DNA of 64,000 bases from Methyloceanibacter sp. (GTDB taxonomy: Bacteria > Pseudomonadota > Alphaproteobacteria > Rhizobiales > Methyloligellaceae), in NCBI GenBank assembly GCA_014380485.1, contig JACMJU010000019.1, forward strand, positions 1-64,000, in the 5' to 3' direction. This document shows positions 1 through 64,000 of the stretch, one piece after another. A program made the position numbers and the translations under genes. The notes beneath the pieces are model-generated. The model was not told the DNA's origin, did not search any database, and was given only the letters and a program-made list of their open reading frames with translations. How positions within the stretch are numbered: position 1 is the first letter of the stretch; each line of letters starts with the position of its first letter.

Positions 1-1644
1 GATCGGATCGATCGGCGGATTGGTCACTTGCGCGAAATTTTGCTTGAAATAAGTGTGCAGCAGCTTCGGCCGGGACGACAGCGCCGAGAGCGGCGTGTCG
101 GTGCCCATGGAACCGACCGCCTCCTGGCCCGACTCGGCCATCGGCATCATCAGGAATTTGAGGCTTTCCTGCGTGTAGCCGAAGGCCTGCTGGCGGTCGA
201 GCAGGCTGACATTGGTGCGCGGGGCGGGCGGCGGCGTGCCCGGCAGCTCATGCACGCGAATCTGCGTGCGGTCGAGCCATTGCTGATAGGGATGGGCCGA
301 AGACAGCTCGGCCTTGATCTCCTCATCGGAGATGATCCGTCCCTTGTCGAGGTCGATCAGCAGCATCTTGCCGGGTTGGAGCCGCCATTTCTCGACGATG
401 GTCTCCTCGGCGATGGGGAGCACGCCGGTCTCAGACGCCATGATGACGAGGCCGTCCGCGGTCACGAGATAGCGCGCGGGGCGCAACCCGTTGCGGTCGA
501 GCGTGGCCCCGATCTGTCTGCCGTCGGTGAAGGCCATGGCGGCGGGACCGTCCCAGGGTTCCATGAGACAGGCGTGGTATTCGTAGAAGGCGCGGCGTTT
601 GGCATCCATGAGCGGATTGCCGGCCCAGGCCTCGGGGATCAGCATCATCGCCGCGTGCGCCAGGCTGTATCCGCCTTGGACCAGGAACTCGAGCGCATTG
701 TCGAAGCAGGCGGTATCGGACTGACCCTCGTAAGAGATCGGCCAGAGTTTCTCGATGTCTTTGCCGAACAAGGGTGACGACACGCTCGCCTGCCGCGCCG
801 CCATCCAGTTGAGGTTGCCTCTGAGCGTGTTGATCTCGCCGTTATGGGCCACCATGCGGTAGGGATGGGCCAGCTTCCAGGAGGGGAAGGTATTGGTCGA
901 GAAGCGCTGATGCACCAGCGCCAGCGCCGAGGCGAAGAGGGGATCGTGCAGATCGCGGTAATAGGCGCCGAGCTGATAGGCGAGGAACATTCCCTTATAG
1001 ACCAGCGTGCGGCATGAGAGCGACACGGTGTAGAAGCCGATCTCCCGGCCGCCGGTCTCGCCCATGATGGTGTTGGAGATCACCTTGCGCAGGAGGTAGA
1101 GCCTGCGCTCGAAATCGGTCTCATCCGCGATGCCGGGGCCCCGGCCGATGAAAACCTGCCGATGCGCCGGCTCGGTCGCGATCACCGAGGCAGACAGGCA
1201 CGAATTGTCGGAAGGGACGTCGCGCCAACCGAGTAGCGTCAATCCTTCCGCCTCGATCGCGCGGGCGACGACGGACTCGCAATAGATGCGCTGCGCCTGG
1301 TTGCGCGGCATGAACATGTAGCCGACGCCGTAATGGCCGGGCTCGGGGAGCGCGATATCGAGAGGCGCGCAAGCCTGTCGCAAGAAATCGTGCGGGATTT
1401 GCACCAGGATACCCGCGCCGTCGCCCGCCAGCGGGTCGGCCCCGGCGGCGCCGCGATGAGTAAGATTCGTGAGGATCTGCAAACCATCCTCGATGATCTT
1501 GCGGCTCGGGCGTCCCTTGAGATCGGCAACGAAGCCGACCCCGCACGCATCGTGCTCGTGCTTGGGATCATAGAGTCCTTGCGCGGGCGGAGGCGAAGGC
1601 CACGCCTGAGGCGAGGAGGGCAATAACCGGCCACGAAATGCCAT
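1..1644 (-). CDS. gltB: Glutamate synthase [NADPH] large subunit, N-terminal part (runs off the left edge)
   Basis: Reverse-strand translation from ATG at 1644 (or GTG at 1650): MAFRGRLLPSSPQAWPSPPPAQGLYDPKHEHDACGVGFVADLKGRPSRKIIEDGLQIL... HRGAAGADPLAGDGAGILVQIP; class II glutaminase domain. Absent from the ORF track because it is open at the edge. Confidence 0.95.
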   Translation of the reverse strand, partial: MAFRGRLLPSSPQAWPSPPPAQGLYDPKHEHDACGVGFVADLKGRPSRKIIEDGLQILTNLTHRGAAGADPLAGDGAGILVQIPHDFLRQACAPLDIALPEPGHYGVGYMFMPRNQAQRIYCESVVARAIEAEGLTLLGWRDVPSDNSCLSASVIATEPAHRQVFIGRGPGIADETDFERRLYLLRKVISNTIMGETGGREIGFYTVSLSCRTLVYKGMFLAYQLGAYYRDLHDPLFASALALVHQRFSTNTFPSWKLAHPYRMVAHNGEINTLRGNLNWMAARQASVSSPLFGKDIEKLWPISYEGQSDTACFDNALEFLVQGGYSLAHAAMMLIPEAWAGNPLMDAKRRAFYEYHACLMEPWDGPAAMAFTDGRQIGATLDRNGLRPARYLVTADGLVIMASETGVLPIAEETIVEKWRLQPGKMLLIDLDKGRIISDEEIKAELSSAHPYQQWLDRTQIRVHELPGTPPPAPRTNVSLLDRQQAFGYTQESLKFLMMPMAESGQEAVGSMGTDTPLSALSSRPKLLHTYFKQNFAQVTNPPIDPI

Positions 1645-2073
1645 CGTCACTTGAACCTCGGCTACGGCACGCGCCGCCCGCGCACGAAGCGGCTCTGCCA
1701 GCGCTTCACCAGCTAAGAGAATCGACCTGGCTGAAAGCGAAGGCAGGCACCGCGGCGGCTCGCCGCCTCCCGATTGGCCCTGCGGGCGAGGACCAAAGTC
1801 AGCTCTTCGCGGAGTCCCGTGAAGCCTTGCGCCGCAGTCTCCAATACAAAGGTCAGCAAGCCTGTCCTATTCGCCTTCAAAATGACAGATTTCCTAGACG
1901 CACACAAGCGGCATTCAAGGCACGGGACCCGGGCGCCCGATCTCGTTGCGCCCCTTCTGGCGGAGCTGTGATTTGACGTGATCGCGCCCACCCGGGCTTA
2001 CTCGTAAAGGCAACCTAAAGCGCCTGCCAAGAGTTCCGGCGCGCCGCACAATTCAAGCAAGAAGGAGCGTTTC

Positions 2074-2388
2074 ATGAACGATCAAGCGAAGAGTCTGTCC
2101 GGACTGGCCGTTGGCTGCGCCTTCGCCGCGGCACTCGGTCTCGCGGCGACGAGCCAGATCGCCGGCGCCGCCGAGGAGGGCGGCAAAGAGAAATGCTACG
2201 GCGTGGCAAAGGCGGGCGCGAATGACTGCGCCGCCGGACCCGGAACGACCTGCGCCGGAACCTCAAAGATCGACTATCAGGGGAATTCCTGGAAGCTCGT
2301 GCCCAAGGGAACCTGTCTCACCATGGAACTTCCCGACGCGCGGAAAGGAAGCCTCGAGCCGCTCGCTCGCGATGTCCCGCCGGCCTAA
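2074..2388 (+). CDS. DUF2282 small protein, bufferin-type metallophore precursor (BufA1-like)
   Basis: Signal peptide plus [42 protein letters not shown], four Cys in the DUF2282 spacing; followed by DUF692 and DUF2063 genes. Confidence 0.88.
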
Positions 2389-2487
2389 GGATTTGTGCCT
2401 GCGAGCGCGAGGCACGGCCGTTTCGGCGGCCCGGGCTTCGCCCTCGCTCCTTACAACGATGGCCGGGGCCTCGAACCATGAGCAGCG

Positions 2488-3372
2488 ATGACCGGAGCCC
2501 ATTCCGATAAAGAGAATCGTCCCATCCCGCCCCGCGCCGGCGTCGGGCTGAAGCCCGAGCATTGCCGCGACATCCTCGAAACAGCGCCCGACATCGGCTG
2601 GTTCGAGATCCATGCCGAGAACTACATGGGGGAGGGTGGGCCGCCCCACTATTATCTCAGCGCCATCCGCGAGCGCTACCCCGTTTCCCTGCACGGTGTC
2701 GGTCTCTCGATCGGCGGCAGTGCGCCCCTAGACCGGGAGCATCTTGGCCGCCTCAAGGCGCTCAACGCGCGCTATCGGCCCTCCCTGTTCTCGGAGCATC
2801 TCGCCTGGTCCAGCCATGACAACGTCTATCTCAACGATCTTCTACCGCTGCCCTACACCGAGGAGACGCTGGCGCGGGTGTGCGAGCATATCGACGAGGT
2901 GCAGGAGGCGCTCGGGCGGCGCATGCTGCTCGAGAATCCGTCCACCTATGTAGCCTTCGCCGATGCGGCGATGAGCGAGGTGGAGTTCCTGCGCGAGGTG
3001 GTGCGACGTACCGGCTGCGGGCTTCTGCTCGACGTCAACAATGTGTTCGTCCAGTCCGTCAATCACGGCTTCGACGCGGGCCCCTTCATCGATGATTTCC
3101 CGATCGAGCATGTGGGCGAGGTTCATCTTGGCGGCCATGCGGCCGACAGCGACGACGACGGCGCGACGCTTCTGATCGACGACCATGGGCATGAAGTGAC
3201 CGACGCCGTGTGGGACCTTTACGCCCATGCGCTCGCGCGCTCGGGCCCAAAGCCCACGCTTATCGAGTGGGACAACGACGTGCCGGCGTGGGAGGTCTTG
3301 TTCGCTGAGGCGAAGCGCGCGGATCGGATCATCGCCGACCGCCGGTCAAATCGCATCGCGGCCTGCCCATGA
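2488..3372 (+). CDS. DUF692 multinuclear non-heme iron oxidase (MNIO), BufB-like
   Basis: AGVGLKPEHCRDILE, WFEIHAENYMG, SLHGVGLSIGG, SEHLAW, LLENPSTYV, LLLDVNNVFV, VHLGGHA motifs of DUF692. Confidence 0.92.
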   Translation: MTGAHSDKENRPIPPRAGVGLKPEHCRDILETAPDIGWFEIHAENYMGEGGPPHYYLSAIRERYPVSLHGVGLSIGGSAPLDREHLGRLKALNARYRPSLFSEHLAWSSHDNVYLNDLLPLPYTEETLARVCEHIDEVQEALGRRMLLENPSTYVAFADAAMSEVEFLREVVRRTGCGLLLDVNNVFVQSVNHGFDAGPFIDDFPIEHVGEVHLGGHAADSDDDGATLLIDDHGHEVTDAVWDLYAHALARSGPKPTLIEWDNDVPAWEVLFAEAKRADRIIADRRSNRIAACP

Positions 3373-4142
3373 CCGAGTTTGCCGAGTTGCAGCGAGAGTT
3401 CGCCGGGGCCGTGCTCGATATTGAGGCCGCGGTGCCCGCCGAGGTCAGGCGCGAGTCGGGCGGTGTGCCGTCCCGCCGCTTCGCCGTCTATCGCAACAAT
3501 GTCTATGCCGGTCTGATCGGCGTGCTGGCCGGGCGGTTTCCGGTGGTGGCGCGGCTGGTCGGCAACGAATTCTTCCGCGCCTTGGCCCGCCTCTATATCG
3601 AGCGCGAACCGCCCTCATCAGCGGTTCTCCTCCGCTATGGTGCGAGCTTCCCGACCTTCATCGCGGAATTCGCCCCGGGCGCATCGGTGCCCTATCTCGC
3701 CGATATGGCCGCGCTCGAATGGGCGTGGCACAGCGCCTATCACGCGGCCGATGCCGCGCCGCTCTCACTCCAAGAGCTTGCAAGCGCGGTCGATCACGCC
3801 GCCGGCGCCGTGCTCATTTTGCATCCTTCGCTCGGCATTGTGCGCTCGCCCTATCCGATCGTGTCGATCTATGAACTCAACGCGCAAAGCGGCGCGGTCC
3901 CGCCGACGCAGGTGGCGGGGGCGGAGGATACGATGGTGGCAAGGCCCCGGCTCGAGGTTGAGATGCGCCGTCTGCCGGAGGGCGGTGCCCCGTTCATCCT
4001 CGCGCTGAAAGCGGGGAGGACGATCGGAGAGGCGTCCGCCGGCGCCTTGCAGGAGGCGCCCGGCTTCGACCTTCAGACCAATCTCACAGGGCTGATCGGA
4101 AGCGGCGCGATCGTCGCCCTTCGACCGGGCCCAGGCCGCTAA
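3369..4142 (+). CDS. DUF2063 (BufC-like) putative MNIO partner protein
   Basis: AELQREFAGAVLD... RRFAVYRNNVYAGLIGVLAGRFPVVARLVGNEFF; overlaps the DUF692 stop by 4 bp. Confidence 0.9.
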   Translation: MTEFAELQREFAGAVLDIEAAVPAEVRRESGGVPSRRFAVYRNNVYAGLIGVLAGRFPVVARLVGNEFFRALARLYIEREPPSSAVLLRYGASFPTFIAEFAPGASVPYLADMAALEWAWHSAYHAADAAPLSLQELASAVDHAAGAVLILHPSLGIVRSPYPIVSIYELNAQSGAVPPTQVAGAEDTMVARPRLEVEMRRLPEGGAPFILALKAGRTIGEASAGALQEAPGFDLQTNLTGLIGSGAIVALRPGPGR

Positions 4143-4272
4143 CAGGACGTTGCTCGGCGGCCGCGCATTAAGGCTCGCGCAAGTTGTGGGTGATAGGCTC
4201 AGCCATTGTCCCCAACGCGTGTTTTGCGTGAAGGGGGAAGCAGGTTCCTCTCCCAAGCACCTGCCTAGAGAG

Positions 4273-4304
4273 AAGGGCGCCCCCTCAGACGAGAGAGCGC
4301 CCTT
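4273..4304. terminator. Inverted repeat AAGGGCGC...GCGCCCTT between convergent genes
   Basis: Perfect 8-bp arms between the DUF2063 gene (+) and hsp20 (-); only modest T-richness after the stem. Confidence 0.45.
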
Positions 4305-4339
4305 CTTGTTGATCGTCCGATCTTCGCGTGACGCTGGCG

Positions 4340-4807
4340 TTAGGCCGCCTTGCTGTCGATGACCTTCGGCTTCTCGGCCTCGATCTTGGTGGCGATCGGG
4401 ATGGTACGCGGCTTCATGGCCTCGGGCAGCTCGCGCATGAGGTCGACATGCAGCAAGCCGTTCTCGAGCGCCGCGCCCTTCACCACAACATGATCGGCGA
4501 GCTGGAACCTGCGCTCGAAGCTGCGCGAAGCGATGCCGCGATGAAGGAATGTGGTGTCCTCCTGCTCGGTCCGCTTCTCGCCGCGAATGGCAAGAACATT
4601 CTCCTTCACCTCGATGGAGAGGTCGCGCTCGCCGAAGCCGGCGACGGCCATGCTGATACGATACTCGTTCTCGCCGATGCGCTCGATATTGTAGGGCGGG
4701 TAGCTCGGAGCCTCGCCCTCGAAACTGGTGAGCGTATCGAGCAACGAGCCGAGCCGGTCGAAGCCGATGGTGGAGCGGTAAAGCGGGGTAAGGTCAAAGT
4801 GCCTCAT
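4340..4807 (-). CDS. Small heat shock protein, Hsp20/IbpA family
   Basis: MRHFDLTPLYRSTIGFDRLGSLLDTLTS...YPPYNIERIGENEYRISMAVAGFGERDLSIEVKENVLAIRGEK. Confidence 0.93.
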   Translation of the reverse strand: MRHFDLTPLYRSTIGFDRLGSLLDTLTSFEGEAPSYPPYNIERIGENEYRISMAVAGFGERDLSIEVKENVLAIRGEKRTEQEDTTFLHRGIASRSFERRFQLADHVVVKGAALENGLLHVDLMRELPEAMKPRTIPIATKIEAEKPKVIDSKAA

Positions 4808-4893
4808 GACACATCCTCCTTGAGAAGCGATATGGTGGTGCCCGCTCAAGTCCTTGAGCCGGGCGGATGGCGCGAAGCCATAAAGCCTTCGCC
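4808..4893 (-). promoter_or_regulatory. ROSE-like RNA thermometer in the hsp20 5'UTR (candidate)
   Basis: RNA reads AUCGCUUCUCAAGGAGGAU just before the ATG (4831-4813), matching the ROSE UYGCU...AGGAGGAU arrangement; two further hairpins upstream (GCTCAAG/CTTGAGC at 4844-4859; GGCGAAG/CTTCGCGCC at about 4869-4893). Confidence 0.65.
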
Positions 4894-5112
4894 CCGATCA
4901 CGGATATGGGTGCGGCAAGCGAGCGCTTCAAGAGGTCTAGTGTGCTGAAAATAAAGGAGGAATTACGATATCGGTGGGGCCCCTTCGGCCGCGTCGGCAC
5001 CCGATCGTCGGCCCGCGTGAACGGCGTGGCGAGCCCGGTCGGCGCTGCTATAAGAGGCGCTCGCTTAGGCGCCTTACGGCGGCGCTCGCGCTAAAGGGGC
5101 ACGCTCGCTTCG

Positions 5113-6072
5113 ATGGCTCTCATCGCGACACCCAAGAACCCGATCCCGCTCGGCGCTTCGACCGGGTATATCGAGCCGCGCAAGGGCTTGCGCTTGCGCT
5201 TCGCAAGCTGGCAGTCGGTGCTGCGCGAGCGGCGCGGCACGGTCTGCATCCTTCCCGGCCGCGCCGAGTTCATCGAGAAATATTTCGAGGTCGTGGGTGA
5301 GCTTCGCCGCCGCGGCTTCGCCGTGGCGTTGCTCGATTGGCGCGGGCAGGGGGGGTCGAGCCGGCTCACCAGGAACCCGCTCAAAGGGCATATCAACGAT
5401 TTCGCCGAGTACGAGGAAGACCTCGCTTACTTTATGAAGGCGGTGGTGCTTCCCGATTGTCCGGCGCCCTATTTCGCGCTCGGCAACTCGATGGCCGCCA
5501 TGGTGCTGTTCAGGGCGGCGACCAGACGCGGTTGCTGGTTCACCCGCATGGTCATGACCGCACCCATGGTGCGGATCGAGGGGCTGCCCATGTCGCACCG
5601 GATGTGCGGCCAGTTCGCCGACGGGCTGGCGCTGCTCGGCTTCGGCAAGAGCGCGGTGCCTGGCGACAAGACCAAGTACCGTCACGATCCCCCGTTCGAG
5701 GGCAATCGTCTCACCTCCGACCGCGAGCGCTTCGCTCGCAATCAATCGGTGCTGGAGGCCGCGCCCGAGCTCGCCATCGACGCACCGACCATCGGCTGGC
5801 TGAAAGCTGCGCTTGACACGATCGAAGCGGTCAACAGCGAACGGTTCGCGCCACGCATCAGGGTGCCAGTGCTGATGCTCGTGGCAGGCGACGACCAGAT
5901 CGTGTCGAGCAAAGCGGTGGAGGGCCTCGCCATTCGGCTTAGAGCCGGCTCGCAGATCGTCCTCAGGGGGTCCCGCCACGAAATTATGCAAGAGCGGGAC
6001 AGCATTCGCGAGCAGTTCTGGGCGGCGTTCGACGCCTTCGTTCACGGCGTCGCCATGAGCAAGGCGAGCTAG
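5113..6072 (+). CDS. Alpha/beta hydrolase, lysophospholipase (PldB-like)
   Basis: RGTVCILPGRAEFIEKYFEVVGELRRRGFAVALLDWRGQGGSSR ... ALGNSMAAM ... SRHEIMQERD. Confidence 0.85.
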   Translation: MALIATPKNPIPLGASTGYIEPRKGLRLRFASWQSVLRERRGTVCILPGRAEFIEKYFEVVGELRRRGFAVALLDWRGQGGSSRLTRNPLKGHINDFAEYEEDLAYFMKAVVLPDCPAPYFALGNSMAAMVLFRAATRRGCWFTRMVMTAPMVRIEGLPMSHRMCGQFADGLALLGFGKSAVPGDKTKYRHDPPFEGNRLTSDRERFARNQSVLEAAPELAIDAPTIGWLKAALDTIEAVNSERFAPRIRVPVLMLVAGDDQIVSSKAVEGLAIRLRAGSQIVLRGSRHEIMQERDSIREQFWAAFDAFVHGVAMSKAS

Positions 6073-6177
6073 CGCGTGGACTCACAAGGGCGGTTGGACG
6101 CAAGTTACGAACGACCGAATTCAGTCGGTGAGTACCCCCCAAGACCGCACCCGGGGGACGAGCAGGGCCGCTGGGAC

Positions 6178-7584
6178 CTACAGGGTCACTTCCAGCGTGC
6201 AAGCGAGACCGTCGGGATCGAAATCAAACTGTGCCTGGCCTAACGCCCCCTCCATCGCACCCTGGATAAGCCGCCAGCCAAATCCTCCGCGCTCCGGTGG
6301 TGTAACGCTGGGACCACCGCTCTCCCGCCAAAAGACTGTCGCCTTGTTGGACTGGGCATCGAATTCCCAAAAAATCCTCACGCAACCAACTCCATTCGAC
6401 AAGGCCCCGTATTTCACCGCGTTCGTGGCGAGCTCGTGCAGCGCCATTGCCAACAGTAACGCCCGGTTCGCACTGAGCCAAATTCCATCCGACCCTTCGG
6501 TTACGATGCGCTCGCGGTGTTCTTCGCGGAAAGCCTCTAACGCCCGCGCCACGACGGAGTCGAGTGGGACCCGATCCCAGCTTTCGGCTGTCAGCAGATC
6601 GTGCGCATTGGCGAGAGCGTGCAGGCGCGCGATAAACGCCTGTTTTTCTTCGGCCGGTGCGCTATGCAATGTTTGCGTGGCGAGCGCCTGCACTGTCGCC
6701 AAAGAATTTTTGATGCGATGTTTCATCTCGCCGGCCAAGAGCCTCTCCTGCTCCTGAGCCCGTTTGCGTTCGGAGATGTCGTGGGCAATTTTCGATGCGC
6801 CGACGATCATGCCCCGGGCATCCTTCACCGGCGATACGGTCAGCGAAATGTTGACCAGAGTTCCATCCTTGCGACGGCGGAGAGTATCGTAATGGTCGAC
6901 GCGCTCCCCGCGACGGATGCGCTGAAGAATTTCGGGCTCCTCATCCACGCGGTCCGACGGAATCAGAATCGTGACGGGCTGACCTACAGCCTCCTCGGCC
7001 GAATAGCCGAACAGAAGCTCCGCTCCGGCATTCCAGCTCATGATGATTCCGTTGAGGTCCTTGCTGACAATGGCGTCGTCGGACGACTCCACGATCGATG
7101 CCAGAAGCTGGGCAGCGTTTTCGGCGCGTTTGCGATCGGTGATGTCGACCAGCAAATTCACCGCGCCAATCATCCTGCCCGATGAATCAAAAAGAGGGGT
7201 TGGAAAAGGCATGAACGGCACACGGACGCCATCGGGGCGCTCCGCTATCGCTTCCATGCCGTGGACCGGCCGGCCTTGCTTCACGGCAATCGCCATTGGG
7301 CACTCCCCGAGCTCCATGGCTCTTCCGTCCGGCCAGAAAAGTTTCCACGAACCGCACCACTCGGTGTTGCCCAACTCGGGGCGCCAGCCCCAGAGAGAAG
7401 CGGCCGCTTCGTTGTAATAAGTGATGCACCCTGCGGCGTCGGTCACGTAGACCGCGGCGGGCAATACGTCGAGCAGTTGGCGAAAGAAATCGTCACCTCG
7501 CGCCAGACCCTCACCGGCTTTCACAAGAAAGTCGAGTTGCGGGTGGTCTTGGCCCGTCGGGAGGCTAACGACCGTGTCTGTCAA
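6178..7584 (-). CDS. PAS-PAS sensor histidine kinase of the HWE family
   Basis: Two PAS domains; H-box RLLAGEMKHRIKNSLATVQALATQTL; ALHELATNAVKYGALS. Confidence 0.9.
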   Translation of the reverse strand: MTDTVVSLPTGQDHPQLDFLVKAGEGLARGDDFFRQLLDVLPAAVYVTDAAGCITYYNEAAASLWGWRPELGNTEWCGSWKLFWPDGRAMELGECPMAIAVKQGRPVHGMEAIAERPDGVRVPFMPFPTPLFDSSGRMIGAVNLLVDITDRKRAENAAQLLASIVESSDDAIVSKDLNGIIMSWNAGAELLFGYSAEEAVGQPVTILIPSDRVDEEPEILQRIRRGERVDHYDTLRRRKDGTLVNISLTVSPVKDARGMIVGASKIAHDISERKRAQEQERLLAGEMKHRIKNSLATVQALATQTLHSAPAEEKQAFIARLHALANAHDLLTAESWDRVPLDSVVARALEAFREEHRERIVTEGSDGIWLSANRALLLAMALHELATNAVKYGALSNGVGCVRIFWEFDAQSNKATVFWRESGGPSVTPPERGGFGWRLIQGAMEGALGQAQFDFDPDGLACTLEVTL

Positions 7585-7597
7585 CGAATAGCCCTCC

Positions 7598-7813
7598 TCA
7601 GCGAAAGCGATGCGGCCGGAGTAACGTTATCCCGTCAGGCCGTTCCCAATCAACCTGCACGAAGGGGATCACGCCAGTCTGCAGGCTTTCACAGTGCGGG
7701 CACTCATGGCTCCGCAGTGCCATGCCTTCGAGCGTTCCGTGACGCTCAATTCCAACACACGCGCATTTGGGTCCGCATCTACGACAATGGCAAACCGGTG
7801 TATTGGGGTTCAA
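7598..7813 (-). CDS. Small Cys-rich zinc-finger-like protein (TTG start)
   Basis: CHCRRCGPKCACVGIERHGTLEGMALRSHECPHCESLQTGVIPF; paired CxxC-like motifs in a 71-aa ORF. Confidence 0.5.
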   Translation of the reverse strand: MNPNTPVCHCRRCGPKCACVGIERHGTLEGMALRSHECPHCESLQTGVIPFVQVDWERPDGITLLRPHRFR

Positions 7814-8154
7814 AATGTACGGTTGTGGACATAAATCAATATTCTTTTCGTTTCGTTTATTGTCAAGACGCTCTATTACGACGTACTTTTACTTCTTTCG
7901 GCTAAGTGACATCTTGAGTATATTGCGACTTTAGAGCCGTAGGCAGTGCCCCCAAACGCAAGGTCGAACGCGACTAAGCGGACACCGCAGCTGGTCGCCC
8001 GATTAAGGGCCCAATGGGTCCGTGCGGGGGGCAGCGCACGCCTTTCCCCAGCGCTTGGCGCAGGTCTCGCGTCCATCCAAAATTCGTGCCCGGCCGCTTG
8101 GTCTCGGTCGGGCCCCTCAGCCCGAGTGGGGGCGTGAGGGGCAGCCTTCCGGGC

Positions 8155-8784
8155 TCAGCGGCGCGACGATTTCTTCTTTTTTGTGGGCCGCTTTTTGATG
8201 GGACTAGTCTTGCGTCTCACGGTGGAGCTTGACGCGGCCGCGCGGCGTGCGGGCGCCCGCGAAGCCGTCCGTCCGGTTGCGCGCCGATTGACACCACCTT
8301 CAGCCATACTACTCAGCTTCTTGTCGGCAGCCTTCTCCTCTTTGAGGTTGGCGTTGAGTAGTCTCACGATGCCGTCATGGCCGAGTTCTTGTGCCCAGGC
8401 AATCAGCGTGCCGTAACGGGAGATCTCGTAGTGCTCTACCGCTTGCGCGCTGCCGATAATCGCGGCGTCGAGCACCTTCTTGTCGTCGACTTCGCCGGCG
8501 ACCTCATCAGCCTCTTTGATTAAGCCATCGATGGCCGGGCAATCGACGCCTTTCGGCGTCCGGCCGAGCTTCTCAAACACCTGCTCGAGGCGCGTGACTT
8601 GGATCTCGGTCTCGCGCAAATGGTTGCGCAAACCTGCTCCAAGCTCGCGACTCGTCGCTCTATCGATCAATTTCGGCAGAGCCTTAACGATTTGATTCTC
8701 GGCGTAATAGACATCCTGCAGGGTGTGCAGGAAGAGGTCGTCCATCGATTTGATGTCTTTGCTGAACAGCCCCATGGGTTGCAT
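8155..8784 (-). CDS. YciE/YciF-family ferritin-like protein (DUF892) with Lys/Arg-rich C-terminal tail
   Basis: MDDLFLHTLQDVYYAENQIVKALPKLIDRA ... AVEHYEISRYGTLIAWAQELG; tail RRATGRTASRAPARRAAASSSTVRRKTSPIKKRPTKKKKSSRR. Confidence 0.88.
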   Translation of the reverse strand: MQPMGLFSKDIKSMDDLFLHTLQDVYYAENQIVKALPKLIDRATSRELGAGLRNHLRETEIQVTRLEQVFEKLGRTPKGVDCPAIDGLIKEADEVAGEVDDKKVLDAAIIGSAQAVEHYEISRYGTLIAWAQELGHDGIVRLLNANLKEEKAADKKLSSMAEGGVNRRATGRTASRAPARRAAASSSTVRRKTSPIKKRPTKKKKSSRR

Positions 8785-8938
8785 CCTTCCTGATCGGTTG
8801 AGAACGAACGTGGCGCCGCAGGGTTATTGGCGTTGCGGTGCTTAACTCCTTAAGCGCGCAAGGAGGGCACAGGTTCCCGCAGGCGAGATTTGCCTGGCGA
8901 GGCAACCAAGAAACGCGCGGCGGGACTGGGGCTCCGCC

Positions 8939-10576
8939 TTACCAATCAACTTGTGCACGCATCCCGAACCCCCTGATCACGGCGCCATCGAAGCCGAAGA
9001 TGCTTGTTCCAGGCGGCACCGTTGTATTGGTGACGGTTGCCGGGATCGTCGTGACTGGGTAGTCGCCGAGGTCCGATTCAGAGTAATCGAACATCAGGCG
9101 CACATACTCGTTGAGATACCAATTGGCGCCCACGGTCCAGGTTTTCATCTCGCCGCAAAGTCCGATGCTCGGCGCTATCAAGGTCACGGTGCTCGATGCG
9201 CTAAGACCCGGGTAAAGCTGCGTGTTGCGGCATCCGCCGGCAGCATTGAAGGCGTTGTCGCTCAGATCGAGGACGTTATATTTGCCAACGATCTGCAACG
9301 CCCCCCAACCGCCGCGTTCGCCCCACCGCACGGGATTGTCGATTTTCGGACGGTCCCACTTGCCCTCCTGGTTATAGGTCTTATGGCCGCCGAAGAACCA
9401 GCTTCCGTCCACATACCAACCGGCGTATTCGGGGTTTGGAACGCCGGAAAATGGATTGGGAGTGGTGGTTAGCCGTCCAGGAGCGGGCGGATTGCTTCGT
9501 ATGAAGGCGCCGCTCGGCAGCTCCACATCGGTGTGGCCGTATTCGCCTTGCAGCGAGAAAGGTCCCCACAGCGCTGCCGCCTCGAGGCCCCAAAATGTGT
9601 CCTCATCGACGATCCGCCCCGTATTGACGGCGAAGTTGGTCATGTGCAGATCAGCGCCGCGGGCCCGGTACTGAAAGAAGGCCTGATCGTTGCCGGTTTG
9701 CCGGTTTCTCACGCTCGCCCCGAAATGCAAGACCTGCGGGACGCCGTTGGTTTCCCGGTTGATCGGCGCGACGGTAGCGCGGGCGGCGAAGGTCAAGTTC
9801 TCATCGCCGATAAATCCCGGAAAGAGCGGCGTGTTGGCTATCGACCCGGTGGATTGCGACCCGCCCTCGCCGAAAATGCCGGCCGCCAACCCGAAATGAT
9901 CGGTCCAATAGGCCGTCATGAAGCCAATGTGCCGGTCAAGCTCCCAGGCATTGATGAAGGCTGCGCGCTCCAAGGTATCGATATAAAGCTCGCTGGTAAT
10001 GTTTTCGAACGAGTTGGGGGTCTTGAAGTTGCCGACGCGAAAATAGATCGGCGTGTCGGCAAGTTTCACGCCCTGGTATTGCAGATAAGCATCCCTGACA
10101 CGCGTATCGTCGTTGGCGAAATCAACCTCGACAATGTATTTCACGTCGTAATACACGACGCCTTCCATGCCGAGACGAGCGCGCCTGATCTCGGTCGCCG
10201 AGAGATCGGGGAAGCTTGTAATGCGCTTGTCCTGGTCGGCGTGTTCGTACTCGGCCTCGACGCGGCCTCGAAGCTTCAACTTGAACTTGCCGTTGGCGCT
10301 GGAGAATTCCGGCGCGCCCTTCCACTTTACTTTCAAGTCGAGATCGCTCTTGCCGGAATCTGCCGCCGCCGGTTTCGCCGTAGCGGCTTGCGCCTTGGCG
10401 TCCGCGACCTGCTTCTGCAACTCTTCGATTGTTGCCTTCAGATCATCGATTTGGCTTTGAACGGACTGCAGGTCCTGCGCCTTGGCCTCCGAGATGCAGA
10501 TCGCCAAGACACCACACGCGCCGGCGAGCAGATAACGATGAACCTTGTTTAGTCCCCACATCATGTCCCCCTCCAT
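8939..10576 (-). CDS. Phosphate-selective porin O/P-like outer-membrane protein with N-terminal coiled coil
   Basis: Signal peptide, LQSVQSQIDDLKATIEELQKQVADAKAQ, then KLKLRGRVEAEYEHAD...ATEIRRARLGMEGVVYYDVKYIVEVDFAND; aromatic C-terminus. Confidence 0.85.
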   Translation of the reverse strand: MEGDMMWGLNKVHRYLLAGACGVLAICISEAKAQDLQSVQSQIDDLKATIEELQKQVADAKAQAATAKPAAADSGKSDLDLKVKWKGAPEFSSANGKFKLKLRGRVEAEYEHADQDKRITSFPDLSATEIRRARLGMEGVVYYDVKYIVEVDFANDDTRVRDAYLQYQGVKLADTPIYFRVGNFKTPNSFENITSELYIDTLERAAFINAWELDRHIGFMTAYWTDHFGLAAGIFGEGGSQSTGSIANTPLFPGFIGDENLTFAARATVAPINRETNGVPQVLHFGASVRNRQTGNDQAFFQYRARGADLHMTNFAVNTGRIVDEDTFWGLEAAALWGPFSLQGEYGHTDVELPSGAFIRSNPPAPGRLTTTPNPFSGVPNPEYAGWYVDGSWFFGGHKTYNQEGKWDRPKIDNPVRWGERGGWGALQIVGKYNVLDLSDNAFNAAGGCRNTQLYPGLSASSTVTLIAPSIGLCGEMKTWTVGANWYLNEYVRLMFDYSESDLGDYPVTTIPATVTNTTVPPGTSIFGFDGAVIRGFGMRAQVDW

Positions 10577-10868
10577 TTAGGTAAATTGAACCGTCCCCTT
10601 CTTTGCGGTCTTCAAGCCGCTCTTGAGTCACGCACGCGGATTCGTAGGCGCAGAACGGCGAGCTCCGCCGCACGCTCACGTGAGGTACGCGCGAAGCTGT
10701 ATTCCTGCGTTTCACGCCGAAAGCCCCCGCTCTATCCACAGAATATAGCGACCCCGGCCTTAGAGCTGACAGCAGATTATTCGGAGTTAGGTCGAAGGCT
10801 GCCGGGGGTGTAGTGCGGCGAGCACACCGCGCTTCATCCGTAGCGTGCTGCGGCCTGCAACGTGCCTC

Positions 10869-11660
10869 CTACCCGACCTTGCCTTGTACCGAAAAGCCTT
10901 GCGCTTCGAATGCGGTCGCAGCCTCGGACGACAACAGAAAATCGAGGAATTTGCGCGCCTCCGGCTTTGCGGAAGCGGTCAGTGCGACCGGGTAGAGAAT
11001 CTTGGGATGGCTGTTCTCGGGAAAGGTGCCGACGACGCGGACCGCCTGCTCGGACTTGGCATCGGTCCCGTAAACGATGCCGAGAGGGGCCTCGCCCCTG
11101 GCGACGAAGACGAGAGCCGCGCGAACATTCTCCGCCTGCGCGACACGGGGGGATACTGCATCCCACACCCCGAGATAAGTAAGCGCGGCCTTACCGTACT
11201 TCCCTGCAGGCACGGAATCGACGCTTGCCATTGCAAGCTTGCCGTCGGAGCCGAGAGCCTGGAGCAGGGGAAAATTCTTTTCAATCGAGAGCGAGACGGT
11301 GGAGTCTTTGGGCGCAATCAAGACCAGCGTGTTGCCGAGCAACGTGTGGCGCGAAGCGATTTCGATCAGCGTCCTTTCTTGCAGATAGTCCATCCAGTCG
11401 AGATCGGCCGAAAAGAAGATATCGGCCGGCGCGCCTGCTTCGATCTGCTTGGCGAGCGCCGAAGAGGCGGCATAGCTGATGGTGACCTTGTCTCCGGTCT
11501 TCGCCTGGTAAAGCTTGGCGGCATCGTCGAGCGCGTTCTTGAGACTTGCGGCTGCGAACACAGTGATGTCGGCCGCCTGCGCCGCCGTGGCCAAAAGAGG
11601 CGCGGCTAGAAAACCCAGAATTAGTTTCAGGATGCCGCGCCGGGACGTGTTGACGGACAT
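10869..11660 (-). CDS. modA: Molybdate ABC transporter substrate-binding protein
   Basis: ADITVFAAASLKNALDDAAKLYQAKTGDKVTISYAASSALAKQIEAGAPADIFFSADLDWMDYL. Confidence 0.93.
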   Translation of the reverse strand: MSVNTSRRGILKLILGFLAAPLLATAAQAADITVFAAASLKNALDDAAKLYQAKTGDKVTISYAASSALAKQIEAGAPADIFFSADLDWMDYLQERTLIEIASRHTLLGNTLVLIAPKDSTVSLSIEKNFPLLQALGSDGKLAMASVDSVPAGKYGKAALTYLGVWDAVSPRVAQAENVRAALVFVARGEAPLGIVYGTDAKSEQAVRVVGTFPENSHPKILYPVALTASAKPEARKFLDFLLSSEAATAFEAQGFSVQGKVG

Positions 11661-11682
11661 TGTCGCCCTCTTTCAAACCCAG

Positions 11683-11710
11683 AGCGATATATCGGTATGG
11701 AAATATCGCT
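11683..11710. promoter_or_regulatory. Palindrome AGCGATAT-N12-ATATCGCT in the modA/modB intergenic region (Mo-box-like)
   Basis: Perfect 8-bp inverted repeat; the core CGATATATCGGTATGGAAATATCG is 24 nt and resembles published Mo-boxes. Confidence 0.65.
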
Positions 11711-11758
11711 TTCGCAAGCCGGTTTCTCGATGGCATAAAGGCGACTGCTCGTTACCAA

Positions 11759-12478
11759 GTGAATTCGTGGATCGCGCCCGTCGTGTTCGCACTGACGCCC
11801 GAGGAATGGACTGCCATCGAGCTCTCGCTGCGCGTCGCCACGGTTGCGACAGCGGCGAGTTTGCCGATCGGCATTCTGGTCGCGCTTATCCTGGCCCGCG
11901 GCCGGTTCTTCGGACGCAGCCTGCTCAACGCCCTGGTGCTGGTTCCGTTGGTGCTGCCGCCCGTGGTTACGGGTTACGTGCTTTTGCTGGCGTTCGGCCG
12001 GCAGGGTCCACTCGGCCGCTGGTTCGCCGAACATCTCGGTATTGTCTTCGGCTTCCGCTGGACCGGAGCGGCGCTGGCCTGCGCCGTCATGGGATTTCCC
12101 CTGATGGTCCGCGCCATCCAGCTGTCAATCGAGGCGGTTGACAGAAAGCTCGAGCAGGCCGCGACCACGCTCGGTGCAAACAGATTGTGGGTCTTGGCCA
12201 CGGTTACTCTGCCTCTGGTCACGCCAGGAATCCTGGCCGGCGCCATTCTCGCCTTCGCCCGGGCCATGGGTGAGTTCGGTGCAACCATAACTTTCGTTTC
12301 CAATATTCCCGGAGAGACCCAGACGCTGCCCACGCTTATCTACACCTTCACGCAGGTGCCGGGAGGCGATGCGGCCGCGCTCCGTCTTACGATTATTTCG
12401 CTGGTGATCTCCCTTGCCGCCGTGCTCGCCTCCGAAGCCATTGCGCAGCGTGTCAGTCGGAGGCTCGAGGCGGCATGA
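11759..12478 (+). CDS. modB: Molybdate ABC transporter permease (GTG start likely; ORF open from 11660)
   Basis: LTPEEWTAIELSLRVATVATAASLPIGILVALILARGRFFGRSLLNALVLVPLVLPPVVTGYVLLLAFG. Confidence 0.92.
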   Translation: MNSWIAPVVFALTPEEWTAIELSLRVATVATAASLPIGILVALILARGRFFGRSLLNALVLVPLVLPPVVTGYVLLLAFGRQGPLGRWFAEHLGIVFGFRWTGAALACAVMGFPLMVRAIQLSIEAVDRKLEQAATTLGANRLWVLATVTLPLVTPGILAGAILAFARAMGEFGATITFVSNIPGETQTLPTLIYTFTQVPGGDAAALRLTIISLVISLAAVLASEAIAQRVSRRLEAA

Positions 12479-13122
12479 GCGTCGAGGTCTCCGCGCAAAC
12501 AATCCTTGGCGACTTCGTCCTCGATGCAAGCTTCAAGAGCGATAGCAGGGTGACAGGCATTTTCGGCCCGTCGGGGTCGGGCAAAACGAGCGTCATGAAT
12601 GTCATCGCCGGACTCCTTCGCCCGGCGCGCGGTCGTGTCGTTGTTGACGATGTCGTTCTGCTGGATACGGAAGCGGGGATATTTCTCCCCACACATCGAC
12701 GGCGTATCGGTTACGTATTTCAGGAAAGCCGCCTGTTTCCTCATCTTTCGGTAAAGGGCAATTTGCTGTACGGACGATTCTTCACACCGCGTCCAAGTCG
12801 TTACGCCTCTTTTGACGAGGTCGTAAGCCTCCTCGATCTTGACGCATTGCTGACCCGCGGAACCTACGCTCTGTCGGGGGGCGAAAGACAGCGCGTCGCG
12901 ATCGGGCGTGCCCTCCTTGCATCCCCACGGCTCTTGCTTATGGACGAGCCGCTGTCATCGCTCGATGAGAAGCGAAAAGAGGAGGTCATACCTTTTCTCG
13001 AGCGCCTGCGAGACCAAGCGCGGGTGCCGATCGTCTATGTGAGTCACGTCTTTTCCGAGATCGACCGGCTGTCGGGAAAGGTCGTCAGAATGTCCGACGG
13101 ACAGGTGCTCGATCCGCTCTAG
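12475..13122 (+). CDS. modC: Molybdate ABC transporter ATP-binding protein, short form without TOBE/MOP domain
   Basis: IFGPSGSGKTSVMNVIAGLLRPARG ... HRRRIGYVFQESRLFPHLSVKGNLLYG ... LSGGERQRVAIGRALLASPRLLLMDEPLSSLDEKRK; stops at 215 aa; 4-bp overlap with modB. Confidence 0.9.
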   Translation: MSVEVSAQTILGDFVLDASFKSDSRVTGIFGPSGSGKTSVMNVIAGLLRPARGRVVVDDVVLLDTEAGIFLPTHRRRIGYVFQESRLFPHLSVKGNLLYGRFFTPRPSRYASFDEVVSLLDLDALLTRGTYALSGGERQRVAIGRALLASPRLLLMDEPLSSLDEKRKEEVIPFLERLRDQARVPIVYVSHVFSEIDRLSGKVVRMSDGQVLDPL

Positions 13123-13145
13123 CGAGCCAAGTGAGAGTTACCGGC

Positions 13146-13946
13146 CTAGCCCGACAAGAGTTTGACGGCTTCCGCGTGGAGGCGCGGATCGCCCGCGGCA
13201 AGGATGCGCCCGCCGCCTCTTGGATCGCCTCCCTCCCAGGTGGAGACGACACCGCCGGCGCGCTCGACGATCGGGATCAGGGGAATGATGTCGAACGGCT
13301 GGAGGCCGGCTTCGGCCACGAGATCGATATGCCCCATCGCCAGCAGACAGTAATTGTAGCAGTCGGCGCCGAAGCGCCGGAGGCGAACCGCGCCGGTCAG
13401 GGTCGCGAAGCGGCTGCGCTCGTCCGCGGTCGTGAGGAAGTCGGTGCTGGTGGTGACGAGCATCGCCTCTCCAAGATCGGTGCAAGCCCGGGTGCGCATG
13501 GTCTTGGTCGCGCCGTCATGGCGAAAGAACGATTCCTTCTCGCCGCTCCAGAAGCGCTCGCGGGTGAAGGGCTGGTCCATCATTCCGAGCACAGGCGCGC
13601 CGTCCCGAGTCAGTCCAATGAGCGTGCCCCAAAGCGGCATGCCGAGGATGAAAGAACGCGTGCCGTCGATCGGGTCGATGACCCAGCAATAATCCGCCTC
13701 GCTGTTCTTGGGGCCGAATTCCTCGCCGAGGATGCCGTGGGACGGGTAGGCTGTGGCGAGCGCCTCGCGGATGGCGCTTTCGGCGTTGCGATCGGCGGCG
13801 GTGACCGGATCGAAGAGGTCGCCGCCTTTATGGTCAATTTTCTGCGCTGTGCGAAAATGCGGCAAAATGACCCCGCCCGCCTTGTCGGCAAGCGCGTGGG
13901 CGGTGGCCAGCAGGGCCGCAAATTCGAGATCTCTGGACTCTTGCAC
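13146..13946 (-). CDS. hisN: Histidinol-phosphatase, inositol monophosphatase family
   Basis: PVTAADRNAESAIREALATAYPSHGILGEEFG...CWVIDPIDGTRSFILGMPLWGTLIGL. Confidence 0.88.
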   Translation of the reverse strand: MQESRDLEFAALLATAHALADKAGGVILPHFRTAQKIDHKGGDLFDPVTAADRNAESAIREALATAYPSHGILGEEFGPKNSEADYCWVIDPIDGTRSFILGMPLWGTLIGLTRDGAPVLGMMDQPFTRERFWSGEKESFFRHDGATKTMRTRACTDLGEAMLVTTSTDFLTTADERSRFATLTGAVRLRRFGADCYNYCLLAMGHIDLVAEAGLQPFDIIPLIPIVERAGGVVSTWEGGDPRGGGRILAAGDPRLHAEAVKLLSG

Positions 13947-14120
13947 GGAGAGAGGGTTGAGGCCGTTTTGCCTTGTGAGTCAAGGCTTCGAGGCTTCAGC
14001 GACAAGCCGACAGATAGGAGATCAGAGATCTCCGTGACCGATATGCATCAGTGTCTCGGAAATGTCCCGGGCAAGGTCGCTCAATCTTGCTTTTTGTGCG
14101 GCGCAATGACATATTGTTGC

Positions 14121-14213
14121 AACGCGGTATGGCTCTCCAGGCCATTCCGCTGCCCTCCTTGGGCGTTTCCTCCCTAGACTTGGGCCGCTCCTCAAAGGGG
14201 CGGCCCCTTTTTT
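14121..14213 (+). ncRNA. mmgR/alpha-r8-like trans-acting sRNA (candidate)
   Basis: Promoter TTGCTT (14087-14092)-N17-CATATT (14110-14115); hairpin GCGGTATGGC/GCCATTCCGC (14124-14150); TTTCCTCCCT (14166-14175); terminator GGGCCGCTCC...GGGGCGGCCCC-TTTTTT (14182-14213); lies between hisN and an N-formylglutamate amidohydrolase gene. Confidence 0.78.
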
Positions 14214-14227
14214 ATGCCGATTGTCAG

Positions 14228-15127
14228 CTATTCGGCGGCCGCGCGCGGGACGGCAAGGCCGGAAATACCGGCGATCAGCGCCCCCACCATGGCTTCGAGG
14301 TCGCCGCGCAGGCGTTCGAATCCGTCCGATTTCTCGAAGCTCGTCTCGTCCATATAGAGGGCGCGGTTGATCTCGATCTGCAACACGTGCTGGCCCTTAT
14401 GGGGCCGGCCGTAATGCTCGGTGATGTAACCCCCGGCATAGGGCTTGTTGAGAGCGACGGCATAGCCGAGCACCTTGAGCTGGGCGGCGGCGAGGCTGGT
14501 GAGTTCGCCGTTGCATGAGGTGCCGAAGCGGTCGCCGAGGACGAAATCCGGGCGCATGCCCCCCTGATCGGCGATCGGGCTCGACGGCATCGAATGGCAG
14601 TCGATGAGCACGGCGCAGCCGAAATCGCGCATGGCCTCCGCAAGAAGGCTGCTCAACGTGTCGTGGTAGGGGGTGTAGAGACGGTTGATCCGTTCCAGGG
14701 CGGCGCCCACGGAAAGCGGCTCACGGTAGATCTCGTCGGTCTCGGACACGATTCTCGCGATCGTGCCGAGTCCGCCGACCACCCGTATCGACTGCGTGTT
14801 GGCGTAATGGGGCAGCCCGTCGCGGAACAGAACCGGATCAAGCTCGTAAGGCTCGCGGTTGACGTCGAGGAAAGCGCGGGGGAAATGGGCATAGAGGAGG
14901 GGTGCGCCGAGCGCGGTCACGAAGGCGAACAGCTCCTCGACATAGGCGTCTTCCGAGCGCCTGAGCGCGAGCGAATCGAGCCGGGAGGCGGCGAGAAAGG
15001 CTTTCGGATAGACGCGGCCGCTATGGGGCGAGTTGAAGACCAGCGGCACTTTCAACGTCTCGGGCCGCGCCACCATAAAGGGCGGCGCCAGCTCGGTTTC
15101 GATCGTTTCAACCTCTTTTGGGCTCAT
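14228..15127 (-). CDS. N-formylglutamate amidohydrolase
   Basis: VPLVFNSPHSGRVYP ... DAYVEELFAF ... HFPRAFLDVNREPYELDP ... LIDCHSMPS. Confidence 0.9.
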   Translation of the reverse strand: MSPKEVETIETELAPPFMVARPETLKVPLVFNSPHSGRVYPKAFLAASRLDSLALRRSEDAYVEELFAFVTALGAPLLYAHFPRAFLDVNREPYELDPVLFRDGLPHYANTQSIRVVGGLGTIARIVSETDEIYREPLSVGAALERINRLYTPYHDTLSSLLAEAMRDFGCAVLIDCHSMPSSPIADQGGMRPDFVLGDRFGTSCNGELTSLAAAQLKVLGYAVALNKPYAGGYITEHYGRPHKGQHVLQIEINRALYMDETSFEKSDGFERLRGDLEAMVGALIAGISGLAVPRAAAE

Positions 15128-15274
15128 TGCCGATCCTCAGAGCAGGGAATCGCCGGTAAACTCTGCCAATGAGAGTTGAACCTGTCCAGGCGTGTTCTGC
15201 CTTGTGCCCAGACCAAATAGACGCGATGATTTGGGGTTCAAAGGGGGGCCCGGTCAGGCGCCCCGCGCCAATGC

Positions 15275-15298
15275 CATTTACCAAGTCATTTACCAAGT
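15275..15298. repeat. Tandem 12-bp direct repeat (CATTTACCAAGT)x2 upstream of cpdR
   Basis: Two adjacent identical copies, 15275-15286 and 15287-15298. Confidence 0.8.
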
Positions 15299-15335
15299 TT
15301 GTGTACGCCGACAGGCGATAACAGGGGGACGAGGG

Positions 15336-15725
15336 ATGGAGGCGAACGATCCAAGGGCGCGCAGTGTTCAGCGGATACTCCTCGCCGAGGACGACGAGGA
15401 TATGCGCCGCTTCCTGGTGAAGGCGCTCGAGAAGGCCGGTTACGACGTCATCGCGTTCGGGAACGGGCTCGAGGCCTATGAGCGGCTGAAGGAGGAGCCC
15501 TTCACCTTGCTCCTGACCGATATCGTGATGCCGGAGATGGACGGCATCGAGCTCGCGCGCAAAGCGAGCGAACTCGATCCCGAACTCAAGATCATGTTCA
15601 TCACCGGCTTCGCCGCGGTCGCCTTGAACCCGGACAACCAGGCGCCGAAGGATGCGAAAATCCTGTCGAAGCCCTTTCACCTGCGCGACCTGGTTGATCA
15701 AGTGGAACGGATGCTGACGGCGTGA
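15336..15725 (+). CDS. cpdR: CpdR-like single-domain response regulator
   Basis: RILLAEDDEDMRRFLVKALEKAGYDVIAFGNGLEAYERLKEEPFTLLLTDIVMPEMDGIELARKASELDPELKIMFITGFAAVAL...KPFHLRDLV. Confidence 0.88.
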   Translation: MEANDPRARSVQRILLAEDDEDMRRFLVKALEKAGYDVIAFGNGLEAYERLKEEPFTLLLTDIVMPEMDGIELARKASELDPELKIMFITGFAAVALNPDNQAPKDAKILSKPFHLRDLVDQVERMLTA

Positions 15726-15805
15726 TCGGCAGGCTGATCGGCAGACAGCGCGGGTTGCCTTGACGGCAGCTCACCCGATATAGAAGCTGAACTTCCTTCG
15801 GAAGC

Positions 15806-15881
15806 GGGCGCGTAGCTCAGCGGTATGAGCACTGCGTTGACATCGCAGGGGTCACTGGTTCGATCCCAGTCGCGCCCACCA
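15806..15881 (+). tRNA. tRNA-Val (anticodon GAC)
   Basis: GGGCGCG...CGCGCCC acceptor stem, anticodon stem-loop CTGCG-TTGACAT-CGCAG, T-arm CTGG-TTCGATC-CCAG, encoded CCA. Confidence 0.96.
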
Positions 15882-15940
15882 CTTAACGCTTCGATTTTCA
15901 GTTCTGCTGGGGTGGCACGGAACCAGGCGATTGGTGCAAT

Positions 15941-18900
15941 ATGGCAGCATGGCTGGACGTGCGAGCGCAACGTCGGGGGATACGCCATCCCAGCCGAGCA
16001 GGGACTTGCCCCCTGCGGGGGGACACGGTCTGCGTTGGCGCCATTCTTAAGGACGAGGATGCCTTCGTCGAAGAGTGGGTTGCCTATCACCGCATCCTTG
16101 GGGTTGACCACTTCTATCTCTACGACAATGACCCCCGCCAACCGTTAAGCGAGATACTTGCTCGGCACGGGGACTACGTAACCGTGCGCCCATGGCTCAT
16201 CGGCCATGACAACCCTTCCCATCGAGGTCGTACGAAGCAGATCAAGGCGTATACCCATTGCCTTGAAAACGGTGCCGGTCGTTACGACTGGGTGGGGTTC
16301 ATCGATTGCGATGAGTTTATCGCGCTTGAAGAGCACCGCGACCTCAAGGCGTTTTTGGCTGAGTTCGAGGGCCATGACTCAATCGCGCTGAACTGGCATG
16401 TGTTCGGTCACAACGGATACTACGACGATCCTCCGGGCCTCGTCATCGAATGCCTGACGCGTCGGATGAAAGAACCCCGAGCGATGACGAAGAGCTTGTC
16501 GAGGCCGGGAGCCATCGTTTCCTTCCAAAATGCGCATCTCTGTCGCTTGATGGCGGGATGCACGTGCGTGGATGCAAACAAACAGCCATACCGCGACGCG
16601 CTTTACCCAGGCAAAACCCGCGTCGCACGCATCAATCACTATCAATGCCGCTCATTTACGAATTGGATGCGCAAGCCTGAACGCGGTGAGGTGGGAACCT
16701 TTGCGGAGGAGCCAGCCAATGCTTGGCGTTTCAGCGAGGAGGGCTGCTTACGTCAGTTTGTAGGCCAGATTGCGGTAGACAAGAATGAGCACGTCGACAT
16801 GTCCATGTTGCGGCACGTGGAGCCCGTCAGACGCTACCTCAGCCAGTTGCGGAGCGGGAACGAGGTTGGGCAAAAGTCCATTGTTGATTTGGCGGCGACA
16901 GCGACGCTGAACAAAGAACGTCAGTTACGCCCGCCAAGGAACCGACAACTCGATGATTCCGTCCTCAAAAAGTTGATGAGGTCGCTTCGATCAACGTTCC
17001 ATTCGTTCCTATTGCTGCCAGGTGACGCACGACACAGTCCACGGTTCCTTTGGTTCCTGCTCAGCGGCAAGTTAACCCAAGCCGTGGCGATGATTGCCGG
17101 TCGTCGGCGGAGAAACGCCATTGTTTTGGCACGAGCGATCTCCAAGACGCAAAACTGGCCGGAAGCTGTTCGGCGGTGGCAGCAAGTTATCGATCAGTTC
17201 GGCGAAGATGCTTCCCCGGCGGCGTTCGCCGGATTGTCGAGGGCGCATCAGGGTTGTGGCAATTTAGACGCGGCTGAAGCCACTGTTCAGCAAGGTCGGG
17301 CCAAGTACCCAACGGACATCGGTCTGGCTATTAGGTGGGCCGGCGTCGCCGCCTCTCACAAGCATTGGCAAGAGGCTGAGCGTCGCTCGCGAACGATTCT
17401 GGATCATGCAAATGGTGACGTACCGGCCCAAGCGTACCTGCAGTTGAGCGCGTCCCTCCGTCGACAAGACAAGATCGAGGAAGCGGAGGAATTCCTTCGG
17501 CAGGGTCTGAGCAAGCACCCGGCAGATGTTCGGTTGGCTAAGAGCTACGTCGAAGTCGCTAAGCGTTTGCCGGATGCAGCCACGCGTTGGCAAGCAATCC
17601 TCGATCAGCTGAATGGCAGTTGCCCCACGTTGTTTTACTTGCTGGCGAGCCGTGCTCATCGCGAGCAGGGAGACCTAAACGAAGCTGCGAGGGTCGTTCG
17701 CCAAGGCTTAGCCAACGAACCCCGCGAGATGAGGCTGCTTACGGAGCACATCGAAATTGCATGGGCTTGTCGGGACTGGGGGCAAGTTGCTGAAATCTCT
17801 GATGTGGCCATGAGAATCATCGAAACATCATCGAGCCGTTCCATCAACGACCGTGTCTTTGCTACTGTTTGCCATGGACTGATGAAGGGCCAAAATTATG
17901 ATCGGGTGATTGCCGCCGTTCAGCATGCGAAGCGCCGCAAAGGCGACAGCAGGCTACTCTTGTCAATTGAAGGTCTTGCATACCTGCGTTCGTCCCAGAC
18001 GGAATTTGCCCGGGCCCACAGGAACCAAGTTTGGCAGAAAGCCAAAAAAGACGGGCGCCTCGCCCTTCAGCCTGCCCCAGCGCCGCCGTACGCGCACGCC
18101 CCGAATCTGGCTTTCTTCAAGTCTCTCTCCCGGACCGACGAGCTCAGCCGAAAGTCCGGAGATCCCCGGTTTTGCGTGTACACCGCACTATTCGGTGAAT
18201 ACGACGATCTTCGATCTCCAGCATATGTGCCCGCCGGACTGAACTTCATCTGCTTTTCAGATAGAGCCCGTGACGTTGCGGGGTGGGATGTCCGTGTCGT
18301 CGATCAAGGACCAGAAAGCCCGGCCGCGAAGAGCCGGCTGCTAAAACTTCTACCGTACGATTACCTCGAGGATTACGACTGCTCACTCTATATCGACGCC
18401 AACGTCATTTTTTTGGCTGATCCGCTTGTCGTCTATCGTCGCTGGTTGAAAGGCAAATCCTTCGTCGCCTGGAGCCACCCGGAGCGTGCCGGTGTTTACG
18501 AAGAGATAGAAGCAATACTTGTTAATTTCCGTCACGCTCCGGACGGTCTCATCGACCAATACCTCCACTTCCGTCAGCAGAAAGTTCCGGACCAGACGGG
18601 ACTTGTCGAAGCTTTGTTCCTTTGGCGGGATCATCGAGACGCCGCTATCCGGAAGCTCATGGAGGAATGGTGGGAAACCCTTAGGCGCTTCAAGTGCCAC
18701 CGCGATCAGCCCGCTCTGGGATACCTTATGTGGCGAGACGGGATCCGCCCCGATGTGCTGCCGGCCTATCTCGGCACAAGCCGCGACAACGATTTCTTCC
18801 GCAAATTACCGCACAGAAAGACGGCGCTCGAGGTTGAGCTGGAAAATGTCAAGCCGCGCCGTCCGGTTAAAACTCAGGCCGGCGTTCGCGCCAGTGCGAA

Positions 18901-19813
18901 GGCGACAAACTGGTCGATGAATTCCGCGCAGCCAACCGTTCCACGCTTGACTTGGGTTTGCCGTCATGCGTTCCGGAGCAGCGCCTCCACTGTCATGCGT
19001 GGCCAGCAGCTATCCGAAATGGCGCGGCGTCTTCTTGCCGACGTGGAGGTCAGCTACGTAGACGAGACCCAACTTGGTGCGCAATCCGGGTCGGTGCTCG
19101 TTCTGACCAAGGGCTTTTTGAAAGGGGTGACGCTCGACGATCTTTCCGAGTTGAAGGAGCGAGGGAACATAATCTGCGCCGACCCTATCGACGACCCGGT
19201 ACGGGATGAACTTCTCGATTGCATCGACGTTTACATTGCCGCATCCATGACGCAATTCATCCACTATTCCAAGCAGTACGCCGACACCGATAAGTTGGTG
19301 CACTTAGTAACGCATCATTCCGATCCTCGATTGAGCGGGATTAAAGGGCCGGATGATCGCTGCAGGATCGGCTACTTCGGCGAAATCGCCAACGCCCGTT
19401 ACGTCAACGAATTGCAGGACACGATTAATTTTTGTCTCGTCGACACTGCGACCGCAAACGCAACCTGGATACCTAAACTGCGCGAATGCAATGTGCATTA
19501 CGCACTGCGCAAAGCGCGGCGTATCGATGGCTTTAAGCCATTCCTTAAGGGATTCACGGCCGCGAGTTGCCGATCCAACATTATTGTCCCCCGAGACGAG
19601 AGCGACGCTCGCTACTATTTGGGCTCCGACTATCCATTCATCCTCAAGGATGAATCGTTGAACGCCGTCCTGGAAATGATTGAGCATGCGAAGTCGTCCT
19701 TCGCGGGGGCTGAGTGGCGTCGGGGCTTGGAAATAATGGAGTCGGTGCGGCAGAGATGCGATCCCACACAAATCGCAAGCCAACTCAAGGCACTTCTTGC
19801 TCGCTGCCGTTGA
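15941..19813 (+). CDS. Giant multi-module glycosyltransferase: GT92/DUF23-like + TPR + DUF616-like + C-terminal GT-B-like module
   Basis: VCVGAILKDEDAFVEEWVAYHRILGVDHFYLYDND...WVGFIDCDEFI (GT92-like); TPR-like repeats about aa 395-720; FCVYTALFGEYDDLRSP...CFSDRA...SLYIDANVIF (DUF616-like); RGQQLSEMARRLLADVEVSYVDE...IGYFGEIANARYV (GT-B-like). Confidence 0.8.
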   Translation: MAAWLDVRAQRRGIRHPSRAGTCPLRGDTVCVGAILKDEDAFVEEWVAYHRILGVDHFYLYDNDPRQPLSEILARHGDYVTVRPWLIGHDNPSHRGRTKQIKAYTHCLENGAGRYDWVGFIDCDEFIALEEHRDLKAFLAEFEGHDSIALNWHVFGHNGYYDDPPGLVIECLTRRMKEPRAMTKSLSRPGAIVSFQNAHLCRLMAGCTCVDANKQPYRDALYPGKTRVARINHYQCRSFTNWMRKPERGEVGTFAEEPANAWRFSEEGCLRQFVGQIAVDKNEHVDMSMLRHVEPVRRYLSQLRSGNEVGQKSIVDLAATATLNKERQLRPPRNRQLDDSVLKKLMRSLRSTFHSFLLLPGDARHSPRFLWFLLSGKLTQAVAMIAGRRRRNAIVLARAISKTQNWPEAVRRWQQVIDQFGEDASPAAFAGLSRAHQGCGNLDAAEATVQQGRAKYPTDIGLAIRWAGVAASHKHWQEAERRSRTILDHANGDVPAQAYLQLSASLRRQDKIEEAEEFLRQGLSKHPADVRLAKSYVEVAKRLPDAATRWQAILDQLNGSCPTLFYLLASRAHREQGDLNEAARVVRQGLANEPREMRLLTEHIEIAWACRDWGQVAEISDVAMRIIETSSSRSINDRVFATVCHGLMKGQNYDRVIAAVQHAKRRKGDSRLLLSIEGLAYLRSSQTEFARAHRNQVWQKAKKDGRLALQPAPAPPYAHAPNLAFFKSLSRTDELSRKSGDPRFCVYTALFGEYDDLRSPAYVPAGLNFICFSDRARDVAGWDVRVVDQGPESPAAKSRLLKLLPYDYLEDYDCSLYIDANVIFLADPLVVYRRWLKGKSFVAWSHPERAGVYEEIEAILVNFRHAPDGLIDQYLHFRQQKVPDQTGLVEALFLWRDHRDAAIRKLMEEWWETLRRFKCHRDQPALGYLMWRDGIRPDVLPAYLGTSRDNDFFRKLPHRKTALEVELENVKPRRPVKTQAGVRASAKATNWSMNSAQPTVPRLTWVCRHAFRSSASTVMRGQQLSEMARRLLADVEVSYVDETQLGAQSGSVLVLTKGFLKGVTLDDLSELKERGNIICADPIDDPVRDELLDCIDVYIAASMTQFIHYSKQYADTDKLVHLVTHHSDPRLSGIKGPDDRCRIGYFGEIANARYVNELQDTINFCLVDTATANATWIPKLRECNVHYALRKARRIDGFKPFLKGFTAASCRSNIIVPRDESDARYYLGSDYPFILKDESLNAVLEMIEHAKSSFAGAEWRRGLEIMESVRQRCDPTQIASQLKALLARCR

Positions 19814-20046
19814 CCCTACCCAAACAGAGACAGGCATTTCGAGAACGTTGGCAGGCTGCCGCTAGCCTTCCGCCGCCCTCGCTCGGCCATGTTGACGCTC
19901 TGGTAACGTTCCAGGCGCTGTAATTACCCGCGCGCCACGATGCTGCCTCCAGGCAATGGTAGCCTCATGCTGCACCGTGGCCGCTCGTTGGAACCGCCAT
20001 TCTGGCCTTCACGTTTCAAATCGGCCAATACGAAAGGGACCCTCCC

Positions 20047-20364
20047 ATGCGTGCTCCAGGTTTGATCCTCTCCGTTCTAGGCTTTGTCGCGCTGATGGTT
20101 GTCGCGCCCAACCTGGTCAAGGCGCAGCCGAGCGTGGCGCCTTTGGCGCTTGGCCAAACCAGCGAAGGCGAGGCGGAGGATGTCGGCTATCGGTACCGGC
20201 GAAATCGCTACGCTCGCCCGTATTATCGGCCCTACTATCGGCCCTACTATCAGCCGTACTACCGGCCGTATGCCTATTACCAGCCTTACTATTATCGGCC
20301 GTACAATCCCTACTACTATCGGCCCTACTACCGTCCGGGTATCAGTCTCTGGTTCGGCTTCTAA
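20047..20364 (+). CDS. Secreted Tyr/Pro/Arg-rich low-complexity protein with YRPYY repeats
   Basis: Signal peptide MRAPGLILSVLGFVALMVVAPNLVKA then (YYRP)n: RPYYRPYYRPYYQPYYRPYAYYQPYYYRPYNPYYYRPYYRPG. Confidence 0.72.
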   Translation: MRAPGLILSVLGFVALMVVAPNLVKAQPSVAPLALGQTSEGEAEDVGYRYRRNRYARPYYRPYYRPYYQPYYRPYAYYQPYYYRPYNPYYYRPYYRPGISLWFGF

Positions 20365-20481
20365 GCTCGGCCCGCCGGCTCGCCGCCGCAGGGGAATCGT
20401 TTCCCGTCCCGCCGGGGAACGCTGCGGTCATCACGCCTAAAACGCTGAGACGCCCGGCGATCCGAGCCTAAGGACGCGCGC

Positions 20482-20841
20482 CTAAGCGTCGACGATCACC
20501 TTAAAGCCGCCATAGATCATGCGCTTGGGGTCGAACGGCATCGCCTTGAGGTCCATCATCTTGGCAAGACGCTTGTCCTTCATGGCTTTCTTGTTCACCC
20601 TGTCGCGATGGCCGCGCGATTTATAGGTGATGTAGGAGAATACCACGGTCTCGTTGGGCTTCCGCTTGACGCTGCGCGGGAACGACGTCCACTTGCCCAT
20701 CTTCACGTCGTCGGCGACACATTCCCGGAATTCGAGCGCACCATGATCGCGCCAGACCTTGCCTGCCTTGCGCGCCATGGTTCGGTAGGCGGCAAGGTTC
20801 TTCTTGGGGACCGGCACGATAAATCCATCGACATAGGCCAT
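20482..20841 (-). CDS. DUF1428 family protein
   Basis: MAYVDGFIVPVPKKNLAAYRTMARKAGKVWRDHGALEFRECVADDVKMGKWTSFPRSV...VFSYITYKSR. Confidence 0.9.
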   Translation of the reverse strand: MAYVDGFIVPVPKKNLAAYRTMARKAGKVWRDHGALEFRECVADDVKMGKWTSFPRSVKRKPNETVVFSYITYKSRGHRDRVNKKAMKDKRLAKMMDLKAMPFDPKRMIYGGFKVIVDA

Positions 20842-20882
20842 GGTGTTCTCCTTCGCGCTTCTGTTCGGTTTCTAGATCCGTT

Positions 20883-21530
20883 CTATTTGGGAAAAAGGGC
20901 GAAATAGGGCTGCGCCTCCTTCACCGCGCGGGCGAAGGATGGACGCTTCATCAGCCGATCGAAATATCTTGCCACGGTCTTGTGAGTGTCGGCGAACGGC
21001 ATCACCTCGTTGGCATAGAAGAGCGCCGGCGCGGCCGCGCAGTCAGCCATGCTGAAGTCGTCGCCCATGGCCCATGTCTTTGCCGCCATCTCCTGGTCGA
21101 TCATGCCGTAGGCGGTCGCAAGCAAACTCTTCGCTTGCTCCACGCCGTAAGGGTCGTTCTTCGCCTGAGGCCGCAGCCTGTCGAGCACGATCTTCTGCAT
21201 CGGCTCGTGCACGTAGAAATCATAGAAGCGATCGCGCAGGCGCGTTTGCCGCGCAAGGTCGGCGTCCCGGGGGAGGAGCTGCGTCCTCCCCGGATAATGC
21301 TGCGCCAAATACTCGATGATGATGCTCGACTCAGGCACGGTGCGATCCTTGGCGTCGTCGCGCAGCACCGGCATCTTGCCGATAGGCCACATCTTCTTGA
21401 AGTCTTCGGCCGACCGCGCGTCGGCAAGATCGACGATATGGGGCTCGAACGGCGTGTCGTTCTCATAAAGGGCGATCAGCACCTTTTGGCAAAACGAGGC
21501 AAGCGGGTGGAAAAAGAGCTTGAGGGTCAT
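20883..21530 (-). CDS. Glutathione S-transferase family protein
   Basis: MTLKLFFHPLASFCQKVLIALYENDTPFEPHIVDL ... VPESSIIIEYLAQHYPG ... FSMADCAAAPALFYA. Confidence 0.9.
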   Translation of the reverse strand: MTLKLFFHPLASFCQKVLIALYENDTPFEPHIVDLADARSAEDFKKMWPIGKMPVLRDDAKDRTVPESSIIIEYLAQHYPGRTQLLPRDADLARQTRLRDRFYDFYVHEPMQKIVLDRLRPQAKNDPYGVEQAKSLLATAYGMIDQEMAAKTWAMGDDFSMADCAAAPALFYANEVMPFADTHKTVARYFDRLMKRPSFARAVKEAQPYFALFPK

Positions 21531-21551
21531 GTTGCGGGCTCGGCTTATCGG

Positions 21552-22028
21552 CTAAGTCAGCGCCATGATAAACGACGCGGAGGCGGCAAGGGATGCTGCC
21601 GTCCGCACGTGATTCCAGGCAGTCCATGCCGACAGATATCTCTTCCACACGCTCGCGCCCTCGGCGCTCTTAGCGCTGACAGAGGCGAGCCTGTTGTTGA
21701 GCGGCACGTTGAACACGATTGTCACGAGAATGGTACCGACGAGATAGAGCAGGCTACCGGCAAGCAGATAGGGGGCGCTCGCGCCGGACCATCCAATCAG
21801 CGCCGCTATCGCCAAAACGAGCGACAGGACCGCCGTCCCGAAGAAGACAAAAAAGAACACCGGGTTCAACACTACGACATTGATGGACTGCATGGCGGAA
21901 ATGCCGCCTTCCGGCGTGAGCCGGCCAAGTGCGGTCATGATAAAGGCCGAGAAGGCGAAGAAGATCCCGGCGACCAGGCCCGTGCCGAGGGCGGACAGGA
22001 ACGTCAGTGCAAACATCAAGCGCTCCAA
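21552..22028 (-). CDS. DUF1772 membrane protein
   Basis: ALTFLSALGTGLVAGIFFAFSAFIMTALGRL...GISAMQSINVVVLNPVFFFVFFGTAV; four predicted TM segments. Confidence 0.85.
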   Translation of the reverse strand: MERLMFALTFLSALGTGLVAGIFFAFSAFIMTALGRLTPEGGISAMQSINVVVLNPVFFFVFFGTAVLSLVLAIAALIGWSGASAPYLLAGSLLYLVGTILVTIVFNVPLNNRLASVSAKSAEGASVWKRYLSAWTAWNHVRTAASLAASASFIMALT

Positions 22029-22103
22029 CGCCGTCCCTCGTGTCGCCCGGCCTGCGCTAGGCGGCTAGAGGCTGCCTGCGCCGACAATGCGCGGTCATGA
22101 CTC

Positions 22104-22604
22104 TCAGGGCTTGCCGGCATAGGCCCGCTCCAGCGCGGCGATGTCGAACTTCTTCATTTGCAGAAAAGCCTTCGTGACCCGCTTCACCTTCGCCGGGTCG
22201 GGATCGATCAACATCTCGTAGAGAATTTTGGGAACGACCTGCCAGGAGAGGCCGAATTTGTCTTTCAGCCAGCCGCAAGGACCCTCCGACCCGCCTTGTG
22301 ACAGCTTCTGCCAGAAATAGTCGATCTCCTTCTGGTCATCACAGTGGATCTGGAATGAAATCGCCTCGCTGAACTTGAAGTGCGGGCCGCCATTGAGGCC
22401 TGCGAAGGGTTGCCCGTCGAGTTCGAACTCCACGGCCATCACCGAGCCCGCCTCCTTGCCGTGGATCTCTTGTCCCTCGTCGACGTAGCGGCTGATCCTT
22501 CCCATCCGGGAGTTCTTGAAGACAGAACAATAGAACTTGGCCGCTTCCTCGGCCTCGGTGTCGAACCACAAGCACGGATTCATCTTCGACGCGGCGATCG
22601 GCAT
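22104..22604 (-). CDS. VOC/PhnB-like protein (3-demethylubiquinone-9 3-methyltransferase-like)
   Basis: KMNPCLWFDTEAEEAAKFYCSVFKNSRMG...GSVMAVEFELDGQPFAGLNGGPHFKFSEAISFQIHCDDQKEIDYFWQKLSQGG. Confidence 0.9.
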   Translation of the reverse strand: MPIAASKMNPCLWFDTEAEEAAKFYCSVFKNSRMGRISRYVDEGQEIHGKEAGSVMAVEFELDGQPFAGLNGGPHFKFSEAISFQIHCDDQKEIDYFWQKLSQGGSEGPCGWLKDKFGLSWQVVPKILYEMLIDPDPAKVKRVTKAFLQMKKFDIAALERAYAGKP

Positions 22605-22642
22605 GATTTACTCGCTCCTGACCGGTGAGGGGTTCCTGCAAC

Positions 22643-23389
22643 TCAGGCAGCGCTGGTCTGCGGTGCCGAGCCGGCCTTCTCGGCGTCGTCGTACTCGTCG
22701 TGGCGCCGCACCCAATCCATGATCTCGGTCTCGTTGCGGCCCTTCGGCGTGGTGTCGAGATAGATGAAAGCGCCGACCACCTCCTCATTGCCGCGCGCGT
22801 AGCTGGAGTAGGTGTGAAAGACGTCGCCGTTCTCGTCCTTGAAGAAGACGCTCAAACCCGGCAGCTCATCGTGTTGGTAATTCGGGTCGGTGATCGTTTG
22901 GTAATTGTAGTCGATCGCGCCGCCCGCCAGATCGGTCTTCGAGAACGACACATGAAAGTCGAAATTGAAGTCGTTGCCGTAAGACGACACCCATTTTGCC
23001 TTCCAACCCATGCGCTTTTTGTAGGCCTCGATCTTGGCAAGGGGCGCGCGCGAAACGCGGACATAGGTGACGCCGTGATTCTCGAGATGGACGATCGCGC
23101 CCTCGGCGTGGTCGGCTACCAGCGAACAGCTCGGGCACCCAGCCTCCCAGTCCGGACCGAACATGAAATGGTGGATGACCAATTGGCTGTTCCCGCCGAA
23201 AAGCTCGGCCAGCGTCTTTTTTCCCTGCGGCGTGTCGAAGAGATAGTTCTTCTCGACCTTTACCCATGGTAGGGCGCGCCGTTCCGTGGCGACAAGATCG
23301 CGCATGCGTGTCAGCGCCTTCTCGTTCTTAAGGTGCGCCTTGCGCGCGGATAGCCATTCGTCGCGCGTTACAACATCGTGCTTTTGCAT
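22643..23389 (-). CDS. DUF899 thioredoxin-like protein
   Basis: RRALPWVKVEKNYLFDTPQGKKTLAELFGGNSQLVIHHFMFGPDWEAGCPSCSLVADHAEGAIVHLENHGVTYVRVSRAPLAKIEAYKKRMGWKAKWVSSYGNDFNFDFHVSF. Confidence 0.92.
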   Translation of the reverse strand: MQKHDVVTRDEWLSARKAHLKNEKALTRMRDLVATERRALPWVKVEKNYLFDTPQGKKTLAELFGGNSQLVIHHFMFGPDWEAGCPSCSLVADHAEGAIVHLENHGVTYVRVSRAPLAKIEAYKKRMGWKAKWVSSYGNDFNFDFHVSFSKTDLAGGAIDYNYQTITDPNYQHDELPGLSVFFKDENGDVFHTYSSYARGNEEVVGAFIYLDTTPKGRNETEIMDWVRRHDEYDDAEKAGSAPQTSAA

Positions 23390-23415
23390 GTTCGACCTCT
23401 AACGAATACAGGCGG

Positions 23416-23811
23416 TTAAAGTTCAAGCGGAAACGAATGATGCTCATGCGAGACTCGCCACTGGCCGTTGTCCTTGCGCAATCCGACGGTCAGTCGCAGC
23501 CGGGGCGTGTCGTCCTTCTTCAATTCCTCCTTCGAACCGCAGCGCAGCAAGGCGGTGGCGAACGCAACATCGTCTCCCGCCGTGTTGTCGAGCGACACGA
23601 TGTCGAACGAACCGTCGCCTTCCCGCTGCCACTTGAAAAATTCCGGCCAAGTCTGCCGATAGGCATCGAGACCTTTCACAACGACCGGCGGCGGCACGTC
23701 GAACATCACCATGTCTTCGGTATGATGAGCCGAAACACCCTCAATCTCTTGGGCCCGAACGGACTTTGCCCAGGCTTCGATCAAGTCGCGAATTTGGCGT
23801 TCATCAGACAT
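23416..23811 (-). CDS. SnoaL-like / nuclear transport factor 2 family protein
   Basis: MSDERQIRDLIEAWAKSVRAQEIEGVSAHHTEDMVMFDVPPPVVVKGLDAYRQTW. Confidence 0.85.
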   Translation of the reverse strand: MSDERQIRDLIEAWAKSVRAQEIEGVSAHHTEDMVMFDVPPPVVVKGLDAYRQTWPEFFKWQREGDGSFDIVSLDNTAGDDVAFATALLRCGSKEELKKDDTPRLRLTVGLRKDNGQWRVSHEHHSFPLEL

Positions 23812-23869
23812 TTTTCGACCTAATCCCCGCCTATTCCAGCTTCGGGTACGAGTTGGTCCCGCGGCCCTG

Positions 23870-24304
23870 TCAATTGGCGACCGGCGTCATCCAGCCGACA
23901 CCCGCGCCACCCGGCTCCATCAGAATGGCGATGCGGCCGACACCCGGTACATCGAAGATCGGCTTCATCAATTTGGCGCCGGCCTTGACCGCCCGTTCGA
24001 CGCGCTTATCCACGTCGTCGACCGCCAAATAGGACATCCAGCTCTCCGGCACGCCAGCGAACTCCGGCGCATCGACGGAGAAGATGCCGGCGACCGGCTT
24101 GCCTTGCACCATGGCGCACCAATAGGTGCCTCCGCCGGGCATCTGCATCGGCTCGAAGCTCCAGCCGATGGTGTCGCGGTAAAATGCCTTGGCGCGCTCG
24201 ACATCGCGCGTCATCAACTCATTCCAATAGAACGTCCCGTGCGACCCGCGGGTCTGCTGTTCCGCGCACTCTCCGTCGCGTTGAGGTACTGCCGTTTGTG
24301 ACAT
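23870..24304 (-). CDS. VOC family protein (glyoxalase-like)
   Basis: GTFYWNELMTRDVERAKAFYRDTIGWSFEPMQMPGGGTYWCAMVQGKPVAGIF...ARVxx-like C-terminal repeat RIAILMEPGGAGVGWM. Confidence 0.88.
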   Translation of the reverse strand: MSQTAVPQRDGECAEQQTRGSHGTFYWNELMTRDVERAKAFYRDTIGWSFEPMQMPGGGTYWCAMVQGKPVAGIFSVDAPEFAGVPESWMSYLAVDDVDKRVERAVKAGAKLMKPIFDVPGVGRIAILMEPGGAGVGWMTPVAN

Positions 24305-24324
24305 CTGACTCTCCTGTCTTACGG

Positions 24325-24771
24325 TTACGCCAAGTAGCGTTCGAGCTTGTCGAGGCAGCCTGTCCAACCCTCGATGTGCCGGTCGCGCGCGGGCTCGTCG
24401 AAGAACTTCTCGTGGATCAGGGTAAGGATCGAGCCGGCACCGTCAGGCTTGATCAGGACGGTGACCAGCGACTCGCGCTCGGGCATGGTGCGCCACGCCC
24501 AGGTGAAGACCAGCTTCTGGTTGGGCACCACCTCCCGATAGACGCCGCTCACGTGATGTTGCTCGCCGTCCTCGGTTGAGAAGGCGACGGCATAGCGGCC
24601 GCCCACTCTGACATCGATGAAGGCTTCCTTGACCGGCCCGGAGTCGGGACCGAACCATTTCAGGATTTTCTCGGGGTCGGTCCAGGCGGCGTAGACCTTT
24701 TGCGGCGGGGCATTGAGACGACGTTTGAGGGTGAGGCTTGGCTTGATGGCGAGGCTGGCTTGGGCTTGCAT
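24325..24771 (-). CDS. SRPBCC / AHSA1-like domain protein
   Basis: LTLKRRLNAPPQKVYAAWTDPEKILKWFGPDSGPVKEAFIDVRVGGRYAVAF...HVSGVYREVVPNQKLVFTWAWRTMPERESLVTV. Confidence 0.92.
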   Translation of the reverse strand: MQAQASLAIKPSLTLKRRLNAPPQKVYAAWTDPEKILKWFGPDSGPVKEAFIDVRVGGRYAVAFSTEDGEQHHVSGVYREVVPNQKLVFTWAWRTMPERESLVTVLIKPDGAGSILTLIHEKFFDEPARDRHIEGWTGCLDKLERYLA

Positions 24772-25100
24772 GAATCTTCCTCCACAAAGGCGGCGAGCCG
24801 GTCGAGCTGTTCCGACCAGAAGCGCTGATAGTGATTGAGCCAGTGCATGGCTTGCTCCATCGGGGCAGCGGCCAGCTGGCAGGTGACCGTGCGGCCAACC
24901 TTGTTCCTTGTGATCAATCCGGCGTCAGACAACGCATCCAGATGCTTCATGACGGCGGGAAGCGACATGGAAAACGGCTTCGCAAGCTCACTTACGGAAA
25001 CGCGCTCGCTTCGGTCGAGTTGCGCCAGCAGCGCCCGGCGCGTCGGGTCGGCGAGCGCGGCAAAGGTGCGGTCGAGCGCGGTGTCTTGATACTTAACCAT
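24660..25100 (-). CDS. ArsR-family transcriptional regulator with extended C-terminal tail
   Basis: MVKYQDTALDRTFAALADPTRRALLAQLDRSERVSVSELAKPFSMSLPAVMKHLDALSDAGLITRNKVGRTVTCQL; overlaps the SRPBCC gene by about 112 bp. Confidence 0.9.
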   Translation of the reverse strand: MVKYQDTALDRTFAALADPTRRALLAQLDRSERVSVSELAKPFSMSLPAVMKHLDALSDAGLITRNKVGRTVTCQLAAAPMEQAMHWLNHYQRFWSEQLDRLAAFVEEDSCKPKPASPSSQASPSNVVSMPRRKRSTPPGPTPRKS

Positions 25101-25110
25101 AAGGTTAAGT
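25091..25110. promoter_or_regulatory. Perfect palindrome ACTTAACC-ATAA-GGTTAAGT, candidate ArsR operator
   Basis: 8-bp arms, 4-nt spacer; includes the ArsR ATG (25100-25098). Confidence 0.75.
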
Positions 25111-25283
25111 GTAGGCTCAACGTCTGGAGGTGTCAATCGCGTTCCGCCAGAACCCGGACAACGTCGAGAAAAGGTCGGAATCGTTGACAGGACGGGCCGA
25201 CCTTCCTATGGTCCGCCCGCTTGCCGCGGCTCCCATGGATGGCCGCGCCGACCCTTTTTCCCAGCAGCGATGGACGCTTTGCC

Positions 25284-25409
25284 ATGAAGATCAAGAATTC
25301 GCTCCGAGCCTTGCGCAAGCGCCATCGCAACAACCGCGTGGTGAGGCGGCGCGGACGGGTCTACGTCATCAACAAGACCAATCGCCGCTACAAGGCGAGG
25401 CAAGGCTGA
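25284..25409 (+). CDS. rpmJ: 50S ribosomal protein L36, short form
   Basis: [41 protein letters not shown]. Confidence 0.95.
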
Positions 25410-25414
25410 TCCCG

Positions 25415-26254
25415 ATGCGGTCCCGCCCGAGTGTCCGCGTAGCACCGCAAAACGCGCCCGCGTTCCTTCTCGCCGCGCTGCTCTTTGCCGTCATTTTCTG
25501 TATTGGCACGCCGGCCGGGGCGTTCGAGGACGAGTCAATAGACCCGATCGAGCAACCCGCGGAAGTCAGCCCGGACGGCGCCGACACGCCGTCGATGGAA
25601 GCGCCGTCCGCGGACGACAAGACCGCGCCGAACGTGCTCGATCGCAGCTTCATGCGGCCCGACCTCAAGAGAGGCAGCGAAGAGGCGCCGCCGCCGCTTT
25701 CGGCCGAGGAAAGCAAGCAAGACAAACTCGGGGCGCCGCTCGACGATCTGCCGCTTCCGACCCCGGTCGAAAGGCCCAGGGTGCTTGGCGAATTGTACGC
25801 GCAGCTTGGCAAGGCCAAGGATGCAGAGACCGCGGCGCCGATCATGGAGGCCATCGAAAATCTCTGGCGTGCAACCGGCAGCGCCACGGTCGACCTTCTC
25901 ATCAGCCGGGCTGTGCGGCTCACCGAAGCAACGGATCTCGCGCTTGCTTTGGAGATTCTCGACGCGATCGTCGCCATCGCGCCGGAGGAGGCCGAGGCTT
26001 GGTATCTCCGCGCCAAGGTGCAGTACGTGCAGAGGCGATACGAACTTGCCCTCGCCGATCTCAGACGGGCGCTCGATCGCGACCCCAAGCATTATCGGGC
26101 GCTTGACGATCTCGGCCTCGTGCTCGAGGCTCTCGGCACCAAGAAGGAGGCGCTCGAGGCCTATCGCCACGCGCTACAGGTCAATCCATTTCTCGAGGAT
26201 ACGCGCAAGGCGGTCGAGTTTCTCTCCCGCGAGGTCGGCGACAGGGACATTTAG
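25415..26254 (+). CDS. Exported tetratricopeptide-repeat protein
   Basis: Signal peptide; AIAPEEAEAWYLRAKVQYVQRRYELALADLRRALDRDPKHYRALDDLGLVLEALGTKKEALEAYRHALQVNPF. Confidence 0.88.
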   Translation: MRSRPSVRVAPQNAPAFLLAALLFAVIFCIGTPAGAFEDESIDPIEQPAEVSPDGADTPSMEAPSADDKTAPNVLDRSFMRPDLKRGSEEAPPPLSAEESKQDKLGAPLDDLPLPTPVERPRVLGELYAQLGKAKDAETAAPIMEAIENLWRATGSATVDLLISRAVRLTEATDLALALEILDAIVAIAPEEAEAWYLRAKVQYVQRRYELALADLRRALDRDPKHYRALDDLGLVLEALGTKKEALEAYRHALQVNPFLEDTRKAVEFLSREVGDRDI

Positions 26255-26288
26255 CGGGCCCGGTTCTCCGCCCGCGCTGCCGCAAGCC

Positions 26289-27722
26289 CTATAGATCTTC
26301 CGAGTCGTCCCCGACGAAGGCGATGCGAAGCATATTGGTGGCGCCGGGCGTTCCGAGCGGCACCCCGGCGGAGATGATGACGCGCTGACCGGGAAGCGCG
26401 AAACCTTCTTGATAGGCGATGCGGCAAGCCTTGGCGACCATGTCGTCGAGGTCGCGGGGGTCGTCGGTGAGCACGCAGTGCAAGCCCCACACCAGAGCGA
26501 GCTTGCGCCCGGTGGCGGGGATCGGCGTCAAGGCGATGATGGGCTGCTGTGGGCGCTCGCGGGCGGCGCGCAAGCTGGTCGCGCCGGAGGCCGTGTAACA
26601 AATAATGGCGGCGAGGTTGAGGGTCTCGGCCACGGTGCGGGCGGCGGCCGAAATCGCGTCGGCGCCGGTCGCTTCAGGGCCGATGCGCTGGGCGTGGATG
26701 ATCGCGTCGTAAAGGGGATCGCGCTCGACCTCTATGGCGACACGATCCATGGTTGCCACCGCCTCGACCGGGTATTTACCGACCGCCGACTCGGCCGACA
26801 GCATCACCGCATCGGCACCTTCGAACACGGCAGTGGCGACGTCGGAAACCTCGGCCCTGGTCGGGTGGGGCGCGAAGATCATCGATTCGAGCATCTGCGT
26901 GGCGACCACCACCGGCTTGCCGGCGTTGCGCGCGGCGCGGGTGATCTGCTTTTGAAGGCCCGGGACCTTCTCCACCGGCATCTCCACGCCGAGATCGCCG
27001 CGCGCCACCATGATGGCGTCGGCGAGTTCGATGATCTCCTCGAGGTGATTGAGCGCGGACGGCTTCTCGATCTTGGCCATGATCGAGGAGCGGCCGCGGG
27101 AAAGCTTGCGTGCTTCGGCGATATCCTCGCCGCGTTGCACGAAAGACAGCGCGATCCAGGAGACGCCGAGCGACATGGCGAAGTCCACGTCGGCGCGGTC
27201 CTTCTCGGTCATGGCGCCGAAGGGAAGCACGGTATCGGGAAGGCTGATGCCCTTGCGGCTGCCGAGCAGGCCGCTGGTCATCACCTCGGCGTCGATGCGG
27301 ACGTCGCTGGCCTCGACGATGCGAAGCCTGAATTTGCCGTCGTCGAGGAGCAGCGTGTGACCGGGCTCGACGGCCTGAAAGATTTCCGGATGCGGCAGAT
27401 GCACGCGGCCCAGGCCGCCGACCGATTCGCGGCGGACGAAGCTCACCACGTCGCCCTCGGTCAATCTGATCCCGCCCGACTCGAACTTGCCGATGCGGAG
27501 CTTGGGCCCCTGGAGGTCGACCAGGATGCCGATAGGCCGGGAGAACTCGGTCTCGAGCCTGCGGACGGCGTCGTGAATGTCGCGCAGCCCGTCATGCGTG
27601 GCGTGGCTCATGTTCACGCGGAACACGTCGGCGCCCGCCTCGAATAGGCGCCGCATCGTTTCTTCGTTATTGGAGGCAGGACCGAGCGTGGCGACGATCT
27701 TGACCCGGCGATTTCGCCTCAT
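26289..27722 (-). CDS. pyk: Pyruvate kinase
   Basis: RRNRRVKIVATLGPASNNEETMRRLFEAGADVFRVNMSHATHDG ... IMVARGDLGVEMPVEKVPGLQKQI ... AVMLSAESAVGKYPVEAV. Confidence 0.97.
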   Translation of the reverse strand: MRRNRRVKIVATLGPASNNEETMRRLFEAGADVFRVNMSHATHDGLRDIHDAVRRLETEFSRPIGILVDLQGPKLRIGKFESGGIRLTEGDVVSFVRRESVGGLGRVHLPHPEIFQAVEPGHTLLLDDGKFRLRIVEASDVRIDAEVMTSGLLGSRKGISLPDTVLPFGAMTEKDRADVDFAMSLGVSWIALSFVQRGEDIAEARKLSRGRSSIMAKIEKPSALNHLEEIIELADAIMVARGDLGVEMPVEKVPGLQKQITRAARNAGKPVVVATQMLESMIFAPHPTRAEVSDVATAVFEGADAVMLSAESAVGKYPVEAVATMDRVAIEVERDPLYDAIIHAQRIGPEATGADAISAAARTVAETLNLAAIICYTASGATSLRAARERPQQPIIALTPIPATGRKLALVWGLHCVLTDDPRDLDDMVAKACRIAYQEGFALPGQRVIISAGVPLGTPGATNMLRIAFVGDDSEDL

Positions 27723-28213
27723 TGGGACTTCGCTTCGCCCTCTGGATCGGTGAGGCTGACCGCCCAGTCCCGTTCCTCGCCGGTATCGACCTCGAAGAAA
27801 CCGGTGCGCTTATAGCCGCGCTTCACGCAGTCCTTGGTATCGCGGATCGTGAACGCCTTGTCGTCGGTGCACATGTAAAGAGTGCCGGCCCATTCTCCGC
27901 CGCGGTCGTAATCGACGGCGTGGATGTAATAGAACCGGCCGATTAACACGCCCTTGAGCAAGGTCTCGCAGGTGTGGGAGGCGATGTTCCACCAGCCCTC
28001 GGTCGCCCAGCCTTCGGCGTCCTTGTAGCCGATCGCAACGCCGACCCGGCTTGCCGTGGTGTTGCAGAGCTTGAGATCGGCGCGGGCGGGCGTTGCGCCA
28101 AGGAAGGCGAGGAGGGCCACCAAGAAACAGAGGCGCGAGCCTCGCCCCCGGGCAAAGGGAGCGGCCAGGGGGACCTTGCCGGCGGTCCGGATCGAGTTAA
28201 GACCAAGCATCAT
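27719..28213 (-). CDS. DUF1036 exported protein
   Basis: ADLKLCNTTASRVGVAIGYKDAEGWATEGWWNIASHTCETLLKGVLIGRFYYIHAVDYDRGGEWAG. Confidence 0.92.
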   Translation of the reverse strand: MMLGLNSIRTAGKVPLAAPFARGRGSRLCFLVALLAFLGATPARADLKLCNTTASRVGVAIGYKDAEGWATEGWWNIASHTCETLLKGVLIGRFYYIHAVDYDRGGEWAGTLYMCTDDKAFTIRDTKDCVKRGYKRTGFFEVDTGEERDWAVSLTDPEGEAKSQ

Positions 28214-28340
28214 CCCGCTAGCAGCCCGCCCATTAAAGAATACCGAAGGGTAGCACCGAATTGGTTGCGTTTCTCTCACCAGGGCGCCGATTATAGTGCC
28301 GCGGTTTGGCGGCGAAAGACCTGCCGAAAATCGTGGGTAA

Positions 28341-29570
28341 ATGCGTCGCAACCGGGGCCGGGATCAAGCTTTTTCTTGCCGCCGGGGAGGGGGCGCGCGA
28401 AGAAAGGGAGACGCGAAGCCTGACCGCTTGGAGCGAAGTCTGGATACTCTTCCACAAGAAGATTTGGGCACCACGCCCTACCGGAGCATCGAAGGCGACG
28501 CGCGCACGGGCCTCCTCATCGTCTGCGACCACGCGGAGAACACGATCCCGCCGGCCTATGACCGGCTCGGCCTGAAGGAACAGGACCTACATCGCCACAT
28601 TGCCTACGATCTCGGCGCTGCCGCCGTGGCCGAGCGTCTGGCCCAGGCGCTGGGTGCACCGGCGGTGCTGTCACGCTACTCGCGGCTTCTGATCGATCCC
28701 AATCGCGGCCTCGACGATCCGACGCTCGTCATGCAGATCTCCGATGGGCTCGTGGTACCGGGTAATGCCGGCCTCGACGCTGAGGCCCTCCAATCCCGGA
28801 TCGAAAATTACTACCAGCCCTACCACCAGGCGATCGAGCGCGCCGTGGATTCGGCCGTCTCGCTCGGAAAGCCGCCGGTGATCGTCTCGGTGCACAGTTT
28901 CGCTCAAGCCTGGAAAGGCGTGGGGCGGCCGTGGGCGGTCGGCGTCTTGTGGGACAAGGATCCGCGGCTCGCCATTCCTCTGCTCGAGGCTTTGCGGGCT
29001 CTTCCCGGGATCGAGGTCGGCGACAACGTTCCCTATTCCGGACAACTCAAAGGCGATACGCTCTACCGGCACGGGACCGGGCGCGGATTGGCGCATGCGC
29101 TGATCGAGCTGCGGCAGGATCTGATCCTCGGTCCGGAAGGGCAGGCCGAATGGGCCACGCGATTGGCTCAGGTTTTACGCAAGGTGCTGGACGCCGCCGG
29201 CGGCGCTCTCCATGCCATCGCGCTGCATGGCTCCTTCACCGACGAAACCAGGCGCGCGCGTGGCGAAACTGGCAGAACGGAGCGATCGGCCATGGATGAG
29301 AAGACGAAGATCGAGATCGAGGCGGCCGCCTTCCGGCGGCTGCTGAAGCATCTGCGCGGGCGGACCGATGTGCAGAATATCGACCTCATGGAGTTGGCCG
29401 GGTTTTGCCGGAATTGCCTCGCCGACTGGTGTCGCGAGGCGGCTGCCGAAAAAGGCCTTCCCCTCAGCAAGGACGAGGCGAGGGAATTGGTCTACGGCAT
29501 GACCTACGAGGGGTGGAAGGCGAAATATCAGGCCGAAGCCCCGGCGAAGCCACGCCGGCAGAGCCGATAG
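28341..29570 (+). CDS. N-formylglutamate amidohydrolase fused in frame to a DUF1244 domain (start uncertain)
   Basis: TGLLIVCDHAENTIPPAYDRLGL...LIDPNRGLDDPTLVMQISDG...VHSFAQAWKG; then MDEKTKIEIEAAAFRRLLKHLRGRTDVQNIDLMELAGFCRNCLADW in the same ORF. Confidence 0.88.
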   Translation: MRRNRGRDQAFSCRRGGGARRKGDAKPDRLERSLDTLPQEDLGTTPYRSIEGDARTGLLIVCDHAENTIPPAYDRLGLKEQDLHRHIAYDLGAAAVAERLAQALGAPAVLSRYSRLLIDPNRGLDDPTLVMQISDGLVVPGNAGLDAEALQSRIENYYQPYHQAIERAVDSAVSLGKPPVIVSVHSFAQAWKGVGRPWAVGVLWDKDPRLAIPLLEALRALPGIEVGDNVPYSGQLKGDTLYRHGTGRGLAHALIELRQDLILGPEGQAEWATRLAQVLRKVLDAAGGALHAIALHGSFTDETRRARGETGRTERSAMDEKTKIEIEAAAFRRLLKHLRGRTDVQNIDLMELAGFCRNCLADWCREAAAEKGLPLSKDEARELVYGMTYEGWKAKYQAEAPAKPRRQSR

Positions 29571-29698
29571 ATCGCGCCAGGCCCTTAAGCCGTCCGGTGC
29601 TCTGGATAAGCGGGATAAGCTGCGCGCGCAGCTTGCCGCCGCGAAAAGGCGCGCCTTAAGCTCGCCAAGTCGAATCGAAAAGCCCAGAGGTCCTGAAC

Positions 29699-29956
29699 GT
29701 GCAACTCCAGACATCAGCCAAAGACCAGCTTCGTGCCTTCGTCGCCCGCATCGAGCGGCTCGAAGAGGAAAAGGCCGCGCTCGCCGCCGATTTGCGCGAG
29801 GTCTATGCCGAGGCCAAGGGCACCGGCTTCGACGTGAAGGCGCTGAGGTCGGTGGTCCGCTTGCGCAAGCAGGACGAGAACAAGAGGCGTGAGGACGAGG
29901 CCGTACTGTCCACCTATCTCCACGCTCTCGGCATGGCCGAGGCGGAAGCGGCCTAG
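29699..29956 (+). CDS. gapR: DUF2312 nucleoid-associated protein (GapR-like)
   Basis: [75 protein letters not shown] start. Confidence 0.9.
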
Positions 29957-29996
29957 AAATTGGCCTTGGCGTTGGCAGGTTAGGAGGCCCGCGCGC

Positions 29997-31295
29997 TTAG
30001 CGGGTGCTTTGGGCGAGCCGCGTCGGAGCCGACGTCGCCATCTCCGCATAGAAGCTTTTCACGGCCTGACCGGAGAAGCGCTGGGCCGAGGCCAAGCCCT
30101 GGTAGCCCGAGCTCGGGCGGAACGTAAAGGCGCTCGGCCGGTCCATGTCATCAAACAGGTAATCGATGTTTCCCTGCGCGGGATGGGCCAGCGGCGCCAC
30201 GGTACGGCTGTAGGTGACCGACGCATCGGTCATGAGGCCCGCAATCTCGAAGGGGACGTAGCTCAGCTCATCGGGATGGTCGTCGTCGACCTCGGGCGCG
30301 CCAACGACTTCGGCGTCCTCATAGGTGGGTGGAGCATCGGCGGGTCGGGGAGCAGCCTCCTTGGCTGACGGGCGCAAGAGACTCAAGATCGGCAACGACA
30401 TGCCGCCCACGCTGGCATAGGTGAAGAGGCGCCCGGGAGGAGGCGGCGCGCGGGGATCGTCGGCGATGTCCGCCGTGGCGGGCGTATAGGAGGCGAGCAT
30501 CGGCTGTGCCGTCTCGATTTCGGTCGCCGCATCGTGTTCCGCCTCGGCTACGACATCGACGGTCGGCTGGGTGTCGGCACGCGGCAACGGCGCGGCCGAA
30601 GCGACCATGGTCTTGCCGACCATGCCCTTGGCCATGGCAAGCTTATAGTCCTTCACGGTGATCGGCTTGCCATCGGTCGGCAGATACTTGGTCTTGCCGT
30701 CGGGGAAGAGCGCGGCGAGTTCGAGCCGCGGGACGCGCGGCCACATGCGAACATGCCCGGTATCGACATGGACGAAAGGAATGCCCGAGGTCGGGTAGTA
30801 ACCGACACCGCCGACCTCCTGCACGAGCGCGGAGTTCCGCAACGTCTTCACCGGAATATCGGGGAAGTGGATATCGGCGGCCTTGCCGAGGATGTGTTGG
30901 CTTTTCTTCGCCTGGCCGCCGCCCTTACGCCGCATCGACGCGTTGGTCGCGGCGCTCCGGTAGGCCGAAACGAGGTGGAGTGGCTGCTGCGAGCCGAGTT
31001 GCTTGTGCACCGTCCAGATCAGGTCGATCAGGGCGGGATCCATCTTGGTCTCTTGATTGGCCCGCCAATCGCGCATGAAGCTATTGATCTGTTTCAGCGC
31101 CGCCTGGTCGTACTTGCCGTCACGCTTGAAGGTGACGGTCAAGGTCTCCTTGGTGTGGATGTTGAACATGCTGAGGGTGCGCGTCTCACCGAGCGCACTG
31201 GCGCGATAGGCGGTCGCAGTACACCACGTCGCCGCGATGAGCGTGAGGCTTGCGCCCAACAGGGCGCGACGTGCGACAGTCCCCCGAATTCGCAT
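29997..31295 (-). CDS. DUF882 / YcbK-like murein endopeptidase (M15 family)
   Basis: ALGETRTLSMFNIHTKETLTVTFKRDGKYDQAALKQINSFMRDWRANQETKMDPALIDLIWTVHKQLG...SAYRSAATNASMRRKGGGQAKKSQHILGKAADIHFPDI...FVHVDTGHVRMWPR. Confidence 0.92.
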   Translation of the reverse strand: MRIRGTVARRALLGASLTLIAATWCTATAYRASALGETRTLSMFNIHTKETLTVTFKRDGKYDQAALKQINSFMRDWRANQETKMDPALIDLIWTVHKQLGSQQPLHLVSAYRSAATNASMRRKGGGQAKKSQHILGKAADIHFPDIPVKTLRNSALVQEVGGVGYYPTSGIPFVHVDTGHVRMWPRVPRLELAALFPDGKTKYLPTDGKPITVKDYKLAMAKGMVGKTMVASAAPLPRADTQPTVDVVAEAEHDAATEIETAQPMLASYTPATADIADDPRAPPPPGRLFTYASVGGMSLPILSLLRPSAKEAAPRPADAPPTYEDAEVVGAPEVDDDHPDELSYVPFEIAGLMTDASVTYSRTVAPLAHPAQGNIDYLFDDMDRPSAFTFRPSSGYQGLASAQRFSGQAVKSFYAEMATSAPTRLAQSTR

Positions 31296-31513
31296 CCCCG
31301 TCGTGAGCCTTTCCCTCGCCGGCACTCCCGATGCCAGCTCCCCGTCAAGGCGTGGGACCCCCGTAAGGCCACACACTACGCGGGCGACACTTCCCAATGC
31401 CGTCCGTTAACGTTGAGTATTAGCCAAATTGCGGGAAAAACAAGGCGAACGGCTTAACCCGACCTGGAATTTCTGGGTACAGTTAACAAGATTTCCCCAG
31501 GTTATTCACTGGC

Positions 31514-33202
31514 TTAGAGGCGCAAGGCTGCCGCCATGCGCGCATCGTGACCGTAAAGATCTCCGTAGGTTGAGGTCGAACCGTCAGGATTCACTTTAAG
31601 AGTGAAATAGGTGATGTGGACAGGAATCCGCTGTCGCAAAGGAACTTGTTGATCATAGCCGGTATCGAGGGCCGACAGCGTACGGACCCGGCTCCAGCCC
31701 TGGTCATGCTTCATGATGATCGCCGCCAACTGGTCGGGATTCTGCACCCGCATGCAACCATGGCTCTCCGCCCGCACCGGGTATGCGAAGAGATGCTTTT
31801 GCGGGGTGTCGTGCATGTAGACGTCGTGCTTGTTGGGGAAGACGAACTTCACTTGGCCGAGCACGTTGCTGGGTCCCGGCGGCTGGAAGAGTTCGAGGCT
31901 GCGGATATCGACCCGGCTCCAGTCGATCGCGCCCGGATCGATCTCCCGGCCGCCATAGCGGATGCGCAGGCCGTGGCGCTGGAACACCGCGGTGTTCCAC
32001 CCGCCCCTACGAAAGAACCAGGCGGCCTCCTGACGGAGATAGGGCCTGATCTCGTCGACCTTGATCGAGGTGGGTACGTTCCAATAGGGACCGAAGACCA
32101 CCGTCTGCATCTCATTGGAGAAGATCGGCGTCTGCGTGTGGGGCTTACCCACGACGACGCGCGTCGAATAGACCGGGCCGTCGTCCGCGACCACGCGAAG
32201 CATGAACTCGGGAATGTTGACGGTCACGTAGAATTCGCCGAGATCGTGGGGGAGCCAACGCCAACGTTCCATATTGAGGAGCACGGCCCTGATTTTCGCC
32301 GGCTCGCGCGCTTCACGCGGCTGCCTGCCGTGATTGAGCAGCCGCCTTGTACCGGCCCCGACGGCGCCATCGGGCGCGGCACCGTGAGCGAGCTGGAAGC
32401 GCCGTACCGCTTCGGCGACCTGCTCGTCGAATGTCGACTCCGCCGCCAGCGTTCCGTCCGGATTCTTGGACGGCATGTCGAGCCGTTTCCGGAGCAGCGC
32501 CACCTGCTCATGCTCGATGCCGAGTGTGAGCACGGGACCGTCGGGAATTTCGACCGCTTGCTTGGGCGTCTCGGCCTTGCCGCCGCGAAGCTCGAGCAAT
32601 TTCTGTCTCAGCGCCTCGAATTGAGGCTGATCGGGCTGAAAGCTTCTGAGATAGGCGGCGGGATCGGAGCGAATGACGATCGACTCCATCACTTCGGTCG
32701 GATTGGGCAAAACGAGCGCGGGATCGAGATTGGCAGAGAGCCGCGAAGGCGCGATCCGGCCACCGCGCGCATCGCGGGCATAGTCGAGGACGGCATAGCT
32801 GATCTTGATCTCGGCGTCGGCGAGCCACTCCGTGGCAGTTGCGTTCGTGGCATCGAACGCGTCGCCCTTGGGCAGCACATAGTCGGACGCGCGTAAGCCA
32901 TAGTCGTCGGCCTTCTCGATCTCGACGATGACGGCATTGCCACGATCGGTCACGCCGTTCTCGTCGACCCACAGCAAGCGTTGATCGGCAACCGCGTAGT
33001 ACTCGACGAGCGCGCCCCGCCCGCTTTTCTTGGCCTCGGTGGTTATCGTGAACTTGGCCGCGAGCCGGTCTTGAATCACGATGCGGATCGATTCGGTTCG
33101 GGTGATCAGCGACTGGGGCGCGTCGGGCTCGGCGGCAGAAGCCGGCCCGTCCAAGGGAGCGGCCAGAAGCAAAGTTAACGCGACACGATAAATGGGCCTC
33201 AT
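31514..33202 (-). CDS. L,D-transpeptidase (YcbB/LdtD-like)
   Basis: PG-binding-like region, VYSTRVVVGKPHTQTPIFSNEMQTVVFGPYWNVPTSIKVDEIRPYL ... HDTPQKHLFAYPVRAESHGCMRVQNPDQLA. Confidence 0.92.
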   Translation of the reverse strand: MRPIYRVALTLLLAAPLDGPASAAEPDAPQSLITRTESIRIVIQDRLAAKFTITTEAKKSGRGALVEYYAVADQRLLWVDENGVTDRGNAVIVEIEKADDYGLRASDYVLPKGDAFDATNATATEWLADAEIKISYAVLDYARDARGGRIAPSRLSANLDPALVLPNPTEVMESIVIRSDPAAYLRSFQPDQPQFEALRQKLLELRGGKAETPKQAVEIPDGPVLTLGIEHEQVALLRKRLDMPSKNPDGTLAAESTFDEQVAEAVRRFQLAHGAAPDGAVGAGTRRLLNHGRQPREAREPAKIRAVLLNMERWRWLPHDLGEFYVTVNIPEFMLRVVADDGPVYSTRVVVGKPHTQTPIFSNEMQTVVFGPYWNVPTSIKVDEIRPYLRQEAAWFFRRGGWNTAVFQRHGLRIRYGGREIDPGAIDWSRVDIRSLELFQPPGPSNVLGQVKFVFPNKHDVYMHDTPQKHLFAYPVRAESHGCMRVQNPDQLAAIIMKHDQGWSRVRTLSALDTGYDQQVPLRQRIPVHITYFTLKVNPDGSTSTYGDLYGHDARMAAALRL

Positions 33203-33340
33203 GATGCTGTGCTCCCTCAGGCCGATTCGACAGGCCAGGACCCCCACTCTAGAGCGGACCCGTGGCCCTAAACTTAACGTCCCCCAACTCCTCAACTTTC
33301 GGGCGCGCTTCAGACTTTCCTGCCAGGATCGCGGCGGCGG

Positions 33341-34837
33341 TCAGTGCACCCGGGCCTCGAGCCCGATCTCGCGCATCTTGCGATACAGAGTCGACCGGCC
33401 GATCCCGAGCCTCCGGGCGATCTCGGTCATCCGTCCCCGATAGCGGCCAAAGGCAAGCCGGATCATGTCGGCCTCGACCGCTTCGAGCGAGCGGATGTCG
33501 CCGGTATCGCTCAGCGCCGGAATGCCGATCGCATCCTTGCCGTTGGCTTGCGGCACGTTGACGGTCAACGGCGTCGCGGCGGAGCCGCCGAGCATGACGG
33601 GCCCTGCGATGCGGGGCGCCGGATCCTTCGGCGCCGGCGCAGGCGGCACCGTGACCGCATAACCCTCCACATGGGCTGCGATCTGCGGAAACTCGTTCAC
33701 CGTGAGCGTAGGCGCATCGGCCAGAACCACGGCGCGGAACACGGCGTTCTCGAGCTGGCGGATATTGCCGGGCCAACTGTAGCGCTGAAGCATGGCGACC
33801 GCGTCGGCATCGATGCCGTCGACGCGCTTGCCCTCCTCGGCGGCGAATCTGGCGATGAAGTGGCGCACGAGCTCGGGCACGTCTTCAAGCCGCATTCGCA
33901 GCGGCGGCACCCAGATGGGAAAGACGTTGAGCCGGTAATAGAGGTCCTCGCGGAAGCGGCCCTCGTTGACGAGAGCGATCAGATTCTGATTGGTCGCCGC
34001 GATCAGCCGGAAATCGACCTTGACCTTGTGCTTTGGGCCGACGGGATCGATCTCGCCGTCGTGCAGGGCGCGCTGCAACTTCATCTGGGCGTCGAGGGAC
34101 AACGCGCCGATCTCATCGAGGAAGAGCGTGCCTTGGTCGGCTTCGGCGAATTTGCCGATGCGCTTCTCGGAGGCGCCCTTCTCATGGCCGATCAGAATGC
34201 TCTCGACCAGATGCTCGGGGGTCGTCCCGCAATTCACGGTGACGAACGGCCCCGATTGGCGGGCGCTCTCGCCTTGAATGGCGCGGGCGATCAGTTCCTT
34301 ACCGACGCCCGGTTCGCCCTCGATCAGAATGGGAGTGGTCGAATTGGCGGCGCGCGTCCCAAGTTCCAGCACCCGTGTCATGACATCGCTGCCCGCAATC
34401 AAATCGGCGAAGCCGAGCTCGCCCTTGGCCGAAGCCTTGATGCGGACCAGCTCGTCCGCCAACGCCTCGATCTTGAGCGCGTTCTTGATCGAGACCTCGA
34501 GCCGCTCCGGGCTCACCGGCTTGACGACGAAGTCGACGGCGCCGGCCCGCATCGCCATGATCGCGGCGTCGATGCTGCCATGGGCCGTCTGCACGATGAA
34601 AGGCGGCTTACGCGGCAGCGCGCGCATGGCGGAGAGAACCGCGAGCCCGTCGGTACCCGGCATGATGAGGTCGAGAAGGACGAGGCAGATTTCGCCCGAG
34701 CTGTCGGCCTTGAGGGCGGCAAGTGCCGTTTCGCCGCTGTCGGCCGTGGCGACGTGGTAGCCGAACCGCTTGATGGACTCTTCGAGAATACGACGTTGAG
34801 AAGGGTCGTCATCGACGACCAGGACGCATTTGGGCAT
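33341..34837 (-). CDS. Sigma-54-dependent response regulator (NtrC family)
   Basis: Receiver CVLVVDDDPSQRRILEESIKRFGYH...; AAA+ ILIEGEPGVGKELIARAIQGESARQSGPFVTVNCGTTPEHLVESILIGHEKGA; Fis-type HTH MTEIARRLGIGRSTLYRKMREIGLE. Confidence 0.93.
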   Translation of the reverse strand: MPKCVLVVDDDPSQRRILEESIKRFGYHVATADSGETALAALKADSSGEICLVLLDLIMPGTDGLAVLSAMRALPRKPPFIVQTAHGSIDAAIMAMRAGAVDFVVKPVSPERLEVSIKNALKIEALADELVRIKASAKGELGFADLIAGSDVMTRVLELGTRAANSTTPILIEGEPGVGKELIARAIQGESARQSGPFVTVNCGTTPEHLVESILIGHEKGASEKRIGKFAEADQGTLFLDEIGALSLDAQMKLQRALHDGEIDPVGPKHKVKVDFRLIAATNQNLIALVNEGRFREDLYYRLNVFPIWVPPLRMRLEDVPELVRHFIARFAAEEGKRVDGIDADAVAMLQRYSWPGNIRQLENAVFRAVVLADAPTLTVNEFPQIAAHVEGYAVTVPPAPAPKDPAPRIAGPVMLGGSAATPLTVNVPQANGKDAIGIPALSDTGDIRSLEAVEADMIRLAFGRYRGRMTEIARRLGIGRSTLYRKMREIGLEARVH

Positions 34838-35101
34838 GACGCAGCACTCGTTACGTTACGCGACGGACTGAACAGCGGACAGGCGCCGATGCCGTGACCC
34901 CAGGCGAAGCGGGCCGTTCCTCGTGCCAAATTTGTGCGTTGGAAGGGTAAACATCCCCTTTATCTTGGTTCGATTTTGGTGAGGCTGGCGCGGTCTTACG
35001 TCCGCGAAAAGGTCGCAAACGGGTGGCCTTTGGTCCTTGCCGGGGGGCGCTGCCCCTCCCACACTATATGGCGTCAACTGCCAACGAGGTCCAAGCCAGC
35101 G

Positions 35102-37006
35102 ATGCTGCCGAAATTCCTCAACCCATCAGAGCACCCCCTCCTTGCCGCCTCCGTCTCCGCCAAAGGGACTGCGAAGCCGCGCGAAATTGCCGAAAGGGGG
35201 GGAGAGGCGAAGCTCGGGACGCTGCCCGAATGGAAGCTTGCCGATCTCTATGAGGGGACGGATTCGCCCAAGCTCAAGGCCGATCTCCAGACCTCCGAGC
35301 GCGCGGCCGATTCCATGCAGGACCGCTATGCCGGCAAGCTCGCCAAGCTCCTCGATGGCGGTAAAGGGGGGGCGGCGCTGGCGGAAGCCGTGCGTGAGTT
35401 CGAGGCGCTCAACGACATCATGGGCCGCATCGTGTCCTATGCGAGCCTGCTCTATGCCGCCGATACCTCCGACCCCAAGCGGCAGAAATTCTTCGGCGAC
35501 ATTCAGGAGAAGATCACCGCCATCTCCTCGAAGCTCCTGTTCTTTCCGCTCGAGCTGAACCGCCTCGACGATGCCGAGCTCGAGACGGCGATGTCGAAAT
35601 CCGAGCTCGGCCATTATCGTCCTTGGCTCGAGGATCTGCGCAAGGAGAAGCCCTATCAGCTCGACGACAAGCTCGAGCAGCTGTTCCACGAGAAAGCGGT
35701 GACGGCGCGGGGCGCCTGGGACCGCCTCTTCAACGAGACGATGACGGCGCTAAGATTCGAGACCGATGGCGAGAAGCTCAGCCTTGAGCCCACGCTCAAT
35801 CGCCTGCTCGATCCGGACGAAGCAAAGCGCCGCGGAGCATCCGAGGCCTTGGCCAAGGTGTTCAAGGAGAATGTGCGGCTGTTCACTCTGATCACCAACA
35901 CGCTGGCCAAGGACAAGGAGATCGGGGATCGCTGGCGCGGTTTCGTCGGCGTCGCCGATTCGCGCCACCTCGCCAACCGGGTCGAGAAGGAGGTGGTCGA
36001 TGCGCTGGTGGCGGCGGTTCGCGACGCTTACCCCCGTATTTCGCACCGTTATTACGCGATGAAGGCGAAGTGGCTCGGCAAGAAGACGCTGCCCCATTGG
36101 GACCGGAACGCGCCGCTACCGGAAGAACCCCAGCAGGTGATCTCTTGGGCCGATGCGCAAAAAACCGTGCTCGCGGCCTACGGCAATTTCTCGCCCCGCA
36201 TGGCCGACATCGCCGGCCAGTTCTTTGCCAAAGGCTGGATCGACGCGCCGGTGCGGGAAGGCAAGTCGCCGGGCGCCTTCTCTCATCCCACCGTGCCGAG
36301 CGCGCACCCCTATATCCTGCTCAACTATCAGGGGAAGCCGCGCGACGTGATGACGCTGGCGCACGAGCTCGGCCACGGTGTGCACCAGATCCTGGCCAAT
36401 GTGCAGGGGCCGCTGATGGCGCCGACGCCGCTAACCCTCGCCGAGACCGCGAGCGTGTTCGGAGAAATGCTGACGTTTCGCGCTCTGCTCAAGCAAGCGC
36501 CGAGCCCGCGCGAGCGCAAGGCGCTGCTGGCGGCCAAGGTCGAGGACATGATCAATACGGTGGTCCGCCAGATCGCCTTCTACAATTTCGAACGCAAGGT
36601 GCACACCGAGCGGCGCGACGGCGAACTCACCAGCGACCGGCTCGGCGAGATCTGGCTCGAAGTGCAGCGCGAGAGCTTGGGACCGGCCATCGGGCTAAAG
36701 CCAGGCTACGAGACCTTCTGGTGCTATATCCCGCATTTCATCCACGCACCGTTCTACGTCTACGCCTACGCCTTTGGCGATTGCCTCGTGAACTCGCTCT
36801 ATGCCGTCTACGAGAAGGCCGACGAGGGTTTTGCCGAGCGCTATCTCGCTATGCTCGCGGCGGGGGGGACCAAGCATCACAAGGAGCTGCTCGCACCCTT
36901 CGGCCTCGATGCTTCCGACCCGAATTTCTGGTCGATGGGGCTCAAAGTGATCGAGGGCCTGATCGACGAGCTTGAGGCCATCGACCAGAAGTCCGCCAAA
37001 CGGTAG
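35102..37006 (+). CDS. pepF: Oligoendopeptidase F family (M3) metallopeptidase
   Basis: PYILLNYQGKPRDVMTLAHELGHGVHQILA (HELGH), ETASVFGEMLTF. Confidence 0.93.
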   Translation: MLPKFLNPSEHPLLAASVSAKGTAKPREIAERGGEAKLGTLPEWKLADLYEGTDSPKLKADLQTSERAADSMQDRYAGKLAKLLDGGKGGAALAEAVREFEALNDIMGRIVSYASLLYAADTSDPKRQKFFGDIQEKITAISSKLLFFPLELNRLDDAELETAMSKSELGHYRPWLEDLRKEKPYQLDDKLEQLFHEKAVTARGAWDRLFNETMTALRFETDGEKLSLEPTLNRLLDPDEAKRRGASEALAKVFKENVRLFTLITNTLAKDKEIGDRWRGFVGVADSRHLANRVEKEVVDALVAAVRDAYPRISHRYYAMKAKWLGKKTLPHWDRNAPLPEEPQQVISWADAQKTVLAAYGNFSPRMADIAGQFFAKGWIDAPVREGKSPGAFSHPTVPSAHPYILLNYQGKPRDVMTLAHELGHGVHQILANVQGPLMAPTPLTLAETASVFGEMLTFRALLKQAPSPRERKALLAAKVEDMINTVVRQIAFYNFERKVHTERRDGELTSDRLGEIWLEVQRESLGPAIGLKPGYETFWCYIPHFIHAPFYVYAYAFGDCLVNSLYAVYEKADEGFAERYLAMLAAGGTKHHKELLAPFGLDASDPNFWSMGLKVIEGLIDELEAIDQKSAKR

Positions 37007-37011
37007 GCGCT

Positions 37012-37056
37012 GTTGTACTTTCTGTACAACTCCGTTATACGAGATGTATAACGGAG
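37012..37056. promoter_or_regulatory. Two tandem palindromes GTTGTAC-N5-GTACAAC and CTCCGTTATAC-N5-GTATAACGGAG upstream of the TA operon
   Basis: Perfect 7-bp and 11-bp arms sharing the core GTTRTAC-N5-GTAYAAC; centres 22 bp apart; end 8 nt before the antitoxin ATG. Confidence 0.88.
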
Positions 37057-37063
37057 AACGGCC

Positions 37064-37288
37064 ATGAAAATCGAGATCAAGCGTATCGGCAATTCGGAGG
37101 GTTTCATCCTGCCACGCGAGCTGATGCAGCGCCTCGGGCTGAAGCGCGGGCAGGCGCTGCACATTACGGAATTGGCTGGGGGCGGTTTCCAAGCGCTCCC
37201 TTATGATCCGGATTTCGAGAAGACGATGGAGATCGTCGACGAGATCATCGATGAGTATCGCGACACGCTCTCGGCGCTCGCCAAGTGA
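37064..37288 (+). CDS. AbrB/MazE-type antitoxin
   Basis: MKIEIKRIGNSEGFILPRELMQRLGLKRGQALHITELAGGGFQALPYDPDFEKTMEIVDEIIDEYRDTLSALAK. Confidence 0.9.
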   Translation: MKIEIKRIGNSEGFILPRELMQRLGLKRGQALHITELAGGGFQALPYDPDFEKTMEIVDEIIDEYRDTLSALAK

Positions 37289-37683
37289 CGGAGCCCAAGT
37301 GGTTCACCTATGAACAAGCCATCGCTGCCCATAGCGCTCAGCTTATCCGCTATGGCGGCGCATCGGGTCTCAGGGACGAGGGCGCATTGCGCTCGGCGTT
37401 GGACCGCCCCGTAAACAAATGGCACTACGAGCGCGCTCGCTTGCCGGAGCTTGCGGCGGCCTACGCGTTCGGTCTCGCCAAGAACCACCCTTTTGTCGAC
37501 GGCAATAAGCGCATTGCGTTCATTGCCATGGTTGCGTTCCTCCGCAAGAATGGCGTTCTGTTTCGACCTGATCAGGCTCAGTCCACGGCAATCATTCTCG
37601 CTGTTGCGGCCGGTGAGGTGAGCGAAGAAAGTTTGACGCGCTGGATTGGCGACAACTGGCCGGGGGATGCTTCATCACCATGA
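37285..37683 (+). CDS. doc: Doc-type toxin (Fic/DOC family), GTG start
   Basis: AKNHPFVDGNKRIAF matches the HxFx(D/N)GNKR signature; GTGA overlap with the antitoxin. Confidence 0.92.
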   Translation: MTEPKWFTYEQAIAAHSAQLIRYGGASGLRDEGALRSALDRPVNKWHYERARLPELAAAYAFGLAKNHPFVDGNKRIAFIAMVAFLRKNGVLFRPDQAQSTAIILAVAAGEVSEESLTRWIGDNWPGDASSP

Positions 37684-38264
37684 CGCAGGTTTCGCTCGTT
37701 CCCATTCTGCTCTGGGTTGCGGCGCTTGCCGCGGCGGGCATTGCAATCTGGCGTGGACCGCGCCCCATCACGCGCGGCTTCGTCGTCGACCGGCTGCTGC
37801 GCTATCTGTTCGTCTTCCCCCTCGGGCTCCAAGGGCTGTGGGGTTTTGCCGGCCACGTCTTTTTTCCCGCGCAATCCGCCGCCGCGATCGGCTGGCCCGA
37901 CACGCCGTTCCAACTTGAAGTGGGCATGGCCAATCTCGGGCTCGGACTCGCCTCGGTCTATGCCGCCTTCAGGGGCTTCGAAGCGCGGCTCGCGGCGGCT
38001 CTCGCCGCCGCCTCCTTCCTGATCGGCGCCGGTCTCATCCACATCAAGGATATCGTGGCGGAGGGGAATTTCGCTCCGGGTAACGCGGGACCGATCATGG
38101 TCACCGACTTTCTCACCCCCATCGCCGTCCTCGTTCTGCTCTTCCTCGCGAGCGATGCGTGGAGACCGAAATCGCCGGCGACGCTTGCACTCGAGGCTGA
38201 GCTTGAGGTGGCGCGCAAGGCGATACAGGATTATCGCGACGCCTTCAGCAATCTTGGCAGATAG
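37680..38264 (+). CDS. DUF6790-family membrane protein
   Basis: LRYLFVFPLGLQGLWGFAGHVFFPAQSAAAIGWPDTPFQLEVGMANLGLGLASVYAAF; ATGA overlap with the doc stop. Confidence 0.82.
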   Translation: MTQVSLVPILLWVAALAAAGIAIWRGPRPITRGFVVDRLLRYLFVFPLGLQGLWGFAGHVFFPAQSAAAIGWPDTPFQLEVGMANLGLGLASVYAAFRGFEARLAAALAAASFLIGAGLIHIKDIVAEGNFAPGNAGPIMVTDFLTPIAVLVLLFLASDAWRPKSPATLALEAELEVARKAIQDYRDAFSNLGR

Positions 38265-38286
38265 GCACGCTCGCGGAACGCGACCG

Positions 38287-38727
38287 TCAGTGCCGGGCGA
38301 AGACTTCCGTTGTGCCGTCCTTCTTGACGAGCAGCACGTCGTAGGGCTCGGTCTTGTCGCCTTGCTCCATTCCCGGCGAGCCCACCGGCATGCCCGGCAC
38401 GGCGAGACCGAGCGCGTCGGGCCGCTCGGATAGAAGCCGCTCGATGTCGGACGCCGGCACATGGCCCTCGATGACATAAGCGCCGATCTTGGCGGTGTGA
38501 CAGGCTGCGAGGTCCTCCCCGATCCCCGCTTGGCGCTTGATGCGGTCGAGCATCGACGGCGTGGCGGCGCTGACCTTCACGGTGAAGCCGTTTGTCTCGA
38601 GATGCTTCACCCACGCGCCGCAACATTGGCAGGTGGGGGATCTCCACACTTCGACCGGGCCTTCCGCCGCCGCAAGGGCCGGCCAAGCCCACAGCATGGT
38701 CAGACAAAGGACGAGCAATCGGTTCAT
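38287..38727 (-). CDS. DUF411 copper-metallochaperone-like periplasmic protein
   Basis: VEVWRSPTCQCCGAWVKHLETNGFTVKV ... LAACHTAKIGAYVIEGHVPASDIERLL ... AVPGMPVGSPGMEQG. Confidence 0.9.
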   Translation of the reverse strand: MNRLLVLCLTMLWAWPALAAAEGPVEVWRSPTCQCCGAWVKHLETNGFTVKVSAATPSMLDRIKRQAGIGEDLAACHTAKIGAYVIEGHVPASDIERLLSERPDALGLAVPGMPVGSPGMEQGDKTEPYDVLLVKKDGTTEVFARH

Positions 38728-38856
38728 GATCACGGGCTCTTGTTGAAGGGCCAAGAATGACTCGCTTCGAGAGCGGCGGCAATTCGCCTTCGTCTCAATG
38801 TTCTCTTGGCGCCTGCCGCTCCTATATGAGGGGAGAACCCTCTTTCCGGGAACCCC

Positions 38857-40242
38857 ATGACCGATCGCCGATCCGACAAGGAGAAGAACCGTTTCAGCGC
38901 CCGCGCGCTCCGCTATGGCAGGGTCGGCGCCAACGTCGGCGGGGTGGCGGCGCGTATCGCCGCACGGCGGCTCTTCGGGCTCGACCCGGAGCGCGAGAGG
39001 GATGCCGCCTCGCTTGCCTCAGCCCTTGGCGGCCTCAAGGGCCCGATCATGAAGGTGGCGCAGCTCCTTGCCACCATCCCCGAGGCGCTCCCCGCCGAAT
39101 ATGCCGCCGAGCTCGGTCAGCTTCAGAGCCAGGCCCCGCCGATGGGCTGGCCCTTCGTGCGGCGGCGCATGGCGGCGGAGCTTGGGCCCGAATGGGAGGG
39201 GAAGTTCGCGCGCTTCGCCCATGAAGCGGCGGCCTCAGCCTCGCTCGGCCAGGTGCATCGCGCCGTGAGTCATGACGGCCGGGCGCTCGCCGCCAAGCTG
39301 CAATATCCCGACATGCAGTCCGCGGTGGAGGCCGACCTTGCTCAGCTCGCCGTCCTCTTTTCCGTTCATGCCCGCATGCGCCCAGCCATCGACACCTCGG
39401 AAATGCTGAAGGAAATCTCGGCTCGGTTGCGCGAGGAGCTCGACTACGATCTCGAAGCGCGGCACACGCGGCTCTACGGGATCATCTTCAGCGACGAGCC
39501 GCTCATTCGCGTACCCGAAGTGCTTCCCGAACTCTCGACCAGGCGTCTCCTCACCATGACCTGGCTCGAAGGCAGGCGGCTGCTCGATTACACGGCCCGG
39601 CCGCTCGAAGAGCGCAACAGAATAGCGCGCGCCATGTTCCGCGCCTGGTGGTACCCGTTCAGCCAGTACGGGGTGATCCACGGCGATCCCCATCTCGGCA
39701 ATTACACCGTGTTCGAGGATGGCGAGGGGAGGGCGGCCGGAATCAATCTGCTCGACTATGGCTGCATGCGCACCTTCGCCCCCAAATTCATCCAGGGCGT
39801 GATCGACCTCTATCACGGCCTCCTTAGAGGGGATCGCGCGCTGGTCGTGCATGCCTATGAGACCTGGGGCTTCGCCGGCCTCTCCAACGAGTTGATCGAT
39901 ATCCTCAATATCTGGGCGAACTTCATCTACGGCCCGATGCTCGATGATCGCGTCCGCACCATCGCCGATCGGGTGAGCCCGGGCATGTATGGGAGGAAGG
40001 AGGCCTTCACGGTGCATCGCGGCTTACAGGAAAAGGGTCCGGTCAAGGTGCCGCGCGAATTCGTGTTTATGGACCGGGCTGCGATCGGGCTTGGCGGGGT
40101 GTTCCTTCATCTCAGCGCCGAGCTCAACTACCACCGCCTGTTCAACGACACGATCGCCGGGGCCGTGCTTGCCGATGTGGCGGGACGCCAGCGCGCGACC
40201 TTTGCGGACGCCCGCGTCCCTCTGCCTGAGGGTTCCATCTAG
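38857..40242 (+). CDS. ABC1/AarF/UbiB atypical kinase family protein
   Basis: GGLKGPIMKVAQLLATIPEALPAEYAAELGQLQSQAPPM ... ELDYDLEARHTRLY ... GVIHGDPHLGNY. Confidence 0.92.
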   Translation: MTDRRSDKEKNRFSARALRYGRVGANVGGVAARIAARRLFGLDPERERDAASLASALGGLKGPIMKVAQLLATIPEALPAEYAAELGQLQSQAPPMGWPFVRRRMAAELGPEWEGKFARFAHEAAASASLGQVHRAVSHDGRALAAKLQYPDMQSAVEADLAQLAVLFSVHARMRPAIDTSEMLKEISARLREELDYDLEARHTRLYGIIFSDEPLIRVPEVLPELSTRRLLTMTWLEGRRLLDYTARPLEERNRIARAMFRAWWYPFSQYGVIHGDPHLGNYTVFEDGEGRAAGINLLDYGCMRTFAPKFIQGVIDLYHGLLRGDRALVVHAYETWGFAGLSNELIDILNIWANFIYGPMLDDRVRTIADRVSPGMYGRKEAFTVHRGLQEKGPVKVPREFVFMDRAAIGLGGVFLHLSAELNYHRLFNDTIAGAVLADVAGRQRATFADARVPLPEGSI

Positions 40243-40341
40243 GCGTCGGCCCGAGGCGCAGGGCCGATTATTGCCCATGCGCCAAGCTTTATGGTATTGG
40301 CGCGGGAGAGAGCAATAAAGCGAGCGTCAGAGGGCAAGGCA

Positions 40342-40485
40342 ATGCGCATCGATCCGCAAGAGGGCAGTCCGGCGATGGACTATCCCGAGCACGTAAAGAC
40401 CTACAAATTGTTCTGCAAGCTGGCGGCCTATGGGATCGCCGGCGCGGTCCTGGTCATGGTGCTTCTAGCGGTGTTTGTGGCTTGA
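40342..40485 (+). CDS. aa3-type cytochrome c oxidase subunit IV family small membrane protein
   Basis: MDYPEHVKTYKLFCKLAAYGIAGAVLVMVLLAVFVA. Confidence 0.8.
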   Translation: MRIDPQEGSPAMDYPEHVKTYKLFCKLAAYGIAGAVLVMVLLAVFVA

Positions 40486-40599
40486 GCGGCCAGATTTGTC
40501 ACGTGAGCGCGGCGTTGCTGCGCTGCCCCCTTTAGCCTTTGACATCAATCTGCACCGGCGCTTCTCGCCCGGCGCATCCTTTGAGCCGCAAAGACCGCA

Positions 40600-41802
40600 A
40601 TGATCGCGATTGGCGTGCCCGCCGAAGATCAGCACGAGCCGCGCATCGGGCTGACGCCCGAGACGGTGAAGAAGCTCGTCAAAGCCGGGGCGAGCGTCGC
40701 AATCCGCGCCGGCGCCGGCTCCCGGTCCCACTTCTCCGATGAGGATTACAAGGCGGCAGGGGCGAAGATCGCCAAGACCGACGCCGAGGCGGTCGGCGAT
40801 GCCGACATCGTGCTAACCGTCAGGCGGCCGCGCGCCGAGATCGTCAACAGCATGAAGAAGGGCGCGTCGGTGATCGGAATGCTCGATCCGTTCTCCGATG
40901 CAGAAGGTCTCGACGCGCTCGCCAAGACGGGCGTTGCGCTGTTCGCCATGGAGCTGATGCCGCGCATCTCCCGCGCGCAGAGCATGGACGTGCTGTCGTC
41001 GCAATCGAACCTCGCGGGCTACAAGGCCGTGGTGGATGCGGCCGCCACGTTCGAGCGGGCTCTACCGATGATGATGACGGCGGCGGGCACGGTGCCGGCC
41101 GCTCGGGTGTTCGTCATGGGCGTGGGCGTCGCCGGGCTGCAAGCCATCGCCACGGCGCGCAGGCTCGGCGCCATCGTCACCGCCACCGATGTGCGCCCCG
41201 CGGTCAAGGAACAGGTGGCCTCGCTCGGCGCGAAATTCATCGCGGTCGAGGACGAGGAGTTCAAGCAGGCCGAGACCGCCGGCGGCTACGCCAAGGAGAT
41301 GTCGGACGCCTATAAGAAGAAACAAGCGGCGCTTGTCGCCGAGCACGTCAAGAGCCAGGATATCGTCATCACCACGGCGCTGATCCCGGGACGGCCCGCG
41401 CCAAAGCTCATCTCCAAGGAGATGATCGAGAGCATGAAGCCCGGCTCGGTGATCGTCGATCTCGCGGTCGAGCGCGGCGGCAATGCCGAGCTGGCCAAGC
41501 CCAGCGAGATCGTCGCCCATAAGGGCGTGCGCATTTTTGGCAAGCTCAATTTGCCGGGCGAGGTGCCGGTCAATGCCTCGAGCCTTTACGCCCGCAACCT
41601 CCAAGCCTTCGTCGAACCTTTGATCGACAAAGAGAAGAATACGCTCGCCATCAATTGGGACGACGAGCTGGTCAAGGGCACGCTCATTGCGCGCGACGGC
41701 GCTATCGTCAACGCTATGATTGCCGAAAGGCTCGGCGCCAAGCCGGCAAACGCCCCGGCGAAGAAGAGCGGCGCCAAGCGGCAGCCGAAGGAGGCCAAAT
41801 GA
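40600..41802 (+). CDS. pntAA: NAD(P) transhydrogenase subunit alpha part 1
   Basis: [40 protein letters not shown]...[44 protein letters not shown]. Confidence 0.96.
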
Positions 41803-42221
41803 TGAAGAACCGTTTGCTCGGCCTCGCGCTTGGCGTGCTCGCACTCGCCGTGAGTGCCGAATGGCTGTTTGCCGGGACGGCGCTGGCGCAGGAGGCGGCC
41901 GCGCCGGAGGGCGGGCACGAATTCGTCTTCCACTTCTCCATTTTCGTGCTGGCGATCTTCGTCGGCTATTTCGTGGTGTGGAGCGTGACGCCCGCCCTGC
42001 ATACGCCGCTTATGTCGGTAACCAACGCCATCTCCTCGGTGATCGTGGTCGGCGCGCTGCTGGCCGTGGCCGTCGAGGGCGCCGATGCGCCCGGCTCCTC
42101 GGGTCATGTCCTCGCCAAGCTGCTCGGTTTTGCCGCGCTTATCATGGCGAGCGTCAACATTTTCGGCGGCTTCCTCGTCACCCAGCGCATGCTCGGCATG
42201 TATCAGAAGAAAAAGAAATGA
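41799..42221 (+). CDS. pntAB: NAD(P) transhydrogenase subunit alpha part 2
   Basis: [48 protein letters not shown]. Confidence 0.95.
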
Positions 42222-43612
42222 GCTCGGATCTCGTCGCGCTGCTCTATCTCGTCGCGGGCGTCCTCTTCATCCTGGCGCTCCGCGGGCTGTCCTCGCCCGA
42301 GACCTCGCGGCGCGGGAACTATCTCGGCATGGCCGGCATGGCCATCGCCGTCCTCACCACGCTCGCCGTGGCGCGGCCGCAGGAGCCGCTCACCTGGGCG
42401 ATGATCGTAGGCGGCGTCGCCATCGGCGGGGGCATTGGTGCTGCGATCGCGCGGCGCATTCCCATGACCGCGATGCCGGAGCTGGTTGCCGCGTTCCACT
42501 CGCTGGTCGGCATGGCGGCGGTGCTGGTTGCGGCCGCAGCATTCTATGCGCCTGAGGCCTTCGGTATCGGCGCTCCGGGCGCAATCCCCACCGCGAGCCT
42601 GATCGAGATGTCGCTGGGCGCGGCCATCGGCGCCGTCACCTTCACCGGCTCGGTCATCGCCTTCTTGAAACTTTCCGGGCGCATGTCGGGCAAGCCCATC
42701 CTCCTGCCCGCGCGTCATCTCATCAACATCGCGCTCGCGGTGTTGCTCGTGATCTGCGTCGTGATGTTCTGCCTGGAGCAGAGCGCGGTCTATTTCTGGG
42801 CGGTCGCGGTGCTGTCCTTCCTGCTCGGCATCCTCATTATCGTTCCCATCGGCGGCGCCGACATGCCGGTGGTCATCTCGATGCTGAATTCCTATTCGGG
42901 GTGGGCGGCGGCCGGCATCGGCTTCACCCTCGGCAATTCGGCGCTCATCATCACAGGCGCGCTGGTCGGCTCGTCGGGCGCGATCCTCTCCTACATCATG
43001 TGTAAGGGGATGAACCGCTCCTTCATCAGCGTGATCCTCGGCGGGTTCGGCGGCGAGGTGGCGGGGCCGGCCGCGGGCGCCGAGCAGAAGCCGGTGAAGC
43101 TGGGGTCGGCGGAGGATGCGGCCTTTCTGATGAAGAATGCCGGCAAGGTGATCGTGGTGCCGGGTTACGGCATGGCGGTGGCGCAGGCCCAACATGCGCT
43201 GCGCGAGATGGCCGACGGACTGAAGGAGGCCGGCGTCGAGGTGAAATACGCCATTCATCCGGTGGCGGGTCGCATGCCGGGCCACATGAATGTCCTGCTG
43301 GCCGAGGCCAATGTGCCCTATGACGAGGTATTCGAACTCGAGGATATCAATTCCGAATTTCCGCAGGCCGACGTGGTCTATGTGATCGGCGCCAATGACG
43401 TCACCAACCCCGCGGCCGAGGACGATCCCTCCTCGCCGATCTATGGCATGCCGGTGCTCCAAGTGTGGAAGGCCGGGACCGTGCTGTTCAACAAGCGGTC
43501 GCTCGCCTCGGGCTATGCCGGCATCGACAATCCGCTGTTCTATCGCGACAACACCATGATGGTGCTCGGCGATGCCAAGAAGATGACCGAGGAAATCGCC
43601 AAGTCATTGTGA
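42218..43612 (+). CDS. pntB: NAD(P) transhydrogenase subunit beta
   Basis: [43 protein letters not shown]...[68 protein letters not shown]; internal ATG at 42218 of the longer open frame. Confidence 0.96.
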
Positions 43613-43989
43613 CCTCCCTGCCGGTTAATCGCCGCAAACCCATCGAAGAATCGCCCAATTGCGGCTCCATTCCACCGCTAGAGCGCCCGGCACGAAGATT
43701 TTGATCTCAATAAATCTTGCCTTCAACGCCGGGGCAGGGGATAGGACCCCGCTTCCGCTGAACCTTTCTTAAGCATGCGACGTCTAGGGGAGTGGAGCTG
43801 CCGCGCTGCGGTTCGGGATGCGCCCGGCTCTCCGCAAGGGTTTTGCCGTGACGCTCTGCGCTCCGGCACCCCCTATCGGGAGCGAGTTGAACCTATATGA
43901 AAGCATCATTCAAAGAGCATTCATGAATGTCACCAATTAAGTCGCCCCACCGCTTTTAACGAAATGACCCGAAAGGTATTGCTTGAACC

Positions 43990-44850
43990 ATGCTGAACCT
44001 CATCCTTGCACTTGCCGGTATCTTCGGGCTGATCGTCGGCATCGGCCGATTGCTGCACCGATATTTCATCTATTTGCCCGACCGCACGCGCGTCGATCCT
44101 AAGGACGCGGGGCTTCAGGGCGTCGAGGAAATCGCCTTCAAGGCGACCGACGGCACCAAGCTTATCGCCTGGTATCGGCCCGCGCGCGGGTCGAAACCGA
44201 CGCTGCTCTACTTCACCGGCAATAGCGGGAACGCGGCCAGTCGCGCGGGCAAGGTCCGGACGATCGCCGCCGACGGTTATGGCGTGTTCATGCTCAATTA
44301 TCGCCGCTATGGCGGGTCGGAGGGCAGGCCGAGCGAGTCGAGGATCGCCGCCGACGCCGTCAGCGCCTACGATTGTCTGCGCGGGCTCGGCATAGCCCCG
44401 CACGACGTTATCGCTTACGGCGAATCGCTCGGCACGGCGGTCGCGACCAGGCTCTCGCTCCAGCGCCATATCGAGGCGCTCGTGCTCGAAGCGCCGTTCA
44501 CCTCAATCGTCGATGTCGGCAGGCTGATGTGGAAGGGCTTTCCGCTCGCGCTCATCATGGCCGATCAATATCGCACCATCGATCGCATCGCTGAGGTGAC
44601 AGTGCCGCTCTTTATCGTTCACGGCGGCAGGGACGCGATCATCCCTCTCGATCAGGCGCGGCGCGTCTTTCATGCCGCCAACCAACCGAAAAATCTGACC
44701 GTCGTGCCGCAAGCGGGCCATAACGACCTGTTCGACCGGGGCGCGTGGGAGAGAGTGCGCGGCTTTCTCGATGCGCTCCGCCCGGCGCCGGTGGTCAAGG
44801 CCGGGGGCCGGATCGAGATCGCGGCGGCGGCGAGCGGCGAGGCGCGGTAA
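43990..44850 (+). CDS. Alpha/beta hydrolase (BEM46/YqkD-like)
   Basis: TLLYFTGNSGNAASRAGKVRTIAADGYGVFMLNYRRYGGSEGRPSE...AYGESLGTAVATRL...IVHGGRDAIIPLDQAR. Confidence 0.9.
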   Translation: MLNLILALAGIFGLIVGIGRLLHRYFIYLPDRTRVDPKDAGLQGVEEIAFKATDGTKLIAWYRPARGSKPTLLYFTGNSGNAASRAGKVRTIAADGYGVFMLNYRRYGGSEGRPSESRIAADAVSAYDCLRGLGIAPHDVIAYGESLGTAVATRLSLQRHIEALVLEAPFTSIVDVGRLMWKGFPLALIMADQYRTIDRIAEVTVPLFIVHGGRDAIIPLDQARRVFHAANQPKNLTVVPQAGHNDLFDRGAWERVRGFLDALRPAPVVKAGGRIEIAAAASGEAR

Positions 44851-44868
44851 CCGCCTCGGTTATCCTCC

Positions 44869-44945
44869 GTCATTCCGGCGTAAGCCGGACTCCAGAGAAG
44901 CAGGCACGCAGATTGCGCCTGGATACCGGCTTTCGCCGGTATGAC
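44869..44945. repeat. Palindromic dispersed-repeat unit GTCATTCCGGCG...CCAG...CTGGATACCGGCTTTCGCCGGTATGAC
   Basis: 77-bp element with inverted ends; a related half-unit lies at 62782-62808. Confidence 0.75.
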
Positions 44946-44964
44946 GAGACTTCGGATTAAGTGA

Positions 44965-45216
44965 TTATCGGCGCGGGCCGCGCGGCTTGGCGGCAGCCGT
45001 CGCGCCGACGCCGCCACCGCCTTCACGCTGCGCCTTTTTACGGGCGAGCTTCCGCGCCCGGCGGATGGCCTCGGCCTTCTCGCGGGCGCGCTTCTCTGAC
45101 GGTTTTTCGTAGTAGTTGCGGAGCTTCATCTCGCGGAAGATGCCTTCGCGCTGCATCTTCTTTTTCAAGGCCCTCAGGGCCTGATCGACATTGTTATCGC
45201 GAACGACGACTTGCAC
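44965..45216 (-). CDS. rpsU: 30S ribosomal protein S21
   Basis: [60 protein letters not shown]. Confidence 0.97.
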
Positions 45217-45359
45217 GAGCGTTTCTCTCTCTCCGCTGGCCCGGGTGATTGTCAGGATTGGAGGCGGAAGGCCAAATTAAACCCCGGCCGGAAACCGATC
45301 GGGGTTCCGCCGCAGGTGCTCTAACAGAAGGGCCGCATCTTGTCCAGATCGGGTCGCTC

Positions 45360-46445
45360 TCAGCTCTTGGGATAGAGCCGGGTGACGTGGCCCATCTTGC
45401 GGCCCTGGCGCGCTTCGGGCTTGCCGTAGAGATGGATGGCGGTATCGGGCTCGGCGGCAAGTTCGCGCCATCTGTCGACATCGGCGCCGATCAAATTGGT
45501 CATCACCGCATCGCTATGGCGCGCAGTTTCGCCCAGCGGCCAGCCCGAGATGGCCCTGATATGGCTCTCGAATTGACTGATGAGGCAGGCATCGAGCGTC
45601 CAATGCCCGGAATTGTGCACCCGCGGCGCGAACTCGTTGACGATCAGCTCGGGCCGCTCTCCCTTTCGCGCGAACATCTCGACGCACAGCACCCCGACAT
45701 GGGCGAGCGCGTCAGCGATCTTGCCGGCGATGGTCCTCGCCTCGACCGCCAAGGCCGGCGCAATGCGGGCCGGTGCACGGCTGATGGCGAGAATGCCGCC
45801 CTGATGCACGTTCTCGACCGGATCGTAGAACTGGAGCTCGCCCCGCTGTCCCCGAACGACGATCACCGAAACCTCGCATTCGAAGGGCACGATTCCTTCG
45901 ACCAGCGCCGGTACCGGGCCGATGGCCGCGAGCGCAGGCACGGCGTCCTCCTCGTTCCGGATCGGGACTTGACCCTTGCCGTCATAGCCGAAGCGCCGCG
46001 TCTTGAGCAGGGCCGGATATCGCACTCGCCCAAGCGCGTTTCGCAAATCGTCGAGCGAATCGACCGGTGCGTAGGGTGCGACGGGAATGCCAAGCCCATT
46101 GACGAAGTCCTTCTCGGCGAGCCGGTCTTGGGCCACGGCGAACGACTTCGCCGGAGGAAAGACGGGAACGATGCGCGCAGCGGCTTCAAGCGCCGCGGCG
46201 GGCACGTTCTCGAACTCGCAGGTCACGACGTCGACGCACGAGGCAAATTGCGCGATCGCGTCGCCGTCGCCATAGGAGCCGACCGATTTCGCCGCCGCGA
46301 CGTCGAAGGCCGGGGCCTCGGCCTCGTCGGAATAGATGTGAGCCTTGAGGCCGAGTCTGGCGGCAGCCATGGCGAGCATGCGGCCGAGCTGGCCGCCGCC
46401 GAGGATACCGATCGTGCTGCCGGGGGGCAGCTCGCGGTCAGGCAT
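45360..46445 (-). CDS. purK: N5-carboxyaminoimidazole ribonucleotide synthase
   Basis: [43 protein letters not shown]...[36 protein letters not shown]. Confidence 0.97.
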
Positions 46446-46935
46446 TATCCTCGACCGCCTCGGCGACGGAATCGGTTTGTGCCGCGCGCCAGGCCATGAC
46501 GCGGGCGGCAAGGCGCCCATCGCTGAGGGCGAGGATCTGGGCCGCGAGAAGCGCCGCATTGGCGGCGCCGGCCTCGCCGATGGCGAGCGTTCCCACCGGT
46601 ACGCCCGCCGGCATCTGGGCGATGGAGAGAAGACTGTCGAGGCCCTTCAGCGTGCGGCTCTCGATCGGAACGCCGAGGACCGGCAGCTCGGTCATCGAGG
46701 CGGTCATGCCGGGAAGGTGGGCGGCCCCGCCGGCGCCGGCGATGATGACCTTGAGCCCGCGCTCGCGCGCGCTCGTGGCATAGGCGTAGAGCCGCTGCGG
46801 CGTGCGGTGCGCCGACACGACCTTGGTCTCGTAGGCGATTTTGAGCGCGTCGAGAACGGAGGCCGCCGCCTTGAGCGTCGGCCAGTCGGAGCGGCTGCCC
46901 ATGATGATGCCGATGACGGGCTTTTCAGCGCTCAT
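46438..46935 (-). CDS. purE: N5-carboxyaminoimidazole ribonucleotide mutase
   Basis: [74 protein letters not shown]. Confidence 0.97.
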
Positions 46936-47031
46936 TGCGCAATTCTCGCGGGAAGGAACAGGCCTGGCGGTGGAAAGCGCGGGATTATAGGGGCGGGCTC
47001 TTGCTTGGCAAGGTACGTTCTGAAGATCAAA

Positions 47032-47238
47032 TCAGGCGATGATGTCGGGAAGGAGCTGGTCTTCGATCCGGGCGATCTCGTCCTTGAGAGCGAGTTTCTT
47101 CTTCTTGAGGCGCTTGAGCTGAAGGGCGTCAGCGCGGCCCGATTCCTCGAGCGCATTGATGGCGCTGTCGAGATCGCGATGCTCTTGCTTGAGCCTGAGC
47201 AACGTCGCCCGGAGCTCGCGAATCTCCTCGCTCTCCAT
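47032..47238 (-). CDS. DUF465/YdcH-family protein
   Basis: MESEEIRELRATLLRLKQEHRDLDSAINALEESGRADALQLKRLKKKKLALKDEIARIEDQLLPDIIA; ATG at 47238 inside the longer tracked ORF. Confidence 0.9.
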   Translation of the reverse strand: MESEEIRELRATLLRLKQEHRDLDSAINALEESGRADALQLKRLKKKKLALKDEIARIEDQLLPDIIA

Positions 47239-47446
47239 CGGACGTCCCCTGCTCCTTGCCTCTCCCCGGGACGGCCGAAAGTATCGCGGCGAACCGGGAA
47301 CGGTGCAAGACCTTGGCGCGATTTGCGCACGGGTAGCAGCGATTCGATCCCGCGCAAGAACGAGGGGACGGCAGGCCGGCATTAGACAAATCGTCGTCGA
47401 TTTGACACAATAGGCGAACCGAGACCAACTGATACGGAGGTCCGAA

Positions 47447-47623
47447 ATGGCGCTAGACGCACACCTCGAGGAGTTGTCCGAAAAGCATCGTGCTTTGGAT
47501 CGTAGGATCGAAGAGGAGTTGGCCCGGCCAACCTCGGACGACCTCAAAATCGCGGAATGGAAGCGTCAAAAATTGCGTCTCAAGGATGAGATGGAGCGTC
47601 TCAAGCACGAGCTGAGCCACTAG
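47447..47623 (+). CDS. Second DUF465/YdcH-family protein, 58 aa (missing from the ORF track)
   Basis: Own translation: MALDAHLEELSEKHRALDRRIEEELARPTSDDLKIAEWKRQKLRLKDEMERLKHELSH*; GGAGG 8-12 nt upstream of the ATG. Confidence 0.92.
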   Translation: MALDAHLEELSEKHRALDRRIEEELARPTSDDLKIAEWKRQKLRLKDEMERLKHELSH

Positions 47624-47734
47624 AGCTCATCCCGCGCTCAGGAGTTTTGACAAGGCCGTGGGGGGCGCAAGATCCGCTCGCGCTCGAGCGGCCTTTCGTT
47701 TTCAGGCCATGCCGCAATCTCGCGCCGGCCGCGC

Positions 47735-48112
47735 TCATACGTCGGCGGCGCCCTCGGGCCACATCAGCCAGTCGCGGGCGGTGTCCTCTTCGCCCGGAGC
47801 GAAATGCTCCACCTCGCAGGACATGAAGGGCGCCACCAGGCTCGACCAGAGGTGATGCGTGTCGGGGCTTGCGACGATGGCACAGCGGCTGAAATCCTTG
47901 AGATGCCGCAGGCTGAACTTGATGTCATGCCAGAACGCGCTCGCATCCATGCCCTCGAAATCCTTGACGATCTCGAGCACGCGCACGCGGCCGTGGCGCC
48001 CGATGAAAGTCTCCAGCCGTTCGGCCAGAGTATCGAATTCCTGCGTCGAGACGCGGCCCTCGAGCACGATCTCGACCGCTTTCGCGTTGTCGTATTCCTT
48101 GTAGGTGAGCAT
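47735..48112 (-). CDS. STAS/SpoIIAA-like protein
   Basis: MLTYKEYDNAKAVEIVLEGRVSTQEFDTLAERLETFIGRHGRVRVLEIVKDFEGMDASAFWHDIKFSLRHLKDFSRCAIV. Confidence 0.85.
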   Translation of the reverse strand: MLTYKEYDNAKAVEIVLEGRVSTQEFDTLAERLETFIGRHGRVRVLEIVKDFEGMDASAFWHDIKFSLRHLKDFSRCAIVASPDTHHLWSSLVAPFMSCEVEHFAPGEEDTARDWLMWPEGAADV

Positions 48113-48326
48113 GGGGCACCGCGGGGCGGAGGCGAGGGGCAGTTTTCGGCATGGTAGCCATGGGCGCCGGTCGCGGGAAGTGGGCGTGGGCGTGCGAGCT
48201 TAGCCCGTTGTGCTCGCTTGCTTTTCCGGAATCGGGTGACAGGCTTCGGCGGTTGACGGAATATTAGGCTTAACGCATCCATAAAGGGTGGCGATGACAC
48301 GCTGTTGCCGCCTTTTTCGCCGCTAA

Positions 48327-49175
48327 TTGCGACAGAGGACGGGGAGACCTGCCATTAACAAGCTCATTATTTCGCTGTTGGTGCTCAGCGCGGTCGTCTG
48401 CGCGGCTATTTACATGATCGTGAGCCCTCAGCCCGGGATCAAACGGGCGGAGAGCCCGCCGCCGTCGCGGACGCTCGCCTATCAGGACAAGATCGTCCGG
48501 GCGGACGATGCACCGAGCGAGGACGGGTCGCAAAAGCAGGCGGCTCCGGCCCCGAGCGCCGCGGCTCAAGCCACGCAGGCCCCGGCCGTTTCGGAAGCAG
48601 GCCCTAATACAGCGGAGCAGGATTCGACCGACATGGCGGCCTTGCCTCCGGACGAGGGCGCGACCGGCGATCCCAACGCGCTTCCCTGGCAGCGCGCCGC
48701 GCCCAATCCAGCTTCCGGGCCGGGAATGGATGAAGAGGCGCCCGATCCCATGGCGCAGCCCGGAGAGTATGACGACCCCTCGGACCCGATGGCCGGGTTG
48801 CCGGAGGACGCCGATCCCAATGCCTGGCCGGGCGGACCGGAGGAGGAGCCCCAGGATTGGGTGCAGGTGCTGGTGTCCGGCGCCGGGATGCACGGCACGG
48901 CCTCGGAGGATGCGCCCATGCTGTTCGCCTTCCCTTACGGCCGCACGTTGAGAGTGGTGTCGCGTTATGAAGGCTGGGTCGAGGTCACCGATCCGAGAAG
49001 CGCCGCGACCGGTTGGATGCAGGCTCATTTTCTTGGACCTGTCGCCGCGCCGGGGACGCCGCAGGACGCCGAGGCGATGTATGACGAGGAGGAGCCGCGC
49101 TGGCGCGGGCGCTGGTGGCGGCGCAGTGGCGGCGCCTTCACCGACATGATCAACCGGGCTCTCGGCGGTCGTTGA
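48327..49175 (+). CDS. Membrane-anchored SH3-domain protein (start uncertain: TTG at 48327 or ATT near 48354)
   Basis: N-terminal TM, acidic/Pro-rich linker, then SH3_3-like DWVQVLVSGAGMHGTASEDAPMLFAFPYGRTLRVVSRYEGWVEVTDPRSAATGWMQAHFL. Confidence 0.82.
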   Translation: MRQRTGRPAINKLIISLLVLSAVVCAAIYMIVSPQPGIKRAESPPPSRTLAYQDKIVRADDAPSEDGSQKQAAPAPSAAAQATQAPAVSEAGPNTAEQDSTDMAALPPDEGATGDPNALPWQRAAPNPASGPGMDEEAPDPMAQPGEYDDPSDPMAGLPEDADPNAWPGGPEEEPQDWVQVLVSGAGMHGTASEDAPMLFAFPYGRTLRVVSRYEGWVEVTDPRSAATGWMQAHFLGPVAAPGTPQDAEAMYDEEEPRWRGRWWRRSGGAFTDMINRALGGR

Positions 49176-49300
49176 CCGCTTCTGCCCGTTCGCAGCCTGA
49201 ACTTTATGCTTAGTCGATCTCCGACCATCGCCGCGCTTGAGTAGGGCGTGGCGTTAGGTGTAGTCTTTCGCTTGACGGTGGGGCCGATGCGGAGATCGGC

Positions 49301-49969
49301 ATGCGTAGCCCGTTGCCGTCGGTGTGGCTCATCGGGGCCGCCCTTTACACTGCCCTCATCCTCTTTCTGATCCGGCCTTCCTCCGAGGAATGGCCTTTGC
49401 CGCCTCCAACCGGCGAGACGGTGAGGGCGAAACAGCCGGTAGCATCGGTAGCATCGGTGGCAGCGGTAACCGAGCCCAAGGTCGAGCGCCGCAACGAATG
49501 GGTCCAGGTTGCCGCCTACACCACCGTCGTCCGCTCGCGACCGTCCTTGGCCGCGCCGGTATTATTGGCCTATTCGGCGGGACGGCCGCTTCGGGTGATC
49601 GCGCGCGAGGCGGGCTTCGTCCACATCCAGGATCTCGGCAGCGGACAGCTCGGCTGGGTCAAGGAAGGCGCGCTCGGCCCCTTTGTCGGAGGCTACCGGG
49701 AGCGTGAGCATGGCCCTGCCGCGCCGCAAATAGCGGCTGTGGCGCCACCGCAAACGACAGTGTCGACACCTCACGAACCGGTGGCGATCGCGGCCAAAAA
49801 AGCTCCGCAAACTGTGGCGGTCCGGCCAGAACGCGAGACCGTCGCTTCGATCGAGGGTTGGAATCGGGGCCTCTCGAGGAAGCGGCGCGACAGGCCTCAG
49901 CGTGTCGCCCTGCGCCGGCAGGAGACGGACTTCGCTGCTATGTTCGGGCGCGCCTTCAGGGGCTTTTGA
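49301..49969 (+). CDS. Membrane-anchored SH3-domain protein, paralog of the preceding gene
   Basis: N-terminal TM, NEWVQVAAYTTVVRSRPSLAAPVLLAYSAGRPLRVIAREAGFVHIQDLGSGQLGWVKEGAL. Confidence 0.82.
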   Translation: MRSPLPSVWLIGAALYTALILFLIRPSSEEWPLPPPTGETVRAKQPVASVASVAAVTEPKVERRNEWVQVAAYTTVVRSRPSLAAPVLLAYSAGRPLRVIAREAGFVHIQDLGSGQLGWVKEGALGPFVGGYREREHGPAAPQIAAVAPPQTTVSTPHEPVAIAAKKAPQTVAVRPERETVASIEGWNRGLSRKRRDRPQRVALRRQETDFAAMFGRAFRGF

Positions 49970-50061
49970 GCCACGGGCGATTCCCTCGCCAAATCACCGC
50001 CGCTTCGAGAGGTCCCTGACCAGATCCGGGAAGCCTTCGATCACGACCATCGACCGGCCGT

Positions 50062-51963
50062 TCACACGATAGGCGAAATGGGCTCGTTCTGCTCGCTGAG
50101 AGGATGCCCAGGAGAGGGATGCCCGGCATCGTGACCGTCAGTCCGATGCTCATTGTCTGGATGACCGGCCGTGGCCGGGGACTTGCCGTCATGGCCGTTG
50201 GCGTTCTTTCCCGCCACGCGGAGTTCGCGTGCTACGGCGGAGCGGGCGGCCTGGTTCTGCGTGTAGAGCTCCATATGCGCGCTATCTTCCTCGGCCACAG
50301 GGGTGAGGGCTTCGTCCATATAGAGCTTGGCTCGCGGGTCGGCCTCGACCTTGCGCACGATGCGTTTCAGATGCCGCCAGCGCCGCGCCACCATGACGAG
50401 CTTGCGGGCGATGTCGGCGGCGTAGCGGCCGTAGAACGCGAGCGGCGATTCGAGCGGCAGGCCTGAGCGCCGGTCGTGACGGTATTTGACGCGGAAGATG
50501 CCCCATTGCAGCGGATGCAGATTCTCGACCGGCACCGCGCTCGAGAACCAGAACAAGACCGGCATCAGAGACCGGATATTGATGCCGCTGGCATAAGCGC
50601 GCCGCACGATGGTCTCAAGGTGATCGTCGGTATAGAAATGGCCCCAGGCGGTGCGATAGGCCTCCTTCCACTCGGCTTCCGTCATCTTGGGATGGGCGGT
50701 GACGACGTGCTCGACATCGTATTTGTTCATGTCGGGGTCCATCCACACGCCCTTCTCAGACAGCACCTTGTGGTCCTCCGAGCCCGGTAGCGGGGTGAGG
50801 ATGAAAAATTCGAGCATGTCGAGCGGCAACTCTTTCTTGATGATCTCGAGGTCGTGCTTGATCGACTCGGGCGTGTCGTTCTCGAAGCCGAGAATGTAGC
50901 CGGCATAGGTCATGATGCCGACCCGTTTCCATTCGAGCAGCATCTTGCGGTATTCGGTGATCTTGTTCTGCCGTTTCTTGGCGGCGATCAGATTGGCGGG
51001 ATTGATGTTTTCGAGCCCGATGAACACGCGGGTGACGCCGGCGCGCCGCGATTTGTCGATGAAGTTCGGAATGCGGTGGCAGAGCGTATCGACCTGAATG
51101 CAGAAGCGGATGTCGAGGCCGTCCTCCTCGCGCAGCTTGATGAGCCGGTCGTAGATCGCTTCCCAGTCCTTGTTGCGGGCGAAATTGTCATCGGTAATGA
51201 AGAAGCGGTTGATCCCCTGCTCGCAATTCAAGCGGATGATCTGCTCGACCGAATTGGGAGAGCGGCAGCGCGACTTCCGGCCCTGCACATTGATGATGGT
51301 GCAGAAGGAGCACTGGAAGGGGCAGCCGCGGCCGGCGTCGAAGCTCGTCACATTGCCGATGGTGCGCCTGACAAAGTCGACCGGCAGGAAGGGCGGGGCG
51401 GCGATGTCGCCGATATCCGGCAGATGCTTCATGTGATCGTAGAGGGGTCGCAGTTCCCCTCGTGCGGCGTCGAGGATCACCTCGTCGAGGCCTTCCTCGG
51501 CCTCGCCCGCATAGATCGACACGCCGAGGCTTTGCGCCTCCTTGATGTCGTCCGGGAGTTCCTCAAGCATGGAGAGGCAGCCCGACACATGGAAGCCGCC
51601 AATCATCACTTGCACGCCGGCCGCACGCAAAGGCCGCGCAATGTCGACGGCGCGGGGGAATTCGTTCGACTGCGCGCCGACGATCCCGACCAGCCCTTGC
51701 CCGCCATTCTCGGCAATGCGGCGCGCGATCTCGCGCGGGCGCACACGGGTATTGGTCTCGTCCATGGCCATGACATCGATCGGCAGATCGGAGCCGAGCA
51801 ACTGCCGCTCGGCCGCGCCGAGGGCAAGGCTATAGACCGCGGCGAGCGAGTTCGACGGCATGGTCGAGCGCAGCCACTGCACGACATAGCCGTCATTGTC
51901 GTAGTGCGACGGCTTGATCAGGATGAGCTGAAAGCGCGGCGTTGATGTCGTTTTGCTGATCAT
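50062..51963 (-). CDS. B12-binding-domain radical SAM protein with His-rich C-terminus
   Basis: SFDAGRGCPFQCSFCTIINVQGRKSR (CxxxCxxC); N-terminal B12-binding-like fold; C-terminal GHDGKSPATAGHPDNEHRTDGHDAGHPSPGHPL. Confidence 0.9.
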   Translation of the reverse strand: MISKTTSTPRFQLILIKPSHYDNDGYVVQWLRSTMPSNSLAAVYSLALGAAERQLLGSDLPIDVMAMDETNTRVRPREIARRIAENGGQGLVGIVGAQSNEFPRAVDIARPLRAAGVQVMIGGFHVSGCLSMLEELPDDIKEAQSLGVSIYAGEAEEGLDEVILDAARGELRPLYDHMKHLPDIGDIAAPPFLPVDFVRRTIGNVTSFDAGRGCPFQCSFCTIINVQGRKSRCRSPNSVEQIIRLNCEQGINRFFITDDNFARNKDWEAIYDRLIKLREEDGLDIRFCIQVDTLCHRIPNFIDKSRRAGVTRVFIGLENINPANLIAAKKRQNKITEYRKMLLEWKRVGIMTYAGYILGFENDTPESIKHDLEIIKKELPLDMLEFFILTPLPGSEDHKVLSEKGVWMDPDMNKYDVEHVVTAHPKMTEAEWKEAYRTAWGHFYTDDHLETIVRRAYASGINIRSLMPVLFWFSSAVPVENLHPLQWGIFRVKYRHDRRSGLPLESPLAFYGRYAADIARKLVMVARRWRHLKRIVRKVEADPRAKLYMDEALTPVAEEDSAHMELYTQNQAARSAVARELRVAGKNANGHDGKSPATAGHPDNEHRTDGHDAGHPSPGHPLSEQNEPISPIV

Positions 51964-52165
51964 CCCTCAAATCCCAAACGAGGCGATTGTCCCGGCGCGA
52001 AGGCTTAAAGGTGAGCGGGCACTTGCGCGCTACCCGTGAATGGCCCTTTGGCCCGTCCTTGATCGCGTTCGAAAGCCGGACGCAGAGCCCCCGAGCCCAT
52101 TTTTGCGCTGTTTCGCAGTGCTTTGATTCACTCAAACACATTATATCGCGGGGGTCCAATACGGA

Positions 52166-52568
52166 TTAGGGACCGACCTGGGCCGAGGGCGGATTTCCGC
52201 CGGATTGGCGCGCCCGGTCGAACTCGGCGATGTCCTTCGCCAGGAAGTAGTTGAGCATGGTGCGGATCGTCGCGATCACCGCGAGCTTCGAGATATCGTC
52301 CCAGGTGGGCGCGACCGCCGTGCGCACGAGATCGGCGGCGAGCGCAAATTCCAGCGCGAGCAAGATCCAGGTCGCGAATTTGAGCCAGATCTCCCCGGCC
52401 GATCATCTCGTCGGCGGTGCGGCTGAGCGCGGATCCCACCAATCCGGCCAGCGCCTGGATCGCGCCGTAGCTCACGACGAGAACGGCGGCCGCTTCGATG
52501 GCAAGGGCGACGAACCCTGCAATCTCCTTGAATTGCTCCTCGAGCCCTATGCCGGTTCCCCCCTTCAA
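52166..52568 (-). pseudogene. DUF1622 membrane protein gene split by a single-base frameshift
   Basis: Frame A: LEEQFKEIAGFVALAIEAAAVLVVSYGAIQALAGLVGSALSRTADEMIGR; frame B: EIWLKFATWILLALEFALAADLVRTAVAPTWDDISKLAVIATIRTMLNYFLAKDIAEF; they rejoin if one G is removed from the run at 52393-52396 (CCCC on +). Confidence 0.78.
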
Positions 52569-52633
52569 GCCACCGTCAGATTGGCGCCAAGCAGCGGCCC
52601 GGTGCAAGCCGGATTTGCCGCCGAGGGTTCGGT

Positions 52634-54259
52634 TCACACCGTCTTCGCCATCTCGCGGAGCTTGAATTTCTGGATCTTGCCCGTCGAGGTCTTGGGCAGA
52701 TCGATGAACACGACATGGCGCGGGCATTTGTAGCGGGCGAGCTTCTCCTTGCACCAGGCAATGATCTCGTCTTCGGTGACTTGCGCGCCTGGCCGCGTCT
52801 CGACAAAAGCGCAGGGCGTCTCACCCCATTTGGTGTCGGGCTTGGCGACGACGGCGGCGGCCGCTACCGAGGGATGCTTGTAGAGCACGTCCTCGACCTC
52901 GATGGATGAGATGTTCTCCCCGCCCGATATGATGATGTCCTTTGACCGGTCCTTGAGCTGGATATAGCCGTCGGGGTGCATCACGCCGAGATCGCCGGAA
53001 TGGAACCAGCCGCCGGCGAACGTCTCGTCGGTGGCTTGTTTGTTGTTCAGATAGCCCTTCATCACGATATTGCCGCGGAACATGACCTCGCCCAGCGTCT
53101 CGCCGTCACGGGCGACCTCTTCCATGGTCTCGGGGTCCATCACCGCGAGACCTTCGAGAGCGTGATAGCGCACGCCCTGACGGATGCGCTTTTCGAGCCG
53201 CTGCTCGGGCGGAAGCTCGTCCCAGGCGGCGTGCCATTCATTCAGCGTGGCGGGACCATAGGTCTCGGTCAGGCCGTAGAGATGAGTGAGTTCGAACCCG
53301 GCCTCGTCCATTTTGGCGAGCACGGCGGCCGGCGGCGGGGCCGCGGCATGGCTGAAGGCGACGCGCTGGGGAAAAAGGCGCCGCTCGTCGTCGGTGGCGT
53401 TGAGCAAGGCCGACATGACGAAGGGGGCTCCGGAGAGATGCGACACCTTATGGTCGGCGATGGCGTCGTATATCGGCTTGGCCCGCATCGCGCGGAGGCA
53501 GACATGAGTCCCTGAGAGCAGCGAGATCGACCAGGGAAAGCACCAGCCATTGCAGTGGAACATCGGCAGCGTCCACAGATAGACCGGGTGCTGGCCCATG
53601 CCGGTCGCGAGCGCGTTGGCGTAGCACATGAGCGCCGCGCCGCGATGATGATAGACCACGCCCTTGGGGTTGCCAGTGGTGCCGCTGGTATAGTTGAGAG
53701 CGATCGCGTTCCATTCATCTTCCGGCATCGTCCATGCAAATTGGGGGTCGCCGGAGGCGACAAAATCCTCGTAATCGAGATTGCCCAGTCTCGTTCCTTC
53801 GACCCCGCATTCGAGGTCGCGGTAATCGATCACCAGCGGCTTCACCTTGGCCTGCTTGAGGGCTTCGGCGAGCACGGGGCCGAACTCGGTGTCGCCGATC
53901 AGGACCTTGGTGTTGGCGTGGTCGAGCATGAAGGCGACGGCGGACGCGTCCAGCCGGGTGTTGATGGCGTGCAGCACGGCGCCCACCATGGGCGCGCCGT
54001 AATGCGCCTCCAGCATTGCCGGGGTGTTGGCGAGCATGGCTGAAACGGTATCGCCCAGGCCGATCCCGCGCGCGGCGAGGGCGGAGGCAAGCTTGCGGCT
54101 CCGCGCGTAGAATTCCGCGTAGGTGGTGCGCGTCTTGCCGTGGATGATGGCGGCGTGGCCGGGGTGGACGCTTGCGGCGCGTTCCAAGAACACAAGCGGA
54201 GTCAACGGCTGGTAATTCGCCGGTGTCTTTTCGAGGCCGGTGTCATAAGGGTTGGCCAT
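52634..54259 (-). CDS. Acyl-CoA synthetase, AMP-binding family
   Basis: IALNYTSGTTGNPKGVVYHHRGA ... GLTETYGPATLNEW ... GWFHSGDLGVMHPDGYIQLKDRSKDIIISGGENISSIEVEDVL. Confidence 0.95.
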   Translation of the reverse strand: MANPYDTGLEKTPANYQPLTPLVFLERAASVHPGHAAIIHGKTRTTYAEFYARSRKLASALAARGIGLGDTVSAMLANTPAMLEAHYGAPMVGAVLHAINTRLDASAVAFMLDHANTKVLIGDTEFGPVLAEALKQAKVKPLVIDYRDLECGVEGTRLGNLDYEDFVASGDPQFAWTMPEDEWNAIALNYTSGTTGNPKGVVYHHRGAALMCYANALATGMGQHPVYLWTLPMFHCNGWCFPWSISLLSGTHVCLRAMRAKPIYDAIADHKVSHLSGAPFVMSALLNATDDERRLFPQRVAFSHAAAPPPAAVLAKMDEAGFELTHLYGLTETYGPATLNEWHAAWDELPPEQRLEKRIRQGVRYHALEGLAVMDPETMEEVARDGETLGEVMFRGNIVMKGYLNNKQATDETFAGGWFHSGDLGVMHPDGYIQLKDRSKDIIISGGENISSIEVEDVLYKHPSVAAAAVVAKPDTKWGETPCAFVETRPGAQVTEDEIIAWCKEKLARYKCPRHVVFIDLPKTSTGKIQKFKLREMAKTV

Positions 54260-54430
54260 TCAACCATCCCCCGAGGCGCGTTTCCTTATCGCAGCCTAGC
54301 GAAGGGATAAGCCGATCGGCAATCGGAAACCGGAAAATCGAGGGAGGCTGGCGCGCCGCGAATAACCGTTAGCTGGCGCGGCCCCGAACCGATTTCGGCG
54401 CGCCTAACCCTCCCGCAGGGGATAGGCGGA

Positions 54431-55204
54431 CTATTCCGACGGGGCGTCGGTGCGCTTCAGGTCTTTCAGCTTGGCGAAGACGGACTCGATGTCGGGCGTC
54501 TCTTCCTCTTCGTCGGGCGCCGTCATGGCGGCGCGGGCCTCTTGCGCCAGCGCGGTGGCCATCGGCCGCTCGGGCTCGGGCTGAGGCTCCGGGGGCGGGG
54601 CGGTGGTCTCTTCGGTCGGCAACAACGTTCCGGCCTTGGGCGGCTCGGCCAGGCCCGCCTCTTTGCGCTCGCGCTCGAGCCGCGCCGCCGCCTTCTTCAC
54701 CTCGGCGTCGAGGTCGATCTGAGAACACAGCCCGAGCGTCACCGGGTCCTGGGCCTGGAGATTGGGCGAATTCCAGTGGCTCCGCTCGCGGATGGCGATG
54801 ATGGTCGGCTTGGTGGTGCCGACCAGCCGCATGATCTGCGAGTCCTTGAGCTCGGGATGGTTCTTCAACAGCCAGAGAATTGCGTTCGGCCGGTCCTGAC
54901 GACGCGACACCGGCGTGTAGCGCGGGCCGCGCTTGGTCTTCACCTCGGGCACCTCGACCTTGGGCTCGGAGAGCTTGAGCCGGTGCGAAGGGTTGAGCTC
55001 CGCCTTGGCAATCTCCTCGCGGGAGAGCTGTCCCGATGAGATCGGGTCCATGCCCTTGATGCCATGGGCCACGTCGCCGTCGGCGATGCCTTTGACCTCG
55101 AGCACGTGCAGCCCGCAGAACTCGGCGATCTGCTCGAAAGTGAGCGAGGTGTTGTCGACCAGCCAGACGGCGGTCGCTTTCGGCATCAGCGGGGTGCGGT
55201 CCAT
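54431..55204 (-). CDS. DUF1013 cell-cycle transcriptional regulator (TrcR-like)
   Basis: MPKATAVWLVDNTSLTFEQIAEFCGLHVLEVKGIADGDVAHGIKGMDPISSGQLSREEIAKAE...AILWLLKNHPELKDSQIMRLVGTTKPTI. Confidence 0.92.
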   Translation of the reverse strand: MDRTPLMPKATAVWLVDNTSLTFEQIAEFCGLHVLEVKGIADGDVAHGIKGMDPISSGQLSREEIAKAELNPSHRLKLSEPKVEVPEVKTKRGPRYTPVSRRQDRPNAILWLLKNHPELKDSQIMRLVGTTKPTIIAIRERSHWNSPNLQAQDPVTLGLCSQIDLDAEVKKAAARLERERKEAGLAEPPKAGTLLPTEETTAPPPEPQPEPERPMATALAQEARAAMTAPDEEEETPDIESVFAKLKDLKRTDAPSE

Positions 55205-55364
55205 AGCTCCAAACCTTGAGGGGCGGCGCGGTCTTCCGCCCCTTCGGCGAAAGACGAAATCCGGGATCACATGAAGGGGAACGACATCTATATAGGGCGT
55301 GATCGTCTTTTAGGCAATTGTCGATTGGGGCTGTTGGGATCGAGACGCTCGAATCATGAGGCCG

Positions 55365-56378
55365 CTAGCGCACTTCCAGGACGATCTTGCCGATATGGCC
55401 GGGATCCTCGATCCGGCGGTGAGCGTCGGCGGCATCGACGAGGCTGAAGGTGGAGTCGATCACGGGCTTGAATTTTCCTTGGGCGATGAGCGGCCAGACA
55501 CGCTGCTCGACTCCTTTCGTCATGCGGGCCTTGGTCTCAGCGGTCTGGGCGCGGAGCGTCGAGCCGGTGAGGGTAAGCCGCCGCAGCATCAGCCGCATCA
55601 AATCGATCTCGACTTTGGAGCCTTTGAGGAAGGCGATCTGCACGATCCGGCCGTCCAGCGCGGCGGCGCGTAGATTGCGCTCGACATAGTCGCCGCCCAC
55701 CATGTCGAGAATGACATTGGCGCCCTCGCCCCCGGTCGCGACGCGCACGGCCTCGACGAAGTCTACGTCACGATAGTTGACGGCGCGCACGGCGCCGAGC
55801 GCCACTGCCGCCCGGGCCTTCTCGGCACTTCCCACCGTCACGATGACGCGGGCGCCGAGCGCGGCTCCGATCTGGATCGCCGTGGTTCCGATACCGCTCG
55901 TGCCGCCATGCACCAACAGCCATTCGCCGGGCTTGAGCGAAGCGCGCTCGAACACATTATGCCACACCGTGAACACGGTCTCGGGCAGGGCGGCGGCCTC
56001 GACCAGAGAGAGACCCGGCGGCACCGGCAGAGTGGTGTCTTCGGGCGCCACGGCGTATTCCGCATAGCCGCCGCCATTGACGAGGGCGCAGACGAGGTCG
56101 CCTTGCTTGAAGCGGGTTGCGCCCGGTCCAAGCCCCACGACCTTGCCGGCGACCTCGAGCCCAAGAAGATCGGACGCGCCCTTGGGCGCGGGGTAGAGAC
56201 CCTGACGCTGGAGCACGTCGGGACGGTTGATGCCGGCAGCGGCAACCTCGATCAGGACCTCGCCCGGACCGGGCTCGGGCACGGGCCTTGTCCCCGGCAC
56301 GAGCATCTCGGGACCGCCGGCGCCCTTGGCTTCGATCGCGGTCATGGTCTTTGGCAGCATCGCGCTCTTCATCCTCAA
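55365..56378 (-). CDS. NAD(P)H quinone oxidoreductase, PIG3-like
   Basis: GINRPDVLQRQGLYPAPKGASDLLGLEVAGKVVGLG ... LLVHGGTSGIGTTAIQIGAALGARVIVTVGSAEK. Confidence 0.93.
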   Translation of the reverse strand: MRMKSAMLPKTMTAIEAKGAGGPEMLVPGTRPVPEPGPGEVLIEVAAAGINRPDVLQRQGLYPAPKGASDLLGLEVAGKVVGLGPGATRFKQGDLVCALVNGGGYAEYAVAPEDTTLPVPPGLSLVEAAALPETVFTVWHNVFERASLKPGEWLLVHGGTSGIGTTAIQIGAALGARVIVTVGSAEKARAAVALGAVRAVNYRDVDFVEAVRVATGGEGANVILDMVGGDYVERNLRAAALDGRIVQIAFLKGSKVEIDLMRLMLRRLTLTGSTLRAQTAETKARMTKGVEQRVWPLIAQGKFKPVIDSTFSLVDAADAHRRIEDPGHIGKIVLEVR

Positions 56379-56432
56379 GGGTGATGACAGTTAGGGGATT
56401 AGCACGAGGTCGCATAGTGCTAGGATGCGCCC

Positions 56433-56624
56433 ATGGATCTCGACGATCTCCAGCCGGTCAAAAAGGCCAAGACCTACGAGCTTGGCCAAGAACTCAGCAA
56501 ACACTCGGTGGGCGATCTCGAAGCACTCATCGACGCGCTGAAGGCCGAGATCGCTCGCGTGGAACAAGCGCTTGGCGCCAAGCAATCGTCGAAGAGCGCT
56601 GCCGAGGCGGCGTTCAAGAGCTGA
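56433..56624 (+). CDS. DUF1192 family protein
   Basis: MDLDDLQPVKKAKTYELGQELSKHSVGDLEALIDALKAEIARVEQALGAKQSSKSAAEAAFKS. Confidence 0.9.
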   Translation: MDLDDLQPVKKAKTYELGQELSKHSVGDLEALIDALKAEIARVEQALGAKQSSKSAAEAAFKS

Positions 56625-56703
56625 GGCGGCACCACGCGATCTTCATTTAGGTAAATCGCGGCTTAGCATTAACTCGTCCTTAGGAGTTTCGCGTTAGGGT
56701 TTC

Positions 56704-56796
56704 GGTCATCCAGTCCTCTGGATCTGAGTGGCTATCCACTCTGTTTGACGCCTCCCTGTTAACTTCCTGAGCCGCCGCATGGCGGCTCTTTTTTTT
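56704..56796 (+). ncRNA. Three-hairpin sRNA candidate ending in a Rho-independent terminator
   Basis: ATCCAG-TCCT-CTGGAT (56708-56723), GAGTGG-CTAT-CCACTC (56726-56741), unpaired TGTTTGACGCCTCCCTGTTAACTTCCT, then GAGCCGCC-GCAT-GGCGGCTC-TTTTTTTT (56769-56796). 5' end inferred. Confidence 0.7.
56769..56796 (+). terminator. Rho-independent terminator
   Basis: Perfect 8-bp GC-rich stem, tetraloop, 8 T. Confidence 0.93.
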
Positions 56797-56896
56797 GCCC
56801 GATTCAGTCGCTTTAACCTTTGCGGTTGGAAGGCGACGCGTCGGCTTCCGCATGGCATACTATGCCGCCGGGCTCGGGCGTAGACGGGAGTGGGCG

Positions 56897-57436
56897 ATGG
56901 CGGGGAGATCGAAGAGCGGCGACCGCGACGATAACGTTACGATCTCATTCGGCGCAAAATTCGCGCGCTCGGATCAATTTAAATCGGTTTTTCGCGAAGG
57001 CATGGCGCTGGTCGAGGCGGCGGCGACCTATCTCGACGGCGATGGCCGAAAAGAAGCGCGCAAGCTCAGACCGCCTCATTCGCTCGCTTACGCCACCGAA
57101 AGCATGAGGCTCACCACACGGTTAATGCAGCTTGCCTCTTGGCTCCTGATCCGCCGCGCCGTCAGCGAGGGCGAGCTCACACCCGAGCAGGCGGTCGAGG
57201 AGCAGCGCAAGATCAAGCTGCCGGTCATCGGCAGCGAGCAGCTGAGAGGCGAGCTTGGATCCTTGCCGCCCCGCTTGCGCGAGCTGATCGAACAAAGCGT
57301 CAAGCTTCAGGAGCGGGTGATCCGGCTCGATCAGATGCTCGGCCATGAATTGTTGCCGGCGGCCGGGGGCGCCGACCACCCGCTCAAGACGCAGCTCTCG
57401 CGTTTGCGGGCGGCCTTCGGCAAAGAATCCGAATAG
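56897..57436 (+). CDS. DUF1465 family protein
   Basis: VTISFGAKFARSDQFKSVFREGMALVEAAATYLDGDGRKEARKL...YATESMRLTTRLMQLASWLLIRRAVSEGELT. Confidence 0.9.
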   Translation: MAGRSKSGDRDDNVTISFGAKFARSDQFKSVFREGMALVEAAATYLDGDGRKEARKLRPPHSLAYATESMRLTTRLMQLASWLLIRRAVSEGELTPEQAVEEQRKIKLPVIGSEQLRGELGSLPPRLRELIEQSVKLQERVIRLDQMLGHELLPAAGGADHPLKTQLSRLRAAFGKESE

Positions 57437-57457
57437 CCACTCCGGCCGCTCAGCACG

Positions 57458-57679
57458 CTATTTGAGGAAACCCTCGTATTTCCGCTTGAAGCGGGTGAGC
57501 CGTCCGCCGCGATCGATGAGATGCTGGCCGCCGCCGGTCCAGGCCGGATGGGTCTTTGAATCGATGTCGAGCTTGAGCGTATCGTTCTCGGCCCCATAGG
57601 TCGAATAGGTCACGAACTCGGTGCCGTCGGTCATCACCACTTTGATGCGGTGGTAGTCCGGATGGATGTCCTTCTTCAT
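57458..57679 (-). CDS. rpmE: 50S ribosomal protein L31
   Basis: [73 protein letters not shown]. Confidence 0.96.
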
Positions 57680-57841
57680 GGCTTGGGCCTTCGCAAATCG
57701 GCGGCTTTGGTTGAGCGGAGCCTATAACGGAACTTCCCAGGGGCTGCAAGACTGCGCCGGAAAGGCGCCAAACGGCCCCTTTCCGCCGGGCGCTTCCACC
57801 CTTAAAGTCTGACCCTTACAACGAAGCTGGGCCCAATCTTC

Positions 57842-59677
57842 GTGCAACTCGTAAAGCAACAGCCTCAAGGCCGCGAGCGCCCCCGGCACATCTCCGATGC
57901 GGGCACTAATGGGGAGGAGGCGAACCGCGCCTCGCTTCGCTCGCTCGGGGCGCTCAAGCCCTATCTCCTTCGCCATAAGGAGATGCTCGCCGTCGCGCTG
58001 ATCGCGCTGCTCGTCTCGGCCGGCGCCACGCTTGCCGTGCCGCTCGCCGTCAGACGCATGATCGATGTCGGCTTCTCGGGAATCGAGCCGGACCTCGTCA
58101 ACAAATATTTCGCCACGCTGGCCGGCATCGGCCTGGTCCTCGCGCTCGCCAGCGCGGCGCGCTTCTACGCGGTGAATTGGCTGGGCGAGCGGGTGGTCGC
58201 GGACATTCGCCGCGACGTGTTTGCGAATTTGACGGGTTTGAGTCCCGCGTTCTATGAGGTCTCGCATTCGGGCGAGATAATGTCGCGTATCACCGCCGAT
58301 ACGACCCAGGTGAAGGCGGCCGCAAGCACGGCGATCTCGCAGGCGCTGCGCAACGTCCTCCTGCTGGTCGGCGCCGCCGTCATGATGATCGTGACCAGCC
58401 CAAAATTGTCGCTCGCGGTGCTGATCGCCATTCCCGTTATCGTGCTGCCGCTCGTGGCCTATGGCCGCTCGGTCAAGGCGCTCTCACGCGAAGCGCAAGA
58501 CACTTTGGCGCAGGCCTCCGCCTATGCCAGCGAGAGTCTTGCCCAGGTGAGGGTGATGCAGGCCTTCACCCATGAGCGGGGGGCTGCGGCGCGGTTCGGC
58601 GCGGCAATCGAGCGCTCCTTCGCCGCAGCCAATGCACGGGCCAAGGCGCGCGCCGGGCTTACGGCCATCGCCATCTTCCTCGTCTTTGCGAGCGTTGTCG
58701 GCGTGCTGTGGTACGGCGCTCAAGAGGTGCTGTCGGGGGCCATGACCGGGGGCAGACTTTCACAGTTCGTGCTCTATGCCGTGCTGGCAGCGAGCGCCGT
58801 GGGCGGGCTCAGCGAGGTTTGGGGCGACGTGGCCCAATCGCTCGGCGCCGCCGAGCGCTTGAGCGAGTTGCTTCGGGTTCAGTCCAGCATCAAGTCTCCG
58901 CCCCATCCGAAGCCGTTGCCGCTGCCGCCACGCGGGGAAGTCGCCTTCCGCGATGTTTCCTTCTCCTATCCATCGCGGCCGGAGATGCGCGCGCTCGATC
59001 ATGTAAGCTTTCATGCGGCGCCGGGCGAGCGGGTGGCGTTGGTGGGGCCGTCGGGCGCGGGCAAGACCACGATCTTCGCGCTGCTGCTTCGCTTCTACGA
59101 CCCCGATCGGGGGACGGTCGCGATTGACGGGCTCGGCGTCAACGAGGTGGCCCTCGATGAGCTTCGCGCCCGCTTCGCGCTCGTGCCGCAAGAGACGGCG
59201 CTGTTCGCCGACACGGTCGCCGCCAATATCGCCTATGGCGCCAATGACGCGAGCGGGAGCGAAATCGAGGCTGCCGCTCGGGCCGCCTTTGCCCACGATT
59301 TCATCACGGCATTACCGCAGGGCTACGACACCATACTGGGGGAGGGCGGGATGACGCTCTCGGCCGGACAGCGCCAGAGGATTGCCATTGCCCGCGCGGT
59401 GCTGCGCAACGCGCCAATCCTGCTCCTGGACGAGGCGACCAGCGCGCTCGATGCCGAGAGCGAGACCCTGGTGCAGCGGGCGCTCGACAAGATCATGGAG
59501 GGCCGCACAACGCTCGTGATCGCGCATCGGCTCACGACGGTGATGCGGGCCGACCGCATTCTCGTGTTCGACCACGGGCGTCTGGTCGAAGAGGGAACGC
59601 ATCAGAGCCTGATCGGCAAGGGGGGCATCTATAAGCGGCTGGCCGAGTTGCAATTCGCGCCCGACGCTGCCGAGTAA
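57842..59677 (+). CDS. ABC transporter, fused TM and ATPase (MsbA-like exporter)
   Basis: ABC TM domain; VALVGPSGAGKTTIFALLLRFYDPDRGTVAIDG...LSAGQRQRIAIARAVLRNAPILLLDEATSALDAESE. Confidence 0.93.
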   Translation: MQLVKQQPQGRERPRHISDAGTNGEEANRASLRSLGALKPYLLRHKEMLAVALIALLVSAGATLAVPLAVRRMIDVGFSGIEPDLVNKYFATLAGIGLVLALASAARFYAVNWLGERVVADIRRDVFANLTGLSPAFYEVSHSGEIMSRITADTTQVKAAASTAISQALRNVLLLVGAAVMMIVTSPKLSLAVLIAIPVIVLPLVAYGRSVKALSREAQDTLAQASAYASESLAQVRVMQAFTHERGAAARFGAAIERSFAAANARAKARAGLTAIAIFLVFASVVGVLWYGAQEVLSGAMTGGRLSQFVLYAVLAASAVGGLSEVWGDVAQSLGAAERLSELLRVQSSIKSPPHPKPLPLPPRGEVAFRDVSFSYPSRPEMRALDHVSFHAAPGERVALVGPSGAGKTTIFALLLRFYDPDRGTVAIDGLGVNEVALDELRARFALVPQETALFADTVAANIAYGANDASGSEIEAAARAAFAHDFITALPQGYDTILGEGGMTLSAGQRQRIAIARAVLRNAPILLLDEATSALDAESETLVQRALDKIMEGRTTLVIAHRLTTVMRADRILVFDHGRLVEEGTHQSLIGKGGIYKRLAELQFAPDAAE

Positions 59678-59706
59678 GGGACAAGCTCGGCGCGTGACGG
59701 GGAGCG

Positions 59707-60735
59707 CTAGCGCTCTGTCAGTTTCAATTCGATGCGCCGGTTCCTGCCGAGCGCCTCGTCGCTTTCGGCCGGGTCGACCGGCTGGAACTCGCCGAAACCG
59801 GCGGCAACCAGCCGGTTTGCCGGAACGCCCTGCGACATGAGATAGCGCACCACCGAGATCGCACGCGCGCTCGACAGCTCCCAGTTGGACGGAAATTCCG
59901 GCGTGACAATGGGCCTGATGTCGGTATGGCCGTCGATGCGCATCACCCAGGCAATGTCGGGAGGAATCTGCGTCTCGAGCTCGCGCAATGCCGCGGCAAG
60001 CTTGTCGAGCTGTGACGTGGCCTCAAACTTCACCTCGGCGGAGCCGGTATCGAACAACACGTCGGAAGGAAATACGAACCGATCGCCGACGATCTGGAAA
60101 TCCGACCGGCTGCCAAGCGCCTCTTTCAATTTACCGAAAAAGTCTGAGCGGTAGCGCGCGAGTTCCTTCACTTTCTTGGCCAGGGCGACGTTCAGCCGCT
60201 GGCCGAGATCGGCGATCTTGGCCTGGCTGTCCTTGTCCTTGGCCTCGGAAGCTTCGAGCGCTTCCTGGAGCGCGGCAAGCTGGAGCCTGAGCGCCGCAAG
60301 CTGCTGGTTCAGCAACTCGACCTTGGCGAGAGCGTCGTTGGTGATCTGCTTCTGCTCTTCGAGAGAAGTGCCAAGGGCGCGGGCGCGATCCTCGGCCCCC
60401 TGCGTCTGACCTCCCGCCGCGCCGAGCAGCCCGGTCAGGCGCTCGGTCTCCTTATCCTTCTCGCCCAAGGTAGCCTGGAGCGCCGCCAGATTGTCCTCGA
60501 CCGACTCCTTCTTCGAGTGCTCGAGCGCGAGCAGCTCGGTCAGCTCGGCCAGCTGGCGGTTCAGCTTGGTCAGCATGGTGTCCTTGCCGCTCGCGGCCTG
60601 GGTGACGACGAAATTGGCGAGCATGAACAGCGCCATGAGGAAGGTCACCACCAGGAGCAGCGTGGACAGCATGTCCACGAAGCCCGGCCAATAATTGGCC
60701 TGGAAGCGTCCGCGGCGGGCGCGCGCCAACGACAT
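59707..60735 (-). CDS. OmpA/MotB-domain peptidoglycan-binding membrane protein with long coiled coil
   Basis: N-terminal TM NYWPGFVDMLSTLLLVVTFLMALFML; coiled coil; VLFDTGSAEVKFEA...RIDGHTDIRPI...NWELSSARAISVVRYLMSQGVPANRLVAAGFGEFQPVDP. Confidence 0.93.
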   Translation of the reverse strand: MSLARARRGRFQANYWPGFVDMLSTLLLVVTFLMALFMLANFVVTQAASGKDTMLTKLNRQLAELTELLALEHSKKESVEDNLAALQATLGEKDKETERLTGLLGAAGGQTQGAEDRARALGTSLEEQKQITNDALAKVELLNQQLAALRLQLAALQEALEASEAKDKDSQAKIADLGQRLNVALAKKVKELARYRSDFFGKLKEALGSRSDFQIVGDRFVFPSDVLFDTGSAEVKFEATSQLDKLAAALRELETQIPPDIAWVMRIDGHTDIRPIVTPEFPSNWELSSARAISVVRYLMSQGVPANRLVAAGFGEFQPVDPAESDEALGRNRRIELKLTER

Positions 60736-60737
60736 GG

Positions 60738-61766
60738 CTATTTACGCTCCTCGCGCGCCGGCAATTTTGCCTTGTCGGTGATCTGGCGCAGGACGGTGGC
60801 GAGTTCCTGTTGCTGCTGAGCCTGCTCGTCGGCCCATTCGCGTACGACCTTCTGCTCGGCGCGCATTTGGCGGATCAGCTTGTCCACTCCGGCGGCGAGA
60901 TCTTTGACGGCATCGCCCGTGTTGTCGTTCAGCAATCTGAGCTCGACTTTTTCGCTCAAGTCGGCGAGCGAGCGCTGCATATCGAGAAGGGCGAAACGGA
61001 CTTGCGGCGCCACGCCCACAGCGCCGGGCGCTTCGGCCAATTGCAGCTCGGTGATTCCGGAAAGCCAGTCCTCGAGCTCGGTATAGAAGCGGCCCTGCGC
61101 GTGGCCGGCCTGCAAGTCGAGGAAGCCGAGGATGAGAGAGCCGGCGAGGCCGAACATCGAGCACGAGAAGGCGGTAGCCATGCCTTTGAGCGGGCCGGCG
61201 AGACCTTCCTTCAATTGATCGAAAAGCAGAACGCTTTCGCCGGCATTGGTATCGAGCGCGCTGATGGTGGCGCCGACTGTGCTCACCGTCTCGAGCAATC
61301 CCCAGAAGGTACCGAGCAGGCCGAGAAAGATGAGCAAGCCGACCAGGTAGCGCGTGGTCTCGCGCTGCTCCTCGAGGCGCGAGGCGACCGAATCGAGCAA
61401 TGAGCGCATCGCTCCGGTGGCAAGCGAGAGATGGCCGGTGCGGTCCCGCAACATCGTGGCCATGGGCGCGAGCAGGACCGGACTCTTGTCGAGGCTTAGT
61501 CCGGGATCGGAGATGCGGAAATTGTTCACCCAATTGATCTCGGGATAGAGCCTGAGGACTTGCCGGAACGCATAGACGATGCCGACCAGGAGCACGCCGA
61601 TGATGAGCGCGTTCAGGCCGGGATTGGCCATGAAGCTTTTGCGCAGCTGCTGGGTCTGGCCGTCGAGGATGATCGCAAGCAGTGCGGCGAGGATGAGGAA
61701 CAGGGTCATGCGCCAGAGAAAGACCTGGGGGCGCGTGAGTTTGACCTTGTAGGTAACCGGTGCCAT
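60738..61766 (-). CDS. MotA/TolQ/ExbB-like proton-channel protein
   Basis: FLGLLGTFWGLLETVSTVGATI...LKEGLAGPLKGMATAFSCSMFGLAGSLILGFLDLQAG. Confidence 0.9.
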   Translation of the reverse strand: MAPVTYKVKLTRPQVFLWRMTLFLILAALLAIILDGQTQQLRKSFMANPGLNALIIGVLLVGIVYAFRQVLRLYPEINWVNNFRISDPGLSLDKSPVLLAPMATMLRDRTGHLSLATGAMRSLLDSVASRLEEQRETTRYLVGLLIFLGLLGTFWGLLETVSTVGATISALDTNAGESVLLFDQLKEGLAGPLKGMATAFSCSMFGLAGSLILGFLDLQAGHAQGRFYTELEDWLSGITELQLAEAPGAVGVAPQVRFALLDMQRSLADLSEKVELRLLNDNTGDAVKDLAAGVDKLIRQMRAEQKVVREWADEQAQQQQELATVLRQITDKAKLPAREERK

Positions 61767-61878
61767 GAGCCGCAATGGTCTTTCAAGTCGGTCGAACGGT
61801 TCGAGCTTAACCGAATACTACAACAGGCAAAACGGCAACCTCAGGGCGGACCTTCCGCTGGAACCGCCCCGGCCTAAC

Positions 61879-62697
61879 CTAAGGTGTTGCAGCACGGTCG
61901 GGGCCGGCTCGGGCGGATTTGACGAGTTTGAGCAGCCGCCGGTGGATCGGCTCATTGCCGGCGACGACGCTTCCCCGTGCCAGCATGGCGTCCTTGCCTT
62001 CGGCGTCGCTCACATACCCCCCGGCCTCGCGCAGCACAACGATTCCGGCAGCGAGATCCCAGGGCCGCAGATTGCTTTCCCAGAAGCCGTCGAGCCTGCC
62101 GGTAGCGGTCCAGGCCAGGTCGAGCGCGGCGGAACCGAGGCGCCGCACGCCGGCGGATGCGGCCATGACGGCGCGGAGTTCGTCGAGATAGAGATCGTGC
62201 GCGGGCCTGCCGCTATGGGGGATGCCGGTGCCGATGACCGCGTCCGCAATCTCGGTCCGCGCCGCGACCCTGATGCGGCGATCGTTGAGAAAGGCGCCCT
62301 TGCCCCTCTCGGCGGTGAAGATCTCGTGCGTCGCCGGGTTGAGGATCAGCCCCGCCACCAGCTCACCCTCGCGCTCGAGCGCGATCGAAATGGCGAAATG
62401 GGGGATGCCGTGCAGGAAGTTGGTGGTGCCGTCCAAGGGATCGACGATGAAACGGTGCGTGCGGTCGGCGCCTTCGACCTCGCCCCGCTCTTCCATGAGG
62501 AGTCCGTAGCCGGGTCGCCCGCGGACAAGCTCGGCATGCAAGATCTCTTCGGCGCGATGGTCGGCGGCGCTGACGAAATTGGCCGGGCCCTTGAGCGAGA
62601 CCTGGAGCTGCTCCACCTCGCCGAAATCGCGGGCGAGACTGCGCGCGGCCTTGCGGGCGGCGGCGAGCATCACATTCATCAGCGCCGAGGCGGGCAT
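61879..62697 (-). CDS. Inositol monophosphatase family protein (SuhB-like)
   Basis: LAAARKAARSLARDFGEVEQLQVSLKGPANFVSAADHRAEEIL...FIVDPLDGTTNFLHGIPHFAISIALE...WDLAAGIVVLREAGG. Confidence 0.93.
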   Translation of the reverse strand: MPASALMNVMLAAARKAARSLARDFGEVEQLQVSLKGPANFVSAADHRAEEILHAELVRGRPGYGLLMEERGEVEGADRTHRFIVDPLDGTTNFLHGIPHFAISIALEREGELVAGLILNPATHEIFTAERGKGAFLNDRRIRVAARTEIADAVIGTGIPHSGRPAHDLYLDELRAVMAASAGVRRLGSAALDLAWTATGRLDGFWESNLRPWDLAAGIVVLREAGGYVSDAEGKDAMLARGSVVAGNEPIHRRLLKLVKSARAGPDRAATP

Positions 62698-62781
62698 GGC
62701 GATTCCCGTGTCAGTCCCGCAAGCGGCGGGCATCCGGTAAACAGCAAGAGGCGTTGCTCAAATAGCCAGCGTCACCGTGTA

Positions 62782-62808
62782 CTGGATTCCTGCTTGTGCG
62801 GGAATGAC
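62782..62808. repeat. Half-unit of the dispersed palindromic repeat: CTGGATTCCTGCTTGTGCGGGAATGAC
   Basis: Matches the right end of the 44869-44945 repeat; forms a hairpin. Confidence 0.65.
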
Positions 62809-62821
62809 GGAATGCCGGGCC

Positions 62822-63385
62822 CTAATCGGCGCGGCGCACGTAGGTGAGCGCGTTGGTATCGACGACCACGCGCTCGCCCACCCCGACAAAAGGGGGCACC
62901 ATGACGCGGACCCCGTTTTCGAGCATCGCCGGCTTGTAGGATGAGGCGGCGGTCTGCCCCTTCATCACCGGCTCGGCCTCGACTACCGCCAACGTCACCT
63001 GGTCGGGCAAAGTGATGCCGATCGGTCTGCCCTCATGGCTCTCGACCGTCACCTTCATGCCGTCCTGGAGAAAGGCGGCGCGTTCTTCAAGGAAGTCGGC
63101 GGGGATCTGGATCTGGTCGTAGGTGACCATGTCCATGAAGGTGAGCATGTCGCCTTCGGCGAAGAGGAACTGGTAGTCCTTCTGCTCGAGCCTCACGCGC
63201 TCGACCGTCTCGGAGGAGCGGAAGCGCTCATTCAGTTTGGTGCCGTCGATCGCGTTCTTGAGCTCGACTTGTGCGTAAGCCGGTCCCTTGCCGGGCTTGA
63301 CGTGCTGAGTCTTCACCGCGACCCACAGCGCGCCTTTGTGCTGGATGACGTTGCCGGGCCGTATCTCGTTGCCGTTGATCTTCAT
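62822..63385 (-). CDS. efp: Elongation factor P
   Basis: [75 protein letters not shown]. Confidence 0.97.
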
Positions 63386-63459
63386 GAAATGCCTTGGCGA
63401 AAGGGTGGGCGCCCTTTAAGGCGCGCGGCCCTGCCGCTGTCAAGTGCGGGCCGCGACGG

Positions 63460-64000
63460 CTACTCGCTCAGCCGCTCGCCGCGCCAGTCCTCGGCCGCCT
63501 TCTCGGCCTTGGCGCGCTCTTCCGGCGTCAGCTTGGACAGCACAATATCGAGCGAGAAGTCGCTGACCCCGGCGCCTCGTGCCAGCAAATGCCATTTCGC
63601 GGCTTGCACGGGGTCGGCCACCAGCGCCACGCCATTGGCGTAGAGCCGCGCCAGCCGGTTCTGGGCGACGGGGTTGCCCTGCTCGGCGGCGAGGCGGAAG
63701 AGCTTGGCGGCGCGGGCCTCGTTGGTGGCCACGCCTTGGCCCTTGAACAGCATCACGCCGTACTCGACCTGGGCGTCGACCAAGCCGGCATCGGCCGCCC
63801 GTCCCGTCCACTCCGCAGCCTTGGTCTTGTCGAGGGGCACGCCGCGGCCGAATTGGTACAAGGCGCCGAGGTCGTATTGGGCTTGCGGATTGCCGGCCGC
63901 GGCGGCCTTCTGCATCCACTCCGCGGCTTTGGCGTCGTCGGCGGCGCGCCCTTTGCCGTCCAAATAGATGAGCGCGAGATTGTATTGCGCGGCAGGATTG
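63460..64000 (-). CDS. SEL1-repeat (TPR-like) protein, N-terminus beyond the right edge
   Basis: AAEWMQKAAAAGNPQAQYDLGALYQFGRGVPLDKTKAAEWTGRAADAGLVDAQVEYGVMLFKGQGVATNEARAAKLFRLAAEQGNPVAQNRLARLY; frame stays open to 64000. Confidence 0.92.
   Translation of the reverse strand, partial: NPAAQYNLALIYLDGKGRAADDAKAAEWMQKAAAAGNPQAQYDLGALYQFGRGVPLDKTKAAEWTGRAADAGLVDAQVEYGVMLFKGQGVATNEARAAKLFRLAAEQGNPVAQNRLARLYANGVALVADPVQAAKWHLLARGAGVSDFSLDIVLSKLTPEERAKAEKAAEDWRGERLSE

Follow-up and report, generated by a model that had tools for sequence, protein, structure and literature searches.

A long open reading frame downstream of tRNA-Val

The window analyzed here, a 64,000-nucleotide stretch of Methyloceanibacter DNA, carries a tRNA-Val (GAC) gene at positions 15806 to 15881 that is followed, after a gap of 59 bases, by a single open frame running from an ATG at 15941 to a stop codon at 19811-19813. 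Both genes, and all modules and motifs of the encoded protein described below, lie on the + strand. The ORF (15941-19813) encodes 1290 amino acids with no internal stops, in agreement with the initial annotation, which had described one continuous ORF starting about 60 bp past the tRNA. An in-frame stop at 15884 precedes the ATG. The start codon is the sole doubtful detail of this observation: the first 28 codons have codon-position GC resembling that of non-coding DNA (GC2 0.68, GC3 0.64) and precede the conserved first strand of the GT92 fold discussed below, and no ATG, GTG, or TTG start lies nearer to that domain than codon 7. No promoter above chance was seen for this ORF.

The gene had also been described as less GC-biased than its surroundings, and the codon-position profile bears this out. 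With the genes of the window as the reference set, its GC3 of 0.64 is the lowest of all, and the roughly 50 other ORFs average 0.79 (standard deviation 0.05). Because GC3 is low in each module (0.61-0.68), the whole gene is of one compositional origin. Upstream neighbors are CpdR, whose presence near the tRNA had been proposed and is confirmed by an NCBIfam equivalog match above cut-off, a HisN-type phosphatase, and ModB/ModC; DUF1428 and GST genes follow downstream. No further polysaccharide genes were identified among these neighbors.

Relatives diverge right past the 3′ end of the tRNA, which marks a conserved insertion site. Fifteen of the 16 other genomes of the genus carry this tRNA-Val or a related copy, and in 14 of these the upstream flank is conserved as well. 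In G009 (locus L056), the DUF1428 gene lies about 110 bp past the tRNA, and therefore the window holds about 4.6 kb of extra DNA; comparison with G009 and G015 places this segment at 15882 to 20481, with approximate ends. In G015 (L066), which is the nearest relative and is 88% identical upstream, the tRNA is followed by different DNA of about 2 kb. In G012 (L058), the same site is occupied by an element (2396-10513) with a tyrosine integrase and a type ISP/IIG restriction-methylation gene, and a 64-base repeat of the tRNA-Val is present at its far end. Sites that are empty or different in relatives, together with the G012 integrase and tRNA repeat, support the earlier suggestion that this tRNA-Val is an integration hot spot. 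The window segment itself has no integrase, and its matches to the tRNA extend over only 10 bases, which is about chance level, so an integrated element bounded by an att repeat was rejected. PADLOC returned no match, and a defense role was rejected on that basis. The same segment also includes a 105-aa ORF rich in Tyr, Pro, and Arg (20047-20364, +) with a signal-like start and the repeat run YRPYYRPYY; it has no Pfam match and is unmatched in 12 loci from relatives.

Four modules in one polypeptide

The initial annotation assigned four modules to the protein, and all four are recovered: GT92, TPR, and DUF616 by Pfam and the GT-B module by predicted structure. Three transferase folds are found rather than one. 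The N-terminal GT92 / Glyco_tranf_2_4 module (aa 29-236; 16025-16648) matches PF01697 with 80.4 bits against a curated cut-off of 23 (E 2e-22), and its homology extends to about aa 330. Its DxDEF motif (D122, D124, E125, F126; 16304-16318) is invariant in 22 of 22 GT92 homologs, and K184, H199, H233, and Y234, invariant in the same alignment, are likewise present. The DNxSxD motif is changed, with P65 and Q67 replacing S and D. A TPR region follows at about aa 385-700 (17093-18040), where Pfam finds three TPR_14 stretches in mid-protein (E 1e-12), the repeats spanning about aa 397-700.

The third module, TOD1_MUCI70 (DUF616; 18137-18844), is matched by PF04765 at aa 775-931 (E 2e-5) with a score of 24.4 bits, which exceeds the cut-off of 21.4 marginally; the nearest relative, L076, scores 61.3. 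An AlphaFold model from 15 sequences (pLDDT 91.8, pTM 0.89) predicts a GT-A fold, and GT6-type transferases, among them galactosyl- and blood-group transferases of GT-A fold, make up its 50 best PDB structure matches (E about 1e-7, TM about 0.5). This likeness is at the level of fold, as a PDB sequence profile search gave no GT6 match. By analogy with GT6, the module is predicted to be retaining. A DxD-like site is seen at D-A-N (aa 819-821; 18395-18403), whose first Asp (aa 819) does not vary among the 15 aligned sequences. Our literature search found no papers on the function of bacterial DUF616 proteins. The plant DUF616 protein MUCI70 has rhamnogalacturonan galacturonosyltransferase activity (PMC10576798), which lends support to a genuine transferase role for DUF616, although TOD1, which has the same domain, was reported to be a ceramidase (PMC4309442). 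The plant proteins MUCI70/RGGAT1 and TOD1 resemble our protein in PF04765, but consist of this domain alone.

The last 290 residues (18941-19810) match nothing in Pfam or NCBIfam. Their AlphaFold model, built from 25 sequences (pLDDT 95, pTM 0.91), predicts a GT-B fold, the fold of GT4 enzymes. The best PDB structure matches are SenB, Gtf3/GtfC, and GT4-type enzymes, with E values of 1e-8 to 1e-6 and TM scores mostly of 0.6-0.69. By structure comparison, these enzymes have the GT-B fold in common with the modeled module, whereas sequence identity is only 10-14%. When PDB sequences were searched with the entire 1290-aa chain, a GT-B profile, or a DUF616 profile, no convincing homolog emerged. 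The family has an invariant signature, K-P-x-x-K-x-F, represented here by KPFLKGF (19535-19555), of which K199, P200, K203, and F205 (module numbering) are invariant in 25 homologs. In contrast to GT4 enzymes, it lacks a conserved Glu pair: no Glu occurs among the invariant or nearly invariant columns of the 25 members, which leaves the family without the EX7E motif of GT4. This GT-B family of about 300 aa, for which Pfam has no model, is a candidate for a new glycosyltransferase family.

The DUF616 and GT-B modules recur with other partners

The architecture is not widespread. No second genome with the full module order emerged from 16 other genomes of the genus, 13 further genomes of the family, 397 others in an order sample, or 384 others in a class sample. 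The full combination is therefore not found elsewhere in our searches, and it recombines module types that are already known. Scanning genome contigs with the whole protein gave no match, whereas an alignment of the GT-B module did. With this module as the query, 23 genome loci were recovered; in a phylum sample it occurs in 3 of 399 genomes, including the source genome, and its distribution is rare. An origin of the whole gene from a virus or plasmid was also considered and rejected, as no phage, viral-contig, or plasmid record has this architecture. Such records hold only single GT92 or DUF616 modules and, on viral contigs, two GT-B modules that stand alone.

The DUF616 and GT-B modules are fused in five other genomes: Salaquimonas (L076), Azomonas (L078), Prosthecomicrobium (L084), Ruegeria (L080), and G098, which are Alphaproteobacteria and one gammaproteobacterium. 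The Prosthecomicrobium, Salaquimonas, Azomonas, and Ruegeria proteins have these two modules at the C-terminus, arranged as in the window protein, at 30-48% identity, with the Salaquimonas GT-B module 48% identical to that of the window protein. The N-terminal parts differ. Where our protein has GT92 and TPR, Salaquimonas, Prosthecomicrobium, and G098 have NPDV-type repeats (recognized by eye, as they have no Pfam model), Azomonas has RgpF plus NPDV repeats, and Ruegeria has a methyltransferase. At L077 and L083, the GT-B module follows NPDV repeats without DUF616, and L077 also has RgpF. Most of the remaining GT-B loci are single-module genes, about 300 aa in length, from Rhodobacteraceae and Acetobacteraceae; loci of the stand-alone kind are L079-L082, L085-L098, L102, and L103, two of them on viral contigs. 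DUF616 is elsewhere also joined to GT2, an FkbM methyltransferase, or a sulfotransferase-like region. Loci L143 (3363-4850, -) and L142 (2349-4358, -) carry, respectively, DUF616 with a sulfotransferase-like region and an NPDV repeats-DUF616-GT2 protein adjoining a KpsE-like ORF, the KpsE and sulfotransferase labels having been assigned by eye.

The unfused parts also occur side by side. A GT92 gene and an RgpF-DUF616 gene overlap in G1092, and behind them come epimerase-like, TupA-like ATP-grasp/GT61, and aminotransferase-like genes. The RgpF-DUF616-GT-B gene of Azomonas precedes genes for an epimerase, a Glyco_tranf_2_4 protein (25% identical to the window GT92 module over 107 residues), and a UDP-glucose-type dehydrogenase. 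Because these parts adjoin in polysaccharide-type clusters, a joint role in polysaccharide synthesis is supported. At L076 (4697-8151), a metalloprotease-like ORF, so labeled by eye, and an ABC transporter adjoin the Salaquimonas homolog and perhaps constitute a type I secretion system.

Comparison with known multi-domain transferases

In multi-GT polymerases, one module forms each linkage (PMC11231755), and WsaE is a trifunctional enzyme of S-layer glycan synthesis (PMC2943079). Like the window protein, WbdA, WbbM, WbbB, and WsaE (PMC11231755, PMC2943079) carry several GT modules, two or three, on a single polypeptide, and in these enzymes each module is responsible for one linkage. However, their GT families are different, some carry a coiled coil or methyltransferase where our protein has TPR, and their genes reside within glycan clusters with ABC exporters. 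Group 2 capsule polymerases are built from GT-A or GT-B, TagF-like, and TPR parts with independent catalytic domains, and the TPR region of Cps1B mediates oligomerization and is dispensable for activity (PMC5974469). The TagF-like representatives Cps1B, CslB, and Cps7D (PMC5974469) likewise link a GT-A or GT-B module with another catalytic module and with about 400 aa of TPR. In those polymerases, TPR is at an end and accompanies two catalytic modules, whereas the window protein has it in the middle among three, and Pfam finds no TagF-like phosphotransferase module in the 1290-aa protein. On our best reading, the protein would work by analogy with WbdA, WbbB, and WsaE or the TPR-bearing capsule polymerases, while belonging to none of these groups.

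Proposed function and alternatives

We consider it probable, though well short of assured, that this horizontally acquired gene encodes a multi-domain glycosyltransferase by which two or three successive sugars are added to a surface glycan. Its foreign origin is shown by the GC3 value, the absence of the gene from the 16 genus and 13 family genomes, and the empty sites. The enzyme, which is probably cytosolic, might operate as follows. The GT92 GT-A module would transfer one sugar onto a growing surface glycan, and the DUF616 GT-A and C-terminal GT-B modules would extend that glycan by one sugar apiece, such that a single polypeptide makes two or three successive linkages. The TPR region might serve as a spacer between modules or as a dock for partners such as an exporter. 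Catalysis, the order of the modules, the donor sugars, and the polysaccharide product are matters that we infer.

Several facts count against this proposal, namely the changed DNxSxD motif, the DUF616 score near its cut-off, the absent EX7E motif, the solitary setting without polysaccharide neighbors, the uncertain start codon, the lack of a promoter above chance, and the source genome, a MAG of 146 contigs with 86% completeness. The first three would also be expected if just one or two modules are active and the rest are degenerate and bind acceptors or partners, in which case one sugar would be added and there would be no assembly line. We regard this as a serious though clearly less likely possibility, given that the GT92 DxD is intact, the DUF616 and GT-B motifs are kept here as in relatives, and all three transferase folds are well supported. 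Less likely again, the gene might be a recently captured passenger of the tRNA-Val insertion that is poorly expressed or decaying and possibly cut at its 5′ end. The non-coding look of its first 28 codons, the absence of a better start, its isolation, the lowest GC3 in the window, and the lack of a visible promoter would all fit this history, whereas 1290 codons free of stops, retained catalytic-site motifs, and a GT92 domain that is whole from its first strand on argue against it.

Alternatively, as in enzymes of the O-GlcNAc type, the TPR region might recognize a protein acceptor on which the modules build a short glycan, as in serine-rich repeat protein glycosylation. The Gtf3/GtfC enzymes of that pathway are among the best structural matches of the GT-B module, and dGT1 provides a precedent for two fused transferases that act sequentially on a protein (PMC5063993). 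However, the Gtf3/GtfC likeness is one of fold at the low identity given above, no candidate acceptor or secretion genes were identified near the gene, and relatives are placed with nucleotide-sugar and polysaccharide genes. Because of these neighbors of the relatives, we favor a surface polysaccharide, and protein glycosylation seems improbable. A chimera, in which separate genes were joined during assembly of the MAG, is very improbable. The number of contigs and the single occurrence of the full architecture could be cited in its favor, but all modules share one codon-position pattern and a low GC, other genomes have DUF616 fused to GT-B in this order, and the two flanks are syntenic with the genus.

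If the multi-domain transferase reading is correct, the order of sugars in a glycan would be fixed by one gene, as multi-domain glycosyltransferases allow. A few enzyme assays could assign function to several uncharacterized proteins, including the DUF616 and GT-B pair and the GT-B family without a Pfam model. A more speculative proposal, which we consider rather unlikely as a whole, is that DUF616 and GT-B form a portable cassette of two enzymes, which always makes one particular pair of sugar linkages and has moved among scaffolds (TPR, NPDV repeats, RgpF, and methyltransferase). Under this proposal, the C-terminal domain would found a new GT-B family without EX7E, and addition of GT92 would have given a single polypeptide that is a complete polymerase for three linkages.

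The location of a glycan gene at a tRNA-Val insertion hot spot also suggests how surfaces could plausibly change from strain to strain. Elsewhere in the window, a 7-kb stretch that includes modB/modC (6078-13145) is missing in G001 and G008, where its flanks are contiguous. Its GC3 is also low (0.66-0.73), and it is probably a second variable region.
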